Source of the DNA: Pleurocapsa sp. PCC 7319
GTDB taxonomy: Bacteria; Cyanobacteriota; Cyanobacteriia; Cyanobacteriales; Xenococcaceae
Assembly: GCF_000332195.1 (NCBI RefSeq)
Contig: NZ_KB235922.1
Coordinates: forward strand, 1,175,902-1,239,901
DNA: 64,000 nucleotides
Direction of reading: 5' to 3'
Every line of letters starts with the position of its first letter. Within the stretch, counting starts at the first letter, position 1. Positions 1 through 64,000 of the stretch are shown here, in pieces. A program made the position numbers and the translations under genes. The notes beneath the pieces are model-generated. The model was not told the origin of the DNA, did not search any database, and saw nothing but the letters and a program-made list of their open reading frames with translations.

Positions 1-1310
1 CTCGGGCACAGACTATACCTTTGAGGTGACTCCTTCCGCCGATGGTAATGTCACAGTGGATATCGCCGATAACGTGGCGACCGATGCTGCGGGGAATAAC
101 AATACTGCCGCTTCCACCCTCACTCGTACTTACGATCCAACTCCTCCCACGGTCACTCTCGGTAGCTCCAGTCCCGATCCTACTAATGCTCCCTTCACCG
201 TTACCGCTACCTTTAGTGAAGATACCAGTGACTTTGATGAAACAGATCTCACCATCGCTAATGGTACTGTGAGTAACTTTAGTGGCACGGGCAGAGACTA
301 TACCTTTGAGGTGACTCCTACTGCCGATGGTAATGTCACAGTGGATATCGCCGATAACGTGGCGACCGATGCTGCGGGGAATAACAATACTGCCGCCGCT
401 CAACTCACTCGTACTTACGATCCCACTTCTCCCACGGTCTCTCTCTCGAGTACTAGTCCTAATCTTACGAATGTTCCCTTCACCGTTACCGCTACCTTTA
501 GTGAAAATGTGACTGGTTTTGATGAAACAGATCTCACCATTGCTAATGGTACTGTAAGTAACTTTAAAGGCTCGGGCACAGACTATACCTTTGAGGTGAC
601 TCCTTCCGCCGATGGTAATGTCACAGTGGATATCGCCGATAACGTGGCGACCGATGCTGCGGGGAATAACAATACTGCCGCTTCCACCCTCACTCGTACT
701 TACGATCAAACTTCTCCCACGGTCACTCTCGCTAGCTCCAGTCCCGATCCTACTAATGCTCCCTTCACCGTTACCGCTACCTTTAGTGAAGATACCAGTG
801 ACTTTGATGAAACAGATCTCACCATCGCTAATGGTACTGTAAGTAACTTTAGTGGCACGGGCAGAGACTATACCTTTGAGGTGACTCCTTCCGCCGATGG
901 TAATGTCACAGTGGATATCGCCGATAACGTGGCGACCGATGCTGCGGGGAATAACAATACTGCCGCTTCCACCCTCACTCGTACTTACGATCAAACTTCT
1001 CCCACGGTCACTCTCGGTAGCTCCAGTCCCGATCCTACTAATGCTCCCTTCTTAGTTACCGCTACCTTTAGTGAAGATACCAGTGACTTTGATGAAACAG
1101 ATCTCACCATCGCTAATGGTACTGTAAGTAACTTTAAAGGCTCGGGCAGAGACTATACCTTTGAGGTGACTCCTTCCGCCGATGGTAATGTCACAGTGGA
1201 TATCGCCGATAACGTGGCGACCGATGCTGCGGGGAATAACAATACTGCCGCTCAACTCACTCGTACTTACGATCCAACTTCTCCCACGGTCTCTCCCTCT
1301 AGCGCCAGTC
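1..1310 (+). repeat. Tandem coding repeat, 285-bp period, at least 4.5 copies
   Basis: The string GTGACTCCT recurs at 26, 311, 596, 881 and 1166, always exactly 285 bp (95 codons) apart, and long stretches between copies are identical. Each period encodes one Ig-like module. The last copy decays at about 1310, where the unique C-terminal region begins. The array continues upstream of the window. Confidence 0.95.
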
Positions 1311-2155
1311 CGAATACATTTGAAGTTAACAACCTAGGTCCTGATAGTTCTATCAGGTTCTCGATCACTCAAGACAGTGAGACTAGTCTAGGTGAAATTG
1401 ACATTTTTAGCGTTGACTCTAGCGGCAACCGTACTCAAGTTGGTAGCTTCTCACTGCTAGAAGGGGAAGACTTGCCTTCTTCTTATGATCCTTCCTTTAC
1501 TGTTGATCGTTCTTTGCTATCAGACAACTCTACTCTCGAACTCGAACTCGTAGAAAACGGCGTTACTAAAGTAGCCACTATTTCCAGTGGTCCTAATGGA
1601 GAAATTGAGTTCGATTTTGATGGTGATACCGATTTATTAGCTTCGGTTGTCGACATTATCCCCACTACTAATGTGCTGGAAGCCGATGGTGCAGATGATG
1701 CGGCAGCGATCGATCTGACAGGGCTATCTGGTCCCCAGGATATGACCTTTAGCGTCTTCCGCGAAGCAGATTTTGACAATGTAGTGGGCTTTTATACTAC
1801 TGACGATGCTACTGGTGCCATTACAGATATTTCTGGTACTACCCTAAACCCTGGAGATGCAGGATATAAAGAAGCAGCAATAGCCAGACAATTAGATCTC
1901 ACTTTATCGGGTGAAAATGGTCAAGAAAAAAACTTCACTGGCACCATTGCTGGTGGTAAATACCTTGGTGTCTTTTTAGTCGTAGATGGAACTAATCCCA
2001 CAGCCAGTGAGGTATTCTTCTCACATACTAGAGCCAATAGCGATGGTGCAGATCATTCTAAGCTTTTGGGTGACAATACCTTCGGCTTTGAAGACAAGGT
2101 TGGTCTTGGCGATGCCGACTTCGATGATGTAATTGTTTCGTTTGACTTTGTGTAA
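1..2155 (+). CDS. Ig-like repeat surface protein with C-terminal DUF4114 domain (5' truncated)
   Basis: The reading frame is open from base 2, so the gene starts before the window and only its 3' part is here. About 430 residues are consecutive bacterial Ig-like modules of the Big_12 kind, each with TVTATFSE, TDLTIANGTVSNF, DYTFEVTP and DGNVTVDIADN. A spacer follows, then a C-terminal DUF4114 module (about the last 130 residues) with its typical ending, FGFEDKVGLGDADFDD, where the acidic residues probably bind calcium. Such proteins are long secreted or surface-attached adhesins; the secretion route cannot be seen because the N-terminus is missing. The next gene is convergent. The call of repeat-rich surface protein is firm; the adhesin role is inferred from family. 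Confidence 0.88.
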   Translation, partial: SGTDYTFEVTPSADGNVTVDIADNVATDAAGNNNTAASTLTRTYDPTPPTVTLGSSSPDPTNAPFTVTATFSEDTSDFDETDLTIANGTVSNFSGTGRDYTFEVTPTADGNVTVDIADNVATDAAGNNNTAAAQLTRTYDPTSPTVSLSSTSPNLTNVPFTVTATFSENVTGFDETDLTIANGTVSNFKGSGTDYTFEVTPSADGNVTVDIADNVATDAAGNNNTAASTLTRTYDQTSPTVTLASSSPDPTNAPFTVTATFSEDTSDFDETDLTIANGTVSNFSGTGRDYTFEVTPSADGNVTVDIADNVATDAAGNNNTAASTLTRTYDQTSPTVTLGSSSPDPTNAPFLVTATFSEDTSDFDETDLTIANGTVSNFKGSGRDYTFEVTPSADGNVTVDIADNVATDAAGNNNTAAQLTRTYDPTSPTVSPSSASPNTFEVNNLGPDSSIRFSITQDSETSLGEIDIFSVDSSGNRTQVGSFSLLEGEDLPSSYDPSFTVDRSLLSDNSTLELELVENGVTKVATISSGPNGEIEFDFDGDTDLLASVVDIIPTTNVLEADGADDAAAIDLTGLSGPQDMTFSVFREADFDNVVGFYTTDDATGAITDISGTTLNPGDAGYKEAAIARQLDLTLSGENGQEKNFTGTIAGGKYLGVFLVVDGTNPTASEVFFSHTRANSDGADHSKLLGDNTFGFEDKVGLGDADFDDVIVSFDFV

Positions 2156-2175
2156 ATAATTTGAGCTATATTTGG

Positions 2176-2196
2176 TTAATAATTACTAATTATTAA
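2176..2196 (+). terminator. AT-rich hairpin with T tract after the adhesin gene
   Basis: A perfect 9-bp stem (TTAATAATT / AATTATTAA, 3-nt loop) begins about 20 bases after the stop codon and is followed by TTTTTGA. The stem has no GC pairs, so it is only a possible terminator. It lies in the 56-bp convergent gap and could serve both genes. Confidence 0.4.
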
Positions 2197-2211
2197 TTTT
2201 TGACAATTACT

Positions 2212-4206
2212 TTACTTGGCACCCGTACTCAACTTATGTCCCTCAATCTTAACTTCATGCTCCCTCAGACAGCGCAACCAACCATGAAGGCGACGAATTG
2301 CATCTTTATTTTCTAGCAATCCTGAACTTTGTTCTTTTTTGGTTAGGCGGACAAATTTTTGATAACTAGGATAGTCTGGCGCAACCAAAGCATCTTTTTG
2401 GTGCAGAATTAAGGGGTTGGTTTCATCGGAGATATCGTGATAGGTAATAGATAAGTTATTTAAATCTACTTCCATAGTTGCTTGTAAAGTAGGATGAGCC
2501 TGGGTATCGAACTCAGGATATACCAAATAGGTTACTTTTGGTTTGTTGTAGTAGAGTTTGATAATATTGGCGTTTTCGAGGCGATAGAAGTTACGACTAG
2601 CGCAGCCTTCGTATAATCGCAGGAGGGGAGGTAATTTTTCGAGGGCACTGATATGAACCGCGATCGCATTATTAAGTTGCTTGCCGATTTTACTAGTGGT
2701 ACAAAGATGAGCAATTTTGTTCATGTCTCTCACATTAACTAGCATCTGATCAGCTAATGAACAGGCTTTTTTATAGCTACCAAACAAGGCTTTGATGTCG
2801 GCTTTAATTTCTGGAGCCAGTTTTCGGATGGTAGGACGACCACTATATTTACCCAAGGCTAAGTAGACCAGTAAGTCTTGACGACGCTGTTCGGCGATCG
2901 CCTCCCATTTTTCTCTTGACGTAGCTTGTATGATAAATTTAAAGGCTCGTTGGTAGCTTCTAAACTCGTCTTTAATAGCCGCTTCTGAGCTTAATTCTTC
3001 TTTTACTGGCAAACGACCCCGTTGGACATAAAAATTGAGTAAAGGAGTTAATAATTCACGATATTGTGACCAAGTTTTATTTTCAGCTGGAACTTTTGGG
3101 GGACTACTACTAGAAAATAAACGAGAAGCGCGAAATGATTCGGCTTGGATTTCGTCACGAAAAACAAAATATATGCCTAAGCCTACGGGAATAGAATCCA
3201 CGCCAATTACTTGATCGATGTACAGTTTTAGTTCTTCTTGTTCGTAATATTGCTGGAAAGTATCGGGGTTGGTAACTCTTCCATCGCCATAAGCCATCAA
3301 GCCCCGACGGCGATCGTCTACTAATACTTGTGCCGCAACAATCAAAACTTGACGAGTTAATTCCCAGGCTTTAAGGAGGGCTTCTCGTCTTTCTTCTGTA
3401 CCCTCGATAATATTGATAATGTAGCCGAGGTTGACGATATCGGCAGGTTCAATCGCAGCATCAGGTTGATAGTAAGGATCCCAACCAGAACTAGCATAAC
3501 CTTGCTTGCTGATTTGCTTGACATCTGTTCCATAACCACAGCCATAGTCGAAAAAGGTAGTTCCTTCCTCAAATAAATTTGCTGACAAGGCAATTTTTAC
3601 TGGTCGAGATAATTCGGAGCGTTTGATAGCGGCTTTATGTCTTTCGATTAAGATGGTTTGTTTTCCCAAAGTAGGAGAGTCTACAGGACAAGCGACATGA
3701 TGACCGACCAAAGATATTCCTTGTTGCAGCAACAAGCGCGTCCATTCTTGTAGAGTACTAATATGGCAAGCGTTATCTAATAAACCTAAATCAACTTCCG
3801 CTTGAGTTAATTGGGCAAAGGTTTGGTAAAGCGGATAGTCTTGACTGACGAAGGTTTCTTTGCGATGAAGGATCGGTGGATTATGAGAATTATGATACTG
3901 TTTGACGGAAACCTGCTCAGTAGTCAAATCGACGATAATACTTTGGTGCAAGGAAGGATGAGGATCGCGATCAAAGTCAGGATAGTATAAATAAGAGATT
4001 TGGGGGCGATCCGTAGCAAATTCAACGATGGTAGCATGATCGGCGTTAGCCACTAAATTTCTAGCTTGATGCTCATATTTTTGTAATAGTGGATGTAGTT
4101 TCGATAAAGCATCAAAATGAATACATAGCCCATTTGGTAAATGCTTACCTATAGAGCTGTTTTTGCAACTAGAAACAATTGCGGAAAATTTTTCGAGAGT
4201 TACCAT
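2212..4206 (-). CDS. DNA phosphorothioation-associated putative methyltransferase
   Basis: The 664-residue product has a central SAM-dependent methyltransferase fold: motif I FFDYGCGYGTD at residues 218-228, and an acidic strand end GWDPYY at 241-246. This region resembles the family annotated as DNA phosphorothioation-associated putative methyltransferase (dnd_rel_methyl). Residues 7-170 and 497-658 resemble each other (SSIGK/TSKIGK, LYYPDFD/LVYPEFD, SQDYPLYQ/APDYPSYQ), so the catalytic part is bracketed by a duplicated domain. No dndA-E, dpt or restriction gene is in the window, so it stands alone here. Its substrate is not known; a DNA-modifying role is inferred only from the family's genomic association. 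The ATG start at 4206 leaves 116 bp to the divergent udp gene. Confidence 0.75.
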   Translation of the reverse strand: MVTLEKFSAIVSSCKNSSIGKHLPNGLCIHFDALSKLHPLLQKYEHQARNLVANADHATIVEFATDRPQISYLYYPDFDRDPHPSLHQSIIVDLTTEQVSVKQYHNSHNPPILHRKETFVSQDYPLYQTFAQLTQAEVDLGLLDNACHISTLQEWTRLLLQQGISLVGHHVACPVDSPTLGKQTILIERHKAAIKRSELSRPVKIALSANLFEEGTTFFDYGCGYGTDVKQISKQGYASSGWDPYYQPDAAIEPADIVNLGYIINIIEGTEERREALLKAWELTRQVLIVAAQVLVDDRRRGLMAYGDGRVTNPDTFQQYYEQEELKLYIDQVIGVDSIPVGLGIYFVFRDEIQAESFRASRLFSSSSPPKVPAENKTWSQYRELLTPLLNFYVQRGRLPVKEELSSEAAIKDEFRSYQRAFKFIIQATSREKWEAIAEQRRQDLLVYLALGKYSGRPTIRKLAPEIKADIKALFGSYKKACSLADQMLVNVRDMNKIAHLCTTSKIGKQLNNAIAVHISALEKLPPLLRLYEGCASRNFYRLENANIIKLYYNKPKVTYLVYPEFDTQAHPTLQATMEVDLNNLSITYHDISDETNPLILHQKDALVAPDYPSYQKFVRLTKKEQSSGLLENKDAIRRLHGWLRCLREHEVKIEGHKLSTGAK

Positions 4207-4322
4207 CGTTCAGTATCAGTCAATTGTAATTAGCAATCAATCATCAATGTTAACCGGACATTTATCTAACATTTATTTATTTTCAATTCCTCATAGTCTT
4301 TAGTTTATAAGCAGATTTCCCA

Positions 4323-5081
4323 ATGAGACTTTATCATATAGGCTTTAGCCAGTCAGATTTAGGTGTTGATCTACCTCAGACAGTACTTTTATCTGGAGAG
4401 CCCGAGCGATCGCAATACATAGCTCAGACTTATTTACAAAATGTCAAACTACTCTCAGAATATCGAGGACTGAATAGCTACTTAGGTTATCTGCCTAATG
4501 GCAAATCGATCTTAGTGGCTACTAGCGGAATGGGAGCACCGTCCTTGAGTATTGTAGTCAATGAATTAGTACAAGTGGGTATTAAGCAGTTTATTAGAAT
4601 TGGTACTTGTGGCTCAATTCAGCCAACTGTTCCCGTAGGTAGTATTGTTGTGTCTCAAGCAGCCTTATGTCGTCAAGGAGCAGCTATTGATATAGCTCCT
4701 ATAGAGTATCCTGCTGTCGCCGATCCTTATTTAACAGTGGCTTTAATGGAAACTGCTCGTAAGTTAGGTATTGCCTGTCATCTCGGTATTACCGCTTCAG
4801 TAGACACCTTTTATGAAGGACAAGAAAGAAGTGAATCTTCAGCTAATCCCCATCTTCAACCATGGCTTACTGGAATTACTGCTACCTATCGTCAACTCAA
4901 TATTATCAATTATGAAATGGAAGTAGGAACTCTATTTAAGATGGCTGGAGTATATGGTTTTGCTGCTGCTGGTGTTTGTGCCGTAGTGGCACAACGTACC
5001 AAGTCTGAGACTGTAATTATCTCTGATAAAGATCTTGCCGTTCAACGAGCCATTGAAGTCGCGGTCAAAACACTCTCATAG
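4323..5081 (+). CDS. udp: Uridine phosphorylase family nucleoside phosphorylase
   Basis: This cytosolic enzyme of the PNP/UDP family cleaves a nucleoside with phosphate to free base and ribose-1-phosphate (pyrimidine salvage). At 252 residues it matches the usual length. Visible motifs are GEPER near residue 27 (phosphate-binding Arg), IRIGTCGSIQP (phosphate and ribose site), FYEGQER (the Gln and Arg that read uracil in the E. coli enzyme) and YEMEVGTL (ribose-binding Met/Glu). The FYxGQER and YEME pair favours uridine over purine specificity. The gene is divergent from the methyltransferase and ends 11 bp before the convergent collagen-like gene. No operon partner is visible. Confidence 0.88.
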   Translation: MRLYHIGFSQSDLGVDLPQTVLLSGEPERSQYIAQTYLQNVKLLSEYRGLNSYLGYLPNGKSILVATSGMGAPSLSIVVNELVQVGIKQFIRIGTCGSIQPTVPVGSIVVSQAALCRQGAAIDIAPIEYPAVADPYLTVALMETARKLGIACHLGITASVDTFYEGQERSESSANPHLQPWLTGITATYRQLNIINYEMEVGTLFKMAGVYGFAAAGVCAVVAQRTKSETVIISDKDLAVQRAIEVAVKTLS

Positions 5082-5091
5082 ATTTGATTTT

Positions 5092-6522
5092 TTAAGATTC
5101 AGCATCGACTGATTTAATGGTGGCGCGTTTCGATAATTTTTTGACCATGGAGTTATCTCCCAAAGATCGTTTAGCAATTACTTCCACATCTATCTTGATT
5201 CCTGGCTGAAGATATTCTTGGGGAATGGGTAATTTACCTAATTGCAAGGTAAATAAATTTCCGTCTTGAACGATCGCTTCTGAGGGAACCGATCCTCGGT
5301 ATTGGCTAGTATAATCACCTCGATCGCTGCCAAAAATTGATCTCCTGATTGACTTTTCGTTAACTAGATATTTAACTTGAAAGTCCGTGGCAATTATATT
5401 AGACTTTTCGGCTTTATCCAGTATGGTTAATTTTAAATTTGCTCCCTGACCAGATATATCCTCAATACTCAACTTATCGACATCTTTGGTGCGAACAGCA
5501 TTGAAAACAAACAACTCCGTTAGCTTATCTCGTTGGATAGTTTGTGTTTCTAGCCAAGTGTCTTCGGGAAGAGAGACCCCAGCCTTATTCTCTCCTTGAA
5601 GACTAAGAGTGATTTCCTGGTCGCCATATTCCTCTACTGGTTGAGGTGCATCCCATACCATTAGTACAGAATGTTCATGGCGTGCCACTAATTCTTTGTA
5701 CTTGTCAGCAATAATTGACCCCGGCGCAAATAATGAAGAAGCGTTGTCTTTACTTTTCCAGATATTTCTCGATAAAGTAAATCCTCTGGTTTTTAATTCC
5801 CGGATCGGCATAGTAACTTGTGGGGCATCTGGAGCCAGAGATTTGTCTAAGTTAATTAAAGTTAGATTTCCTACCTTACCTTCTCTACCTTTTCTCGCAC
5901 TGCGTCCTTTTTTACCAGAGTAACCATCGGCACACTGAAACTCTTGAGTAGAGCATTTATAATCGGGGCTTCCAGGCTTACCAGAGCAAGTCTCCTCGTT
6001 CCAGTATGGACTCTCACATTGACAGCCTACACCGCCTTCTCCTCCTTTTCCTGGAACACCACCTTCTCCCCCTGCAGCAATTACATAAATCTGCTTCAAG
6101 TGTTCTTGATTAGTAGTGTACACAGTTAGTGAGCCACCATTGCCCCCCACACCACCATCACCACCGTCACCACCGTGACCACCGTCCGCACCGCGTAAAT
6201 TTTTTCCTACTTCTTTTGATTGTTGCTCACAAGAAGCATCCTCTCCTTTAGCTCCTGCTTCTCCAGGCATCCCATCCCCACCCGTCAGATCCAAGGTCAT
6301 TGGGGAACCATCGGCAAACACAGTTAAATTATCACCGTTGCGACCATTATCTCCTTTAGCACCTTCATCTCCATTATCACCTTCTTTCCCTAGTTCTTTT
6401 GTATCCGCAGCCAATACAGAAGAACAGAGAAATGATTGTGGAGCTGAGGTAGAGGTAATAAACTGCGGTAAGGCTAAGATGCTAATGAGCAAGGAAAGCT
6501 TACTAAAAAAACGTACATACAT
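5092..6522 (-). CDS. Secreted glycine-rich (collagen-like) protein of unknown function
   Basis: I do not recognise a named family. The 476-residue product has an N-terminal signal peptide (hydrophobic residues about 8-35, then SSVLAADT). Three low-complexity Gly-rich blocks follow within residues 45-225, with collagen-like triplets such as GDNGDEGAKGDN, GGDGGVGGNGG and GKKGRSARKGREGK. Between the second and third blocks is a Cys-rich patch (CQCESPYWNEETC, then two more Cys) that could form disulfides. Residues from about 240 to the end have ordinary composition and look like one or two beta-rich modules. It is probably an envelope or extracellular structural protein. The ATG at 6522 is directly followed by the basic-hydrophobic signal sequence, which supports that start. 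Confidence 0.6.
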   Translation of the reverse strand: MYVRFFSKLSLLISILALPQFITSTSAPQSFLCSSVLAADTKELGKEGDNGDEGAKGDNGRNGDNLTVFADGSPMTLDLTGGDGMPGEAGAKGEDASCEQQSKEVGKNLRGADGGHGGDGGDGGVGGNGGSLTVYTTNQEHLKQIYVIAAGGEGGVPGKGGEGGVGCQCESPYWNEETCSGKPGSPDYKCSTQEFQCADGYSGKKGRSARKGREGKVGNLTLINLDKSLAPDAPQVTMPIRELKTRGFTLSRNIWKSKDNASSLFAPGSIIADKYKELVARHEHSVLMVWDAPQPVEEYGDQEITLSLQGENKAGVSLPEDTWLETQTIQRDKLTELFVFNAVRTKDVDKLSIEDISGQGANLKLTILDKAEKSNIIATDFQVKYLVNEKSIRRSIFGSDRGDYTSQYRGSVPSEAIVQDGNLFTLQLGKLPIPQEYLQPGIKIDVEVIAKRSLGDNSMVKKLSKRATIKSVDAES

Positions 6523-6664
6523 AGCGAATAAAAACTATTTAGATCGCGATTTTGTTATCTTCGCCCTTTGTATATGCCATACTTTCCTAGGTTTGTCATC
6601 AATTTATTAAATTCTATTGATAAAAATTTAACAAATTTCAGATTAAACTATTACACAATTTTGG

Positions 6665-6714
6665 CTGCGGTTCGTCCCAGTTGATAGTAAGGGCGAACCG
6701 CAGTTCGCCCCTAC
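6665..6714. repeat. Intergenic palindromic (REP-like) element, copy 1
   Basis: GGGCGAAC (6691-6698) and GTTCGCCC (6703-6710) form an 8-bp stem with a 4-nt loop. An overlapping alternative stem pairs CTGCGGTTCG (6665-6674) with CGAACCGCAG (6694-6703). Related palindromes occur at 30449-30474 and 38449-38474, all between genes. Nothing else is visible in this 209-bp gap. Confidence 0.7.
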
Positions 6715-6731
6715 GAACTTCGACTGAACTA

Positions 6732-8027
6732 CTAGGTTTTTCTAATTGCTTCCATATTACGCTGAATATCTGCCCATTGACGGGGAAACTTATCTTTGGT
6801 GTAAACTAACAACGCCTTATTCAAGAAAGAAAGAGCCTGGCGTTTATTCTCTTCAGATTCCCCTTTCTCTCGATAACGAAAAGCACCGCCTAGATTGTTA
6901 TTTAACATCGCCCAATTGTAAGGAAATTTTTCTAAGGTATGAATTGATAAAGCATTTTGATAATGAGAGATTGCTCTTTCAATATTCTCAGTTTTATCGC
7001 CCCTAATCCGAGATTGAAAAGCGTTACCTAGGTTATTTTGTAACATTGCCCAACGATGGGGATTGGCTGCTAGATCATATATCCCTAGAGCTTTTTCTAA
7101 ATGGTTAATTGCAGTTTCGATATTAGTGGCTTGATCTCCTACTAAGCGGTTAGGATAGATATCTCCCAGGTTGTTATGTGTTGCTGCCCAATCTTGGGGA
7201 TAATTTTCCAAAGTATGGATTGATAAACATCGCTTGTAGAGAGCGATCGCCTGTTCGATGTTTTTAGCGCGATCGCCTTCGACTCTATAAGTATAAGCAA
7301 TAGCAAGATTACGTTGGATATTTGCCCATAAATAGGAATATTTTTCTTGGGTAATTACTTCTAATGCTAGTTGATAATTGGCGATCGCCTGTTCGATATT
7401 TTTACGGCGATTCCCTACAACCCGATCTCGCAAGGCATTACCTAAATTAGCCTGGATCATAGCCCAATTTTTGGGAAAAATAGTTGGCTGATATGTCTTC
7501 AAAGCAACTTGATAACTAACAATTGCCAATTCTAAATTATTAGCCTTATCCCCTGCGGGAAAACTACCGATTAAATTACCAAAATTAACTAAATCTTTAG
7601 CGATCGCTCTTTGGCGGGGAGAATCAACCGACGCAATTGTTTCATTTGCCCAGTAATCAAGAATTTTGGTGGAATTGTGATCCAGCCGATCTTGATTGTT
7701 GCGAATAAAAGCATATATCTCACTGGTTGATTCCTGATTTGCTACCTTTTGCAACAGAGTCATTAAAAACTGAAAGTACTCTCGTCGCCGATTAGCCGAG
7801 TTATTATTTTTTTCTAACTGTAACAATTTACCTGCTAAGTTAATCAAACGCTCTGCATGAGAAATATTTCCTGAACGTCTCAGTTTTTCGCCCACAGACA
7901 TCAAGCAGCTAATAAACTCTTGGTTAACTAACTGTTGATTGGCATTTAAAATGTTAGTCTCTTGCTCTCGTGGATTGCTTAGTAAATCATCGATCAGTTT
8001 AAGGTAAGGATGTTCTAATGTGCTCAT
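6732..8027 (-). CDS. Tetratricopeptide repeat protein
   Basis: The 431-residue soluble protein has no signal peptide or membrane segment. From about residue 180 it carries five TPR-like repeats of about 46 residues, each following the pattern W-A-x-x-x-x-N-L-G-x-A then GD-x-x-x-NIE-x-AI-x-x-Y-x-x-AL. This subtype is common in cyanobacteria as the sensor half of CHAT or effector proteins. The N-terminal 180 residues are helical and unrecognised. No effector gene is adjacent, so it may act as a stand-alone scaffold. Repeat units contain internal HIP1 sites. The ATG at 8027 begins a normal-looking protein, and the gap to divergent murJ is 90 bp. Confidence 0.8.
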   Translation of the reverse strand: MSTLEHPYLKLIDDLLSNPREQETNILNANQQLVNQEFISCLMSVGEKLRRSGNISHAERLINLAGKLLQLEKNNNSANRRREYFQFLMTLLQKVANQESTSEIYAFIRNNQDRLDHNSTKILDYWANETIASVDSPRQRAIAKDLVNFGNLIGSFPAGDKANNLELAIVSYQVALKTYQPTIFPKNWAMIQANLGNALRDRVVGNRRKNIEQAIANYQLALEVITQEKYSYLWANIQRNLAIAYTYRVEGDRAKNIEQAIALYKRCLSIHTLENYPQDWAATHNNLGDIYPNRLVGDQATNIETAINHLEKALGIYDLAANPHRWAMLQNNLGNAFQSRIRGDKTENIERAISHYQNALSIHTLEKFPYNWAMLNNNLGGAFRYREKGESEENKRQALSFLNKALLVYTKDKFPRQWADIQRNMEAIRKT

Positions 8028-8117
8028 GAGGAGAGTGGGAAATTACAGACTAATTAATCAGCTTATTATTTACTTCTGTAATGATAGATCGATTGCTAAT
8101 CACGCAAATGTAATATT

Positions 8118-9716
8118 GTGGCTACAGATAAAAAATCATCTCCTTCCGTTGGTAGTGTCGCTAAAATAGTGGCGATCGCTACCCTCGTCAGTAAACTTTT
8201 CGGTTTTGTCCGCGAGCTAGTAGTTGCAGCAGCTTTTGGTATTGGTACCGTCAGTAATGCTTATGCCTATGCCTATACTATTCCTGGATTTCTCTTTGTC
8301 TTAATTGGGGGCATTAATGGTCCTTTTCACAGTGCTTTGGTTAGTGTTCTGGCGAAGAAAGACAAGTCAGAAGCTGCACCAATCGTGGAAACGGTTTCTA
8401 CTTTAGTCAGCATCTTACTACTACTAGTCACTCTAATAATAATTATCTTTGCTGGTAACTTCATCGATATTATAGGTTCAGAATTAACCCCTGAAGTAAA
8501 ACGGATTGCCACCCTGCAACTGCAAATTATGGCTCCCTTGGCTTTGTTAGCAGGATTAATTGGTATCGGTTTTGGTACTCTCAACGCGGCTGATAGTTAT
8601 TTGCTACCTAGTATTAGTCCCTTATTTTCCAGCGTGACAATTACTGTAGGGGTAGGGTTGATTTTTTGGAAACTAGGAGAGCAATTAAATACTGCCTCAT
8701 ATTTGCAACTAGGAGCAATCGTCTTGGCGAGTGCAACCTTAGGGGGGGCGATTTTGCAGTGGTTAGCCCAATTAATTGTGCAGTGGCGGGCTGGTATGGG
8801 TCAGTTAAAACTGCGATTTAACTGGAATACGCCAGGGGTAATGGAAGTATTTAAAGTGATGACTCCCGCTACTCTTTCGTCGGGGATGCTATACGTAAAT
8901 TTAAACGTCGATCTATTCTTTGTTTCTGGAATAGCAGGTGCTGCTGCTGCCATTCGCAATGCCACTTTTATTTTTATTACTCCCTTAGGTATTATTTCTA
9001 ATGCCATATTGATGCCTTTTTTACCAATTTTTTCTAGTTTAGCTGCCCCAGAAAACTGGCCAGAATTGAAAACTAGGATACGTCAAGGAATATTTCTTAG
9101 TGCCCTGACTATGTTGCCTTTAACAGCAATTTTTATGTCTTTGGCTGTACCAATTATCAAATTAGCTTTTGAGCGTGGTCAATTTAGCTCCAAAGACGCT
9201 CAATTTGTGGCTTCTCTATTAGTGGTTTACGGCTTTGGGATGTTTTTCTATTTAGGGAGAGATATTTTGGTGAGGGTATTTTATGCTCTGGGAGACGGGG
9301 ACACTCCTTTTAAAGTCAGCATTATTAATATCTTTTTGAATGCTATCTTAGATTACTTTTTAATCAAGGCTTTTGCTGCACCGGGATTAATTATGGCTAC
9401 AGTGGGAGTAAATATCACTTCGATGGCAATATTTATCTGGATATTACACCGTCGTTTAAATGGTCTTCCCTTATGGGAATGGAGCAGGGGCATTATTGGG
9501 TTATTTTTTGCTAGTGCGGTGGCTGGATTGACTAGTTATATTACTAGTCAGCTTTTACAACGAGCGATCGGCAACGATAATTTATTACTGCTGTTGATTG
9601 AGTTGACTGTTTCTAGCGGAATAGCAATTATTGTTTTTGGTTTAATTGCAGCGCAATTGAGATTACCTGAATTAGATATGTTGATGAGTAGAATTAGACA
9701 GAAATTTGGTCGATAA
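8118..9716 (+). CDS. murJ: Lipid II flippase MurJ
   Basis: This integral membrane protein of the MOP/MviN family has 532 residues and about 14 predicted hydrophobic segments; it flips the peptidoglycan precursor lipid II across the inner membrane. Diagnostic N-terminal features are VSKLFGFVRELVVAAAFG, with the conserved Arg, and the early Gly/Pro-rich IPGFLFVLIGG. The start is a GTG at 8118; there is no upstream in-frame ATG in the 90-bp gap, and the GTG falls exactly where family members begin. A flippase of a different family follows 129 bp later on the same strand. murB and murC lie a few kb downstream on the other strand. Confidence 0.93.
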   Translation: MATDKKSSPSVGSVAKIVAIATLVSKLFGFVRELVVAAAFGIGTVSNAYAYAYTIPGFLFVLIGGINGPFHSALVSVLAKKDKSEAAPIVETVSTLVSILLLLVTLIIIIFAGNFIDIIGSELTPEVKRIATLQLQIMAPLALLAGLIGIGFGTLNAADSYLLPSISPLFSSVTITVGVGLIFWKLGEQLNTASYLQLGAIVLASATLGGAILQWLAQLIVQWRAGMGQLKLRFNWNTPGVMEVFKVMTPATLSSGMLYVNLNVDLFFVSGIAGAAAAIRNATFIFITPLGIISNAILMPFLPIFSSLAAPENWPELKTRIRQGIFLSALTMLPLTAIFMSLAVPIIKLAFERGQFSSKDAQFVASLLVVYGFGMFFYLGRDILVRVFYALGDGDTPFKVSIINIFLNAILDYFLIKAFAAPGLIMATVGVNITSMAIFIWILHRRLNGLPLWEWSRGIIGLFFASAVAGLTSYITSQLLQRAIGNDNLLLLLIELTVSSGIAIIVFGLIAAQLRLPELDMLMSRIRQKFGR

Positions 9717-9772
9717 ACACTATTAATCATAATAAGTTCATCTCGCATAGTTAGAAGAAAAATCACAACTTC

Positions 9773-9835
9773 TAACTCCTAACTCCTAACTCCTAACTCC
9801 TAACTCCTAACTCCTAACTCCTAACTCCTAACTCC
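9773..9835. repeat. Heptanucleotide tandem repeat, nine TAACTCC units
   Basis: Nine perfect copies of TAACTCC run back to back between murJ and the flippase gene, ending 10 bases before the flippase ATG. This is the STRR type of short tandem repeat known from cyanobacteria. It occupies the leader of the flippase mRNA, so copy number could affect its expression. Confidence 0.95.
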
Positions 9836-9845
9836 GAATTCACGT

Positions 9846-11156
9846 ATGTCAATTATCAACCGATTTGTCAAATCTGAATTGCTCACTTATTTATTTCGAG
9901 GAGCAGCGATCGCTCTAAGTCTCCAACTATCGGGAATTGCTATCACCTATACGATGCAAGTATTGTTAGCACGATGGATGGGAGCGACTCAGTACGGAGT
10001 TTATGATTATGTGATTAGTATTGGCACATTTCTTGGTTTTCTGGCTGCCTTGGGTTTGCCTAGTTGTCTGCTACGGTTTATTCCTGAATACAGCGTTAAA
10101 GAGGATTGGGGAAAATTACGAGGTATTGTTTGGGGTAGTTGGCGTTATGTGTTGATTAGCAGTATTTTGTTTACTTTGATTGGTAGCGGAATTATTATTA
10201 GCTGGAATCGACAAAATTCGGAAATTGCCCTGGTTTCTTTTTTATTGGGCATTAGCACAATTCCCCTGTGGGCATTAGTCAGGCATCAACGAGAAATGTC
10301 TCGTGGTATTAAACGTATGACCTTAGCCTATATGCCATCTTCCGTTATGTTTCCCCTCTTAGTAATTGGTGGTGCATTTTACTATCGCGATCGCTTGTCT
10401 AGTAGTATCGCGATCGCGATTACTTTTTTGAGTCTGTCTTTAATTTTGCTCTCTCAGCTATGGTTATTTAATCGGCAACTACCAAAACAGTGTGCCATTA
10501 TCGAGCCGATCTACTCCCGTCGAGAATGGTTTGCTGTTGCTATCCCCCTGCTATTTAATGATGGGGCATTTGTAGTGCTTTCCCAAACCGATACGATTAT
10601 GACTGGTGCTATCTTAGGCTCATTTCATGTGGGACTCTATAGTGCTGCTTTTAAAACCGCTGCGGGGGTGAGTTTTATTCTGGCTGCGGTTAATGCGATC
10701 GCGGCACCGATGTTTGCCACTTTACACGCTCAGGGAGACTCTCAAGGATTACAAAAGTTAACTGCTACCGTTGCTCAGTGGATGTTCTACCCTACTTTAG
10801 TTTGTGCTTTACTATTAATTTTCTTTGGCGAACGCGTTTTGGGTCTATTTGGCGATGAATTTATCGCTGCACGCTGGTCAATGACCGTTCTTATTCTGGG
10901 ACAACTAGTAAACGTTGGAGCTGGTTCAGTAGGCTATTTAATGGAAATGACAGGACATCATAAGCAATGTGCCTATGTCCTGGGCTGTAGTGCTGTTTTA
11001 AATCTGGTTCTCAATGGGATCTTAATCCCAACTCTCGGAATTATGGGAGCAGCGATCGCCACCGCATCAACTATGGCACTCTGGAATAGATGGCTCCATC
11101 AATTAGTAGTTAAATATCTGGGGGTCAAACCGTCTATTATTTCAATATTTAGATAA
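9846..11156 (+). CDS. Polysaccharide flippase (Wzx / PST family)
   Basis: The 436-residue membrane protein has about 12 hydrophobic segments and the polysaccharide-transport signature: RGAAIALSLQLSGIAITYTMQ at its N-terminus (split here as RGAAIALSLQ then LSGIAITYTMQ), followed by LARWMGATQYGVYDYV. Family members move lipid-linked glycan units across the inner membrane for capsule, O-antigen or teichuronic-like polymers. The C-terminal half keeps the MTGAILGSFHVGLYSAAFK region of MATE-like flippases. No glycosyltransferase cluster is adjacent, so its substrate cannot be inferred. No clear ribosome-binding site is seen: the heptamer array ends 10 bases upstream and only ACTCCGAATTCACGT separates it from the ATG. 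Confidence 0.85.
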   Translation: MSIINRFVKSELLTYLFRGAAIALSLQLSGIAITYTMQVLLARWMGATQYGVYDYVISIGTFLGFLAALGLPSCLLRFIPEYSVKEDWGKLRGIVWGSWRYVLISSILFTLIGSGIIISWNRQNSEIALVSFLLGISTIPLWALVRHQREMSRGIKRMTLAYMPSSVMFPLLVIGGAFYYRDRLSSSIAIAITFLSLSLILLSQLWLFNRQLPKQCAIIEPIYSRREWFAVAIPLLFNDGAFVVLSQTDTIMTGAILGSFHVGLYSAAFKTAAGVSFILAAVNAIAAPMFATLHAQGDSQGLQKLTATVAQWMFYPTLVCALLLIFFGERVLGLFGDEFIAARWSMTVLILGQLVNVGAGSVGYLMEMTGHHKQCAYVLGCSAVLNLVLNGILIPTLGIMGAAIATASTMALWNRWLHQLVVKYLGVKPSIISIFR

Positions 11157-11195
11157 GATGCTTAGTGAATTAGATTCGCTTCGTCGAACTCTTAG

Positions 11196-11210
11196 GAAAC
11201 AAATTGTTTC
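11196..11210 (+). terminator. Possible weak terminator after the flippase gene
   Basis: GAAACAA / TTGTTTC forms a 7-bp stem with a one-base centre, followed by TTTC, 40 bases after the flippase stop. A second perfect stem, AACGAAT / ATTCGTT (11221-11238), comes directly after it. Neither has a long T tract, so the assignment is tentative. Confidence 0.3.
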
Positions 11211-11311
11211 TTTCAGATTTAACGAATCCAAATTCGTTGGACGCTCACGTTGACTCCAAAAAAGTTGCACACGGGGTGAGTATTGTTTCCTTGTTTAACT
11301 GCCCCAGTTTC

Positions 11312-11755
11312 TTAAGTTGTTTTTACAGAACCTTCGTATTTTCTTGGTCTACCGCCTTTTTTACCGTTAGCTCTTGATGCCGCTTTCTTTTTCTCAGATG
11401 TGGATTTACCACCTTTGGCTGCTATTTTCTTCATCCAGGCTTTTGTACCAAATATTCCGTTAACCAGCTCATTAACACCGAGATCGATGTCAGCATCTTC
11501 CCAGGTTAGTCCCCAACCCGCAGGAGTTAATTTAACTTTGACAATTTCATCATCTGGCAGGTTACATACACCTTGAAGCAATGAAACTGGACATTCAAAT
11601 TTACAGCCATTGTCAAATTGAATGACTATGTTGTTTGACTTTTTGTCGTACCAGACATCACAAGCTTTTGGCTCGGTTTTTTCTCGCTCTGCTGAAAGTG
11701 CGATTGCTGCTTCTATCTGATTATCTATTTCTTGCTGTGTTAATTGCGCTGCCAT
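11312..11755 (-). CDS. DUF2442 family protein with basic C-terminal tail
   Basis: The 147-residue product contains a DUF2442 core (CDVWYDKKSNNIVIQFDNG, then GWGLTWEDADIDLGVNELV). Its last 40 residues are a Lys/Ser/Gly tail ending KKGGRPRKYEG, with a GRPRK AT-hook-like motif, suggesting nucleic-acid contact. It overlaps the upstream DUF4160 gene by one base (TAATG), so the two are translationally coupled. DUF2442/DUF4160 pairs recur in cyanobacteria and other bacteria and are often listed as toxin-antitoxin-like; that role is not proven and nothing here settles it. Confidence 0.8.
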   Translation of the reverse strand: MAAQLTQQEIDNQIEAAIALSAEREKTEPKACDVWYDKKSNNIVIQFDNGCKFECPVSLLQGVCNLPDDEIVKVKLTPAGWGLTWEDADIDLGVNELVNGIFGTKAWMKKIAAKGGKSTSEKKKAASRANGKKGGRPRKYEGSVKTT

Positions 11756-12003
11756 TATTTATCTCCGTGAATAGTCTGCCATTCTTCGAGTAACTTTCCT
11801 TGATAGCTATTGACTAAACGTAAAGCTTTTGAAATTTCTTTTCGATTCATGCCTTCATATTTAAGAAGCACGGGAGGATTGTTTTCATCTTTTAATTCAA
11901 TCACACATTCTCCATTTGCCTTGAAAACGTGAACGTGACGAGGTGGATGATCGTTAAACCAGATCTTCACTACGTACCCATCTTCTCTTAAAATTTCTGG
12001 CAT
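11755..12003 (-). CDS. DUF4160 family protein
   Basis: The 82-residue protein matches DUF4160: MPEILREDGYVVKIWFNDH, then PPRHVHVFKANGE with the conserved HVHV, and a C-terminal helix ending in LLEEWQTIHG. It is the first gene of a two-gene unit with DUF2442, sharing one base at the stop/start junction. Family function is unknown; the tight coupling suggests the two proteins bind each other or act in sequence. Confidence 0.82.
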   Translation of the reverse strand: MPEILREDGYVVKIWFNDHPPRHVHVFKANGECVIELKDENNPPVLLKYEGMNRKEISKALRLVNSYQGKLLEEWQTIHGDK

Positions 12004-12077
12004 CTATAAGCTAAAACCCAAGTCTGCTAGGTTTTTATATTGTAAATCAATATTTTTTCTATGGTAGTAATCGCTGA

Positions 12078-12284
12078 TTACTTTTTATAAGCTTTTGCCG
12101 AAGCGGAAATCCAAGTATAAGCAGCTATACTAAATGGCAACAAAATGAAAATTGCTCCAGAAATCAGAGGATGCTCTCTCACAGTACTACTAGAAGTCAT
12201 AGCCACTACACCTAAGCCACAGTAAATTAGACCGATTAAGGGAAGTCCCAATACTAAGAAAGCAAATTTTTTGTCGGAATTCAT
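12078..12284 (-). CDS. Small two-helix membrane protein, hypothetical
   Basis: The 68-residue product has two hydrophobic segments (about residues 8-30 and 40-60) separated by a short polar stretch (TSSSTVREHP) and ends in a basic tail (SAKAYKK). No family is recognised. It lies between the DUF4160 gene and ybaB, all on the minus strand with gaps of 74 and 116 bp. Coding status is likely but rests on the membrane-like composition only. Confidence 0.5.
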   Translation of the reverse strand: MNSDKKFAFLVLGLPLIGLIYCGLGVVAMTSSSTVREHPLISGAIFILLPFSIAAYTWISASAKAYKK

Positions 12285-12400
12285 AAATTTTTGTTGATTT
12301 CAACAAGCTATCAACTATCAGCTATCATTATCAGTTACGTGATTTGTGTCAACAAAAAGCTGAAGGCTGATAGCTAAAAGCTGATAGCTATTGGTTAAAT

Positions 12401-12739
12401 TTACATTCCAGGAAGATTCAAACCACTGGTTAGTTCTTCCATGCGTCCACGCATCATTTCTGTAGACTGTTCGTAAGCAGATTGCATCGCAAAGGTTACT
12501 GATGCTGAGAGAGCTTCTGCTCCTTGGGACATTGCATCGGGAGAAATCTCTACACGACGGGGTTCTTGGTTCCCACTCATCACCACCTTGACCAATCCGT
12601 CTTCACTAGTTCCTTCAATTTCTAATTGTTCCAACTCATTTTGGAGTTGTTGTGCTCCTGCTTGTACCTCCTGAGCTTTTTTAAAAGCATCAGCAAGTTC
12701 TTTCATTTTTCCTAATGGACCAAATCCTTTTCCTGCCAT
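12401..12739 (-). CDS. ybaB: YbaB/EbfC family nucleoid-associated protein
   Basis: The 112-residue protein is a small dimeric DNA-binding protein. It has the family order: a Gly/Lys N-terminus, a Gln-rich helix ([22 protein letters not shown]), the strand [23 protein letters not shown], and a C-terminal helix ending near [16 protein letters not shown]. Length is usual. It follows murC and murB on the same strand, a conserved neighbourhood in cyanobacteria, but here a MITE-like element sits between ybaB and murB. The 12300-12400 stretch downstream contains degenerate AGCTATCA/TGATAGCT repeats able to pair with each other, which may end the transcript. Confidence 0.9.
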
Positions 12740-12806
12740 ATCTATAATTAGTTTTTAGTTTATTTATTGGTGACTACAAAATTTACCAGATCGATTAGTT
12801 TAACTT

Positions 12807-12969
12807 AGGGTGTGTCATCAATTAGAAAAAAAGTACTTTTCTCGTTCTTTTAACGACTTACTGCGTCGAAAAATAACCTCCATAGCTCTGCTATGCAGAA
12901 CATTTTTCTTCTTGTATCTCGTCAAAATATCTTCAAAAGCATCTTTTCCCCCAAATGATGACACACCCT
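12807..12969. mobile_element. MITE-like element, 163 bp, 14-bp perfect terminal inverted repeats
   Basis: AGGGTGTGTCATCA at 12807-12820 is the exact reverse complement of TGATGACACACCCT at 12956-12969. Similarity continues inward for about 20 more bases on each side (an AAAAG...CTTTT-rich run), and the centre holds a further palindrome, CATAGC-TCT-GCTATG. There is no open reading frame. It fills most of the gap between murB and ybaB. No clear target-site duplication is visible. These are the marks of a miniature inverted-repeat transposable element; the parent transposase family is not determined. Confidence 0.7.
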
Positions 12970-12982
12970 GAAAAAAAGCTAT

Positions 12983-13867
12983 CTAGAATTCTCCGATTAG
13001 CTTAACTTCTGGCTCTAGAGATACTGACCAATGATATTCTACTTTCTCTTGAGCATAACGAATCAGTTGAAAAATATCGTTGGCGGTAGCCGTACCACAG
13101 TTGAGAATAAAATTAGCATGACGGTGGGCTATCTGAGCATCACCTATCTTATATCCTTTTAAACCTAGCTGTTCAATTAATCTAGCAGCAGCATGAGGTT
13201 GAGGATTACGGAAAACGCTACCACAACTGGGAAGATGATAAGGTTGGCTAGTTTTACGTTGAGTCCAATTTTGATTAGAGAGGTTCATGATTTCAGCTTT
13301 AGTGAAGCCAGGTTCAAGCTGCATCGTCGCCCTCACAACCATACGATTATCCCCTTGCAAATTAGAAGTACGATAAGCATAATCTAATTCTTCTGGAGTA
13401 ACTTCTGTAATCGTGCCATCGGGAGTTAAAACAGTAGCACTAATCAGAATATCAGCCATACATGACGAATGAGCCCCTGCATTCATTACTACCCCACCGC
13501 CTACGGTACCAGGAATACCCACCGCCCACTCTAGCCCTTTGAGACCTCTTTTAGCAGCTTTCCAGGCTAATTTGGCGATCGCTTCTCCCGCATCAGCAGT
13601 TAACAAACCTGTTTCAGGATTAAACTCATAACTGCGAAAATATCGGGTTGAAAGAACTAATCCTGGTATACCGCGATCGCTAACCAGTAGGTTTGAACCA
13701 GCTCCCAACAAAGTTAGGGGTATATCCTGTGACTGATACCATTCAAAACTAGCCTCAAGTTCATCCCAGTTTCTTGGTGCAGCATACCATTGGGCATCAC
13801 CACCAACTTTGTAAGAAGTTTGGTTGGCTAAAGATACTTCAGACTGAATTAAATTATCTCTATTCAT
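12983..13867 (-). CDS. murB: UDP-N-acetylmuramate dehydrogenase MurB
   Basis: MurB is a cytosolic FAD enzyme that reduces UDP-GlcNAc-enolpyruvate to UDP-MurNAc with NADPH. The 294 residues show the FAD-binding segment LTLLGAGSNLLVSDRGI, the GIPGTVGGGVVMNAGAH loop, YAYRTSNLQ, the catalytic region PSCGSVFRNP (the Ser that protonates the intermediate) and the closing EPEVKLIGEF with its catalytic Glu. The short YAYR form places it in the type II/IIb group common to Gram-positives and cyanobacteria. It lies 175 bp downstream of murC on the same strand, probably one operon. The ATG at 13867 gives a normal family N-terminus (YKVGGDAQW at residue 18). Confidence 0.95.
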   Translation of the reverse strand: MNRDNLIQSEVSLANQTSYKVGGDAQWYAAPRNWDELEASFEWYQSQDIPLTLLGAGSNLLVSDRGIPGLVLSTRYFRSYEFNPETGLLTADAGEAIAKLAWKAAKRGLKGLEWAVGIPGTVGGGVVMNAGAHSSCMADILISATVLTPDGTITEVTPEELDYAYRTSNLQGDNRMVVRATMQLEPGFTKAEIMNLSNQNWTQRKTSQPYHLPSCGSVFRNPQPHAAARLIEQLGLKGYKIGDAQIAHRHANFILNCGTATANDIFQLIRYAQEKVEYHWSVSLEPEVKLIGEF

Positions 13868-14042
13868 TTAATTTATAAAGACTAATTAATTAATAACTTA
13901 TAAATACGGTTGATTGATGATATCTTCTGGAACAGGATTTGGCTAGTCTGATCGAGTAAAAGTAGTTAGAACAAATCGTAATTTAGAGGTTGATTGCTAA
14001 ATGCTAATAGCTGAATATCCGTAACAATTTATTGCTCCCCGA

Positions 14043-15569
14043 TTACTGAAAAAGAGCAATAGTTTTGGGAATGGCTTGATTAAGATTTCCTGCACCTAGG
14101 TACATAGCAAGATCTCCTGGTTGTAAGATTTCTTGCTTCAAAAAGTCAGCAATAGAATCTACCGAAGCATGATAGTGAACATGAGTGTGATTTATAGCGA
14201 TCGCTTTAGCTAGATCTTTTCCTGTAACTCCGAAGATATTTTTTTCTCCTGCACTATAAATATCTGTAATTACCACCACATCAGCATCTTTAAAGACAGT
14301 AGAAAATTCCTGTAGAAAAGTATGGGTACGACTATAACGATGAGGTTGAAAAACTGCCACAACTCGATGTAAAGATTCTTTGCCTTCTACTCTCAACTTG
14401 GCAGAAGCCAACGTCGCCTTAATTTCGCTGGGATGATGTGCATAGTCATCGATAAAGACAATCCCATTAGCTTCTCCACGATGTTCAAATCGTCTCTTTG
14501 TTCCCTTAAACTTAGCTAATGATTCAGCAATAGTAGTAAATTCTAAGCCTACTTTACGTCCCACAGCGATCGCTGCAAGAGCATTACTCAAGTTATGTTC
14601 TCCCAAAAGAGGCAGCTGTAATACTCCTAAGCAAACTCCTCGTTCCCAAATTTCAGCCGTAACTCCTTGAGAATGGTATGCAATATCCTTGGCAGTATAA
14701 TCTGCCCCTGTGGCTGGATTTAGACTATAGCTAATGGTGATGGCTAATTCATCACGAATAATCGGATCATCAACACAACCAATTAAAGTATTACACTGTC
14801 CAGCAAAGGTTTGGAAAATACTGATTACTTCTTGAATATCTTGATAACGATCGGGATGATCTAGTTCAATATTAGTAATGATGCCAATGCTGGGGTGATG
14901 TTTTACCAAGGAACCATCAGACTCATCTGCCTCTGCTACCAAATACTTCCCTTGACCACTGCGAGCATTACCTTCCCATGCTTCTACTTCTCCACCGACG
15001 ATGATAGTTGGGTCGAGATCACACTGCAATAGCATATGACCAATTAAGCTGCTAGTGGTGGTTTTGCCATGGGTTCCAGAAACAGCTATGCTGTGATATT
15101 CATTAATTAGAGCTGCTAATAGATCGGAGCGATGGAAAATAGTACAGCCTAATTTAACCGCAGCTTGATATTCGGGATTATTCTCAGCGATCGCCGTAGA
15201 ACAGATAATCTGGGGTAAACAATCTACATGATCTTCCTCGGTTTTAACTTCTACAACAGTATCTGTTTTTCCCCTAGTAGATACTGATAAAGATTGACGT
15301 TCTTGATTGAGGTAAGTAGCAAAAAAATCTAAATTACTCGCTTCTTGAACGGGAAAAATTTTAACTCCTAACGCTTCTAAGCGTCTTGTGATATGGCTAG
15401 TACGTAAATCAGAACCTGATACTGGTAGTTGGCGCTGAGCAACTATATAGGCTAAAGCCGACATTCCAATTCCACCGATACCAATAAAGTGAAATGGTTT
15501 ACCATTTAAATCTACTTTTGTCACTTTTGTGTCTCCCAGCATAAAACAATAGTTCTGACCAAAGTACAC
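14043..15569 (-). CDS. murC: UDP-N-acetylmuramate-L-alanine ligase MurC
   Basis: This cytosolic Mur ligase adds L-Ala to UDP-MurNAc using ATP. It shows the N-terminal Rossmann motif HFIGIGGIGMSALAY, the P-loop GTHGKTTTSSL, the carbamylated-Lys region VAEADESDGS, NIELDHPD, and the C-terminal domain motif FIDDYAHHPSE. At 508 residues it is slightly long: a second Met ten codons in (15542, MLGDTKV) is a plausible alternative start and would give a more usual N-terminus. A roughly 20-residue stretch around residues 95-115 (SVSTRGKTDTVVEVKTEED) looks like an insertion in the N-terminal domain. It is followed by murB. Confidence 0.94.
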   Translation of the reverse strand: MYFGQNYCFMLGDTKVTKVDLNGKPFHFIGIGGIGMSALAYIVAQRQLPVSGSDLRTSHITRRLEALGVKIFPVQEASNLDFFATYLNQERQSLSVSTRGKTDTVVEVKTEEDHVDCLPQIICSTAIAENNPEYQAAVKLGCTIFHRSDLLAALINEYHSIAVSGTHGKTTTSSLIGHMLLQCDLDPTIIVGGEVEAWEGNARSGQGKYLVAEADESDGSLVKHHPSIGIITNIELDHPDRYQDIQEVISIFQTFAGQCNTLIGCVDDPIIRDELAITISYSLNPATGADYTAKDIAYHSQGVTAEIWERGVCLGVLQLPLLGEHNLSNALAAIAVGRKVGLEFTTIAESLAKFKGTKRRFEHRGEANGIVFIDDYAHHPSEIKATLASAKLRVEGKESLHRVVAVFQPHRYSRTHTFLQEFSTVFKDADVVVITDIYSAGEKNIFGVTGKDLAKAIAINHTHVHYHASVDSIADFLKQEILQPGDLAMYLGAGNLNQAIPKTIALFQ

Positions 15570-15942
15570 AGATCACTCCGTTGTTCCAGGGGAGATGTAG
15601 TCTGTGACTTGGTATCGCTCTAAAACAATACGGGATATGATAACAATATTTTTTTGAACTTAGGTAGATTTAGTTCCTAGAAAATAATTAAATATATTTT
15701 TAAAATTGATATATTTCCGCAAATTAACCTAGAAATCAATTGTTTAATTCTTTTAATTGCAAGCTCTTATAATTTTCTTAATCTAATTAATGCTAACCAA
15801 GGTATAGTGCCACGATTGTTGCTTTTATAGGTGTTTAAATTGAATCTTAACAGAGTCTTGAATTGTGCTTACTTTACGATATGATTAGTCTTATTAAGAA
15901 TGTTTTAATCTATTAACCTAATAAAATAGAGGGCAAGAAATA
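15570..15942. other. Divergent intergenic region between murC and gap2
   Basis: This 373-bp AT-rich region must hold the promoters of murC and gap2. A purine-rich AGAGGG (15928-15933), ten bases before the gap2 GTG, is the likely ribosome-binding site. I see no ORF or RNA gene. Confidence 0.5.
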
Positions 15943-16953
15943 GTGGTTAGAGTAGCAATTAACGGTTTTGGGCGTATTGGTCGTAATTTTGTCAGATGCT
16001 TGCTGACCAGGGATAACAGCAAATTAGAGTTAGTTGGTATTAATGATACCTCCGACCCAAAAACTAATTCTCATCTGCTGAGATACGATACTATGCTGGG
16101 AGTTTTGGATGCAGATATTAGTTATGATACCAATTCTCTAATTGTCAATGGTAAAACAGTCAAGTGTGTCTCTGATCGCAATCCTTTGAACTTGCCTTGG
16201 AAAGAATGGGATATTGATATTGTTATTGAGTCTACAGGTGTTTTTCGCGACGCTAAAGGTGCAGGTAAACATCTTCAAGCAGGAGCCAAAAAAGTAGTTA
16301 TTACTGCTCCTGGTAGTGGACCCGACATCGGTACTTATGTAGTGGGTGTCAACGACGGAGATTACAAGCCAGGTGAATTTGATATTGTAAGTAACGCTAG
16401 TTGTACTACTAACTGTCTAGCTCCCATTGTCAAAGTTATTCACGAACAGTTTGGCATAATTAAAGGCACGATGACCACCACTCACAGTTATACAGGTGAT
16501 CAACGTATTCTGGATGCCAGCCACCGCGACTTAAGAAGAGCCAGAGCCGCCGCCGCCAACATTGTACCAACCTCTACTGGTGCAGCTAAAGCTGTAGCCC
16601 TTGTATATCCTCAAGTCAAGGGTAAGCTAAATGGTATTGCGATGCGTGTACCTACTCCCAACGTTTCTGTGGTTGATTTAGTTGCTCAAGTAGAGAAAAA
16701 TACTATTGCTGAAGAAGTTAACGATGCACTGAAAAAAGCTTCTGAAGGCTCATTGAAAGGAATCTTGGGTTACACCGAACTACCTTTAGTATCTTCTGAC
16801 TTTAGAGGAACTGATGTCTCCTCCACTATTGATGGTCAACTTACTTTGGTATTGGATGGTGACATGGTTAAGGTTATTGCTTGGTATGACAACGAATGGG
16901 GGTATTCTCAACGAGTTGTTGACTTAGCTGAAATTGTTGCCAATGGCATGTAA
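15943..16953 (+). CDS. gap2: Glyceraldehyde-3-phosphate dehydrogenase, Gap2 (Calvin cycle) type
   Basis: The enzyme interconverts 1,3-bisphosphoglycerate and glyceraldehyde-3-phosphate. Its 336 residues carry the Rossmann motif [11 protein letters not shown], the catalytic [12 protein letters not shown] (Cys154), His181 in [10 protein letters not shown], and the C-terminal [15 protein letters not shown]. The [18 protein letters not shown] segment and overall sequence match the cyanobacterial Gap2 isoform, which uses NADPH and NADH and works in CO2 fixation, rather than glycolytic Gap1. The start is GTG at 15943 with AGAGGG at proper spacing; the product begins [10 protein letters not shown] with no room for an upstream start. 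Confidence 0.96.
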
Positions 16954-17000
16954 AGCTATTTAGAACGCTAATTAAAATTTAGTTGAGATTATTTTGAAAG

Positions 17001-17028
17001 CCCCCTGAGTTAAACTTGGCTCGGGGGG
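17001..17028. terminator. Hairpin between convergent gap2 and wecB
   Basis: CCCCCTGAG (17001-17009) pairs with CTCGGGGGG (17020-17028) with one bulged T and a 10-nt loop. It lies 48 bases after gap2 and 23 bases before the end of wecB, so it probably stops transcription from both sides. The following T tract is weak. Confidence 0.65.
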
Positions 17029-17050
17029 TCTTACTTGATAACAAGTCGGC

Positions 17051-18175
17051 TCAATGCTCGGCTTTCATAAGATAGTCTTGGGCAACTTTAATAATTCTTA
17101 GCGCAGCTTGACCGTCGCCAAAAGGGTTGATTGCCGTTGACATCTGTTTGTAGATAGTTTCATCATTTAGTAACTCTGTTGCCGAATCTAAAATTGATTG
17201 TGGATTCGTACCAATAAGTTTCGCTGTACCGGCCTCTACTGCTTCTGGTCTTTCCGTAGTTTCCCGTAAGACTAAGACTGGTTTACCCAAACTAGGTGCT
17301 TCTTCTTGTAAACCTCCCGAATCTGTTAACAGTAAATAACAGCGAGCAATTGCCCCTACTAATTCGCTGTAGTCTAAAGGTTCGGTTAAAAATACTCTAG
17401 GGCGATCTCCTAAAGCAGCTTTAATTGGTTCTCGGACGGTAGGATTACGATGTAAAGGTAAAAGTAATGCTGTATCTGGAAAACGGTCAAGAATAGCATT
17501 CAATCCTCTCAAAATATCTTCTAAAGGTTGACCCCAGTTCTCTCGACGATGAACCGTAGCCAATAATACCCGATGTTGTTGCCAATCTAAATTAGCTACT
17601 TTACACTCAGGTTGACTATCTGCAACTCTTAAGAGGGTATCGATGACAGTATTCCCCGTATGATGAATTTCTCCCGTTACTCCCGATTTTTGTAGATGTT
17701 CTACCGCTAATTTAGTCGGTGCAAAGTGTAATTGAGCAATTTGAGAAATTAGTCGACGATTAGCTTCTTCTGGATAGGGATTAAATAAGTTATCGGTACG
17801 CAATCCTGCTTCGACATGACCTACTGGAATCTGTTGATAAAAAGCTGCTAAAGCTGCGGCAAAAGCAGTAGTGGTATCTCCTTGGACAAAAACTAATTGA
17901 GGTTTAATTTCGACAAAAATTTTTTCTAATCCCTGCAAACTATCACATGTGATACTAGTTAAAGTTTGTCGGGGTTTCATAATAGCTAAATCGTGATCTG
18001 CCTTTAAGTCAAACAATTCCATGACTCGATCTACCATTTCTCTGTGTTGTCCAGTAAGGATAAGATGAGTTTTAACCTGACTAAGATTTTGAAGTTGCTG
18101 GATGACGGGAGCTAGCTTGATTGCTTCGGGTCGAGTTCCTAAAATCACCCCGACAGAAATAGTTGATATGGTCAT
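17051..18175 (-). CDS. wecB: UDP-N-acetylglucosamine 2-epimerase (non-hydrolysing)
   Basis: The 374-residue cytosolic enzyme converts UDP-GlcNAc to UDP-ManNAc, a precursor for surface polysaccharides. Family marks are LGTRPEAIKLAPVI at the N-terminus, TGQHREMVD, VQGDTTTAFAAALAAFY, VGHVEAGLRT, YPEEANRR, ATVHRRENWGQPL and LTDSGGLQEEAPSLGKPVLVLRETTERPE (cited as LTDSGGLQEEAP and LRETTERPE). All active-site segments are intact and the length is normal. It is convergent with gap2; no polysaccharide cluster adjoins it, though a Wzx-like flippase lies 6 kb upstream in the window. Confidence 0.94.
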   Translation of the reverse strand: MTISTISVGVILGTRPEAIKLAPVIQQLQNLSQVKTHLILTGQHREMVDRVMELFDLKADHDLAIMKPRQTLTSITCDSLQGLEKIFVEIKPQLVFVQGDTTTAFAAALAAFYQQIPVGHVEAGLRTDNLFNPYPEEANRRLISQIAQLHFAPTKLAVEHLQKSGVTGEIHHTGNTVIDTLLRVADSQPECKVANLDWQQHRVLLATVHRRENWGQPLEDILRGLNAILDRFPDTALLLPLHRNPTVREPIKAALGDRPRVFLTEPLDYSELVGAIARCYLLLTDSGGLQEEAPSLGKPVLVLRETTERPEAVEAGTAKLIGTNPQSILDSATELLNDETIYKQMSTAINPFGDGQAALRIIKVAQDYLMKAEH

Positions 18176-18270
18176 ATTAATTTTATGAGAAAAAAGATTG
18201 GAGGAATTATGTACTGCTGATCAAAGACCTGAAATTAAGAATTTTGTTTGAGAAAACCCTAAAAATAGAA

Positions 18271-18292
18271 AAACCCAGTGTATACTGGGTTT
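18271..18292 (-). terminator. Rho-independent terminator (or attenuator upstream of wecB)
   Basis: AAACCCAGT / ACTGGGTTT is a perfect 9-bp stem with a 4-nt loop. Read on the minus strand it is followed by TTTCTATTTTT. It lies 214 bases beyond the small membrane-protein gene and 96 bases before wecB on the same strand, so it could end the former or attenuate the latter. The rest of the 18176-18505 gap shows nothing recognisable. Confidence 0.75.
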
Positions 18293-18505
18293 CATAATTA
18301 GATATTTAAGTTAGCTATCTTCAACTTAATATTTATTTGTTGAGATTATAGCTCTCTCTAGTCATGATCTGGATAGTTTTTAGAATCGAAGGCTAAATTA
18401 TAATTATCAACTAAATACCTGATATTCCCATCCAAAGCCATAACTAAGAAATTAAAAAACTGATGTAATCAAATCAAATTTTCAGCTCTCAACTACTAAA
18501 CATAT

Positions 18506-18874
18506 CTATTGGTTAACAACGTCTAGTTGGCAAGTTAAGGGACAAGAAGCATAAACAGGGGCATTAACTAACGCATTCTGTCCATGCAACCAACTTAACC
18601 AGCTTACTTCTTCAGGATAAATTCCCTTAAAGGATAAAATCGCCGCACCAACCAAAACTACGGCTATATTGAGAGCAATAATACTTCCAGTTACTACTAA
18701 AACTGCACTAGCAGGAATAACTGTTTGCAAAATAATTGTAGCTAAGATACCTACTGTAACCACCAATGCTCCTACAGGGAAACCAACCACTAGCAAGCAT
18801 ACTGTTAACGTAAAACTCCAGATCAAAAAACTTTTTATCAAACTAAAGTAATTATTCTTTTGTACTAATTCCAT
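18506..18874 (-). CDS. Small integral membrane protein, hypothetical
   Basis: No family is recognised. From the Met at 18874 (MELVQKNNYF) the product is 122 residues; an upstream Met at 18901 would add nine residues (MLLLVNLKI) but gives a less typical N-terminus. Three closely packed hydrophobic segments span roughly residues 12-92, followed by an extramembrane tail with two Trp (WLSWLHG) and two Cys (SCPLTC). The CPLTC pair could bind metal or form a disulfide. It is flanked by a 700-bp empty region upstream and a terminator downstream, so it is probably monocistronic. Confidence 0.6.
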   Translation of the reverse strand: MELVQKNNYFSLIKSFLIWSFTLTVCLLVVGFPVGALVVTVGILATIILQTVIPASAVLVVTGSIIALNIAVVLVGAAILSFKGIYPEEVSWLSWLHGQNALVNAPVYASCPLTCQLDVVNQ

Positions 18875-18901
18875 TATCTTTAAGTTCACCAACAACAACA
18901 A

Positions 18902-19602
18902 TTTAAAAAAGATATTCTTGAGCCAACTAAGCTCTTTCGCATCGTTATAGATAAGTATAAGAAACTCTAATCAATAAAATACATTTTTTAAATATAATTT
19001 TACATTTTCCTCTAATGAGACCTAGTTTAGATCTCAATACTTATCGATCCCCAGCCATTTACAGGCTATCAAAGCTATTTATAGATAAATATAAAAGTAT
19101 TTGAGAACGATCTAAATATTACTTAATAAATCAAATTTTAATACTATTGAACTACTTAAGCATAAATACTTAGAGATTTAAGAATAAGTCATCAAATAGA
19201 CATTTCTTAATTTCTAGCTTTATTCGTAATTACAAGTTCAAAATGTTGGTCAGAAACTCAAGAAAAATAAATTATTCTTGAAAAGAATAATTGTTCAAGC
19301 AAAAGTATTAAAAGATTTTTCAACTAACTACGTAATTATGCTTCAGAAGATTCTTGTAGCTGATTTGAATATTGAAAAACTTAGTTTGATATCTCAAACT
19401 TATGTGATTAAAGAAAAATTAGATTGATGGCTAATCTGAATTGGCTTTGTGGAAACGAAACTCGTTCTAATTCCCTTAGCTGTTAGCGATTGAAGTCATC
19501 GCTGATTTGTTTAATTCCCCTGGGGCAAATTGTTAAAAATAGATAGGGGGCTGGGCATACTAAGTCTAGAAAAGATTACAGTTCAAAATAAGTAATAATA
19601 AA
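18902..19602. other. AT-rich 700-bp intergenic region
   Basis: No gene is recognised here between the divergent membrane-protein gene and pilT. It contains two tiny ORFs of 29 codons (from 19017 and 19338) without ribosome-binding sites, which I do not call, and presumably the pilT promoter. A G/C-rich patch at 19515-19525 (CCCCTGGGG) is weakly palindromic. Confidence 0.4.
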
Positions 19603-20874
19603 ATGAATCAAAGATTAGGTTCGCAGCCACTTCCTCCACCTCCCCCTCCACCATCAACATTGGGGAGTATCAATAATAATCTAACTGCTCAACAACAAAA
19701 AACAGCTATTAAAGATTCAAATACTAAATCTAAAGTAGAGAGTAATGGTCAAAAATCATCAGTTGCTTCCCCAACTGCCAAAGCCAAATCTAATCGTCCT
19801 AAGCGTTCTTCTGGTCAACCGTCCTTAGAATACATTATAAAAAAAGCTTATGATCGAGGGTATTCTGATATTCATTTGGGAGTAGAAGAAGTACCTCGAA
19901 TGCGCGATCGCGGTGAAATGGCTCTTCAAGATTACCCCAAAACCGATCTCAATACTTTTATGAGTTGGTTATATGAAATATTATCTGATGAAGAAGTAGA
20001 AAAGTTTAAACGAGAATTGGAATTTGATGGGGCGACTCAATACGATTTTGCCCGGATCAGAATTAATGTCTTTGATACTCTTCGAGGTCCAGCATTAGTT
20101 ATGCGCTTGATTCCGCTCAAAATTCTAACTATGGAGCAGTTAGGGTTGCCTCCTGTTTTCCAAGATATTTCCGATGCTCACAAAGGCTTAGTTTTAGTAA
20201 CAGGTCCTACTGGATCGGGAAAGTCAACTACGATGGCAGCGATGGTAGATTACATCAATAATGAACATGCCAAACATATCGTTACCATTGAAGACCCAAT
20301 TGAATTTGTGCATCAAAGTAAACGTTCTTTAATTAAACAAAGGGAAGTTGGTATTAATACTCGTAAATTTGATAATGCTCTCAAAGCGTCTTTAAGGGAA
20401 GATCCAGACATTATTCTGATTGGGGAAATGCGCGATCGCGAAACCGTTAACACAGCTTTGAAAGCGGCGCAGACGGGCCACTTAGTCATGGGAACATTGC
20501 ACACCAATAGTGCCATTAAAACCATTGAGAGAATTTTGACTTTATATAGTGCTGAAGAACAAGATGCCATGCGAATAGCTCTTTCCGAGTCCTTAGTGGC
20601 AGTAATCTCCCAAGGTTTATGTCGCACAACTGACGGTAAGAGAGCAGCTTACCATGACATTATGGTCAACACAGAAACAGTTAAAGACTATATCAAACAA
20701 GGTAAATACGATGAAATTCATAGTCTGATGCAGGATGGAGGTTACGACGGCATGATTACCACCAATCAAGCTTTATTTAGTTTGTATGAGGAAGGCAGAA
20801 TTACAGAAGAAACAGCTTTAGAAACCTCTCCTACTCCTAACGAAATGGCAATGATGCTCCGAGGAAGAATCTAA
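19603..20874 (+). CDS. pilT: Type IV pilus retraction ATPase, PilT family
   Basis: The hexameric ATPase drives pilus retraction for twitching motility and phototaxis. Its 423 residues include the Walker A GPTGSGKSTTMAA, the Asp box IVTIEDPIEFVH, Walker B DPDIILIGEMRD and the His box GHLVMGTLHTN. About 85 extra residues precede the PilT fold: a poly-proline run (PLPPPPPPP, residues 9-17), then a Gln/Lys/Ser-rich linker. This extension separates it from standard PilT (about 345-365 residues) and recalls the second PilT-like protein of cyanobacteria (PilT2). It is probably cotranscribed with the KaiB-like gene starting 64 bp later. Confidence 0.92.
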   Translation: MNQRLGSQPLPPPPPPPSTLGSINNNLTAQQQKTAIKDSNTKSKVESNGQKSSVASPTAKAKSNRPKRSSGQPSLEYIIKKAYDRGYSDIHLGVEEVPRMRDRGEMALQDYPKTDLNTFMSWLYEILSDEEVEKFKRELEFDGATQYDFARIRINVFDTLRGPALVMRLIPLKILTMEQLGLPPVFQDISDAHKGLVLVTGPTGSGKSTTMAAMVDYINNEHAKHIVTIEDPIEFVHQSKRSLIKQREVGINTRKFDNALKASLREDPDIILIGEMRDRETVNTALKAAQTGHLVMGTLHTNSAIKTIERILTLYSAEEQDAMRIALSESLVAVISQGLCRTTDGKRAAYHDIMVNTETVKDYIKQGKYDEIHSLMQDGGYDGMITTNQALFSLYEEGRITEETALETSPTPNEMAMMLRGRI

Positions 20875-20937
20875 ATTAAAAATTTATACTTTGTAAGGTA
20901 GACAGGGTATGATTCGACTAACAGTTCCTTTAACCAA

Positions 20938-21726
20938 TTGTCAAAATTGACAGCTCAACTATCTTCTTTACCCAATACCTTCAAAGGTATTGCCTTATTT
21001 ACTCCTGGGGGGGATCTAATTTATGGTATTCATCCTCATAAGCAAGCTCAGTGGCACATTCATTTATGTCTTAGACTACAAGAAACCTTGGGTTTAGCTG
21101 ATTCCCCTCATTTTTTGGTGCCAGGGTACACCGCAACTGTAGAACGTTGGCTAAATCCTCATACACAGCAAATGAAATTGATTGCGGAGGTCCATCCGGC
21201 GGTACAACGCTATATACCTTTACTGCAAGTCTTATTTGATCTAAAAACAACTACTGAATGGCATCTTGCCCCCTGGCAAGAAGAGCATTGCAACCGTGCA
21301 GTAATTGAAACTTACCAACCGCATTTTCCACAACTCTGGCAACAACATAATTTAATTATTCGTTTTGACCCCAAATATCCTGCCACATTAGTTCCAGAAA
21401 TAGAACAGCCTGACGTATATAAATTAAATACTGTTAAGGTCATCAGTAATGAGCAAGCTGGAGGATATATCTTGCAATTATTTATTTCCAGCAATAATCC
21501 TACCGCTGAACAAACTTTGGGTAGTATTCATCAACTGTTGGAACAAGGTTTAACTAGTCCCTATACTTTAAAGGTAATCGATATTGACAAAAATCCAGAA
21601 CAGGCTGAAATCAATCAAGTTATAGTCACACCAACTCTAGTCAGAGTTGCACCCAAGCCTGTAAAGCGCATAGTAGGTCAACTGGATGATATTCAGAGGA
21701 TATTACATATTATTTCTAGTTATTAG
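20938..21726 (+). CDS. KaiB-fold (circadian clock KaiB family) protein
   Basis: The 262-residue soluble protein has an N-terminal region typical of a cyanobacterial family (LPNTFKGIALFTPGGDLIYG, then YTATVERWLNP). Its C-terminal thioredoxin-like KaiB/SasA-sensor domain covers about residues 175-258 (YILQLFISSNN, YTLKVIDIDKNPEQAE, VTPTLVRVAPKP). The start is a TTG at 20938: the nearest upstream ATG (20909) is out of frame and meets a stop after 13 codons. The KaiB fold suggests binding to KaiC, SasA or a related partner, but no kai gene is in the window. The clear context is pilT immediately upstream, linking it to pilus control by association only. Confidence 0.75.
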   Translation: MSKLTAQLSSLPNTFKGIALFTPGGDLIYGIHPHKQAQWHIHLCLRLQETLGLADSPHFLVPGYTATVERWLNPHTQQMKLIAEVHPAVQRYIPLLQVLFDLKTTTEWHLAPWQEEHCNRAVIETYQPHFPQLWQQHNLIIRFDPKYPATLVPEIEQPDVYKLNTVKVISNEQAGGYILQLFISSNNPTAEQTLGSIHQLLEQGLTSPYTLKVIDIDKNPEQAEINQVIVTPTLVRVAPKPVKRIVGQLDDIQRILHIISSY

Positions 21727-21754
21727 CTGTTAGCAAAATATAAATGATAAATGT

Positions 21755-22060
21755 ATGATGAATCTAGCTATCTTAGCCACTATTGCCTATGGATTGCTAT
21801 CTGGTTTTGGTGGCATTTGGGGATATATCAAATCTCAGAGCAAGCCTTCACTAATTGCAGGATGTTCAAGTGCGATCGCATTATTAATTGCTGCGGGAAT
21901 GCAGTGGCAAAATTACGATATAGGTCTACTGCTTAGTAAAATCATTATCCTGCTACTCATGGTTGTGTTTACTATCCGCTTAGTAAAAACAGGTAAATTC
22001 ATGCCCTCAGGAGTGATGCTAATTGCTGGGGCGATCTCTTTAAGTTGCCTATTTGCCTAA
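21755..22060 (+). CDS. TMEM14 family membrane protein
   Basis: The 101-residue protein has four hydrophobic segments with small-residue motifs (AYGLLSGFGGIWGYIKSQSKPSLIAG) typical of TMEM14/UPF0136. Plant members such as FAX1 export fatty acids from plastids; the cyanobacterial function is not established. Two adjacent Mets (21755, 21758) can start it. It lies 29 bp after the KaiB-like gene on the same strand and may share its transcript. It is convergent with the next gene, abutting its stop codon. Confidence 0.8.
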   Translation: MMNLAILATIAYGLLSGFGGIWGYIKSQSKPSLIAGCSSAIALLIAAGMQWQNYDIGLLLSKIIILLLMVVFTIRLVKTGKFMPSGVMLIAGAISLSCLFA

Positions 22061-22459
22061 TTAGGCCAAAGTTTCGGGACAATAACCTAGCCCTCTAGTA
22101 AACTGCTGCCGAAATGCCTCAATGTCTTTGGTATCTGGTATACCGTGAGAAACCACTGCTACTTGGTAACGGCGCATTACCTCCACAGGAGATTGCCCAG
22201 TTTCTAAACTCCAAAACACCATCTTCAGGCGCATTTCTGGTTCATAGGCAATACCCAACTCAGACATAAAAGCCCTAAAATTTCCGTGTAGCTTAGGTTC
22301 GAGAGGTTGAGGAAAACGGATTTTAACAATCCAACCGTCAATTTGATGAATTACGGTTAAAGAAGCACCTGCTGCATGGTCCATGCTACGCAGATAATCG
22401 ATTGTCCTTAATGTAACGCTGGCGTTTGCCAAAAAATAAAGATAGTCCATAAACGTCAT
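22061..22459 (-). CDS. Conserved cyanobacterial hypothetical protein
   Basis: The product from the Met at 22459 has 132 residues (MTFMDYLYFLANASVTLRTIDYLRS...). A longer reading frame to 22522 adds 21 residues of unlikely sequence, so the shorter start is preferred; a second Met at 22450 is also possible. It is soluble with an alpha/beta appearance: a strand-rich part (GASLTVIHQIDGWIVKIRFPQP), then helices with PEMRLKMVFWSLETG. I cannot name a domain. It is divergent from queA with a 133-bp gap. Confidence 0.65.
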   Translation of the reverse strand: MTFMDYLYFLANASVTLRTIDYLRSMDHAAGASLTVIHQIDGWIVKIRFPQPLEPKLHGNFRAFMSELGIAYEPEMRLKMVFWSLETGQSPVEVMRRYQVAVVSHGIPDTKDIEAFRQQFTRGLGYCPETLA

Positions 22460-22592
22460 TCTCAGGAGACCTATAATACTAGTCTGACAATAAATAGGGG
22501 GGTTACGCTTGGGGAAAAGCACCCGATCTTTTAAATTTGCTATAGGGGATATTACCCAAATGTGATTGTGTCAAATTAACTCATAAATCAGA

Positions 22593-23687
22593 ATGAACGA
22601 GGATCTTTTACTTTCTAGCTATACTTACCAATTACCTCAAAAGCTGATTGCTCAAACTCCAGCCGTTCCCAGAGATAGTTCTCGTCTACTGATAGTAGAT
22701 TCACTAACATCTTGTGTTCATGGTGTTTTTCACGATCTAGATAAATGGCTTAAACCAGGGGATTTATTAGTACTCAATAATACCCGCGTGATTCCTGCTC
22801 GTCTATATGGTTATAAAATCACAGGTTCTCAAGTGGAAATTTTGCTCTTAGAAGAAAAAGCAAATAACTGTTGGTTAGCTTTGGTTAAACCAGGTAAACG
22901 TTTTCCAGAGGGAGCAGAAATTTTTTTTGATTCGGCAAATGCCAGTCAATCTCAAGGCAATTTTCAGCTAAAAGCTACTGTTGTAGGGCGAGACGAGACA
23001 ACAGGAGGAAGAATTTTACAATTTGAGTTGCCTCCGAACAAAACTTTGTGGCAATTATTAGAGCTTTATGGACAGGTACCTTTACCACCTTATATTACTG
23101 ACAATAAGTCTGCTAATGATCGCTATCAAACAGTATATGCAACTAAGCCAGGGGCGATCGCTGCTCCTACGGCAGGTTTACACTTTACTCCAGAGTTACT
23201 CAGTAAATTACAGCACCAAGGTATAGAGCAAACTCAAATAACGCTTCATGTGGGAATTGGTACTTTTCGCCCCGTAGAATCAGAGCAGATTACTCAACAC
23301 ACAATGCATCAAGAATGGATTGAAGTTAGCCAGGCAACAGTAGCCAAAATTTTAGCCACAAAAGCTAAGGGGGGTAGAGTGATTGCAGTGGGGACGACAG
23401 CTTCGAGAGCTTTGGAAGGAGCAGCTAGAGAAGCCCAAAAGTCAGGAAAGACCTTACAGGCTTTTCAGGGTAAGACTGATTTATTTATTTATCCAGGTTA
23501 TCAATGGGAACTAATCGATGGCTTGATTACCAATTTTCATTTACCCGGTTCTAGTTTACTGATGATGGTTAGTGCCCTAATTGGCAGAAATCGTCTTTTA
23601 AAACTTTATCAAGAAGCGATCGCACTTAATTATCGTTTTTATTCTTTTGGAGATGGGATGCTAATTTTACCGGAAGCCAAAATATAA
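22593..23687 (+). CDS. queA: tRNA preQ1(34) S-adenosylmethionine ribosyltransferase-isomerase QueA
   Basis: QueA transfers and isomerises the ribose of SAM onto preQ1 at the tRNA wobble position to give epoxyqueuosine. The 364 residues show [22 protein letters not shown], cited as [16 protein letters not shown], then [13 protein letters not shown], the P-P-Y region [27 protein letters not shown] (the signature loop), [10 protein letters not shown] and [17 protein letters not shown]. All conserved blocks and the length are as expected. The ATG at 22593 precedes LSSYTYQLP directly. No other queuosine gene is in the window. Confidence 0.96.
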
Positions 23688-23700
23688 AGATTAATCAGGA

Positions 23701-25812
23701 TTATTCATCGACTATTTGTGAGGATAAATCTACACTAGTCGCAATCTCCGCTAGGGGTAAAGAAATTTTGACTAATGTTCCTTGAGCTTCCCCAGCACTT
23801 TCTAAAGATATTTTGCCCTGCATCAACTCCACTAGATTGCGCGATATAGCCAAACCCAAGCCGGTTCCACCAAATTTTCTAGTTGTTGAGCCATCCACCA
23901 TCACAAAAGGATTAAATAATTTGCTTTGTTGGTTTATGGGAATACCAATTCCTGTATCCTCAATGGTAATCACAACTTCTTGATGATTGCGTTTCTCAGA
24001 ACTATATTTAGTAGTATTGTGATTATGAATAGCTGCAAAATCATGCTCATTATTTTCTAGCATTTCCTGAGAATGATGATCATTAGTCACTATTTCAGGA
24101 TGATGATATTTTTTAGTAGAAGTAAATAAATATTTCAAATTCTCTGGTTCATTTTCTGGTTCTAGATTTTCTTCTGTAGTGATAGTGGTTACGCTAATGT
24201 CAATACCGCCATAATCCGTAAACTTAACTGCATTACTCAATATATTAATTAATATTTGCTTTAATTTAGCTGGATCTGCCAAGACATAAATATTTTCATT
24301 CCAGATTGGGGTCTTTAAGTTTAAATCTTTACGTTGAATTGGTACTAAATGTAGATCGATTACCTCGTTAAGTATTTTACGTAGCTCGACTTTTTCAATA
24401 GTTACGGAAAGTTTACCCGCCTCAATTTTAGAGATATCTAAAACATCGTTAATAATCCCTAAAAGATGAATAGCCGCATCGTCAGCCTGCTGCAAAAACT
24501 CTCGCTCTTCTTCGATATTATCGCAGTAGCCATCTTGTACAATCCGAATACAGTTAATAATCCCATTAAGAGGAGTTCTGAGTTCGTGAGAAGTTGTCGC
24601 CAAAAACTCACTTTTTAATTTATTAGCATTCTGCGCTTCTTTCCAGGCAGAGACTATTTCTTCTCCCCAAGCACGTAATCGACCAACCATATCATTGAGT
24701 GCCAGAGAAAGTTGATTAAATTCTCGAATTTGAAAATTTTCTGGTAGGCGATCGCTACTAGAGTACAAACGCTCTTCATTTTTAAGGGAATAATCTCTAA
24801 TTTGTTCGAGAGGTCGTGCTAGTTCACGAGATACATACAATGTAGCTAGAGAGCTGGCAGCAATTAATCCCAGAGTCATGCTCACCAAGGCTTGACGAAT
24901 ATCTTTAAGGGGTAAAAGAGCAGCATCGAGGGGGCTAACGGCAAGAATAATCCATTTTTCCTGATTGTCTTTAGTAACTGGGGAAGGAATAGAACTATAT
25001 CCAGCTACTAATTCAACTCCATCTGTTTCTAGATAAAATAAATGCAAAAAATCTGGTTCATTGGAGATCGCATTTTGCAAGAGACTATTAAGTCTTCGAG
25101 CATCGGGCATTTGCTTAATATTGCGACCTACCCGCTGTACAAAAGGATGAGCCAAAATAGTGCCGTCCTGATCGATGACCACGGGATAACCCTCTAGGGA
25201 ACCTGGTTCAATAATATCTTGGGCCAGAATAGCCGACTTGACGCTTAAAGCATAACGAAGATCACCATTGCGATCGTACACTGGAGCAGTTAACCAAAGC
25301 TTAAGTTGCCGACGAAACGGGTTTTCACTCGCATCTTCAGAATCACGGATTAAAGAAGTTGATGGCAGTAACAACTTGACATTAATTTGGGAGGAAGTCG
25401 TTAAAATCCGTTGTTTCTTTTTTTGCCAGGTACTATTCTCTAGTTCAACTTCTTCTTTACAAGTTGTGGCAATAACACTGTCAGTATTTAAATCTGTGAT
25501 CTGTGCACATAAAATATCCGTAGGCAATACTTCTTTTAATTGAGCAATTAACAGTTGAGGGTCTAGCATATCGGAGCGAGAAATTGCCGCATCACTAGCA
25601 CTAGCGAGATTATTACGCAAGGCATCAATTGACTGTTTGACAATTTCTCCTTTTCTGACTGCACTCTCGGTTAAATTCTGTCTGGCAGTTTCTAAAAAAG
25701 CTGACCTTGCTTTTCTATAAGTGACATAAACTCCCACTAACAAGACAGGAACGCTAACCAAAAGAATGCGCGAGAGTAATATACGTCGGAAAGAGGATTG
25801 ACCAGGTGCCAT
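23701..25812 (-). CDS. Membrane sensor histidine kinase (Cache-HAMP-HisKA-HATPase)
   Basis: The 703-residue kinase has a transmembrane segment at 13-32, a periplasmic dCache-like sensor at about 35-300 (VYDRNGDLRYALSVKS, VIDQDGTILAHP), a second transmembrane segment at 305-327, HAMP at 328-380, HisKA with His409 in TTSHELRTPLNG, and a HATPase_c domain with NILSNAVKF, DTGIGIP and FGGTGLGLAIS boxes. Between the N box and the DTGIGIP box is an insertion of about 65 residues rich in His, Asn and Glu (YHHPE, NDHHSQE, IHNHN). No response regulator is adjacent, so its partner is unknown. A small-molecule ligand in the periplasm is likely from the Cache domain. Confidence 0.9.
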   Translation of the reverse strand: MAPGQSSFRRILLSRILLVSVPVLLVGVYVTYRKARSAFLETARQNLTESAVRKGEIVKQSIDALRNNLASASDAAISRSDMLDPQLLIAQLKEVLPTDILCAQITDLNTDSVIATTCKEEVELENSTWQKKKQRILTTSSQINVKLLLPSTSLIRDSEDASENPFRRQLKLWLTAPVYDRNGDLRYALSVKSAILAQDIIEPGSLEGYPVVIDQDGTILAHPFVQRVGRNIKQMPDARRLNSLLQNAISNEPDFLHLFYLETDGVELVAGYSSIPSPVTKDNQEKWIILAVSPLDAALLPLKDIRQALVSMTLGLIAASSLATLYVSRELARPLEQIRDYSLKNEERLYSSSDRLPENFQIREFNQLSLALNDMVGRLRAWGEEIVSAWKEAQNANKLKSEFLATTSHELRTPLNGIINCIRIVQDGYCDNIEEEREFLQQADDAAIHLLGIINDVLDISKIEAGKLSVTIEKVELRKILNEVIDLHLVPIQRKDLNLKTPIWNENIYVLADPAKLKQILINILSNAVKFTDYGGIDISVTTITTEENLEPENEPENLKYLFTSTKKYHHPEIVTNDHHSQEMLENNEHDFAAIHNHNTTKYSSEKRNHQEVVITIEDTGIGIPINQQSKLFNPFVMVDGSTTRKFGGTGLGLAISRNLVELMQGKISLESAGEAQGTLVKISLPLAEIATSVDLSSQIVDE

Positions 25813-25974
25813 ATGAAAAGATTTAGGCTCACGCTTAAACTATATCTCTACTGTTGTATTTTAATGATATCCACTCAGATAACATTTGCCATTCTTGCAG
25901 ATTATAAAAATTGAGTAGACTTAAGTTTGACATATCTTCAAACTGTTGACATCAAAGTGATTTCACATTTCTCG

Positions 25975-26685
25975 ATGAATAAGCTACCACACACAACTGC
26001 TATTTTAGCAATGACTGCCGACGGTAAAATCGCCGACTATCAGCGTTCTGCTGCTCGTTTTGGTTCTGCCAAGGATAAAGCTCACTTAGAAAAACAAGTT
26101 TCTTTGGTAGATGGAGTATTATTTGGTGCCGACACTTTGCGGGCTTATGGCACGACCATATTTATCTCTGAAGCCAGTTTATTAGAGTCTAGATTAAAGC
26201 GATCGCAAAAACTGCAGCCAGTGCAGATCGTTGTCTCGGCTTCCGGAATTCTTGATTCCCAGTGGCATTTTTTTCAACAATCAGTACCGCGATGGTTACT
26301 TACTGTACCCAGTGGCGCCAAACTATGGCGCTCCAAAACAGAATTTGAACGCATCCTAATTATTCATGGCACCAAAGAAAAGAACTCCACGATCAATTGG
26401 GTATCAACCTTTGTTCAATTAAAAGGTTTAGGTTTAAACAAACTAGCTATTCTAGGTGGGGGAGAATTGGTAGCATCTTTACTTAAATTGGATTTAATTG
26501 ATGAGCTTTGGATTACCATTTGCCCTCTAATTTTAGGTGGCAACAACTCCCCAACTCCAGTAGGGGGAATTGGATTTAAACAATCTCAGGGCAAAAAACT
26601 GAAGCTATTGGAAGTTAAACAGATAGAGGGAGAGCTCTTTCTGCACTATCAGGTTAAAAGGAATAAACTAATGACAAATAGTTAG
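25975..26685 (+). CDS. RibD C-terminal domain reductase-like protein
   Basis: The 236-residue protein matches the RibD C-terminal/dihydrofolate-reductase-like family: TAILAMTADGKIADYQRSA, then VDGVLFGADTLRAYG, ending with LGLNKLAILGGGELVASLL and the LILGGNNSPTPVGG loop. RibD proper reduces the ribosyl group of a riboflavin precursor with NADPH; this stand-alone domain lacks the N-terminal deaminase, so it may work with a separate deaminase or on another substrate. The ATG at 25975 is chosen over a TTG at 25927 because family similarity begins right after it. It is convergent with polA. Confidence 0.82.
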   Translation: MNKLPHTTAILAMTADGKIADYQRSAARFGSAKDKAHLEKQVSLVDGVLFGADTLRAYGTTIFISEASLLESRLKRSQKLQPVQIVVSASGILDSQWHFFQQSVPRWLLTVPSGAKLWRSKTEFERILIIHGTKEKNSTINWVSTFVQLKGLGLNKLAILGGGELVASLLKLDLIDELWITICPLILGGNNSPTPVGGIGFKQSQGKKLKLLEVKQIEGELFLHYQVKRNKLMTNS

Positions 26686-26755
26686 CTGAAAATAATATAA
26701 GAGTGTCGGATAGGGATACCCCAGTTGTCGAACTGTCGAAACTCCGAACTCAAGT

Positions 26756-29710
26756 TCATTTAGCTTCCATCCAGTTTTTACCGGCGCTAATATCTACAGC
26801 AAGAGGAATACTTAACTCTACTGCATTTTCCATAGTGGATTTAATAATCGTTTGTAGTTCTGTCCATTCTTCGGGGGGAACTTCTAATACTAGTTCGTCA
26901 TGTACCTGAAGCAACAACCGCGCTTGATAGTTTTGCAGGATATCCTGAAGGTTAATCATGGCAATTTTGATAATATCAGCACTGGAACCCTGTATGGGTG
27001 AATTAGCTGCGGCTCTTAATGTTTGAGCATCGGTATAGCTATAGTTAAGATCTTCTAGATTAATCGCTTCGGGGTTACTGCCTCGCAGTTGCTTGAGACT
27101 CTCACTAATTAGATTAATGTAACGTCGTCTACCTAAAATAGTATTAACATAGCCTAAAGCGATCGCCTGTTTTTTAACTCCCTCTAAATATGCAAAGACT
27201 TGAGCATATTGTTGATGATATTTACTGATAAACTGTTTGCCAATATCAACTTTAAAACCAGATTCTCGTGAGAATCTTTGCGCTCCCATACCATAGATAA
27301 CTCCAAAGTTGATTATCTTACCTAAACGTCTTTCTTCAGAGGTAATATCATCTTTTTCAAATAATAGTTGAGCAGTGACCCTATGGACATCTCGGTTATT
27401 TCGATAGGCATCAACTAATACTGGCTCTTGACTGAGATGTGCTAGAATCCTCAATTCTATCTGAGAATAATCTGCTGCAACTAATAGCCAACCATCTTGA
27501 GGAATAAATGCCTGTCTAATCTGACGAGAAAATTCAGTACGAATGGGAATATTTTGTAGATTAGGGTTAGAAGATGATAATCTTCCTGTGGCAACTACCG
27601 TTTGATTAAAATCAGTATGAACTCTTTTAGTAGACTTTCTGACTAGGCTAGGGAGAGCATCAACGTAAGTAGATTTGAGTTTTGCCAGAGTACGATACTC
27701 CAGCATGTTATCAATCACTGGATGATCGCCTTTAAGCTTTTCTAATACTGCTTGATTAGTGGAATAACCTGTTTTTGTTTTACGAGATTTTTTACGATCT
27801 AACCCTAGTTTTTCAAATAAAATTACACTTAATTGCTTGGGGGAACCTAAATTAAACTCTTCTCCTGCTGCTTGATATGTTGCTTGTTCAATTTTTTCTA
27901 AATCCTGGTCTAGTTTCTGGGAAAATTGTTGTAGATATTCAGTATTCAAATTAATCCCTGTATTTTCCATCGCGGCTAATACAGGTTCTAAAGGTTGCTC
28001 TACTTCTAATAGTAGTTTTTCTAGGTCAGGAAACTTAGCCAACTCTCCCTTGATCTTATCCACTAAGTAATAGGTCGCATATACATCTAGTCCACAATAA
28101 TCTGCTACTACGGCAATGTCTAAATCGGCAATAGTATCTCCTTTGGGAATCCCTAAATCCTTATAACTCTTGGCAGCGATTTCTAGACCATAACGCTCTG
28201 ATAAATCTCCGAGGTTATGAGTCATTTCAGGATTCAGCACGTAGCTAGCCAGCATAGTATCAAAAACCACTCCCCCTAGCTTAATTCCCTGATGATGTAA
28301 GATTAGACGATCAAACTTCGTATTTTGCAAAGCTTTGGGGTATTTCTCGCTCTCTAAGATGGGCTTGAGAGTAGATAATACTAATTCTTGTTTTAGTTGT
28401 TTCCCCTCCTTATGACCCATTGGAATATAAGCAATCTCCCTGTCACTATTTCCCCAACAACAGCCAATGCCCACCAACTCGGCTAGATGAGTTTCTAGTG
28501 AAGTAGTTTCCGTATCCCAAGCGACAGGTTTTGCTGGATCGGTATGTTTTTTTAGGGTTTTTATTAACTGCTTTAATTTAGCTTCGGTATCAATAATTTG
28601 CGTATTAAGCTGTGGTGTAAATAGCTCTATTGATTCCACCTTTGGCTCCTGATCGGCTGTCAGATTATCAGTAAATAGAGATAGTTGACCATCATTATCT
28701 TGACTTTTTTTGTTAATTTTGGGCTTGACTTCAACAACTTTTACTTCAGGATTGCCCCCCAGTTTAAGCTGTAATTTATTAAGATTACCAATAGTTTTCT
28801 TAAGCTCTAGCTTTTTAAGTAAAGGCAAAACTAGCTCTTGCTCAAAGCCAACTAACTTACAGTCATTTAAATTGATCTTTACAGGAGAATCCAAAGCAAT
28901 TTGGGCTAGAAACTGGGAGTGTAACGCATCTTCTTTTCCAGTTTCCAGTTTCTTTTTAGTTGCCCCTTTAATTTGATCGATATTGTTATATACTTCTGCT
29001 AAAGTTTGATATTCATTTAATAGCTTAACCGCCGTTTTCTCACCAATTCCCTTAACTCCAGGAATGCAGTCAGACTTATCACCACAAAGAGCCTTATAGT
29101 CTACAATCTGTTCTGGTTTCACTCCCATTTTGTTAACTACACCTGCATGATCAAACTCGGTGTAACTATGAGCCGTTTTCTTAAAGGTTTGATTATGTAG
29201 ATATAAAACACTGATCTCTCTTTCGTCATCTACTAATTGAAATAAATCACGATCGCCAGTAATAATTTTGACCCGATAGCCCTCAGCACTAGCTTTTGTG
29301 GCAATTGTTCCCAAGACATCATCAGCTTCGTATCCTGGCTGAGTGGCAATAGTTAAGTTAAATGCCTCTAAAAGTTGTTGTAAATTTTGGATGTCGAGGA
29401 TAAAGTCTTCAGGGGTTTCTACGCGATCGCTCTTATAGTTGACATCAGCTTCATGGCGAAATGTAGGCTCACTTAAATCAAAAGCGATCGCCATAAATTG
29501 CGGTTCTTCTGTTTCCAATACCTGCAATAAAGAGTTAATAAATCCAAAACAAATGCTCGTGGGAATACCTGTAGAAGTAATTAAAGGACCTCTTCGAGAA
29601 TTGCTGAGGGCATAATAAGCACGAAAAGCTAGGGAGTGACCATCTACCAAGATTATTAACGGTTTTGTCGAATTTTGAGCAGCAGAATTAGTTACAACAG
29701 CTGAAACCAT
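26756..29710 (-). CDS. polA: DNA polymerase I
   Basis: PolA does repair synthesis and Okazaki-fragment processing. The 984 residues contain an N-terminal 5'-3' exonuclease (LVDGHSLAFRAYYAL; GYEADDVLG; CGDKSDCIPGVKGIGEKTA), a 3'-5' exonuclease domain whose first metal-binding motif is intact (AWDTETTSLE), and the family A polymerase domain (TGRLSSSNPNLQNIP; VAADYSQIELRILAH; GVIYGMGAQRFS; LLQVHDELVLEVP). So both proofreading and nick translation look possible. A charged linker joins the first two domains. It is the only gene in its transcript; an 879-bp gene-free region lies upstream. Confidence 0.96.
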   Translation of the reverse strand: MVSAVVTNSAAQNSTKPLIILVDGHSLAFRAYYALSNSRRGPLITSTGIPTSICFGFINSLLQVLETEEPQFMAIAFDLSEPTFRHEADVNYKSDRVETPEDFILDIQNLQQLLEAFNLTIATQPGYEADDVLGTIATKASAEGYRVKIITGDRDLFQLVDDEREISVLYLHNQTFKKTAHSYTEFDHAGVVNKMGVKPEQIVDYKALCGDKSDCIPGVKGIGEKTAVKLLNEYQTLAEVYNNIDQIKGATKKKLETGKEDALHSQFLAQIALDSPVKINLNDCKLVGFEQELVLPLLKKLELKKTIGNLNKLQLKLGGNPEVKVVEVKPKINKKSQDNDGQLSLFTDNLTADQEPKVESIELFTPQLNTQIIDTEAKLKQLIKTLKKHTDPAKPVAWDTETTSLETHLAELVGIGCCWGNSDREIAYIPMGHKEGKQLKQELVLSTLKPILESEKYPKALQNTKFDRLILHHQGIKLGGVVFDTMLASYVLNPEMTHNLGDLSERYGLEIAAKSYKDLGIPKGDTIADLDIAVVADYCGLDVYATYYLVDKIKGELAKFPDLEKLLLEVEQPLEPVLAAMENTGINLNTEYLQQFSQKLDQDLEKIEQATYQAAGEEFNLGSPKQLSVILFEKLGLDRKKSRKTKTGYSTNQAVLEKLKGDHPVIDNMLEYRTLAKLKSTYVDALPSLVRKSTKRVHTDFNQTVVATGRLSSSNPNLQNIPIRTEFSRQIRQAFIPQDGWLLVAADYSQIELRILAHLSQEPVLVDAYRNNRDVHRVTAQLLFEKDDITSEERRLGKIINFGVIYGMGAQRFSRESGFKVDIGKQFISKYHQQYAQVFAYLEGVKKQAIALGYVNTILGRRRYINLISESLKQLRGSNPEAINLEDLNYSYTDAQTLRAAANSPIQGSSADIIKIAMINLQDILQNYQARLLLQVHDELVLEVPPEEWTELQTIIKSTMENAVELSIPLAVDISAGKNWMEAK

Positions 29711-29868
29711 AAGATTCTTTTTTAATCAGGAAAAGTATATCAAAATTAAGACAATGTTTCAGTTTATGGATGACTGTAAACATTAGTAAACACACCTTGT
29801 TTTGAATAATTGGTGATGTTAGTTTAACTAATAGGTACAGAGAAGCACACCAATCTTCTTTCCAAAGC

Positions 29869-29900
29869 AGATTCTAGCAAGTACCTCCTGCTAGGAATCT
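29869..29900. other. Bulged hairpin with Shine-Dalgarno-like loop upstream of polA
   Basis: AGATTCTAGCA (29869-29879) pairs with TGCTAGGAATCT (29889-29900) with one bulged G. The loop reads ACCTCC on the plus strand and GGAGGT on the minus strand. It lies 159 bases upstream of the polA start. No T tract follows on either strand, so it is not a simple terminator. Confidence 0.45.
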
Positions 29901-30127
29901 ACACAGTAACTTTTAAATGGATATAAGCAAAAAATAGGTGAATTAGTCTTAGTTATTATGCCTTACTTTAGTAGCAAATGACATTAAGAAAATTCGCAAT
30001 CTTAGCCAGAATTGGTTAGTTGTTAGATCCAAATGTTGAGTCTAGTTATTGTGCGCTATTTATAAACCTACTTAGTTGGAATTTTATTGAGTACTTTACT
30101 ATCAAGTTTAAATCTGCAAAATAATTT

Positions 30128-30256
30128 ATTGGGAAGTCTTATAATTTTGCAAAAAGACACAGGAGAGGAATTTCTTCAAGGCTAGTTTTAGTTGGTTATG
30201 TCTTTGAAATTCAAGGAGGTTTGTTCTGTGCTAGCCCCGTCCTCTCCTCTCCCAAT
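30128..30256 (+). ncRNA. Candidate structured RNA, possibly 6S-like
   Basis: A 129-base segment folds on itself: ends ATTGGGA (30128-30134) with TCCCAAT (30250-30256); then AGGAGAGGA (30161-30169) with TCCTCTCCT (30240-30248); then GGCTAG (30180-30185) with CTAGCC (30231-30236); and a tip near TTTGAAATTCAA. A side hairpin GTCTT/AAGAC (30136-30158) fills the 5' bulge. A promoter-like TTTACT, 18 bases, AATAAT lies just upstream. Plus strand is chosen from that promoter. Long stems closing an internal bubble recall 6S RNA, but I cannot confirm the family. It sits in the 29711-30589 gene-free gap. Confidence 0.4.
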
Positions 30257-30448
30257 CAATTCTAATAAAACAGCAAAATAGTTTCTTGTAGTGCGATTCA
30301 TGATGTTGAGATTCATGGTCGTTTTTTGGTTTTTAGACAGTTTATCGAACTAAACTCTTCGCAATTTATAGTTTGATTATTATTAGCGATCAATAAAAGA
30401 ACGATCCTAACTTAAAATTGAAGACTATGACAAATCATCATCTGTGTT

Positions 30449-30474
30449 AGGGGCGAACAGCTGTTCGCCCCTAA
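30449..30474. repeat. Intergenic palindromic (REP-like) element, copy 2
   Basis: A perfect 26-bp palindrome: TAGGGGCGAACAG followed directly by its reverse complement. It shares the core GGGCGAAC...GTTCGCCC with the elements at 6691 and 38449. Confidence 0.85.
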
Positions 30475-30529
30475 TATTCACTTAGGTACGAGTATAGTGC
30501 TGGACAAATTAATGATAAATTTCCCGAAG

Positions 30530-30559
30530 AAAAAAAGGATAGATTTAAATTAGTCTACC
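30530..30559 (-). terminator. Rho-independent terminator of typA
   Basis: On the minus strand a stem formed by GGTAGAC and the pairing ATCTATCC side (with a G-U pair and small internal mismatch) is followed by TTTTTTT. It begins about 31 bases after the typA stop codon. Confidence 0.75.
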
Positions 30560-30589
30560 CTCCGAATTAATTTATAAACTAGACAATGT

Positions 30590-32380
30590 TTATCTTTTCG
30601 CCAATTTTTTAGTTTTCAACTTCCGTAAACGGATAGATTCAGGAGTTACTTCCACCAATTCATCAGGACCAATATACTCTAAAGCTCGCTCCAAACTCAT
30701 CTCAGTTGGTGCTTGTAGCTGAACTAATTCATCACCACTAGCGGCACGGTGGTTAGTTAGTTGTTTGGCTTTACAGACATTTAAGTCTAAATCTTGGGGG
30801 CGATTGTGTTCCCCAACAATCATACCTTTATAAACTTTAGTACCAGGAGTAATAAAGAATGTACCGCGATCTTCGGCATTTTTGAGAGCATAAAATGTCG
30901 AGCTACCTTCTTCAAAAGCAATAATCACGCCATTATAACGAGTTTCCAATTCTCCAGAGAAATCTCGATATTCTAAGAAACTATGATTCATAATTCCTTC
31001 ACCGCGAGTTATGCGGACAAAGTCGCCACGGAAGCCAATTAAACCTCTAGCGGGAATTACAAATTCTAACTGGGTGCGTCCACCATTATTTTGCATATCC
31101 ATCATCTCACCCTTGCGTTGTCCAAGACGCTCAATACAACTACCAACAGCGACTTCGGGTACATCTAATACCAGATATTCATATGGTTCGCAGGGTTTGC
31201 CGTTAATTTCACGGTAAATTACTTGGGGTTGGGATACTTGAAACTCGTAGCCCTCACGTCGCATGGTTTCAATCAGAATACCTAAGTGCAATTCACCCCT
31301 GCCCGAGACGAGGAATTTTTCTGCTGAATCACCAGCTTCCACACGCAGGGCGACATTGGTCTCCAATTCTCGCATCAGGCGATCGCGAATTTGTCTGGAA
31401 GTTACATATGTTCCTTCTTGCCCTGCAAACGGAGAATTATTCACCGAAAAGGTCATTTGAAGGGTAGGCTCATCCACCTTAATTAAAGGCAATGCTTGGA
31501 GTTCATTAGGACAAGTAATAGTTTCACCGATATTAGCATCAGCAAAACCAGAAACTGCGACAATGTTTCCTGCGCTGGCTTCCTCTAATTCGACTCTAGC
31601 TAATCCTTTAAAGCCCATCAGCTTAGATATTTTGGCTTTGACAACCTTGCCGTCCTCTTTAATTAGTGCAGCTTGTTGACCAGCTTTAAGAACTCCATTG
31701 TGGATTCTACCAATGACAATTCGACCAAGATAATCAGAATAATCCAAGGTAGTTACCTGTAGTTGTAAAGGCTTTTCAACATCCCCTGCTGGTGGTGGAA
31801 CATGATGGATAATCGCCTCAAATAGGGGTTGCATATCCACACCCTCATCTTCCAGATTTTCTTTGGTATAGCCCTGTAAGCCCGAAGCGTAAAGAGTGGT
31901 AAAGTCACACTGATCGTCGTCTGCACCTAGCTCAACAAATAAGTCAAATACTTTGTCAACTGCTCCATCAGGATGAGCCCGGGGGCGGTCAATCTTGTTA
32001 ACCACTACGATCGGACGTAAGCCTTTTTCCAGAGCTTTTTTAAGCACGAAGCGGGTCTGGGGCATAGGACCTTCGTTAGCATCAACTATCAATACACAGC
32101 CATCAACCATCCCCAATACACGTTCTACTTCTCCACCGAAGTCAGCGTGTCCAGGAGTATCAACAATGTTGATTAAGATATCTTTGTAGCTAACTGCTGT
32201 ATTTTTGGACAGAATGGTAATTCCCCGCTCCCTTTCCAGGTCATTTGAGTCCATGACACAATCCGGTACATCTTCGCCCTCGCGGAAAATACCCGATTGT
32301 TTAAGAAGCGCGTCTACGAGAGTTGTTTTACCGTGATCGACGTGGGCAATGATTGCAATATTGCGAATAGGAAGAGACAT
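30590..32380 (-). CDS. typA: Translational GTPase TypA/BipA
   Basis: This ribosome-associated GTPase of the EF-G family is involved in 50S assembly and stress adaptation. The 596 residues show G1 [16 protein letters not shown]3 [15 protein letters not shown]4 VVNKIDRP, and the C-terminal BipA-specific part ([24 protein letters not shown], cited as [18 protein letters not shown], and [14 protein letters not shown]). Length and domain order are normal for BipA. The terminator follows closely; an 87-bp divergent gap separates it from lspA. Confidence 0.97.
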
Positions 32381-32467
32381 AAAATTGGTCTATAGACTTT
32401 TGTATCGTCAGCTCAAAATTTCTTAACAATTATAACTTAGTTCAGTTTTTATTTATATTTAATTGTT

Positions 32468-32956
32468 ATGAGCAAGAAATTTATAAGAAGAAAACGGAGC
32501 TTTTGGCTCATTGCGATTTTAGGTATCATTCTCGATCAAATAACTAAATATTTGGTTGTCCAGAGTTTTGCCCAAATCGGCGATACAGTTCCTCTCTGGC
32601 AGGGAGTGTTTCATCTTACCTACGTGATCAATACGGGGGCTGCCTTTAGTTTTTTTCGCGGACAGGTTGACATTTTACGCTGGATTTCCTTGGTGGTCAG
32701 TTTAGCGTTAATAATTTTTGTCTGGTATACCCCCAAAATAAGTTTAATTGAGCAATTAGGATATGGATTTATTTTGGCAGGAGCGATCGGCAATGGAATT
32801 GATCGCTTTTTATTTGGTTATGTCGTAGATTTTCTGGATTTTCGTCTGATTAATTTTCCTGTATTTAATTTAGCGGATGTATCGATCAATATTGGCGTAT
32901 TACTCCTGTTAATCGCCAGCTTTAGCGCTACCTCGAAACCAAAAACAAATAGTTGA
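32468..32956 (+). CDS. lspA: Lipoprotein signal peptidase LspA
   Basis: The 162-residue inner-membrane aspartyl protease removes signal peptides from lipidated prolipoproteins. It has four hydrophobic segments, the N-terminal DQITKYLV motif, YVINTGAAFSFF, and the two catalytic Asp regions: GNGIDRFLFGYVVDFLDF and FNLADVSINIGV. It is divergent from typA and convergent with the GH57 enzyme. No partner gene is adjacent. Confidence 0.96.
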   Translation: MSKKFIRRKRSFWLIAILGIILDQITKYLVVQSFAQIGDTVPLWQGVFHLTYVINTGAAFSFFRGQVDILRWISLVVSLALIIFVWYTPKISLIEQLGYGFILAGAIGNGIDRFLFGYVVDFLDFRLINFPVFNLADVSINIGVLLLLIASFSATSKPKTNS

Positions 32957-32976
32957 TCCGTTTCGAAAATAAAAAA

Positions 32977-33015
32977 TATCCCTCAACCGGATCAATGAAA
33001 TCTTGGTCAGGGATA
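32977..33015 (-). terminator. Hairpin terminator between lspA and the GH57 gene
   Basis: TATCCCTCAACC (32977-32988) pairs with GGTCAGGGATA (33005-33015), with small bulges. On the minus strand TTTTTTATTTTC follows, which suits termination of the GH57 gene. On the plus strand only AAGCAAAATTT follows, so it is stronger for the minus direction. Degenerate AGCTTAG heptamers occupy 33026-33062. Confidence 0.65.
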
Positions 33016-33069
33016 AGCAAAATTTAAAAGCTGAAAGCTTAGAGCTTAGAGCCTAGAGCTTTTAACCAG

Positions 33070-34659
33070 CTACATAGTTCTGTAGGTTCGATAATTTACA
33101 TTAGGGAATATGTTATCAATTGCCTCAACTTTTTCTAACCAACCTGAATCTACTTTCCCGCTTAAAACATCATCATAAATTTTGTTAAAGCGGAGCAAAT
33201 GCGATCGCGTCCTACGGATAGCATAAGGAACCATCGTACCAGTTCGCATAATAAATGCCCAGTCGGAAGATTGTGCTAACAGCAACTCTCTGGCAGCCTG
33301 ATTTAAGGCACGCCATTCCAATTCATCCGCAGGCTCACGACTTGCTAGTTTGATCATTCTCTCTGCTGCTTTATGGAGGTGAGGATAAATCCAAGCATTA
33401 GTATCATTTAACCAATACTCATGGAATCCTTTATAACCCCAGCTAGACTGAGAAGGACGACACACCTGCTGAGTAGGTTGCTTCTGTAAGTATTCTGACA
33501 AGTGAGTCATGTCATAGGTATTCTGGTCGTACCAACTCTTACGAAAGAGAAAATCAATAAATTGAGGTCCTTCATACCACCAATGACCAAATAATTCGGC
33601 ATCATAGGGAGAAACCACAATTGGGGGACGCTGCAACATTCCATGGAGATTCTGGATTTGTCGCTCCCGATTGTACATAAAGTTGCCCGCGTGTTCAGCG
33701 GCTTTCTCTGTTGCCCAATAAGGATCATAGAGACCTTTTTCTGATAATCCCCCATCACGACTAGTGATCTTATGGTATTTGATACCAGTGTTTTTGCGCT
33801 GACCATTGGGCATAATGTAGGGCTTAATATATTCATATTCAGCTTCCCAACCCAAATCTTTGTAGAATTCGCGGTACTCTACAGCACCTGGATATCCCAC
33901 TTTGGAAGACCAAACCTGCTGAGAAGATTCATGATCGCGACCAAAAGCCGCTACTCCCGTTTCCGTATAAATAGGCGCATAAGAGCCATGACGAGGGCGA
34001 GGACGAGCATAGAGAATACCATGTCCATCGGTTAAAAAGTAACGCAAACCAGCATCGGCAAGCATTCTCTCCAAACCTTCATAATAAGCACATTCAGGCA
34101 ACCAAATTCCTTTGGGAGGGCGACCAAAGCTTTCTTCATAGTGTTCACAGGCTACTTTGATCTGTGACCATACTGCCTGAGGATACATCTTCATTAAAGG
34201 AAGATAACCATGAGTTGCTCCACAGGTAATAATATCTAGGTTGCCACTATCGAGAAACTGTTTAAAAGCTAATACTAGATCTCGATCATAGCTTTCCCAA
34301 GTTTGCCTAATTTGTTTAAAGGACTTGGCATAATATTCAGCCAAATAGCTCATGTGACCATTGTGCTGATGGCGATCAATTTCTTTGGTAATTAATTCCT
34401 GGAGCTGAGCTAGATGATCATCATACCGATCTTGTAGAAGTTCATCTTGCAACATTGACACCAGAGGAGGTGTCATGCTCATAGTCATTTTAAAATCAAC
34501 TCCATCCCGTTTCAAGTTTTCAAATACTTGAAGCAATGGGACATAGGTTTCGGTAATAGCTTCAAATAGCCATTCTTCTTCTAAGACAAAGTCGCTTTCT
34601 GGATGTCGAACAAAGGGTAAGTGAGCGTGTAAAACAAGGGCAAGATAACCAAGAGCCAT
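33070..34659 (-). CDS. Glycoside hydrolase family 57 1,4-alpha-glucan branching enzyme
   Basis: The 529-residue cytosolic enzyme is of the GH57/DUF1957 branching-enzyme group and makes alpha-1,6 branches in glycogen. The N-terminal ALVLHAHLPFVRHPE, the nucleophile region GIWLPECAYYEG (Glu189) and the acid/base region VVSPYDAELFGHWWYEGP (Asp353) are intact. The C-terminal helical domain ends in INYRTYRTM-like sequence (NVNYRTYRTM). It lacks fused extra domains and matches the usual length. Together with the glgA product encoded 17 kb away it could form linear and branched glucan. Cyanobacteria often also have a GH13 GlgB; none is in this window. Confidence 0.9.
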   Translation of the reverse strand: MALGYLALVLHAHLPFVRHPESDFVLEEEWLFEAITETYVPLLQVFENLKRDGVDFKMTMSMTPPLVSMLQDELLQDRYDDHLAQLQELITKEIDRHQHNGHMSYLAEYYAKSFKQIRQTWESYDRDLVLAFKQFLDSGNLDIITCGATHGYLPLMKMYPQAVWSQIKVACEHYEESFGRPPKGIWLPECAYYEGLERMLADAGLRYFLTDGHGILYARPRPRHGSYAPIYTETGVAAFGRDHESSQQVWSSKVGYPGAVEYREFYKDLGWEAEYEYIKPYIMPNGQRKNTGIKYHKITSRDGGLSEKGLYDPYWATEKAAEHAGNFMYNRERQIQNLHGMLQRPPIVVSPYDAELFGHWWYEGPQFIDFLFRKSWYDQNTYDMTHLSEYLQKQPTQQVCRPSQSSWGYKGFHEYWLNDTNAWIYPHLHKAAERMIKLASREPADELEWRALNQAARELLLAQSSDWAFIMRTGTMVPYAIRRTRSHLLRFNKIYDDVLSGKVDSGWLEKVEAIDNIFPNVNYRTYRTM

Positions 34660-34898
34660 GATAATAAGATATTGCTAAAATTTTTTATGACCTAAATTAG
34701 GGAACTGAGGCAATCTGGGTAAATTTTATGATATCTTAATAACGTATTCTGAAAAAGTTTAGCTATCAGAAAAAATGCCGCCCAATATAGCAGTTACTAA
34801 CACGCGCTCGACTTTTTATAGATTGGAAGCGTTGTTATAGCTGGAATAATTTGGAATAAGTAAGTGCCTTAGGCGATCTGTATTCCTATCATGACCAC

Positions 34899-36131
34899 AT
34901 GTTTAGAGTTCAGAAAGCTTTTTTAAAATCTGTTGGGTTTTCATCTCTAGTGTTGCAATCTAATGGGCGACATCCCGATGACTTAAAAGATAATAACCGG
35001 GGAAGTTTGCTTCAACTCCTACTATTTATAGACAAACGTTCTTCTTCCGAAGAGCATATCCAGCGAATCCAAGCTTATTTACAGGGCTTGCAATCAGATT
35101 ATTCATTCAAGTTAGAAATAGTTGAAATTGACAAGCAACCTCATTTGGTAGAATATCTAAAATTAGTAGCTACTCCTGCTTTAGTTAAAGTGGCTCCAGG
35201 TCCAAGGCAAACTCTAGCTGGTAGTAATTTAATTAAACAATTGGAGAAGTGGTGGCCTCGTTGGCAAGCAGCTCTAGATAGTTCAGATATTAGTGTTGAT
35301 AGTCAAAGTTTGGGAGATGACTTATCTATTTCGATTTTAGATAAAGTTGGTTTCTACGCTGAAAACGTTAAACTTGCTGATGAAATATTTTCCTTAAAAA
35401 AGGAAAAAGAAAGATTGCTAGCACAGCTACGCTTTAAAGACCAAATTTTGGCTATGCTAGCTCACGATCTGCGTACCCCTCTAACAGCAGCCTCTATGGC
35501 AATGGAAACTATTGAGTTGTCAGAAAAGAATGAACACATAGAGGCAACTAAGCTGGCAAGTCTGAAAAAAAAGCTTTTTCAACAGGCAAAAAGCCAGTTT
35601 AGCATCATGAATCACATGATTGGTGAGCTGTTGCAAAACTCTCAAAGCGTGAGTACCAAGCTACGAGTCAAACCGTCTCCCATACGTTTAAAGCCTTTAT
35701 GTCAAGAAGTTGTCACTAAACTTGAGACTAGACTGAAGCAAAAATTAATGACTTATAAGGAAGACATTCCCCAAGATATTCCTTTGGTCTATGCTGACGA
35801 AGAGTTAATTCGTCAATTGATTAGTAATCTGCTGGATAATGCGATTAAATATACTCCAGAAAAAGGTCAAATTTCTCTGTCTATTTTGCATCGTACTAAC
35901 CAAAAAGTTCAAATTAGTATTTGTGATACGGGACCGGGCATTCCCCCTGGAAAAAGAGAGGTTATTTTTGAGGACAATTTTCGGCTCCAGCGCGATCGCG
36001 ATCAGGAAGGCTACGGATTAGGGTTAGCTATGTGTCACCAGATTGTCTGCGCCCATTATGGTCAAATTTGGGTAGATAGTTCTCCTTCAGAAGGTAGTTG
36101 TTTTCAATTTACTTTACTGGTTTATAAATAG
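34899..36131 (+). CDS. sasA: Adaptive-response sensory kinase SasA
   Basis: SasA is the clock-output histidine kinase that senses KaiC through an N-terminal KaiB-like domain and phosphorylates RpaA. The 410 residues contain a KaiB-like domain at about 37-125 (LLQLLLFIDKRSS; LEIVEIDKQPHLVEYLKLVATPALVKVAPGP, cited as LEIVEIDKQP and ATPALVKVAPGP), a coiled linker at 155-180, the H box MLAHDLRTPLTAASMAM (His189), and ATPase boxes LLDNAIKYTP, CDTGPGIP and GYGLGLAM. The first 36 residues (QKAFLKSVGF...) are longer than in some homologues, so a later start is possible. kaiABC and rpaA are not in the window. Confidence 0.93.
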   Translation: MFRVQKAFLKSVGFSSLVLQSNGRHPDDLKDNNRGSLLQLLLFIDKRSSSEEHIQRIQAYLQGLQSDYSFKLEIVEIDKQPHLVEYLKLVATPALVKVAPGPRQTLAGSNLIKQLEKWWPRWQAALDSSDISVDSQSLGDDLSISILDKVGFYAENVKLADEIFSLKKEKERLLAQLRFKDQILAMLAHDLRTPLTAASMAMETIELSEKNEHIEATKLASLKKKLFQQAKSQFSIMNHMIGELLQNSQSVSTKLRVKPSPIRLKPLCQEVVTKLETRLKQKLMTYKEDIPQDIPLVYADEELIRQLISNLLDNAIKYTPEKGQISLSILHRTNQKVQISICDTGPGIPPGKREVIFEDNFRLQRDRDQEGYGLGLAMCHQIVCAHYGQIWVDSSPSEGSCFQFTLLVYK

Positions 36132-36203
36132 ACATCTCCAGAATATAATCATCAATAAAACAATATTTTGAAGTGATTGCTCATCGTTTATCTTAAAGCT
36201 ATT

Positions 36204-36245
36204 AGCCTTTAGCCTTTAGCCTTTAGCCTTTAGCCTTTAGCCTTT
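36204..36245. repeat. Heptanucleotide tandem repeat, six AGCCTTT units
   Basis: Six perfect AGCCTTT copies, followed by a degenerate AGCTTTT copy, in the gap between sasA and the convergent GAF-kinase gene. A short AGCTAAT array (36306-36325) follows on. Confidence 0.93.
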
Positions 36246-36374
36246 AGCTTTTAGCCTTGGTTTGACTGCTAAAAGCGTAATTGAGTTTAAGACTCTATTT
36301 GATTGAAGCTAATAGCTAATAGCTACGGCGTAGCCGTTTCTTTATCTTGCATAGTTCGAGAAAAAATCCGAATT

Positions 36375-36402
36375 CCGAACTCCGAACTCCGAACTCCGAA
36401 CT
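36375..36402. repeat. Heptanucleotide tandem repeat, four CCGAACT units
   Basis: Four perfect CCGAACT copies end 11 bases before the stop codon of the GAF-kinase gene. It is a second, unrelated unit in the same 282-bp gap. Confidence 0.93.
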
Positions 36403-36413
36403 CATATTTAACA

Positions 36414-37670
36414 TCAAACAGGAATAGTAAAACTAATAGTTGTTCCTTCTACTGTATTAGATTGAATCGACAAAGTACCTTGATGTGCATTGACAATTTG
36501 CTTAACAATTGCTAAACCTAAACCAGTTCCTCCTGATTTACTAGAAACAAAAGGTTCACTCAGTTTTGGTAAAATTTCTTCTGGAATCGGAGTTCCCTGA
36601 TTATGAATACTAAAGCAAATAGATTCAGGATTTTGGGTTTTAGTTAAAGTACAGGTAACTACTTCCCCCAGAGCGATCGCTTCGCAAGCATTTTGAACTA
36701 AATTAATTACGACTTGCTTAAGCTTATTTTTATCAGCTCTAATTATTAGCTTTTCTGGCAGAGGAATCAATCGAATCTCTTTTCCTGAAGCCATTGGCAA
36801 TTGTCGTAAATCAAACAGTAATTCAGCCAAGAACGGAGCTACTTCTATTGGTTCTAATTCAAGTATTTGAGGTTTAGCATAGAAGAGAATCTCTTTTAAT
36901 AGCTCCAAAAGGCGATCTCCTTCTTCTGTTGCTAAAGACAATCTCATACGATCTCGTTTTTCAAGTTGGAGTCGCTTTAGGGAATTTAAACCCATCATGA
37001 TCGTAGTTAAGGGATTGCGAATCTCATGCACAATCATGGAAGCAAATTGACCAATAGCCGCCAATTTTTCTTTTTTAATCAATTTCGCTTGAGTGGCTCT
37101 TAACTGCTCGGTACGGAGAGCCACTTCTGTTTCCAAAGCCTGATTAAAATCTTGTTGTTGCTGATAGAGATTATAATTGTCAATCGCGATCGCTGCTCTT
37201 TCGGCAAATAACTGGACAGTTCTCAATTCTTCTTCGTCAAAAGAACGCGGCTGAACACAAAAAGAACATATTGTCCCAAATGTCTTACCCCCTGGTGTTT
37301 GTAAAGGTACCCCTAAATAGGAACGATATCCTTCGGGAGGTTTTCCGTATTTTGTTTGAGTCTGGGTGTCTTTGACCTGTAAAGTTTTCCCTGTTCTAAC
37401 AACAGTATGAGTTAAAGTACCGTGCAAAGAATAGATCTGCTCTCCTGCTCCCAAATCTAAACTGCTGGCGATTATTTTTTCTTTTTCAGCCCAACAAAAA
37501 GTAACTACCGACCAATCTAGATTCAGCAATTGGCTGACTCCGCAGGCGATATCTTTCAAATAGCTATCGATTGTCGAAGAACGATAGCTCAAAGCCGATA
37601 ACAGTTCTAGAATTCTTTGAGCTTGCTGCCATTTAAACTGACCTTGATGGAAAGGAAGTGGCTGAACCAT
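36414..37670 (-). CDS. GAF domain sensor histidine kinase
   Basis: The 418-residue cytosolic kinase has a GAF domain at about 30-168 (YRSYLGVPLQTPGGKTFGTICSF as YLGVPLQTPGGKTFGTICSF), a coiled-coil linker at 170-200, HisKA with His215 in SMIVHEIRNPLTT, and a complete HATPase domain (NLVQNACEAI, SGGTGLGLAIV). The GAF domain lacks the Cys-His pair of a phytochrome chromophore site, so it is not an obvious bilin photoreceptor; ligand unknown. There is no adjacent response regulator. It is convergent with sasA. Confidence 0.88.
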   Translation of the reverse strand: MVQPLPFHQGQFKWQQAQRILELLSALSYRSSTIDSYLKDIACGVSQLLNLDWSVVTFCWAEKEKIIASSLDLGAGEQIYSLHGTLTHTVVRTGKTLQVKDTQTQTKYGKPPEGYRSYLGVPLQTPGGKTFGTICSFCVQPRSFDEEELRTVQLFAERAAIAIDNYNLYQQQQDFNQALETEVALRTEQLRATQAKLIKKEKLAAIGQFASMIVHEIRNPLTTIMMGLNSLKRLQLEKRDRMRLSLATEEGDRLLELLKEILFYAKPQILELEPIEVAPFLAELLFDLRQLPMASGKEIRLIPLPEKLIIRADKNKLKQVVINLVQNACEAIALGEVVTCTLTKTQNPESICFSIHNQGTPIPEEILPKLSEPFVSSKSGGTGLGLAIVKQIVNAHQGTLSIQSNTVEGTTISFTIPV

Positions 37671-37958
37671 TTGATTAAATAGAAATTATTAAAATTTATC
37701 TTAATAGATGTTTTCCTCTAAGTATTAAAGATATAGCCGAATTGGATGTCTTGTATGATCATAAAATATAAAATATGCGAATCGTTGCGATCGTTCTCAA
37801 TTTACTTAGGTAACTTAGATGTTTTTTACTAAAAGACTATCTACTTAATTTGAATGTTTGTAAATTGATATCAGTCAGCTTTCAGATTCCTTTCAACCTC
37901 TTTTCAGAAAAAAAATATATTTTAAGATTACTAATTGAATTATCGTCTTTAAACAAAA

Positions 37959-38303
37959 ATGATGAAATCTTTTGTGAGCGGCACGATTTCCCTAATCAGC
38001 CTAGTATCCTTTAATATTACATCTGTCAATGCCCGAACAGTGGATAGCACCCAGCAGCCAGCTGGTAATACTATTCCTCCTCAAAAGCTAATTAAACTAG
38101 CACGTCAAGGAAGGTTTAAAACCCAAGGCATTCCTAGTTATAGTAAGCTTAATAGTGCTATTCGTTCGGGAAAAGTCAATGCTCAAACCTTAGTATCAGC
38201 AGCAATAAAGCAGAATCGCTTACCGAAGAACGCTTTACAAAATGTCGGTTATTTGTCAGCGATTAAAGATCATTTACAGTCTGGAGGGTGTGGTTCTTTG
38301 TGA
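37959..38303 (+). CDS. Small secreted protein, hypothetical
   Basis: The 114-residue product has a signal peptide (SFVSGTISLISLVSFNITSVNA, cleavage probably after VNA) leaving a mature part of about 89 residues. The mature part is basic and helical with ARQGRFKTQGIPSYSKL and VSAAIKQNRLP and ends in GGCGSL. I recognise no family; a periplasmic role is likely. Two adjacent Mets (37959, 37962) can serve as start. It is divergent from the GAF kinase gene (288-bp gap). Confidence 0.6.
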   Translation: MMKSFVSGTISLISLVSFNITSVNARTVDSTQQPAGNTIPPQKLIKLARQGRFKTQGIPSYSKLNSAIRSGKVNAQTLVSAAIKQNRLPKNALQNVGYLSAIKDHLQSGGCGSL

Positions 38304-38448
38304 AGTTCACTTCCGAAAGAATAAATCTCGAACAAGTATTCAGCCCTAAATTTTCTTTAACCACCATTTTGGTTTGGTAAATCGTGTTTTCGGAGTCTTC
38401 TTATTCTGATACCAATTCAATTAATGTCTGCGGCAGATAATTTTGGTT

Positions 38449-38474
38449 TAGGGGTGAACTGCCGTTCGCCCTTA
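38449..38474. repeat. Intergenic palindromic (REP-like) element, copy 3
   Basis: TAGGGGTGAACTG followed by CCGTTCGCCCTTA is an imperfect copy of the palindrome at 30449, keeping the GAAC...GTTCGCCC core. It lies in the 308-bp gap between the small secreted protein and ppc, which otherwise holds only the ppc terminator. Confidence 0.7.
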
Positions 38475-38543
38475 CGGGATGTGTCGCATTCATTTTTTTT
38501 GGGTATGAGTCGATCTGGCTAATGCGTATTTAATAAAAAATAA

Positions 38544-38563
38544 CCTCTTTCTGAAGAAAGAGG
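38544..38563 (-). terminator. Rho-independent terminator of ppc
   Basis: CCTCTTTC / GAAAGAGG is a perfect 8-bp stem with a 4-nt loop; on the minus strand it is followed by TTATTTTTTATTA. It lies 49 bases beyond the ppc stop codon. Confidence 0.85.
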
Positions 38564-38611
38564 CGTTAAATCTGAATTATCGATTGTCAATTATTTAAAA
38601 CATTTAAAACA

Positions 38612-41600
38612 TCAGCCGGTATTTCTCATTCCCGCAGCAATGCCGTTAATGGTAAGCATCGCCCCACGCAATAGTTCTTCTTTACTAAAGCGGAAGTGTA
38701 ACGCTTGAGATTTATCGTGTTGACGAAGGCGTTTAATTAATGCCACCTGTAAAAATCCTAAGGGAACAATTGTCCCATTACGCAGTTGTACCGATCTTTG
38801 TAATTCAGGATCGCCATCAAGCAATTTCATTTGACCATTAATTTTGAGAATTAAATCTTTGGTTAGATTATATTCTTGAGATATTTGGGCAAATAGCTTA
38901 TCAAAACGTTCTAAATCTTCTGGTTGAGACAGTTCTTTAACGTAATGTTCGGCTATTTGTAGATCGACTTTAGCTAGAGTCATTTCTACTTTAGAAATTA
39001 AGACTCTAAAGAAAGGCCATTTAACGTAAAAGTATTGCAGTAAATCCAGATTTTTTTCTGGTTCTTGATCTAGGAAACCTTGTAAAGCAGAGCCAACACC
39101 ATACCAAGCAGGAAGCAAAAAGCGACTTTGAGTCCAACTGAAAACCCAAGGAATTGCCCGTAAGCTGCTCATATCTTTCTTTTTACTGGCATTCCCTTTT
39201 CCAGGACGTTTAGAAGGGCGAGAACCAATTTGTAGCTGGCTAATGACATCGACTGGGGTAACGGAATGAAAGAAATCGACAAAATCTGGTTGCTCATAGA
39301 TTAACGCTCTATACACAGCACGCGATCGCACTGCCAATTCTTCCATGATTTGATTCCAAGGTTCTACGCGGTCAAATCCGCTGCCCAATAAACTCGATTG
39401 AATGACTGCCGTCGTCATGGTTTCAAGATGATATAGTGCTAGCTCAGGTAAGGAATACTTGGAAGCTAGAACCTCTCCCTGTTCGGTAATTTTAATTCTG
39501 CCTTTAATCGTATCAGTTGGCTGGGCTAAAATCGCCGAATAAGCAGGACCACCACCACGACCTACAGAACCACCGCGACCATGAAAAATTCGTAACGATA
39601 TACCAAATTCGGAAGCAACTTCTTGTAAGGCTCGTTGAGCTTTATGAATCTCCCAATTACTACTCAGAAAGCCAGAATCTTTATTACTATCGGAATAACC
39701 CAACATTACCTCTTGAAGATTGCTGGGTTTTAGGGGAACAGGGCTAATGGCTGCATGAGTATTCTGGTCTTGAACTGCCGATACGTGTTGATATCCTCCT
39801 GCTAAAGCTGCCCGATAAAGTGGAAGTTCAAATAGCTCTCTCATTACCGAAGGAGCGCGTTTTAAATCTTCTACAGTCTCGAATAAAGGCACAATTCTGA
39901 CTGTGGTATGGCAGGTGGCAGGGTCGTATAATCCTGCTTCTTGGGATAGTAGCAGAACTTCTAAGACATCACTAACAAAGTTAGTCATGCTAATGATGTA
40001 AGTCTGGCAAATACCCCGTCCAAATTCCTGTTGCAGTAAACGCAACATTCTCAAGGTTTCGATCGTCTCACAAGTAGCCTCCGAGAAAGGCATTTCTGAG
40101 GGGATTAAAGGTCTGCGGGTTTTTAATTCTTGAATTAACCAAGCAGTTTTCTCTGGTTCAGAAAGCTCATTGTAGGGTTTGGGGAGTACTTGTAGATAAG
40201 CAGTGATTTCGGCGATCGCATCTGAATGACGAGAAGAATCCTGACGAAAATCTAGTTCGACCAAAGTAAATCCGTATACTTCAGCTTGACAGATTAAGTT
40301 GTCCAATTCACGACAATGCAAACTAGTGGCGGCTAGACTACTCTGCATCAGCTTTAATTCAGCTACAAACTCTTCTCCCGAGGCATAGATATTATCGGTA
40401 TTGATTTCCGAGATTGCTTGTCTGCCAGCAGCAGAAGCCAAAGCTTGATTACGTTCCAGAGTACTTTTTAATCTCCGAGCAATATAGGCTAACTTGAGAC
40501 GATATGGCTCTTGACGGTAACGAATTGCTAATTCTTCATAGATTTCAGGCATCTGTTGCTGATCTTGTTCTAAAGAATCTAACAGTTCTTGTCTCACATC
40601 ACTCCAGTGTAAAGAAAGACTGAGTAACTCCCGTAACTGCTCGATCGACTTGAGATACTTTTCGATGACAATACTTCTTTGATAGCAAGCAGTCTCCCAA
40701 GTCACTTGAGGAGTTACAAAAGGATTACCATCACGGTCAGAACCGACCCAGGAACCAAAATAACAAAAATTATGAGTTGGAGCAGACAAATGAGGGAAAG
40801 AACTAGCCAAGGATTGTTTCATCCTCGAAGCCAATTGGGGAATTACATCAAATAAAACTTCCTGAAAGTAATGTAAAGAGTAATCCACCTCATCCAATAC
40901 TTTGGGTTTAAACTGATGTAGTTCATCAGTACGCCACCAAAGACGAATTTCCTCGGTTAGTTGATTAACCGCTTCACTGGCTTCCCAAGAGTCAGACAAT
41001 CCCATTTCACGCATTACTTCTTCGGCAACATCTAGCTGCTCTAAAATATGCGATATGCGTCGTTGCTTTTTACGGATTGTGTGACGCACTATTTCCGTGG
41101 GATGTGCTGTAAAGACCAATCTAATATCCAATTGGTCTAATAATCTTTGCAGCATTAGCGGAGGCATATTTATTTCCTTGAGGTAAGGAAAAAGCCAGTG
41201 AAATAAACCAGCTTTACTGCTGCTAGATATACTTGGCTCAACCCACTTCTCCTCAAGTTGATCCACGGTGGGCTGCATAGAATTAGCAGAACTTATGCCA
41301 TTCCCATTGGATTTTGCTGGAGTAGCTGAGGTATGAGTTACACGTCGCGAAAGTTTTTGTTCTCTACATTCGTAGTGTTGTTCAATGATATTAGTGAGTT
41401 GAAAATAGAGTGCAAAAGCACGAGCTGTCTGAATGGCATCATTTAAGCTCAACTTCTCGATTAATTGTGGTACCGAAGACTCAGGAAGAGAATCTGTTAC
41501 TTGTCCTTCAGCAGAGGAAAGAGAGCGCATTTGCTTAAGTAGCTTAAGCATTTCCTCTCCACACTCGGACAGCAGCACTGACTCCCACAGATCTTCTACT

Positions 41601-41692
41601 AATTTTTGCCGATGGCGCAACAGTAAATAGGATGCAGAAAGTACATTTACTTCCTGTGGATCCGCGATCGAAGATTGAACAACCGAACTCAT
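38612..41692 (-). CDS. ppc: Phosphoenolpyruvate carboxylase
   Basis: The cytosolic enzyme forms oxaloacetate from PEP and bicarbonate. The 1026 residues include the catalytic His motif [13 protein letters not shown], the glycine-rich [14 protein letters not shown], the [12 protein letters not shown] loop with its Lys, the GSRPSKR region and the canonical C-terminal MRNTG. The length is within the cyanobacterial range (about 1000-1050). A poorly conserved stretch at about residues 115-160 ([14 protein letters not shown]) is a typical cyanobacterial insertion. The ATG at 41692 begins a normal N-terminus. Upstream to 42011 nothing is recognised. Confidence 0.97.
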
Positions 41693-42011
41693 AAAAACCT
41701 CTGCTTGGCGTATGTATAGTGTGACTTAATCTATGGAGTAAAGTATTCAGAATTTTCTGAGCGAGAATAACTATCGGCATCCAGACTGTATAAATGGACA
41801 ATCTTGACAATCCAGTACGTACAACCTCAGACTGAAACAGGTTTTAATGACAACACACTTAAATTATTATATTGAGACAGCGATTTTTGCAAATGTGTCT
41901 CTATTACCTTAATGATTTGCAGCATAAACCCTAGCTTTATGGTCTTTATCTTGACTGCCTAAATCAATTTTCTAAGATATATAAAAGATGCTCAAGATAT
42001 TTAGTTCTAAT
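41693..42011. other. Intergenic region upstream of ppc
   Basis: This 319-bp stretch shows no coding or RNA signal I can support. It presumably holds the ppc promoter. Confidence 0.4.
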
Positions 42012-42197
42012 CTAATCAAAATGGGGAAAATTGAGCAGAGGTAAACGTTCAGAACGAAAGATTTCTTCGCTAGCTTTTCCTAATTCGGTCATCCATTCTG
42101 TTAAATAATATAAAGTCAAAATGCTGATTATAAAAGGGCTTGTGGCAACGCTTAATCCTAAGAAAGATAATAAGCAGGATGTATGATTAGACTTCAT
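42012..42197 (-). CDS. Small single-helix membrane protein, doubtful
   Basis: The ORF encodes 61 residues with one strong hydrophobic segment (about residues 9-33) and a charged C-terminal half (ELGKASEEIFRSERLP). An AAGAAGG sequence lies upstream on the minus strand, but at 15-16 bases, which is rather far. No family is recognised. It lies alone between ppc and the PhzF gene. It may be real; the evidence is composition only. Confidence 0.4.
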   Translation of the reverse strand: MKSNHTSCLLSFLGLSVATSPFIISILTLYYLTEWMTELGKASEEIFRSERLPLLNFPHFD

Positions 42198-42371
42198 AAT
42201 TAAATCGATTTGCCTTCTTGGTCTATTATTCTTGATCTATATTGTATGAATTTTAGGAAGTCGTAGCTCTCCGCTGCACTATTTCTTTATAAGAAACAGC
42301 TCCAAAAATTGACACCCGTGTCCCAATATTCTTGATGAACTTAAGGTATATCGACATTTAATCAAGTAGAA

Positions 42372-43184
42372 ATGAAACAAAAAATTATTCAAGTTGATGC
42401 TTTCACTAATCAAGCTTTTAAAGGAAATCCTGCGGCTGTGTGTGTGTTACCTGAGGCTCAGAATGATCAATGGATGCAGTTAGTAGCTCAGGAGATGAAT
42501 CTTTCGGAAACAGCTTTTTTGCATAAACAAGACCAAGATTATAGTTTACGTTGGTTTACTCCAACTACAGAAGTACCACTGTGTGGTCATGCAACTTTAG
42601 CTAGTGCCCACGTATTATGGACAGAAGGATATGCTTCAACTGGTCAGTCGATTAACTTTCAGACTAAAAGCGGGTTACTGACTGCTAACTATCGCGATGA
42701 CTGGATTGAGCTAGATTTCCCGGCTAATCGCTCTCAAGCTATCCCGCCCATAACTAAACTGCAAGATGCTTTGGGAGTACAGTTAAAGACTGTTTTATAC
42801 AATTCTTTGGGTTATTTAGTCGAAATAAATTCTCCAGAACAGGTAGAACAGTTACGGCCGAATTTTGGCTTATTGAAGCAGCTACCTATATCCAATGTCA
42901 TTGTCACTAGCTTGGCGGCAGATAACTCAGAATATGATTTTGTATCCAGGTTTTTCGCTCCTGGTTTAGGCATAGATGAAGACCCAGTTACAGGAGCAGC
43001 TCATTGCTGTCTTGCTCCTTATTGGCGCGATCGCTTGCAGCAAGATAGTTTCTTAGCTTATCAAGCTTCTCTTCGTGGTGGGGTAGTCAAAATTAATTAC
43101 GATGGAGGCGATCGCGTTTTTCTCCAAGGACAGGCTGTAACCGTAATGCACGGAGAACTTCTTTCAGTGACCAGTGACAGTTAA
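42372..43184 (+). CDS. PhzF family isomerase-like protein
   Basis: The 270-residue protein matches PhzF/YddE: QVDAFTNQAFKGNPAAVCVL at the N-terminus, the catalytic Glu in MNLSETAFL, RWFTPTTEVPLCGHATLASAH, and the C-terminal mirror FFAPGLGIDEDPVTGAAHCCL. The fold is two similar halves related to diaminopimelate epimerase. PhzF itself isomerises a phenazine precursor; no phenazine genes are here, so the substrate is unknown. It is monocistronic and followed by a heptamer array. Confidence 0.9.
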   Translation: MKQKIIQVDAFTNQAFKGNPAAVCVLPEAQNDQWMQLVAQEMNLSETAFLHKQDQDYSLRWFTPTTEVPLCGHATLASAHVLWTEGYASTGQSINFQTKSGLLTANYRDDWIELDFPANRSQAIPPITKLQDALGVQLKTVLYNSLGYLVEINSPEQVEQLRPNFGLLKQLPISNVIVTSLAADNSEYDFVSRFFAPGLGIDEDPVTGAAHCCLAPYWRDRLQQDSFLAYQASLRGGVVKINYDGGDRVFLQGQAVTVMHGELLSVTSDS

Positions 43185-43213
43185 AGTCTAAAACTGATAG
43201 CTAAGAACTTAAA

Positions 43214-43241
43214 AATCAGTAATCAGTAATCAGTAATCAGT
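43214..43241. repeat. Heptanucleotide tandem repeat, four AATCAGT units
   Basis: Four perfect AATCAGT copies lie in the 59-bp gap between the convergent PhzF and DUF177 genes. The last copies merge into a 20-bp perfect palindrome, TAATCAGTAA plus its reverse complement (43233-43252), which could act as a bidirectional stop signal. Confidence 0.9.
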
Positions 43242-43243
43242 AA

Positions 43244-43753
43244 TTACTGATTACCATTTAATTGCTCTTTTAAGGCTGCTAAAGAAGACCAACGACTGTC
43301 CAGCTGAGATTGAACATCTAGAGATGTCTGAGCTGCTCCAGGACAATTCTCGCCGCATACTTTTCTTAGTGGTAGAGCCAAAGATAACTGCTCAAAGAGC
43401 CAGGTTTCTGGTTCAAAATGACCATTAGGAGGAAGAGTTTCGGATAAATCTTCCATGCTCACTTCTCTTTCAAGAGGGATATCTTGTACATTTTCTCGTT
43501 CAGATTCCAGCCAAATTAATTCTGAAGTGTCGATCGCCAGACGATAATTATAATGTTGTAGACAGCGATCGCAAGTTAGGGTAATAATTGTTTCTGCTTG
43601 AGATGTTATCTCTAAAAAATTGCCCCCGTGCCGTACATTGATGGTACCTTTTACAGGGGTCAAACTATTCAATCCAGCGATCTGATCATCAACAATTATT
43701 TCTGCTTGACGCTTAGAAGCTTTCAGCAGATGGGGAATATATATCGCTTCCAT
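43244..43753 (-). CDS. DUF177 (YceD family) protein
   Basis: The 169-residue protein has the YceD/DUF177 pattern: an N-terminal strand region, a first Cys pair TLTCDRCLQHY, acidic middle, and a second Cys pair KVCGENCPG. The Cys pairs may bind metal. In other bacteria yceD sits beside rpmF and is linked to 23S rRNA/ribosome biogenesis. Here it is the last gene of the rpmH-rnpA-PH-yidC-jag block, 52 bp after jag. Confidence 0.88.
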   Translation of the reverse strand: MEAIYIPHLLKASKRQAEIIVDDQIAGLNSLTPVKGTINVRHGGNFLEITSQAETIITLTCDRCLQHYNYRLAIDTSELIWLESERENVQDIPLEREVSMEDLSETLPPNGHFEPETWLFEQLSLALPLRKVCGENCPGAAQTSLDVQSQLDSRWSSLAALKEQLNGNQ

Positions 43754-43805
43754 GATTTACTTTTATTTGGATGCAACGTCCTCTTTCTCATATACTCAAT
43801 TAATA

Positions 43806-44306
43806 CTAAGAGTCTGAGTTTCTGAGCTTAACAATTAATTTTCTGTGTGGCTCTTGACCCCTACTTTCAGTTGTTAAATCTTCAACATTCTGTAACAAGT
43901 AATGAATTTGTTTTCTTTCTGCTGAGGATAAACCTGGTATTTCAACTTCCTGGCTGGTTTCTCTAACCTGATCAGTTGCTTCTTGAGTTAGGGCTGCTAA
44001 TTCTTGATTACGCTGGACTCTGTAACCATCTAATTCAACTACAAAAGAGTTTTGGGCTTCTGGATCCCGATTCAAATTGATGATGGTATTGGCGAGGTAT
44101 TGAATAGCATCAATACTTTCTCCCTTAATACCAATTAGTTGCTGTCTCTGCTCTGGTGTGTAACCACTAATATCTATATTTAACCAGTGAGAATCAGATT
44201 CAATAGTTACTTTCTCAAATCCCTCTGTGGTTACTTTAGCAGCTAAACCCATAAAGTTTAATAGCTGCTCTAGCCACTGTTTACCAAACTGAAGTTGACT
44301 TTCCAC
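43806..44306 (-). CDS. jag: Jag/KhpB-type RNA-binding protein (KH and R3H domains)
   Basis: The 166-residue protein contains a KH-like domain (VTIESDSHWLNIDISGYTPEQRQQLIGIKGESIDAIQYL as ISGYTPEQRQQLIGIKGES) and a C-terminal R3H domain (LDGYRVQRNQELAALTQEA, then PHRKLIVKL). It lacks the long N-terminal Jag-N domain, as usual in cyanobacteria. The gene lies 8 bp after yidC, so the two are cotranscribed. Homologues bind RNA and affect cell division and wall synthesis in Firmicutes; its cyanobacterial role is not established. Confidence 0.9.
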   Translation of the reverse strand: MESQLQFGKQWLEQLLNFMGLAAKVTTEGFEKVTIESDSHWLNIDISGYTPEQRQQLIGIKGESIDAIQYLANTIINLNRDPEAQNSFVVELDGYRVQRNQELAALTQEATDQVRETSQEVEIPGLSSAERKQIHYLLQNVEDLTTESRGQEPHRKLIVKLRNSDS

Positions 44307-44314
44307 GATGGTTG

Positions 44315-45469
44315 TTAACCTGAAGTTTTCTCTTTCTTTTTAGAGCGCTTGCGCTCAAAAGGCAATGTTTCCCTTTTAGCAGCAGCTTCTGCTTTCTCTT
44401 GCTCAGCAAGGATTTTTTGCAAGTTTTCGGGCAAAGGCTCTCGCATCAAAAACCAAGTTTGACCAGTTTGAAAGAAGTTAGCGACAACGATATACATCAA
44501 TACCCCGGCAGGCAAGGGGAAAAATAAGAACATCCCACTAAATAGTAGAGGTGTTATTTTGTTGATTGTTTGCTGTTGGTCTGCACCAGAATTACCTCCT
44601 TGTGCGCCACTCATCTGCTGGTTGATGTAGATACCTATACCAAACATCAAGACCATAGCTAAGATATCAAAGTTAATATTACCGTTTTCATCAGTAACGC
44701 CAACTCGACCAAGCTTCTCAATGAATAAAAAGCCTGTATTAGCAGCAATACCAGGCACAGTGACCTGAATTGTGGCATCTCCAGGCTCTAGAGCTTTAAT
44801 GGTACCGTTGTCATTAATTTGTAATCTCTCTGAGCCTTTGGTAATTTTTAGAGTAGGTTCAATGTTGTTGTCGGGATATTCTTGAATCAGAGTAGTTAAA
44901 GATTTACCATTAGGGGTTTGTAACTCTACTTTGGTACTTTCCCCAACTGCTAGCTTATTACCCCCAGGTAACATTGCGGCAATTTTGTCATGAACTCCAT
45001 CGTCAATATAGATATTCTTAGGTTTAGTAGCAAAAGGCTGGGGCGCAATTCTCTCTATTTGCTCTCTAGGTAAAATTTGAACATCAATGTCATAGGGCGT
45101 GTCTGTGAATGGCGATCCCCTCAAAGTAGCAAACAGGGCAAATAAAATTGGCATTTGAAGCAGCAAGGGAAAACAACCTGCTAAGGGATTGCCAAACTCT
45201 TGCATCACTTTGGCTGTCTCTTCCCTTTGTTTTTCTGGGTCATTCTTATATTTCTGCTTGATCTGTTCCTGTCGTTCCTTCATCAGAGGTTGAACAATTT
45301 TCATTTTACGCATGTTGCGAATTTGTCCAGCACTGAGAGGTACAACCGCTAGGCGAATCACAATTGTCAGAGCAATAATTGCCAAACCATAACTCGGTAC
45401 AATCCCGTAGAAAAAATCTAGGATTGGGAGCATGATATTGTTTGAAAGAAAGCCGATACCAAAATCCAT
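44315..45469 (-). CDS. yidC: Membrane protein insertase YidC (Oxa1 family)
   Basis: The 384-residue insertase places membrane proteins, including thylakoid ones, into the bilayer. Hydrophobic segments surround the Oxa1 core: [22 protein letters not shown] with the conserved positively charged Arg in the groove, the [19 protein letters not shown] segment, and C-terminal [19 protein letters not shown]. Between the second and third core segments is an insertion of about 135 residues (about 120-255) with a Big_2-like Ig pattern ([21 protein letters not shown]). The C-terminus is strongly basic ([11 protein letters not shown]), fitting ribosome contact. It follows the PH-domain gene by 179 bp and overlaps none. 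Confidence 0.95.
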
Positions 45470-45595
45470 TTTTTAATCTGTCCAGCCTTTGCGGAATAAC
45501 TTCAATTTTCAGTCCAGTTTAGCCGATTACCCAGAGGGAAAACCGATCTAAACAATATTAACTATAGTTTTTAATTAGGGTTCATATAGATATCT

Positions 45596-45641
45596 CGTGT
45601 GAATTAGACCAATAAATCTTGACGAAGCTAATTCACACACG
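45596..45641. other. Hairpin between the PH-domain gene and yidC
   Basis: CGTGTGAATTAG (45596-45607) pairs with CTAATTCACAC (45628-45638), with 20 bases between. It interrupts the rpmH-to-jag block and has no T tract on the minus strand, so an RNA-processing or stability element is more likely than a terminator. Confidence 0.5.
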
Positions 45642-45648
45642 GCTTATT

Positions 45649-46044
45649 TTAGTTAACTTGAATTGCTTCAAGAGGTCTACCTGTTTTTGCCGCTGCTTTT
45701 TCGGAAATATAGTCGTAAATTTCTCGAAACTGGGGAACTGCACGCATTTCTAAACGGCTTTTATCTCTTAGAGTTACTACTAAATCTCCCCATAGACCAA
45801 TACCTCTAGGAACTTTGACAATTTTGATAACTTCGGAATAGATAATATCTGTTCGTTCTCTTCCCATCCAGCCACCGGTAACACAAATCCGACGATCTGT
45901 AATCCGATAGCGTAACCACAAAGCTCTGACGATCGCACCGACAGTTAAAGGGATACAAATTACGGTAAACGCTAATAATATGTTGAAGATTAAATCTCCG
46001 ACGTGGGGTCCACCTTCGTAAAAAACTTCTTCTTTAATACCCAT
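45649..46044 (-). CDS. PH domain-containing membrane protein (bPH2/DUF304)
   Basis: The 131-residue protein has a double hydrophobic segment (about 17-45) followed by a bacterial PH-like domain (YRITDRRICVTGGWMGRERTDIIYSEVIKI, cited as YRITDRRICVTGGWMGRER, then GDLVVTLRDKSRLEMRAVPQ). Its start overlaps the end of rnpA by 11 bp, so it is translationally coupled to it. This rnpA-PH-yidC order is characteristic of cyanobacteria. The function is unknown; it may assist membrane insertion. Confidence 0.88.
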   Translation of the reverse strand: MGIKEEVFYEGGPHVGDLIFNILLAFTVICIPLTVGAIVRALWLRYRITDRRICVTGGWMGRERTDIIYSEVIKIVKVPRGIGLWGDLVVTLRDKSRLEMRAVPQFREIYDYISEKAAAKTGRPLEAIQVN

Positions 46045-46405
46045 TGATTATTGTTGCTTGTTTTAATAACTCTTCTAATTCTCGCAAATAATGTTCATAT
46101 TTGCATTCAACTGCTTTGGGTTTAACGACAATTACTATTTTCCAACCAGGGGCCATCTTGGTCAACTTAGCTCTAATTACACTTTTAATTTGCCTTTTAA
46201 TACGGTTGCGAACCACAGCTTTTTTACTGACTTTTTTACTAATAGAGATGCCAATCATCGTTTCTGAATTAGAAACTAAGTTAGCTTGTGCCTGGGAAAA
46301 AAGTGCCACTAAGGTTAGGTGAGGACTGTAACGACGGATACCTTGGTCGTAGACAGCCCTGTAGTCTTGCCGATTTCTGAGCCGATGGGCTTTTGGCAAT
46401 CCCAT
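46034..46405 (-). CDS. rnpA: Ribonuclease P protein component
   Basis: RnpA is the protein subunit of RNase P, which trims tRNA 5' ends. The 123 residues include KAHRLRNRQDYRAVYDQG and the RNR signature VVRNRIKRQIKSVIR, and are rich in Arg and Lys. It starts 19 bp after rpmH and shares 11 bp with the next gene. Confidence 0.95.
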   Translation of the reverse strand: MGLPKAHRLRNRQDYRAVYDQGIRRYSPHLTLVALFSQAQANLVSNSETMIGISISKKVSKKAVVRNRIKRQIKSVIRAKLTKMAPGWKIVIVVKPKAVECKYEHYLRELEELLKQATIINGY

Positions 46406-46424
46406 ATCCCATACTTAACTGAAC

Positions 46425-46562
46425 TTAGACTGCCAAGCGATGGCGACCTTTTTTACGGCGAGCCTGGATCACTCTTTTGCCATTGCTGGTTCGCATACGA
46501 GCGCGAAAACCAGACTTTCTTTTTTGTTTGCGGTTGGTTCCGCCCAAAGTACGCTGAGTCAC
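46425..46562 (-). CDS. rpmH: 50S ribosomal protein L34
   Basis: The 45-residue basic protein reads [19 protein letters not shown]..., followed by [21 protein letters not shown] and ends HRLAV. It is the bacterial L34. The start is GTG at 46562: the next in-frame upstream codon but one is a stop (TAA), so no ATG is possible, and GAGGG lies at suitable spacing. It heads the conserved rpmH-rnpA-PH-yidC-jag-DUF177 block. Confidence 0.95.
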
Positions 46563-46633
46563 TGATTATTCCCTCTGTAAAAATTGAGCTAAAGTACTTG
46601 ACGAAAAGTCACAATCCATAATTGTACTATAAA

Positions 46634-47173
46634 CTACGGATTGATACTCAAAACCCATGCTCCAACTCTCTCGGGAACTGGTGGAGTGTTAGCAGGCACA
46701 ACCTGGGCATAGAAATAGTAAGTACCGACTTCGGGATTTTTGACATTAGACATGACAATCTCTAATTTTTTGGGATCTTTGAGAGGCTCTGCCAAATTTA
46801 TCTGGACAAAATGATTGTCTTCGTCCCAAATTACATCTTTGAGGGTTAAAGATTTTTTCTTATCTCCATTCGGTCTAACTTCAATTTTATCGGTATCAAA
46901 TTTGCCATCAAAATAATCTGGATAAGAGATGACAAACTGAGTTGCTCCATTCTGTAATTTCTTTTTAGGAATTCTAAGACGATAGCGATCGCGATTGTCG
47001 GCAACACCACCAAAATCTAGATAGTAATTAAGAATATCTACATCTCTGTTACCAAAAATAACTAAGCCTGGTGTTCCTTGTGCCACAGCCAGAGTATGAA
47101 CTCCCCCCAGAGTACAGGTAGCTAAAGTTAATGCTGTTAATAGAGGTTTGAAAAATGATTTACGAAGAAACAT
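46634..47173 (-). CDS. DUF2808 domain secreted protein
   Basis: The 179-residue protein has a signal peptide (FFKPLLTALTLATCTLGGVHTLAVAQ) and a DUF2808 domain (GNRDVDILNYYLDFGGVAD; RYRLRIPKKKLQNGATQFVISYPDYFDG as RLRIPKKKLQNGATQFVISY; GTYYFYAQVVPANTP). The family is found in cyanobacteria and is predicted to be periplasmic; function is unknown. It is separated from rpmH by 71 bp and from apt by 215 bp. Confidence 0.85.
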   Translation of the reverse strand: MFLRKSFFKPLLTALTLATCTLGGVHTLAVAQGTPGLVIFGNRDVDILNYYLDFGGVADNRDRYRLRIPKKKLQNGATQFVISYPDYFDGKFDTDKIEVRPNGDKKKSLTLKDVIWDEDNHFVQINLAEPLKDPKKLEIVMSNVKNPEVGTYYFYAQVVPANTPPVPERVGAWVLSINP

Positions 47174-47388
47174 AATTATTTTGCTTAGAGGTTAATTGTT
47201 ACTCAACCCTACTATTTTACTGACTAAGTAAAGGTATCAAATTGTCGGACGTTATTAGGTCAAAAAAGTGCCAATACATATTTATAGTAATCGAGAGTCA
47301 GGAGAACAAATTAATGAGCAACTTAATGAGCAACAGTTTACGGAAAATATGAAGTTGAAACTAAATAATTGAGGATAAGTTGATTCTC

Positions 47389-47907
47389 TTAATACTCCAC
47401 TAAATTAATAATTGGTATGTCAGGTAATTGTTCTCTTCCCGCTAAGGTCGTCAATTCAATCACAAAAGCACAGCCAATAACTTCGGCTTCTACTTGTCCT
47501 AGAAGCTGAGCTGTGGCTTTAGCTGTCCCTCCAGTAGCCAACAAATCATCGACAATTAAGACTTTCGCCCCAGATGCGATCGCGTCTTGATGAATTTCTA
47601 ACTGATCGGTACCATATTCTAGTTCGTAGGCAACGGAATGAACAGAAGCGGGTAGTTTACCTGATTTACGTACAGGGACAAAACCAGCTTGGAGTTGATA
47701 AGCTAACGGGGTGGCAAAAATAAAGCCCCGTGATTCCATGCCCACTACATAGTCGGGAACCAAATCTGCCGCCTGACATTTATGAGTCAGTTGCTCGATG
47801 GTGTAGCGCAATCCTTCAGCATTATTCAGCAAAGTGGTTATGTCCCGAAAAATAATTCCTGGTTGGGGAAAATCGGGAATATCGCGAATTAAAGATTTGA
47901 GTTCCAT
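47389..47907 (-). CDS. apt: Adenine phosphoribosyltransferase
   Basis: This cytosolic salvage enzyme makes AMP from adenine and PRPP. The 172 residues carry [32 protein letters not shown], and the PRPP motif [16 protein letters not shown]. The length is normal. There is no obvious operon partner. Confidence 0.95.
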
Positions 47908-48038
47908 AAATAAACGTCAATAAATTAGATTCAATCCATCCTTTGTCTTAATAGCTATGGCATCATAACACCAGAGATTTATTTGTTATCCTCGACAAAG
48001 AATAATACATATAACTAGAATATGGATTTAATTTTATA

Positions 48039-48668
48039 ATGAGCCAATCTGCAAGTTTAGAATCTGATTTTCCTGCTCCTGCGGAAAGCCAAGCATCAAT
48101 TTTAAGCACTTTACCAGACATATCTCTTCCCTCTAAGGGTTGTTCCCCCCATACTCAATTACAAATCGATTTACTTTTATTAGCTCTCGAAGCTCTCGAA
48201 TTAGGAGCATCAGAGCATATGTTGGCGATGGCAAGACAGTTGGGAATAGAAGAAATTATTAAACATCGTGTCAATCTTTGGCGTTTGCGCTGTAGTAATC
48301 CTTGGCGACGTTCTTACACTAGAGATTATTTGAGCTTAAACCAAGCCAAAGCATTAGTAATTATTGCTGCTTACCGAGCTAAAGAGCTGATGGTAATAAT
48401 TAGACAATTACTGTTGGCAGAACAACAGATGCGAGAGAAAAATTTGCCGATCGACAATCATTTTCGTCTCTCAGAATATTTAGAAAGATTTCGCGCCCAT
48501 TTCCGTAGCCGTATGAACTCTCGCCGTGCTAAAGTATCAGCCTACATAGCCTCAGAAGAACAATTGAACGAATTAGCTTTATCGTTGTTAAATAAGCTGT
48601 TGTTTTGTACAGGAACCAGAGGAATGCAGAGGGTGTGGTTTAGTTTGTTCGATGGAGAAGTGGCATAA
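48039..48668 (+). CDS. DUF3038 family protein
   Basis: The 209-residue protein matches the cyanobacterial DUF3038 family: QIDLLLLALEALELGASEHML, WRLRCSNPWRRSYTRDYLSLNQAKALV, then a helical basic domain. It is mostly helical and soluble. It is followed after 3 bp by the DUF4335 gene; this pairing is conserved in cyanobacteria and suggests a complex, but no function is known. Confidence 0.85.
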   Translation: MSQSASLESDFPAPAESQASILSTLPDISLPSKGCSPHTQLQIDLLLLALEALELGASEHMLAMARQLGIEEIIKHRVNLWRLRCSNPWRRSYTRDYLSLNQAKALVIIAAYRAKELMVIIRQLLLAEQQMREKNLPIDNHFRLSEYLERFRAHFRSRMNSRRAKVSAYIASEEQLNELALSLLNKLLFCTGTRGMQRVWFSLFDGEVA

Positions 48669-48671
48669 AAG

Positions 48672-49355
48672 ATGAATATTAAGCGACAATACAGTTTGCC
48701 AAACTGTAATTTGGTGTTGGAAGGGCTCGAAGATGCAGATACTGAAAGCGTTGCTATTTTAGATGGACATCCCCCCATGTCTATCTTGATTAATGCTGAG
48801 TGTAATTTTCTTAATTCCAACCAAAAACTTAGTGGTGGCAGCGTTTTCTTAGAAAACTTATCTCAAGCGGTAAGTAAGTATGCTCAAGGATTTTTGAGTG
48901 GTTTGTCTCAACCCAACCAAGAAACGACAAACTATCCTCAAATTACACTGGAAAAAGTTATCGAACAAAATCTGCATCGTCTAACTCTTGAGCCTGAACC
49001 AGGTAGTGAGGAACAAAAGATTGAGGTCAATTTAACCACAGTCGAGTTATTCGATTTAGTAGATGCGATTGATCAGTTTTATGGCGATCGCCATACTCTG
49101 CCCAATATGACTCTAGAATTACGACCAATTAGCAAGCGCTACCGTAAACCCGAACAACCTCTAACAGAGAGACTAACTCCCGTAGTGCTGGGATTTAGTA
49201 GTTTAGCAGTGATGGCTGGAGCTTTGTTTATGATTCCTCCCCCAGAAATGCGTGAACCTAAGCCGGCATCCACAGATAATACGACCGAAACTACTCCAAG
49301 TACGGACCCCAAAGAGCTTCCATCTTCAGAGGCAGAACCTATTCCCACTAATTGA
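48672..49355 (+). CDS. DUF4335 family protein with C-terminal membrane anchor
   Basis: The 227-residue product has the DUF4335 pattern (RQYSLPNCNLVLEGLED; FLENLSQAVSKYAQGFLSG; VNLTTVELFDLVDAIDQFY), then a single hydrophobic segment at about 168-188 (TPVVLGFSSLAVMAGALFMI) and a Pro/Thr/Ser/Glu-rich tail. It is therefore probably membrane-anchored with the DUF4335 part in the cytoplasm. It is coupled to DUF3038 (3-bp gap). Confidence 0.82.
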   Translation: MNIKRQYSLPNCNLVLEGLEDADTESVAILDGHPPMSILINAECNFLNSNQKLSGGSVFLENLSQAVSKYAQGFLSGLSQPNQETTNYPQITLEKVIEQNLHRLTLEPEPGSEEQKIEVNLTTVELFDLVDAIDQFYGDRHTLPNMTLELRPISKRYRKPEQPLTERLTPVVLGFSSLAVMAGALFMIPPPEMREPKPASTDNTTETTPSTDPKELPSSEAEPIPTN

Positions 49356-50154
49356 TTTTAGAGTTCTAGTACTGTTCCTTAATATATTTAATAATTTATA
49401 AAAGTTTTTATTGAGTCTAATACCCCCGATCAAAATTATTGAAGAAATCAACACTTTTATCGGATTATTTTAACTACTCATTTTAGGCACTCATTGCTAG
49501 TTTCATAAGTATTTTATATTCAAATTTGTCTAAGTTTGACAAGCAGTTTAGAAAGTGGAAAACTGTTTGATAAGTAAAAGCAACTAGTAGATAATAATCT
49601 ATCTAGAATTGTGTTACTTCCTTAAGCGAGATTTGCTCGCTAGTTTTATGGTGCTTTTTCTCAATCACTTTTGACCAAATTTTAGAATTTAAAACCTGTT
49701 CTTAATGATCATCGCCAAACCAATGTTGAGCCAAAAATCCCATTGTGCTTTAATTCTTAGATACGATCTCTTGGTCAATTTTCAATCGTTAAACTGACAG
49801 ATATTCAAAATTATCCGTAATTTAAGAATAAACTTTAAGACTTCAAATAGCCATTTAATTCCTGTTTCTAGTTTGTCACCCTTGTGATTCTATGGTGGGG
49901 AAAATCGGGCTTTTTAATTTATCACAGTTCTAAGCTGTCATAGCTTGAAATCTGAAGTTTTTGCGTTAATAATACTTTTACTTATTTAACACATTGTAAA
50001 TTTTTGTATTAAATATTCTAATTAAAGTATTTTGTTTAACATTATCAAAACAAAATTAAAGCAAAATTAAAGCAAAATGAGAGTTTCCTGAGAGGATATA
50101 GCGAGAAACGGAAACTTACAAACCTTGTAAACTTGAGAGTGGGAGCATCTTAAA
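49356..50154. other. 799-bp gene-free region, includes terminator and 5' leader
   Basis: No protein gene is called. AGCGAG / CTCGCT (49625-49641) is a perfect 6-bp hairpin followed by AGTTTTA and may be a terminator for DUF4335 or for an unseen RNA. Near the end, AGTTTCC (50082-50088) and GGAAACT (50110-50116) can pair in the leader of the next gene. Confidence 0.45.
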
Positions 50155-51321
50155 ATGATTCGCGTATTGGTTGTAGATGACCTAAAGCTAATTTGTGAGG
50201 GTTTGAAAGCAATGTTTTTATCTGTCGAAGATATCAGCATTGTTGGATTTGCTCACAATGGCCAAGATGCCATTGAGCAAATTATTCAAGAAAAACCAGA
50301 TGTCGTCTTGATAGATGTACTGATGCCGGTTATGGGTGGCATTGAGGCTACCAAGGAGATAACCAAACTGTTTCCTGAAGTAAAGGTTATTGTTCTAAGT
50401 ACCTTTGAGGATGACCCCGTAATTATGGATGCGATCGCGGCAGGGGCAAAAGGTTATCTGCTCAAAAATATGATTGCTCAAGATTTAGCTTCAGCAATTC
50501 GGGCAGTCAATCGAGGCTCTTCTCAACTAGCACCCGGGGTTCTCGATAGCCTGGCAAAAACTGCTTTTAACAATTCAGGTTCCACCAACACCGTAGCAGC
50601 TCCCGAAAAAGTTGGTACTATTGATTCTAGTCAAAAAATTAAAGTCAAACCACAAACTAGTCAAGTAAAATCGTCAAAAACTAAACTGGCTAAAAAAGCT
50701 AAAGTCAAGCCAGAAAAACCATTATTTCGATACGGTGATTGGGCGGCATTAGTTATCGGAATAGTTCTATTGGCTAAAACAGATGGTATGGGTCATCATC
50801 TCGGGCACGCAGGGGTGTTCTTTTTGATGTTGGCATTGATTGCTCGTCCGATTCGTTTCTTATGGGATCTACCTCTAAAATATCGTAGAACTATCGGTAT
50901 ACTTGCTTTTGCGACTGCCTTAGGTCATGCTATTTATGCTACTATTAATGTCTTGCATTCAAATTGGGCAACAATCTTCTTAATGTCACCCAAATTCCAA
51001 TGGGGAATGTGGGCTGGTATTTTGTCCTTGGCGGCGATGACTCCTGCTGCCATAACTAGTTTTAATCATTTTAAAAAGAAATTAGGGAAAAACTGGCGCA
51101 AAATTCATTTACTGACTGTTCCTAGCCTGGCTTTAGCAATAATACATACGATCTTAGTAGGACCTCACTACTTTGGGCAGATTCAGATAGAAATTATTCA
51201 TCACTTCCGTACTTATGTGATGTTACTTGTGGGAATATTAGTGTTACTGATGCGCAGACGAATATTTTGGTCAATATTAGGATTAAGTGGTTTGGGAAAG
51301 GGTAAAAAGATCAAGACTTAA
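50155..51321 (+). CDS. Response-regulator receiver domain fused to MsrQ-like heme membrane domain
   Basis: The 388-residue protein has an N-terminal receiver domain (residues 1-120) with all key residues: Asp8/Asp9, phospho-acceptor Asp54 (VLIDVLMP), Ser82 and Lys104, and a NarL-type C-terminal end (AVNRGSSQLAPGVLDSL). The expected LuxR helix-turn-helix is absent. Instead a Lys-rich linker (about 140-190) leads to a membrane domain at about 195-378 resembling MsrQ/ferric-reductase-like proteins (LKYRRTIGILAF; LGKNWRKIHLLT), with candidate heme ligands His258, His318 and His331. No MsrP gene is adjacent. It may be a phospho-regulated membrane redox protein. The ATG at 50155 is the receiver's natural start. 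Confidence 0.85.
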   Translation: MIRVLVVDDLKLICEGLKAMFLSVEDISIVGFAHNGQDAIEQIIQEKPDVVLIDVLMPVMGGIEATKEITKLFPEVKVIVLSTFEDDPVIMDAIAAGAKGYLLKNMIAQDLASAIRAVNRGSSQLAPGVLDSLAKTAFNNSGSTNTVAAPEKVGTIDSSQKIKVKPQTSQVKSSKTKLAKKAKVKPEKPLFRYGDWAALVIGIVLLAKTDGMGHHLGHAGVFFLMLALIARPIRFLWDLPLKYRRTIGILAFATALGHAIYATINVLHSNWATIFLMSPKFQWGMWAGILSLAAMTPAAITSFNHFKKKLGKNWRKIHLLTVPSLALAIIHTILVGPHYFGQIQIEIIHHFRTYVMLLVGILVLLMRRRIFWSILGLSGLGKGKKIKT

Positions 51322-51379
51322 AACAATTAAAATAGCTTGCTCATTACCAAGCCCTTTGGGCTGAAGTAACAAGTAACAA

Positions 51380-51477
51380 GTAATGAGTAATGAGTAATGA
51401 GTAATGAGTAATGAGTAATGAGTAATGAGTAATGAGTAATGAGTAATGAGTAATGAGTAATGAGTAATGAGTAATGA
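51380..51477. repeat. Heptanucleotide tandem repeat, 14 GTAATGA units
   Basis: Fourteen perfect GTAATGA copies, preceded by two AAGTAAC-like units, lie after the receiver-membrane fusion gene. It is the longest such array in the window. The rest of the 51322-51994 gap holds a weak hairpin (CCTCAC/GTGAGG, 51524-51547) and no gene. Confidence 0.96.
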
Positions 51478-51994
51478 GTAATGCCCGAAGTTTGGTCGAA
51501 ACACATACCGGCAAGCCCTTTGTCCTCACGGACATCTCACGGTGAGGAAGAAGCTTTCGCACACGTGTCTTCATCAATTAGGACAAAGCTAAAAAAATAT
51601 AATTCAATTTTTGAATACATGCGGCGAAATATGCGCCTTGGTCTTGCGTGATTCTGGAAGTATTACTCCTTACTCACTACTTCCTACTTATTACTCTTGA
51701 AGCCTGATGAGAATGAGCTTTGTAGATCAAACATCACTTAATTTATCTCGTGTATTAAGCAATTTTTTTAAAAACTAAATAGTAGATAATACAATTATTA
51801 AAGATACGTTTTTCATTCCTTTATATTTCAACAATCTGCTTCCTCCGCCTTTTTGTCTGGCTACTAAGGTTGATAGAAGATCAATTTTATATTTTTTATT
51901 TCTATCAATCCGCGAAAAAACGAATTTGTGTTCTAAAATCTTAAATTAAAATAGACAAATATAAATTTTTATTAAGCGAGGGTTTAAATAAATT

Positions 51995-53470
51995 ATGTAC
52001 ATCGTGCAGATTGCCTCCGAATGCGCTCCTGTAATTAAAGCCGGCGGTTTAGGAGATGTGGTTTATGGGTTGAGTAGGGAATTAGAGGAGCGGGGTCACT
52101 GTGTCGAGCTAATTCTGCCGATGTATGACTGCATGAGATATGACCATATTTGGGGATTGCACGATGCCTATCGCGATCTAGACGTACCTTGGTATGGTGG
52201 TGAAATTAAATGTGACGTTTTTTGTGGTTGGGTACACGGAAGACTTTGTTTCTTTATTCAACCTAAGAGCCAAGATCAATTCTTTAATCGTGGATATGTC
52301 TATGGTGGTGAAGATGATCCGATGCGCTTTGCTTTCTTTAGTAAAGCGGCAATGGAGTTTTTACTCAAAAGTAATAAACGTCCTGATATCATCCATTGTC
52401 ACGACTGGCAAACTGGCTTAGTTCCCGTGATGCTATACGAAATGTATCAGTACTACGGAATGGAACGTCAGAGAGTCTGCTACACAATTCACAATTTTAG
52501 ACATCAAGGCAATTGTGGCAACGATATCCTGATGGCGACAGGTTTAAATCGACCTGAATACTACTTCCACTATGATCGTCTACAAGATAACTTCAATCCC
52601 TTTGCTCTAAATCTCATGAAGGGTGGGATAGTATATTCCAATTATGTTAATACTGTTTCTCCTCATCATGCATGGGAAGCTCGCTTTACGGATGTCGGTT
52701 ATGGCTTGGGTCATACTCTAGAAATTCATCAAGGTAAATTTAGTGGCATTCTTAACGGTGTTGATTACAATCTGTGGAATCCTGAGTCAGATAGTTATAT
52801 TCCCTCTCAGTACAGTCTTAATCAGCCTCAAAATAAAGCAAAAAACAAACAAGCTTTACGAGAACGACTACTGTTAAAGGATTGCGATAAACCCCTTATT
52901 GCTTACATCGGTCGTTTAGACGATCAAAAGGGAGTACACTTAGTTCATCATGCAATCTACTATGCTCTTAATCGTAATGCTCAATTTGTATTATTAGGTT
53001 CAGCTACTTCCGGTGATGTCAACGCTAAATTTTGGCATGAAAAGCATTTTCTCAACGATAATCCCGACGTACATCTAGAGATTGGTTTCAACGAAGAACT
53101 AGCTCACTTAATCTATGCTGGGGCTGATATGGTAGTTGTTCCCAGTAACTTTGAACCTTGCGGACTGACTCAACTGATTAGTTTAAAATACGGCACTGTA
53201 CCGATTGTAAGAGGTGTTGGTGGTCTACTCAGTACCGTGTTTGACCGTGACTACGATCTAGACCATGCCCCAGAAAAGCGTAATGGCTATGTCTTCTATC
53301 AAATGGATAATCATGCTTTAGAATCAGCTATGGAAAGAGCGATCGGCTTATATTATGAGTATCCTAAGGAATTTGAGCAGCTAATGTTGCAAGGAATGGA
53401 ATACAATTATTCTTGGAAAAATTCAGCTTCTCAATATCTCAGTATTTATGAGCTGATTCGGTTTAAGTAA
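51995..53470 (+). CDS. glgA: Glycogen synthase (GT5)
   Basis: The ADP-glucose-dependent enzyme extends alpha-1,4-glucan. The 491 residues have the N-terminal KAGGLGDVVYGLSREL (ADP-glucose binding), HCHDWQTGLVPVM, TIHNFRHQG, and the C-terminal IGRLDDQKGVHL and VVPSNFEPCGLTQL (E-X7-E catalytic region). It fits the GT5 type found in cyanobacteria, which often have two GlgA proteins. The ATG at 51995 gives the normal MYIVQIASECAPV N-terminus. Confidence 0.95.
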   Translation: MYIVQIASECAPVIKAGGLGDVVYGLSRELEERGHCVELILPMYDCMRYDHIWGLHDAYRDLDVPWYGGEIKCDVFCGWVHGRLCFFIQPKSQDQFFNRGYVYGGEDDPMRFAFFSKAAMEFLLKSNKRPDIIHCHDWQTGLVPVMLYEMYQYYGMERQRVCYTIHNFRHQGNCGNDILMATGLNRPEYYFHYDRLQDNFNPFALNLMKGGIVYSNYVNTVSPHHAWEARFTDVGYGLGHTLEIHQGKFSGILNGVDYNLWNPESDSYIPSQYSLNQPQNKAKNKQALRERLLLKDCDKPLIAYIGRLDDQKGVHLVHHAIYYALNRNAQFVLLGSATSGDVNAKFWHEKHFLNDNPDVHLEIGFNEELAHLIYAGADMVVVPSNFEPCGLTQLISLKYGTVPIVRGVGGLLSTVFDRDYDLDHAPEKRNGYVFYQMDNHALESAMERAIGLYYEYPKEFEQLMLQGMEYNYSWKNSASQYLSIYELIRFK

Positions 53471-53476
53471 GTCTGT

Positions 53477-54343
53477 CTAATTAATTTTCTTTAAAGCTGC
53501 GACCAAACTCTGACAAACATTAGTTAAAAAATCTAAGTCCAGAGTGTCGATTGTATCGCTAGCCTGATGATAATGAGGATTACGCAACATTGCCGTGTCT
53601 GTCACCATGATGGCACGGTAATTTTGTTGCCAAAAAGGACGATGATCGCTAAATCCAGTGATGGGAACCAGTTTGCCACTACTAGGATCTGGTAATATTT
53701 CGCAGGGAGTGCCAGTTTGTTTCATTTGGCGACTCATACGCATTAAATCAGGAAAGGCTTTTAAATTACCTACTAAAGCAATAAAGTTACCGCGATCGCC
53801 ATAAAAGGGTTTTAATATCTTAGGATAAGACTGAGAATCAGCAGCATTATCGCAATATCCCAACATTTCTAGGGACAACATCAGTCTTAACTTTTCTTTA
53901 TTTTGCTTAAGCTGTTGAGCATAGGCAGTACTACCTAATAAACCATATTCTTCCAAATCAAATGCTACTAGCCTAACGGGATATTTTAGCGGACTAGTAG
54001 TAAAAACTGCTGCTAACTCTAATAGAACCGCTACTCCCGTTGCATTATCATCTGCCCCAGGAGTCCCAGGTACAGCATCGTAATGTGCGCCAATTAAGAT
54101 CGGAGGTAAGTTGGATGTTTGATCGGAATCAAGATTGAGGATTAGATTTTGATAAGTTTTACCATTAACTTCAAATTCATGATTGTCCACTTTTCCCCAC
54201 TGAGATAAAGACTCGCGGATATATTCCCTAACCAAAAAATGTCCTCCAGAAGCAACATAGGGATCTCGCTCTCGTACAATTTGAGTCAGATGATCGTAAA
54301 GCCTTTGTTTCAAATTGACATTTATTTGTTGTTGGTTTTCCAT
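53477..54343 (-). CDS. M28 family zinc peptidase
   Basis: The 288-residue protein is an aminopeptidase-like M28 enzyme with the two-zinc ligand set visible: GAHYDAVPG (His, Asp), GADDNATGVA (Asp), DLEEYGLLGS (Glu-Glu) and NPHYHQASDT (His). It has no signal peptide, so it is probably cytosolic. Substrate is unknown. It is convergent with glgA, only 6 bp apart. Confidence 0.9.
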   Translation of the reverse strand: MENQQQINVNLKQRLYDHLTQIVRERDPYVASGGHFLVREYIRESLSQWGKVDNHEFEVNGKTYQNLILNLDSDQTSNLPPILIGAHYDAVPGTPGADDNATGVAVLLELAAVFTTSPLKYPVRLVAFDLEEYGLLGSTAYAQQLKQNKEKLRLMLSLEMLGYCDNAADSQSYPKILKPFYGDRGNFIALVGNLKAFPDLMRMSRQMKQTGTPCEILPDPSSGKLVPITGFSDHRPFWQQNYRAIMVTDTAMLRNPHYHQASDTIDTLDLDFLTNVCQSLVAALKKIN

Positions 54344-54429
54344 CTTACTACTTTTTTAGACAGCGTGATTTCTCAATAATTCTAACCATTTACCACTATA
54401 GTTGTGGACGTTGTGTACGTTTTTAGCTT

Positions 54430-54459
54430 AACTACCGATAATTACTGTTATCGGTAGTT
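54430..54459. other. Perfect 12-bp inverted repeat upstream of the M28 gene
   Basis: AACTACCGATAA and TTATCGGTAGTT (6-nt loop) pair exactly. It lies 87 bases upstream of the M28 start. Without a T tract it may be an operator or a processing site. Confidence 0.55.
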
Positions 54460-54696
54460 CATTGTTCTTTGACAAAATATAAATCACAAGCGTTTACAGG
54501 CAAAAGTATGTATAACATTTTGAATGCTTCCAATTCTATATATTGAATTTAAATTTACTATCACTTATTTTCCAAAAAGATAAAAATTTTCCTAGATATT
54601 AGTCTTAAAAAGCAATAAAAAACTTGATGTTTTTTGTTATTAAAGTGAATTATGTAAGTCTATTTCTACCAATCTTGTTTTTCTACTCAATTCTTT

Positions 54697-54730
54697 AAAA
54701 TGTGTCACTAGTTTAGTTTTGACACATTTT
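54697..54730. promoter_or_regulatory. TGTGTCA-N12-TGACACA palindrome, copy 1
   Basis: AAAATGTGTCA and TGACACATTTT, perfect 11-bp arms around a 12-base spacer. It is one of five copies between 54.7 and 56.4 kb, all with the same arm and spacer. It lies in the 54344-54932 gap, which has no gene. Confidence 0.75.
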
Positions 54731-54880
54731 ATTAGTTTACAAGTACTATTAGATAGAGGTGATCTTGAAAGCAAAGTTCAGGCGATCGCGACAATATTAA
54801 AGCTCCAATCATCAAAAATAATAGAATGAACTCCCTTGATTGTTGTTAAACAAAGAGTCACTGCTACAACTTCAATAATT

Positions 54881-54914
54881 AAAATGTGTCATAAATTAAT
54901 AATTGATACATTTT
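54881..54914. promoter_or_regulatory. TGTGTCA-N12-TGACACA palindrome, copy 2, upstream of MOSC gene
   Basis: AAAATGTGTCA and TGATACATTTT with a 12-base spacer (one mismatch). Its end is 18 bases before the ATG of the MOSC gene, a position suited to an operator overlapping the promoter or leader. Confidence 0.72.
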
Positions 54915-54932
54915 TGAGAGAGGCTAATATCG

Positions 54933-55475
54933 ATGAATGGAATAGTGACCGCCGTAAGTCGCAGAGCAACCCATGCATTTAGTAAATCAAATCAGGATAG
55001 TATCAAGTTATTAGCAGGATTAGGTGTTGAAGGCGATGCTCATTCTGGAAGAACCGTTAAACATCGCTCCAGAGTAGCAAAAGACCCTAATCAACCTAAC
55101 TTAAGACAAGTGCATTTAATTCATGCTGAATTACACGATGAGTTAAAGGCTGTCGGGTTTAACATCTTAGCCGGTCAAATGGGAGAAAATATTACGACTA
55201 GGGGTATAAATCTTTTAGAATTACCTACCGACACACTGCTACATCTAGGAAATGACGCGGTTATTCAGGTAACTGGTTTACGCAATCCTTGCACTCAACT
55301 AGACCGCTTTCAACCTGGTTTAATGGCTGCGGTGTTAGATAAAGATGAACAGGGCAATATCATTCGTAAAGCTGGAATTATGGGTATTGTCTTAGCTAGT
55401 GGAGTAGTCAATACTGGAGATCAGATTAATATTGAATTTCCGCCTAAACCATATCGATCGCTTGAACGAGTTTAA
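54933..55475 (+). CDS. MOSC domain protein
   Basis: The 180-residue protein has a MOSC domain (LGVEGDAHSGR; MGENITTRGINLLELP; VTGLRNPCTQLDRFQPG with Cys120). MOSC proteins handle molybdenum cofactor sulfur or catalyse related N-hydroxy reductions; the conserved Cys is in the expected place. The gene is flanked by palindrome copies 2 and 3. It looks intact. No other molybdenum gene is nearby. Confidence 0.88.
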   Translation: MNGIVTAVSRRATHAFSKSNQDSIKLLAGLGVEGDAHSGRTVKHRSRVAKDPNQPNLRQVHLIHAELHDELKAVGFNILAGQMGENITTRGINLLELPTDTLLHLGNDAVIQVTGLRNPCTQLDRFQPGLMAAVLDKDEQGNIIRKAGIMGIVLASGVVNTGDQINIEFPPKPYRSLERV

Positions 55476-55510
55476 AAGCTTATTCAAAAATAGCTACTCA
55501 TAATTTTTTC

Positions 55511-55541
55511 AAATGTGTCAATAGTTTATTTATGACACATT
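55511..55541. promoter_or_regulatory. TGTGTCA-N12-TGACACA palindrome, copy 3
   Basis: AATGTGTCA and TGACACATT with a 12-base spacer, placed 36 bases after the MOSC stop and before the broken acetyltransferase gene. Confidence 0.72.
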
Positions 55542-55569
55542 AATTAAGAAAAGGAAATTTTCAATTTCC

Positions 55570-55797
55570 TTAAATCAACTTCTTAATCAAACATACAATT
55601 CGGTCAACTTCCTCAAAGCCCAATGCTTTGTGAGCGGCAATACTGACCAAATTTTCTAGTCCAGCATCACTTGCCAATTCATCGAAACCATTTTCTGTCG
55701 CCCAATTTTCTGCGGTTTGAATTAACTTTTTTCCATATCCACAGCCCCGAAGCTCCAGATCTATATACCAACCTTCAATATAGGGAACTTTTTCTGA
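55570..55797 (-). pseudogene. Truncated GNAT acetyltransferase (aminoglycoside 6'-type)
   Basis: About 75 codons read VPYIEGWYIDLELRGCGYGKKL, cited as VPYIEGWYIDLELRG and CGYGKKLI, then AHKALGFEEVDRIVC and end at a TAA. This is the C-terminal half of a GNAT protein of the AAC(6') type, with the acetyl-CoA motif RGCGYG. An in-frame stop lies directly upstream (55798-55800) and there is no start codon, so the N-terminal half is missing. Confidence 0.8.
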
Positions 55798-55929
55798 TTA
55801 ACTACCTTCAGCGTAGTTTCGCACCCTCAATTCGATGAATCTCCCCGAGCTTTCCGTTACTCTTCTCTAGAACAAATACTATCTCCTCGTACGTTTAAGA
55901 GACACTGATAGATAAATGATAAATGTTTA

Positions 55930-56178
55930 TTATTCATTATTTTGAAACATTTCATAGTATGGAATATTATTCTTGATTGCGTAATCAGTTTTAGAGGAAT
56001 AAAAATCACCATGGCGATCGTGAAAAGCCCAAGTAGTTGGAAATTGCATGATCGCACCCATGGTAAGAGGCACACCAGATTCCTTAAGAGCTTTAACACG
56101 TCGGTGCAAAGTACTTCTAGAAAGACCAGTTTCCTCAATTAGCTGGCGGTAACTATATTTTTTACCATCAATCAGCAT
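55930..56178 (-). CDS. Small helix-turn-helix protein
   Basis: The 82-residue protein has an N-terminal HTH (SYRQLIEETGLSRSTLHRRVKALKE), where the second helix LSRSTLHRRVK would read DNA, and a short C-terminal part of unknown fold. I do not recognise the family. Its start is 22 bases from palindrome copy 4, so it could regulate itself and the other palindromes; this is inference. It lies in the same island as the MOSC gene. Confidence 0.65.
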   Translation of the reverse strand: MLIDGKKYSYRQLIEETGLSRSTLHRRVKALKESGVPLTMGAIMQFPTTWAFHDRHGDFYSSKTDYAIKNNIPYYEMFQNNE

Positions 56179-56200
56179 AAAGCAGAATTTTCTTTTAGAT

Positions 56201-56226
56201 TGTGTCAGAAATATAATTTTGACACA
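56201..56226. promoter_or_regulatory. TGTGTCA-N12-TGACACA palindrome, copy 4, upstream of HTH gene
   Basis: TGTGTCA and TGACACA arms (7 bp) with a 12-base spacer, 22 bases upstream of the HTH gene's ATG (minus strand). Confidence 0.72.
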
Positions 56227-56378
56227 TAGTTAATGAATTGGCTCTAATAATTAGCTACAAAATTCAATGGAAAAATAAGTGAATGGGTGACAGCGATCGC
56301 TAATAACAATCAAGTTCAAATTCTCAAATAAAAATCTCCATTATCAAGAACCTACAGCAATTCTTTTAATCATAAATT

Positions 56379-56404
56379 TGTGTCAAATATTTAAATTTGA
56401 CACA
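56379..56404. promoter_or_regulatory. TGTGTCA-N12-TGACACA palindrome, copy 5
   Basis: TGTGTCA and TGACACA with a 12-base spacer in the 56179-56584 gap, which otherwise shows no gene. Copies 4 and 5 are 178 bp apart, close to the 184 bp between copies 1 and 2. Confidence 0.72.
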
Positions 56405-56584
56405 TTATATTAAGATTTAGACCACCTGTAACAATTCTGAATTCGTGAACTTTATCCATCCTCAGCAATACAAAGTTAGTAGATCGAAAAAGAGATTAAA
56501 GCCATGAGTTATAGTTCATAAGAACTAAATAATCGTCAGGTACATCTATTTCAATTTCGGCTTTTGGTGTTCCTCTCATCAGTA

Positions 56585-59500
56585 TCAACCAAAAATATAG
56601 CAAGTAGTATATTTGATAGCTTCATTTTGGCTCGAACTAGTGAATGGTTGTGCTGTAAGAACTACATTACCTTGAGAATTTACTCTCCATCCTTGAGCTT
56701 CTACAATTTGTTTTGGTTTTGATTTAGCATTAACTGCAACATCCTTAATTGTTCTACCTGACGAATTACGAAAACCATTATCAACAGAACGTAAATCTTC
56801 CCAGGTATTATTGCTGTTGATTTTATCTGGATTGTCAGGTAGACCCCCGCGACCTATATTAATAAAACTATCTTGACGTTTTTGTCTGTGACAACTTTGT
56901 AAAGGCTTAGGGCTAATAAATTTAATGGGAAGTTTTGTTAATCCTCTACTAGGATCTATTTCAGGAGTGTCGATGGAAATATTGCCATCAAAGCCAAATT
57001 CTGAACTAGCATCAATATCATTAGTAACATTATTAGCAGTAGCCTTACGTTCTGCTAAACCAAAAATTTGCTGAGCAGAAATATTAATATTGCCACCTTG
57101 ACCTACCAGACCATTAGCTATTACATCGTTACCATTACTGAATATTTCATTGGGAAAGGCAACAACAAATTTTGTAGTAATGTCAATATTGCCGCCATCA
57201 GCATCGCCAGTCGCTTGGGCAGATATCAAACTACTATTGCGCATACTCAAAGTATCGTCAATTCTTAGTATGATGTTTCCACCTTCTCCTGCGCTGGTAG
57301 CTGCAGCGATCTGACCTCCATCCTCTAAGGTAAGAGTACCTGTCTGAATATTGATAATCCCTCCACTGCCTTGATTCTCACTGTTAGCAAAAACACTCGA
57401 TATTTGGCGGTCATCTCCAATACCAACCTGGGTAAAATTTTCTCTTCCCTCTTGCTCAGTTAAACGTCCATTAACTGTTATTTCTTCTGAATTTCGTCCT
57501 ATTGACTCTCGTGTTCTTTTTTCAGCTTTAAAACGTTCCGAAAAAGTCGGGTCACTGCCGAAAACCCTAATACTGTCTTTAATATTGAGAGTAATTTTAC
57601 CAGCGTCGCCAATTCCCAAACCATCGGCTATTATTTGTCCACCATCACCAAGTTCCAGTTGAATTGCATCAATAAATATATCGCCTCCTTGTCCCTGAGC
57701 TGTGGATTCAACTTCTGCGCTAACAACACCTCCATCTAAGATTTTTAAATTGGGAGTTGAAATTACAATATCGCCACCCTGACCTGAAGCCTTTTCTTCA
57801 ACAGATGTATACAAACCACTAGAACCACCTTCTGCTATCGGGTTTCTTCTTACTATTTCTCCAGTCATCTCGTCTCTTAAAATTCTGTCAAGATATAGAA
57901 AATCGCTAATGCCAGAAATAACTACTGAATCTGAGGCATTGACTTCGATCTTGCCGGCATTTCCCTCTCCTTTAGTGGTCGATAATATTGTCGACCCCTC
58001 ATGTATCTCAACAGTATGGGCATTAATCTCGATATTTCCAGCATTACCTATAGTCATTGCCTCTGTTATCGATTGAATAGTACTATCTTTGTCGAGAGTT
58101 AGTGAGCCAGTATCGATGAAGATATTACCAGCGTTACCTTGTGCTTCTTCTCTTATTTCTGAAGCCAAGAAAGCTTCTCCTCTTAAAGATAAAGAATTGG
58201 TTTGAATCTCAATATTCCCGCCGTTACCTTGTGCCCTATCAAATACACTTGTTTCGATTAGAGATCTGTCGGCTGAACTACTATCTTCCTTGAGACTGGG
58301 TGAATTCAGTATTAGAGAGCCTGTCTTAATCTCGATATTGCCGGCCTCACCTACCGCATCTGGACCAAGTTCCGTTAATAATGTGCTACCCGGATTGATA
58401 GTCATTGTCTCAGCCTCGATCTCGATATCTCCACCGGTACCTTTTCCTTCTCGACGTACCGAAGTTGCCAATCTAGTGCCAGCATCATTGAGAGTCAGTG
58501 AGCCAGTTGACACGAGAATTTTGCCAGCAATACCTTCTGCACCTTGACCAATTGAAGTCCTTAATTGAGCTCTATTAGCCAGGATAAATGAGTCAGAAGA
58601 GATTTTAATTATGCCACTGTTACCTTTGGCTCCAACTTCTAAATTGCTAAAGATACCAGTTGGATATTCACTATTAACATCTGGAGCATTGTCAAACCCT
58701 TGAATTTCAATGTTTTCACGGGCATTAACCGTCACATCCCCCGCATTACCCTGCCCAAAAATAGTCGACCCAATTCTTCCTCCGGAAGTGATGGATAATG
58801 AGCCAGCCTCAATGCTAATCTTGCCTGCATTGCCGACTGCATTGAAACTAGAAGTATAATCTTCTTCTCCTTCATCTTCTAAGATATTTTCTTCGCCAAC
58901 ATTATTGAAAATACCGCTTTCAGGTCCATTGATGATGACAGCTTCCTCAACATTGAGCTTGATATCTCCTGCTTGAGCGGTAGAAGAATTTACTTCTTTA
59001 TCTATCCCCGCTATCAGACGACTTCCTTGGCTTAATTCCAAATTTTGAGCATTAATATTAATCGCCCCTCCCCCAGTATCAACTACGTTAACCAGAGCAC
59101 CATGAGTAAGGGACACATTTTCTTTAGTTATCTCTTGAGGAAAACTTAAACTACCATCAGCACTAATACCAACGATTCCTGCTGCTGATAATCCACCTAG
59201 TTGGATGTTACCTCCAGATGCTGTTAATATTCCTCCTTCTAAATTAATATTCCCTCCGACTAGATTAAGATTTTTTGTGTTTGAGACTTCTAAGCCGACT
59301 TTTTCATCCGCACTATTTTTCACTAAAGAACGATTAATAATATCCCCTGGATTATTACCCAGGTTCAGACCAATAGGTTGATTAATAGTTAACAGTGGTT
59401 TTGTTTGGTTATCAGTAGCCTTAAATTCAACATTATCAGGAAATAAAATACTTTCTGCTGTACTACCATAAAATGAACCACCAATATCTAAACTGGCACC

Positions 59501-59860
59501 CTCACCGAAAATAATCCCTGCTGGATTGATGAGAAATAAATTAGCATCGCCATTAGTACGAATCAAACCATTTATATATGAAATATTCCCGCCAGTAATC
59601 CTAGAGAAAATATTTTCTATATCTACTGCATTATTAAACCAGGCTTCTTTCCCAGAAGAAATAGAGAATTGTTCAAAGCTATGAAAAAGATTAGTTCCCG
59701 CTCTATCTCCTCGATCAATAACTAAACGATTGCCCTCAGTATTGACGGTAGTTGGGGTTGTCCGATCGGGAATTATTTGAGCGATCGCGACGTGGCTATC
59801 GAAAAGCAAGTAAACAATTAGAGAACTGATAGAAATATAACTAGAAAAAAATTTATTCAT
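56585..59860 (-). CDS. Filamentous hemagglutinin-like (two-partner secretion) exoprotein
   Basis: The 1091-residue protein has a signal peptide (SISSLIVYLLFDSHVAIAQ), then the TPS domain at about 28-140 (HSFEQFSISSGKEAWFNN; ISYINGLIRTNGDANLFLINPAGIIFG as GLIRTNGDANLFLINPAGII) and a long beta-helix of repeated NIxI/GNAGNI/GGxIxI units. The C-terminal part has CHRQKRQDSF. It is a TpsA exoprotein needing a TpsB (ShlB/FhaC) transporter, which is not in the window. It is divergent from the CHAT gene (80 bp). Confidence 0.88.
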   Translation of the reverse strand: MNKFFSSYISISSLIVYLLFDSHVAIAQIIPDRTTPTTVNTEGNRLVIDRGDRAGTNLFHSFEQFSISSGKEAWFNNAVDIENIFSRITGGNISYINGLIRTNGDANLFLINPAGIIFGEGASLDIGGSFYGSTAESILFPDNVEFKATDNQTKPLLTINQPIGLNLGNNPGDIINRSLVKNSADEKVGLEVSNTKNLNLVGGNINLEGGILTASGGNIQLGGLSAAGIVGISADGSLSFPQEITKENVSLTHGALVNVVDTGGGAININAQNLELSQGSRLIAGIDKEVNSSTAQAGDIKLNVEEAVIINGPESGIFNNVGEENILEDEGEEDYTSSFNAVGNAGKISIEAGSLSITSGGRIGSTIFGQGNAGDVTVNARENIEIQGFDNAPDVNSEYPTGIFSNLEVGAKGNSGIIKISSDSFILANRAQLRTSIGQGAEGIAGKILVSTGSLTLNDAGTRLATSVRREGKGTGGDIEIEAETMTINPGSTLLTELGPDAVGEAGNIEIKTGSLILNSPSLKEDSSSADRSLIETSVFDRAQGNGGNIEIQTNSLSLRGEAFLASEIREEAQGNAGNIFIDTGSLTLDKDSTIQSITEAMTIGNAGNIEINAHTVEIHEGSTILSTTKGEGNAGKIEVNASDSVVISGISDFLYLDRILRDEMTGEIVRRNPIAEGGSSGLYTSVEEKASGQGGDIVISTPNLKILDGGVVSAEVESTAQGQGGDIFIDAIQLELGDGGQIIADGLGIGDAGKITLNIKDSIRVFGSDPTFSERFKAEKRTRESIGRNSEEITVNGRLTEQEGRENFTQVGIGDDRQISSVFANSENQGSGGIINIQTGTLTLEDGGQIAAATSAGEGGNIILRIDDTLSMRNSSLISAQATGDADGGNIDITTKFVVAFPNEIFSNGNDVIANGLVGQGGNINISAQQIFGLAERKATANNVTNDIDASSEFGFDGNISIDTPEIDPSRGLTKLPIKFISPKPLQSCHRQKRQDSFINIGRGGLPDNPDKINSNNTWEDLRSVDNGFRNSSGRTIKDVAVNAKSKPKQIVEAQGWRVNSQGNVVLTAQPFTSSSQNEAIKYTTCYIFG

Positions 59861-59940
59861 TTGAATAAATCGCTTATTATAAGATTATTTTCCATTGAAA
59901 TATATTTAATCACAATCATGGAAATGATTGAAATATATTT

Positions 59941-62688
59941 ATGCTTAGAAGAATTGGCTCGATTTGGAACCATCTTGTAACTCGATACCTAATAGTTTGG
60001 TTTTATATAGGTTTGATTTTAGCAATCGTTCAATTTCCCGTTGCGTCTCAAATATCATCAGTCCAGATATCAAATTTAGAACAACTGATTCAACAGGGTC
60101 GAGATGATTATGCTCGCTCTCAATTTGCTACGGCAGCAGCCAAATGGCAAAAAGCTCTAGCAATATCCACAGCAAGGGGGAATAAATTACAACAAGCTCA
60201 AGCTTTAACTTATCTATCTTTAGTTGAACAAAAATCTGAAAAATGGTTAGTAGCCAATATTAAGATCAACCATAGTCTGCAATTACTGAAAGATATAGAA
60301 CTTAAGACTGTTGATTTTCAATTAATTTTAGCTCAGACTTTAAATGCCCAGGGAGCGATCGCCCTAGCTTTGGGAAAGTTTGAATCTGCCCTCCTAGCTT
60401 GGCAGAAAGCTAGCAAAATTTATGAACAATTAGGTGATTCAACAGGAATTACCGGAAGTCTAATTAATCAAGCACAGGCTTTAGAAAAATTAGGTTTTTA
60501 TCGTCGCACCTGCAAAACTTTATTAAAAGCAGCTACCAATGATTACAGTTGTGATTTTTCTAATATGAACGATTGGAAAATGGTGCTGAAAAGTTTTGAG
60601 CAACTAAAAGAACATAAACTCAAAATATTAGGTCTACAAAGTCTGGGCAATATTTTACGTCAGCTTGGAGACTGGAAGCATTCGGAACAAGTTTTAAAGC
60701 AAAGTTTGCAATTAGAGCAATCTTCACAGGAGAAAAGTATTACTTTACTTAGTTTGGCTCAACTCAACAAAGCTAAATATAAACAAGCCCGCAGTCTACA
60801 TAACAAAACATATTTACCAAAGATTAAACAGGAAGCAAAACAAAAAGCCATAAGTTCTGCTTCTGAGGCTTTACGTTATTATCGAAAGGCAAAAAAAACT
60901 GTCACTAAATCCGGTGTCAAAGACATTATGACCCAGGTACAACTGAATGAGCTTAGTCTGTTGCTCAGTTTACGACAGTGGTTTATTAGTCAAAGTTTAA
61001 ATTTACATGATATCGACTCTCGAATTAATAGTTTAGTTGAAACACTAATAAATAGTCCAGTTTTCACTAGATCTTCCAGTCATTTTGCAATTCAGGCACA
61101 GCTAAATTTTGCCCAAAGTCTGATGGAAATTGAGCCAAAACAACAGTTAGCAATCCCGTATATTAATCAAGCTCAAACTCAAGCCAGGCAATTGTCAGAC
61201 TCTAGATCGGAATCTTTGGCTTTGGGTATTAGGGGTCATTTCTACGAAAAGCAAGCAAACTGGTCACAAGCTGAAAAGTTTAGTCGATCAGCTTTAAATA
61301 TATCTCAGACTATTAATGCTACAGATCTTAATGCTCAATGGCGATCACAATTAGGTCGTATATATCAAGCTCAAGGAAGAATCAACCGAGCTATTATTGC
61401 TTTTCAGGGTTCTGTTGCAGACCTAAATATTCTACGACAAGATCTGGTGTCAATAAGTTCAGAAATTCAATTTAGCTGGCAACAGGATATAGAAACTAGC
61501 TACCGAAATTTAGTGGAGCTAATGATAACTCAAGCACCAGATCGTAAGTTAACTCAAGCTAATTTGCAGCAAACAATAGAAATTCTAGATGATTTAAGAA
61601 TTGCTGAAGTCGAAGATTTTTTGAATTGTAATCTTCCTTCTAACACAAACTTTAATCAACAAGAAATCGAGCCGACAGCAGCTTTGATCTATCCTATTAT
61701 TTTGGAAAATCAATTAGAGATAGTTGTCAGATTACCAAAATCGTCAAAACTACAAAGTTATAGTATTCCTATATCAAGATATGAATTAGAACAAACTTTA
61801 ATTCAGTGGCGTACTGAATTAGAAAGACGCTTTATTTCCCCGAAAAGTTTACTATTGTCTCAAAAAGTTTACAGTTGGTTAGTAAAACCAATTGAAGAAA
61901 CGTTAGTACAAGCCAAGATAAAAACTCTTGTTTTTCTATTAGATGGTGGTTTTCGTAATTTACCATTAGCAGCGTTATATGATGGTCAACAATACTTAAT
62001 TGAAAAACAATATGCTGTTGCTACTATTCCCAGTTTAAAATTACTCTCATCACAATCTTCAACCAAAAATAATCTTAATGTCTTGGCATTTGGTCTCTCT
62101 GAGATTAGACCAGACTTTATAGCTCATCAAGGCTTTAGCACATTGGATAATGTAAAAACTGAATTAACAGAAATTAGCTCTCAAGTTACTTCCAAGAAGT
62201 ATTTAGATCGAGAATTTACAAGCAACAACTTACAACAGCAAATTAATGCCCTAAATTTTCCCATACTTCATCTAGCTACTCATGGTCAATTTAGTTCCGA
62301 ATTAGCACAAACATTTCTACTGGCTTGGGACAAAAGGATTGATGTGAGTAATTTGAGCAATATATTACAACTAAGAAAACAAAGTGATTTGCAACCAATT
62401 GAATTATTAGTATTAAGTGCTTGTCAGACCGCTGCGGGGGATAATCAAGCTACGATCGGACTAGCGGGAATCGCAATTGAATCGGGGGCAAAAAGCACTC
62501 TGGCATCTTTATGGAATGTTCAAGATAGTTCAATTGCTAAATTAATGAGTCAGTTTTATCAAGAACTAGCAAAAAACACAACTAAAGCAGAAGCCCTCAG
62601 ACGCTCTCAAGTCAAACTTTTACATACTCCGGGTTATCAAGCACCTTTTTATTGGTCGCCTTATATTTTGTTGGGTAATTGGTTATAA
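59941..62688 (+). CDS. CHAT domain protein with TPR repeats
   Basis: The 915-residue protein has a signal or anchor segment (IVWFYIGLILAIVQFPVASQ), TPR-like helical repeats to about residue 500, and a C-terminal CHAT protease-like domain with the catalytic pair LHLATHG (His781) and VLSACQTAAGD (Cys828), ending HTPGYQAPFYWSPYILLGNW. CHAT proteins are caspase-like; those linked to TPS adhesins are conserved in cyanobacteria. Both catalytic residues are present. It is divergent from the adhesin gene and convergent with the DUF928 gene. Confidence 0.92.
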   Translation: MLRRIGSIWNHLVTRYLIVWFYIGLILAIVQFPVASQISSVQISNLEQLIQQGRDDYARSQFATAAAKWQKALAISTARGNKLQQAQALTYLSLVEQKSEKWLVANIKINHSLQLLKDIELKTVDFQLILAQTLNAQGAIALALGKFESALLAWQKASKIYEQLGDSTGITGSLINQAQALEKLGFYRRTCKTLLKAATNDYSCDFSNMNDWKMVLKSFEQLKEHKLKILGLQSLGNILRQLGDWKHSEQVLKQSLQLEQSSQEKSITLLSLAQLNKAKYKQARSLHNKTYLPKIKQEAKQKAISSASEALRYYRKAKKTVTKSGVKDIMTQVQLNELSLLLSLRQWFISQSLNLHDIDSRINSLVETLINSPVFTRSSSHFAIQAQLNFAQSLMEIEPKQQLAIPYINQAQTQARQLSDSRSESLALGIRGHFYEKQANWSQAEKFSRSALNISQTINATDLNAQWRSQLGRIYQAQGRINRAIIAFQGSVADLNILRQDLVSISSEIQFSWQQDIETSYRNLVELMITQAPDRKLTQANLQQTIEILDDLRIAEVEDFLNCNLPSNTNFNQQEIEPTAALIYPIILENQLEIVVRLPKSSKLQSYSIPISRYELEQTLIQWRTELERRFISPKSLLLSQKVYSWLVKPIEETLVQAKIKTLVFLLDGGFRNLPLAALYDGQQYLIEKQYAVATIPSLKLLSSQSSTKNNLNVLAFGLSEIRPDFIAHQGFSTLDNVKTELTEISSQVTSKKYLDREFTSNNLQQQINALNFPILHLATHGQFSSELAQTFLLAWDKRIDVSNLSNILQLRKQSDLQPIELLVLSACQTAAGDNQATIGLAGIAIESGAKSTLASLWNVQDSSIAKLMSQFYQELAKNTTKAEALRRSQVKLLHTPGYQAPFYWSPYILLGNWL

Positions 62689-62691
62689 GAT

Positions 62692-63507
62692 TCAGTTGTT
62701 GCTGAGATTAATATCTTGACAATTAACTATAGGATCTGAAGCGATCGCTTTTAAGCCACCTACATCTAATAAATTCGACCAATCATTATTTACCATTCTA
62801 TCTTGGGGACGAGCGCAACGAAGTTTAGCTAAAGAAGTTAGACTATCTTGCCAAATCCCTTTCTGACCATATAAACGAGCTATTTCTAATTGAGATTTGG
62901 CTGCTGCAACTTGCTTGGTTAAATTGATGTTAGAGGGAATTCTGATAATTAAACCTTCAACTGTAGGATTTTGAGCAGGACTTTGCGGATCTACCACAGC
63001 TGATAACTGCCAGCGATATCCTTGATTGACTTTTAAAGGAAAATCAACGGCTAAACCGACTATGCCTTCTGTTGCTGGTAAGTTTACTGACTTTAATGCT
63101 AAAAGACGCTGCTGAGGATCGAGTATGACTAACTCACTTAGTTGAGAAGTTAAAGACGGTGGTACATGGATCCAGATAGTAGGATTTGCTACCAAAGTAG
63201 CTGTCATAAAAGAAAAAGATTCTCCCTGACACCTATTATTCTCAAGCATATCTCTACCCGGTAAGAGGGCAATTAGTTGTCTTTTGCAAGCACCTCGAGT
63301 ACCCCCAGAAGTTCTAGTTGGCGGTCTACCCCATCGGCGATCGTTTTGTGTTTTTTGGGCAAAAGTTTCTAGAGACAATTGAGATTTTTGCTCTTGTCGG
63401 TCAATATTAATTTGAGCCAGAGAACGACGACCAAGAGAAAGGTTCCCCCAAATTAAACTGAAAAATATCAACCAGTAAAAATTTTTGATTATAAGCGAAA
63501 TAAACAT
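62692..63507 (-). CDS. DUF928 secreted protein
   Basis: From the Met at 63507 the protein has 271 residues; a longer frame to 63606 would overlap the CHASE2 gene, so the later start is preferred. It has a signal peptide (SLIIKNFYWLIFFSLIWG) and a DUF928 domain (GTRGACKRQLIALLPG; PTIWIHVPPS; VGLAVDFPLKVNQGYRWQL). DUF928 genes commonly lie beside CHASE2 and CHAT/hemagglutinin genes in cyanobacteria. Function unknown. Confidence 0.85.
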   Translation of the reverse strand: MFISLIIKNFYWLIFFSLIWGNLSLGRRSLAQINIDRQEQKSQLSLETFAQKTQNDRRWGRPPTRTSGGTRGACKRQLIALLPGRDMLENNRCQGESFSFMTATLVANPTIWIHVPPSLTSQLSELVILDPQQRLLALKSVNLPATEGIVGLAVDFPLKVNQGYRWQLSAVVDPQSPAQNPTVEGLIIRIPSNINLTKQVAAAKSQLEIARLYGQKGIWQDSLTSLAKLRCARPQDRMVNNDWSNLLDVGGLKAIASDPIVNCQDINLSNN

Positions 63508-63533
63508 CTTGAATAAATTATGGTCGCCAAGAA

Positions 63534-64000
63534 TTAAACATTGAAATGCTTGATAAAAATAGATGTAGTAGCTAAAGCAATAACAGGCGGAACCAGAGGA
63601 ATCCATCCTCCTTGGTAAAACAAAAGTATGGTAAATCCAGTCAGAATACTTAAGGATAGTAGCAAACTAAGAATTAATTGCTGTTTTGAATTTGAATAGA
63701 TAATTACTCCTACTCCTACTCCAGACCAAATAATTATCCAGAAATATTCTTGTGCTTGTGTCCACCACCAGACTACGGTAGTATTTTTTCCCTCGACAGC
63801 GTTGATAATGCTACCTACTATATGAGCATGAATAGTAACTCCCGATACTTTGGAAGTTGACGACTTTTGTTGTTGAGGAATTAAATGAGTGTCCTTAGAA
63901 CTATTACCAACACCAATTAAAATAATTTTGTCTTGTGCTAAATCAGCAAGCTGTGAATCTATTCCTTCTTCTAAAAAATCTCTCAAGCTGATTTCAGGAA
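63534..64000 (-). CDS. CHASE2 domain protein (5' truncated)
   Basis: The frame runs off the window end, so the N-terminal sensor part is missing. The visible part has the end of CHASE2 (KIILIGVGNSSKDTHLIP; GVTIHAHIVGSIINAVEG) and three hydrophobic segments, with no kinase or cyclase domain before the stop. It is a stand-alone CHASE2 membrane protein, 26 bp upstream of the DUF928 gene on the same strand. Confidence 0.85.
   Translation of the reverse strand, partial: PEISLRDFLEEGIDSQLADLAQDKIILIGVGNSSKDTHLIPQQQKSSTSKVSGVTIHAHIVGSIINAVEGKNTTVVWWWTQAQEYFWIIIWSGVGVGVIIYSNSKQQLILSLLLSLSILTGFTILLFYQGGWIPLVPPVIALATTSIFIKHFNV

Follow-up and report, generated by a model that had tools for sequence, protein, structure and literature searches.

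Two-component systems act mostly through DNA-binding, enzymatic or protein-binding outputs, and single-domain receivers that work by binding other proteins are well known. In VraR and DesR, phosphorylation changes the dimerisation or docking of the receiver. Ferric-reductase domains are met in larger membrane proteins such as MamZ, which is made up of a magnetosome MFS transporter and a ferric-reductase domain. In E. coli K-12, the regulator pair hprRS is encoded one gene away from msrPQ and acts through transcription.

For the bacterial members of the ferric reductase superfamily, six modular extensions have been predicted, all of them for electron transport or exchange, and the words receiver and two-component are absent from the main text of that study (PMC3591440). 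The main text of a census of receiver proteins contains neither 'ferric' nor 'transmembrane' (PMC4558063). Among the matches listed by a search of the open-licence literature, no description of a receiver and a ferric-reductase domain in one protein was present.

Domain make-up of the fusion protein

The stretch of DNA analysed here (the window) comprises 64,000 nucleotides from Pleurocapsa sp. PCC 7319 and contains a gene that joins a receiver to a heme-type membrane domain (Table 1). The initial annotation had described a complete NarL-type receiver that continues, in one frame, into a membrane domain where the DNA-binding helix-turn-helix (HTH) would normally be, and this description is correct. 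The residues D8, D9, D54, S82 and K104 are at their proper places, and the Response_reg match reaches 85.8 bits against a Pfam cut-off of 30.2. In the same 388-aa reading frame, Ferric_reduct is matched at aa 225-328 (E 4.3e-9, 36.9 bits against a cut-off of 28), and no DNA-binding or HTH family is found by Pfam at E<=1. The only further family at that threshold is B12-binding, which stays under its own cut-off. No FAD/NAD(P)H domain is matched by Pfam after the membrane domain, and the protein stops 57 aa past H331. Lacking such a domain and carrying Arg at the position of the first heme His, it does not belong to the long form of the NOX/FRE proteins.

Table 1. Position of the fusion gene and its parts in the window
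Feature	Position	Strand	Basis or remark
Receiver-heme-domain fusion gene, 388 aa	50155..51321	+	ATG start, uninterrupted ORF; orthologues
Response_reg receiver, NarL type, aa 4-116	50164..50502	+	Pfam E 2.9e-24
Asp54 codon, predicted phosphorylation site	50314..50316	+	Residue conservation
Lys-rich linker, aa 126-187, in the usual place of the HTH	50530..50715	+	Fast-evolving; 12 K/R, 4 D/E
Six-helix heme-type membrane domain, aa 188-381	50716..51297	+	Pfam, MsrQ model, charges
H218 codon, extra invariant His, predicted outer end of TM2	50806..50808	+	Conservation
R244/R245 codons, Arg replacing the first heme His (YedZ/STEAP signature)	50884..50889	+	Signature from PMC3591440
H258 codon, equivalent of E. 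coli MsrQ H91	50926..50928	+	Alignment and spacing
H318 codon, equivalent of MsrQ H151	51106..51108	+	Alignment and spacing
H331 codon, equivalent of MsrQ H164 by ungapped spacing	51145..51147	+	MAFFT pairs H164 with H338
H338 codon, extra invariant His, predicted outer end of TM5	51166..51168	+	Conservation

Solved relatives of the receiver include VraR, DesR, DevR, NarL and CheY. For the membrane domain, a profile search of PDB sequences gave no matches at E<=1, and structure predictions from three-row alignments were of low confidence in both cases (pLDDT 41 and 52). Hydropathy and charges fit six helices with both termini inside. Lys and Arg number 12, 5, 6 and 7 in the linker, loops 2-3 and 4-5 and the C-terminus, as opposed to 1, 1 and 1 in the other loops. 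With the linker on this positive side, the receiver should be cytosolic.

The fusion is present in eight copies, whose proteins share 40-93% pairwise identity (BLASTP). All eight keep D8, D9, D54, S82 and K104, and R244, R245, H218, H258, H318, H331 and H338 are kept in all nine proteins when one stand-alone relative of the heme domain is included. In five pairwise comparisons by the Nei-Gojobori method, the receiver gave dN/dS values of 0.09-0.19, the heme domain 0.11-0.36 and the linker 0.34-0.52, ratios that are rough in three of the five pairs because dS exceeds 1 there. The receiver had the lowest value of the three segments in four of the five comparisons. Both domains thus look to be under purifying selection, with a linker that appears to drift. 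The complete receiver site in every copy, taken together with the low dN/dS of the receiver, indicates that phosphorylation probably matters.

Relationship to MsrQ and to DsbD_2-Ferric_reduct proteins

The membrane domain had been likened to MsrQ, with H258, H318 and H331 in the pattern of its heme ligands. This pattern is confirmed, since the spacing equals that of E. coli MsrQ (R77/R78, H91, H151, H164): R-x13-H, followed by a step of 60 and a step of 13 residues. Six helices and an Arg instead of the first heme His are likewise shared with MsrQ/YedZ, which is the membrane-bound heme subunit of the methionine sulfoxide reductase MsrPQ. A MAFFT alignment of eight proteins brings MsrQ H164 into the column of H338 by way of a gap; we prefer the ungapped register, in which H164 would correspond to H331. 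Replacement of the first heme His by Arg is the signature of YedZ and STEAP within the ferric reductase superfamily, and three His of STEAP1 are identical to those of the window protein (PMC3591440).

The likeness extends to the superfamily (PF01794) and the spacing, but not to membership of the MsrQ family itself. The NCBIfam model for MsrQ (NF003831) matches at E 2.1e-10, so similarity is detectable by profile search, yet the 40.5 bits are well below the cut-off of 130. We therefore rejected the identification of the membrane domain as MsrQ and regard the two as homologous. The domain is 23% identical to E. coli MsrQ and, unlike it, has a receiver in front. Two further histidines, H218 and H338, distinguish the window protein from five MsrQ-like proteins tested, which have the R-x13-H..H-x12-H pattern and lack both. 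No msrP-type gene lies near the fusion (C7:1226056); both Oxidored_molyb genes of the genome (C7:43703 and C7:2679826) are more than 1 Mb away. The MamZ model also matches the window protein (E 1.3e-8), yet with 33.8 against a cut-off of 650.

The closest relatives outside the clade of the fused domains are the C-terminal halves of proteins of about 400 aa with DsbD_2-Ferric_reduct make-up, at 36-50% identity. A search with the membrane part found matches in 54 of 100 genomes, the source genome included, and in those of the longer out-of-genus matches that were classified, a DsbD_2 (CcdA-like) membrane domain precedes Ferric_reduct. Pfam saw this make-up in three proteins, among them a copy from the source genome itself (G000:C7:1498509, L033:3395-4600). 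By phmmer, 123 loci were classified, several of which repeat one gene; 96 have a DsbD_2 half, 17 a receiver and 10 neither. Like the window protein, all 73 distinct DsbD_2 proteins have the R-x13-H..H-x12-H pattern, and most also have the equivalent of H338 seven residues on (66 of 73) and an H218-like His identified by pattern (67 of 73). Being common to the DsbD_2 proteins and absent from the MsrQ-like ones, the extra histidines place the membrane domain with the DsbD_2-type group. The N-terminal halves differ: in the DsbD_2 fusions this half is not a receiver but CcdA-like, with the motifs GHCxxxC and PCG each in 72 of 73, and in the eight fused proteins Pfam scans and phmmer found no DsbD_2.

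In a phylogeny of 43 proteins, the fused domains group with the stand-alone ones in a single clade (92/86). The DsbD_2 group (76/85) and the MsrQ-like proteins lie outside it, and the tree gives no firm branch order for the fused clade and the DsbD_2 group. The DsbD_2-Ferric_reduct fusion is itself widespread in cyanobacteria, and the literature matches listed held no description of it; its features suggest a transmembrane electron carrier linked to thiols or metals. We considered and rejected an origin of the receiver fusion beside the DsbD_2-Ferric_reduct gene of the same genome. The closest ordinary regulator (60%) is located 9 kb from that gene, a proximity judged to be chance because the stretches of nine other genomes gave one full-length receiver at 46% (G012) and weaker or partial ones at 25-41% (G008).

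Distribution, neighbourhood and receiver lineage

The thirteen genomes of the genus that were searched, here numbered from G000 (the source of the window) to G012, contain eight fused genes in seven genomes: one each in G000, G002, G003, G005, G006 and G008 (Waterburya agarophytonicola KI4), and two in G009 (Chondrocystis sp. NIES-4102). Four others (G001, which is 81% complete, G004, G011 and G012) have the DsbD_2 form and no domain of the fused clade, with an additional MsrQ-like match in G004, and G007 has no match to the membrane part. With the heme domain of the fused clade missing from five of the thirteen genomes, its function must be dispensable. Relatives of the heme domain also occur without a receiver, namely a stand-alone domain of 214 aa in G008 (L006), an additional short gene in G002 and a partial stand-alone domain at a contig end in G010, with no receiver upstream. 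The domain is therefore able to serve as a module alone. Beside the short gene of G002 lies a reading frame with many short Glu/Pro/Met-rich repeats (L131:8265-9842).

The initial annotation suggested a search for the domain pair across cyanobacteria; searches for the heme domain of the fused clade turned up several genomes and, as far as searched, a single genus. Domains scoring like the fused clade (316-352 bits) were found outside the genus neither in the family (27 genomes) nor among the best candidates, at most eight per genome, of the order sample (388) and the phylum sample (386); the three samples overlap, and the N-terminal halves that were read, those of some longer out-of-genus matches with lower scores, were of the DsbD_2 kind. 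The best match of any other kind scored 206 bits and was inside the genus. Among 72,556 plasmid records, one covers at least 80% of the fusion, the NIES-4102 plasmid AP018283.1. There the fusion is one CDS (BAZ47152.1) in a record deposited as complete, which calls it only 'ferric reductase domain-containing protein', so that the receiver is hidden in the name. No relatives of the fusion were found in viral contigs. The concern that the fusion could be a frameshift or assembly artefact of a single genome is removed by this occurrence.

The surroundings of the copies vary. A phosphoribosyltransferase, DUF3038 and DUF4335 precede the fusion in G000, G005 and G008; the copies of G002, G003 and G006 share another location, and each NIES-4102 copy has its own. 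On its 3' side in the window, the fusion is followed by a gene for a starch synthase, and a perfect tandem array of 15 copies of the 7-base unit AGTAATG occupies 51379-51483, just 3' of the gene. No histidine kinase adjoins the fusion in the window; the nearest ones, a KaiB-HisKA protein (34899-36131) and a GAF kinase (36414-37670), are more than 12 kb off, and no kinase was seen beside the other copies in the part of their neighbours that was scanned. In G010, a HisKA kinase accompanied by a receiver gene is located some 4 kb away from the stand-alone piece. Among the eight copies we saw no conserved operon partner. An aldo/keto reductase and a glycosyltransferase flank the fusion in three of the eight, and a protein of 232-234 aa with a weak Peptidase_M41 match follows directly 3' in two (L130:7560-8264 and L124:8635-9333, 77% identical between G008 and NIES-4102). 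In one, the NIES-4102 plasmid copy, its end shares 14 bases with the beginning of an NMT1-like solute-binding gene annotated as aliphatic sulfonate binding protein.

Ordinary NarL-type regulators have an HTH where the fused protein has its membrane domain; the closest of them to the window receiver, L135 of the same genome, is 60% identical. A phylogeny of 42 receivers, drawn from nine genus genomes, separates the fused receivers from 33 ordinary ones and puts them on a 100/100 branch together with one further protein, L185 of G008 (contig C80, L185:193-1878, minus strand). This protein of 561 aa consists of a receiver and an MFS transporter (Response_reg E 6.7e-22, MFS_1 E 1.3e-46). Its branch is long; bootstrapping recovers the eight fused receivers as a group of their own in 35% of trees, and the topology that unites them is not rejected (p-AU 0.495). 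The L185 receiver is 37-47% identical to the heme-fused ones. Against a profile of the eight it scores 125.7 bits, with several ordinary regulators higher, up to 161, and against a profile of the 33 ordinary receivers 119.7 bits, a difference of +6. The same difference is -29 to -64 for the ordinary receivers (leave-one-out), and the eight fused receivers score 153.7 to 214.4 bits leave-one-out, at least 26 bits above their ordinary-profile score. Falling between the two sets, L185 therefore belongs within the fused clade or next to it, and its tie is weaker than that among the eight. With a profile that contains L185, the nine take the top places in the family (189-228 bits) and the ordinary regulators score 170 or less, a ranking that favours the profile's own members.

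The receiver-MFS fusion is represented by a single gene, from a draft genome. Its MFS part shares 73-79% identity with a transporter of about 412 aa that stands alone in ten other genus genomes and in G008 itself. In the tree, the G008 stand-alone heme domain branches from within the fused ones (97/73), but its highest identity (70%) is to the G005 copy, which makes its exact place unsure. One may guess from this one draft genome that the heme domain lost its receiver, perhaps to the transporter.

Possible function and comparison with known systems

We propose, with moderate confidence, that the fusion protein is a response regulator with a membrane electron-transfer domain as its output. A histidine kinase would phosphorylate Asp54 of the cytosolic receiver, and phosphorylation would alter the alpha4-beta5-alpha5 face and dimerisation by analogy with other NarL-type receivers. 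Through the flexible Lys-rich linker, the receiver could then uncover or cluster the cytosolic electron-entry face on the side of R244/R245/H318, thereby opening or closing it. Electrons would be delivered by a cytosolic flavin reductase or a reduced carrier, would cross through a putative heme b held by H258/H331 and would be taken up beyond the membrane, where the acceptor might be a metal ion or a thiol close to H218/H338. The membrane concerned would be the plasma or the thylakoid membrane.

In this scheme, control would run from the receiver to the heme domain. Two findings speak against the scheme as a whole: no histidine kinase adjoins the gene in the window, and five of the thirteen genomes do without the heme domain of this clade. 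The related receiver joined to an MFS transporter in G008 makes a receiver that controls membrane effectors a better fit than a heme sensor. Against this, the MFS-fused receiver is less identical to the heme-fused ones than the window receiver is to its closest ordinary regulator. It is a tentative extension, on which we lean towards doubt, that one receiver lineage left DNA binding and was joined to membrane machines (in eight genes a heme electron carrier, in one an MFS transporter) whose electron export or transport a histidine kinase switches by phosphorylation, bypassing transcription. With the receiver-MFS gene in one genome, 'membrane electron carrier' may be just one form of a broader design.

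Other readings of the fusion were weighed against this electron-transfer output. The heme domain could instead be a redox (or O2/NO) sensor that sets the gain or loss of phosphate by the receiver, the protein acting as a membrane phosphate sink or buffer with a kinase shared with NarL-type regulators. The missing DNA-binding output and the flexible linker would suit this, and a shared kinase is conceivable because ordinary NarL regulators of up to 60% identity occur in the same genomes; we nevertheless think such a sensor unlikely, as the moderately related receiver of G008 is joined to a transporter and not to a redox domain, and the kin of the heme domain come joined to DsbD_2, which belongs to carriers of electrons between thiols. 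MFS as an alternative partner also suits a membrane domain that does nothing but anchor a CheY-like single-domain receiver, its heme function kept or degenerate, and receivers acting by protein binding provide a precedent. A mere anchor would need neither the His/Arg set kept in nine of nine proteins nor purifying selection, which makes tethering rather improbable.

The fusion might also be a near-neutral joining of genes that became fixed, in which the heme domain functions like its stand-alone relatives and the attached receiver adds only stability or dimerisation, with no phospho-control. The patchy occurrence in seven of the thirteen genomes and the stand-alone heme domains of G008 and G010 agree with this, but the full phospho-acceptor site of all eight copies and a receiver dN/dS that is lowest in four of five comparisons leave it a long shot. 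The chance that a frameshift, chimaera or assembly artefact produced the gene is vanishingly small, since it would have to account for eight divergent copies in seven genomes, one of them on the complete plasmid record AP018283.1.

A receiver with a transmembrane heme domain, or with a transporter in one relative, would, if this reading is true, amount to direct phospho-control of membrane redox reactions or transport, and the idea is testable because a single chain holds both input and output and named strains (Chondrocystis sp. NIES-4102 and Waterburya agarophytonicola KI4) carry copies. In this one small cyanobacterial group, the fusion suggests a signal that may switch a membrane machine directly, and not a gene. 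MamZ and STEAP likewise use the ferric-reductase domain as a module within larger membrane proteins, though to our knowledge without a receiver. Taken singly, response regulators and ferric-reductase domains are familiar; judged by the literature matches listed, it is their union in one chain that appears to be new.
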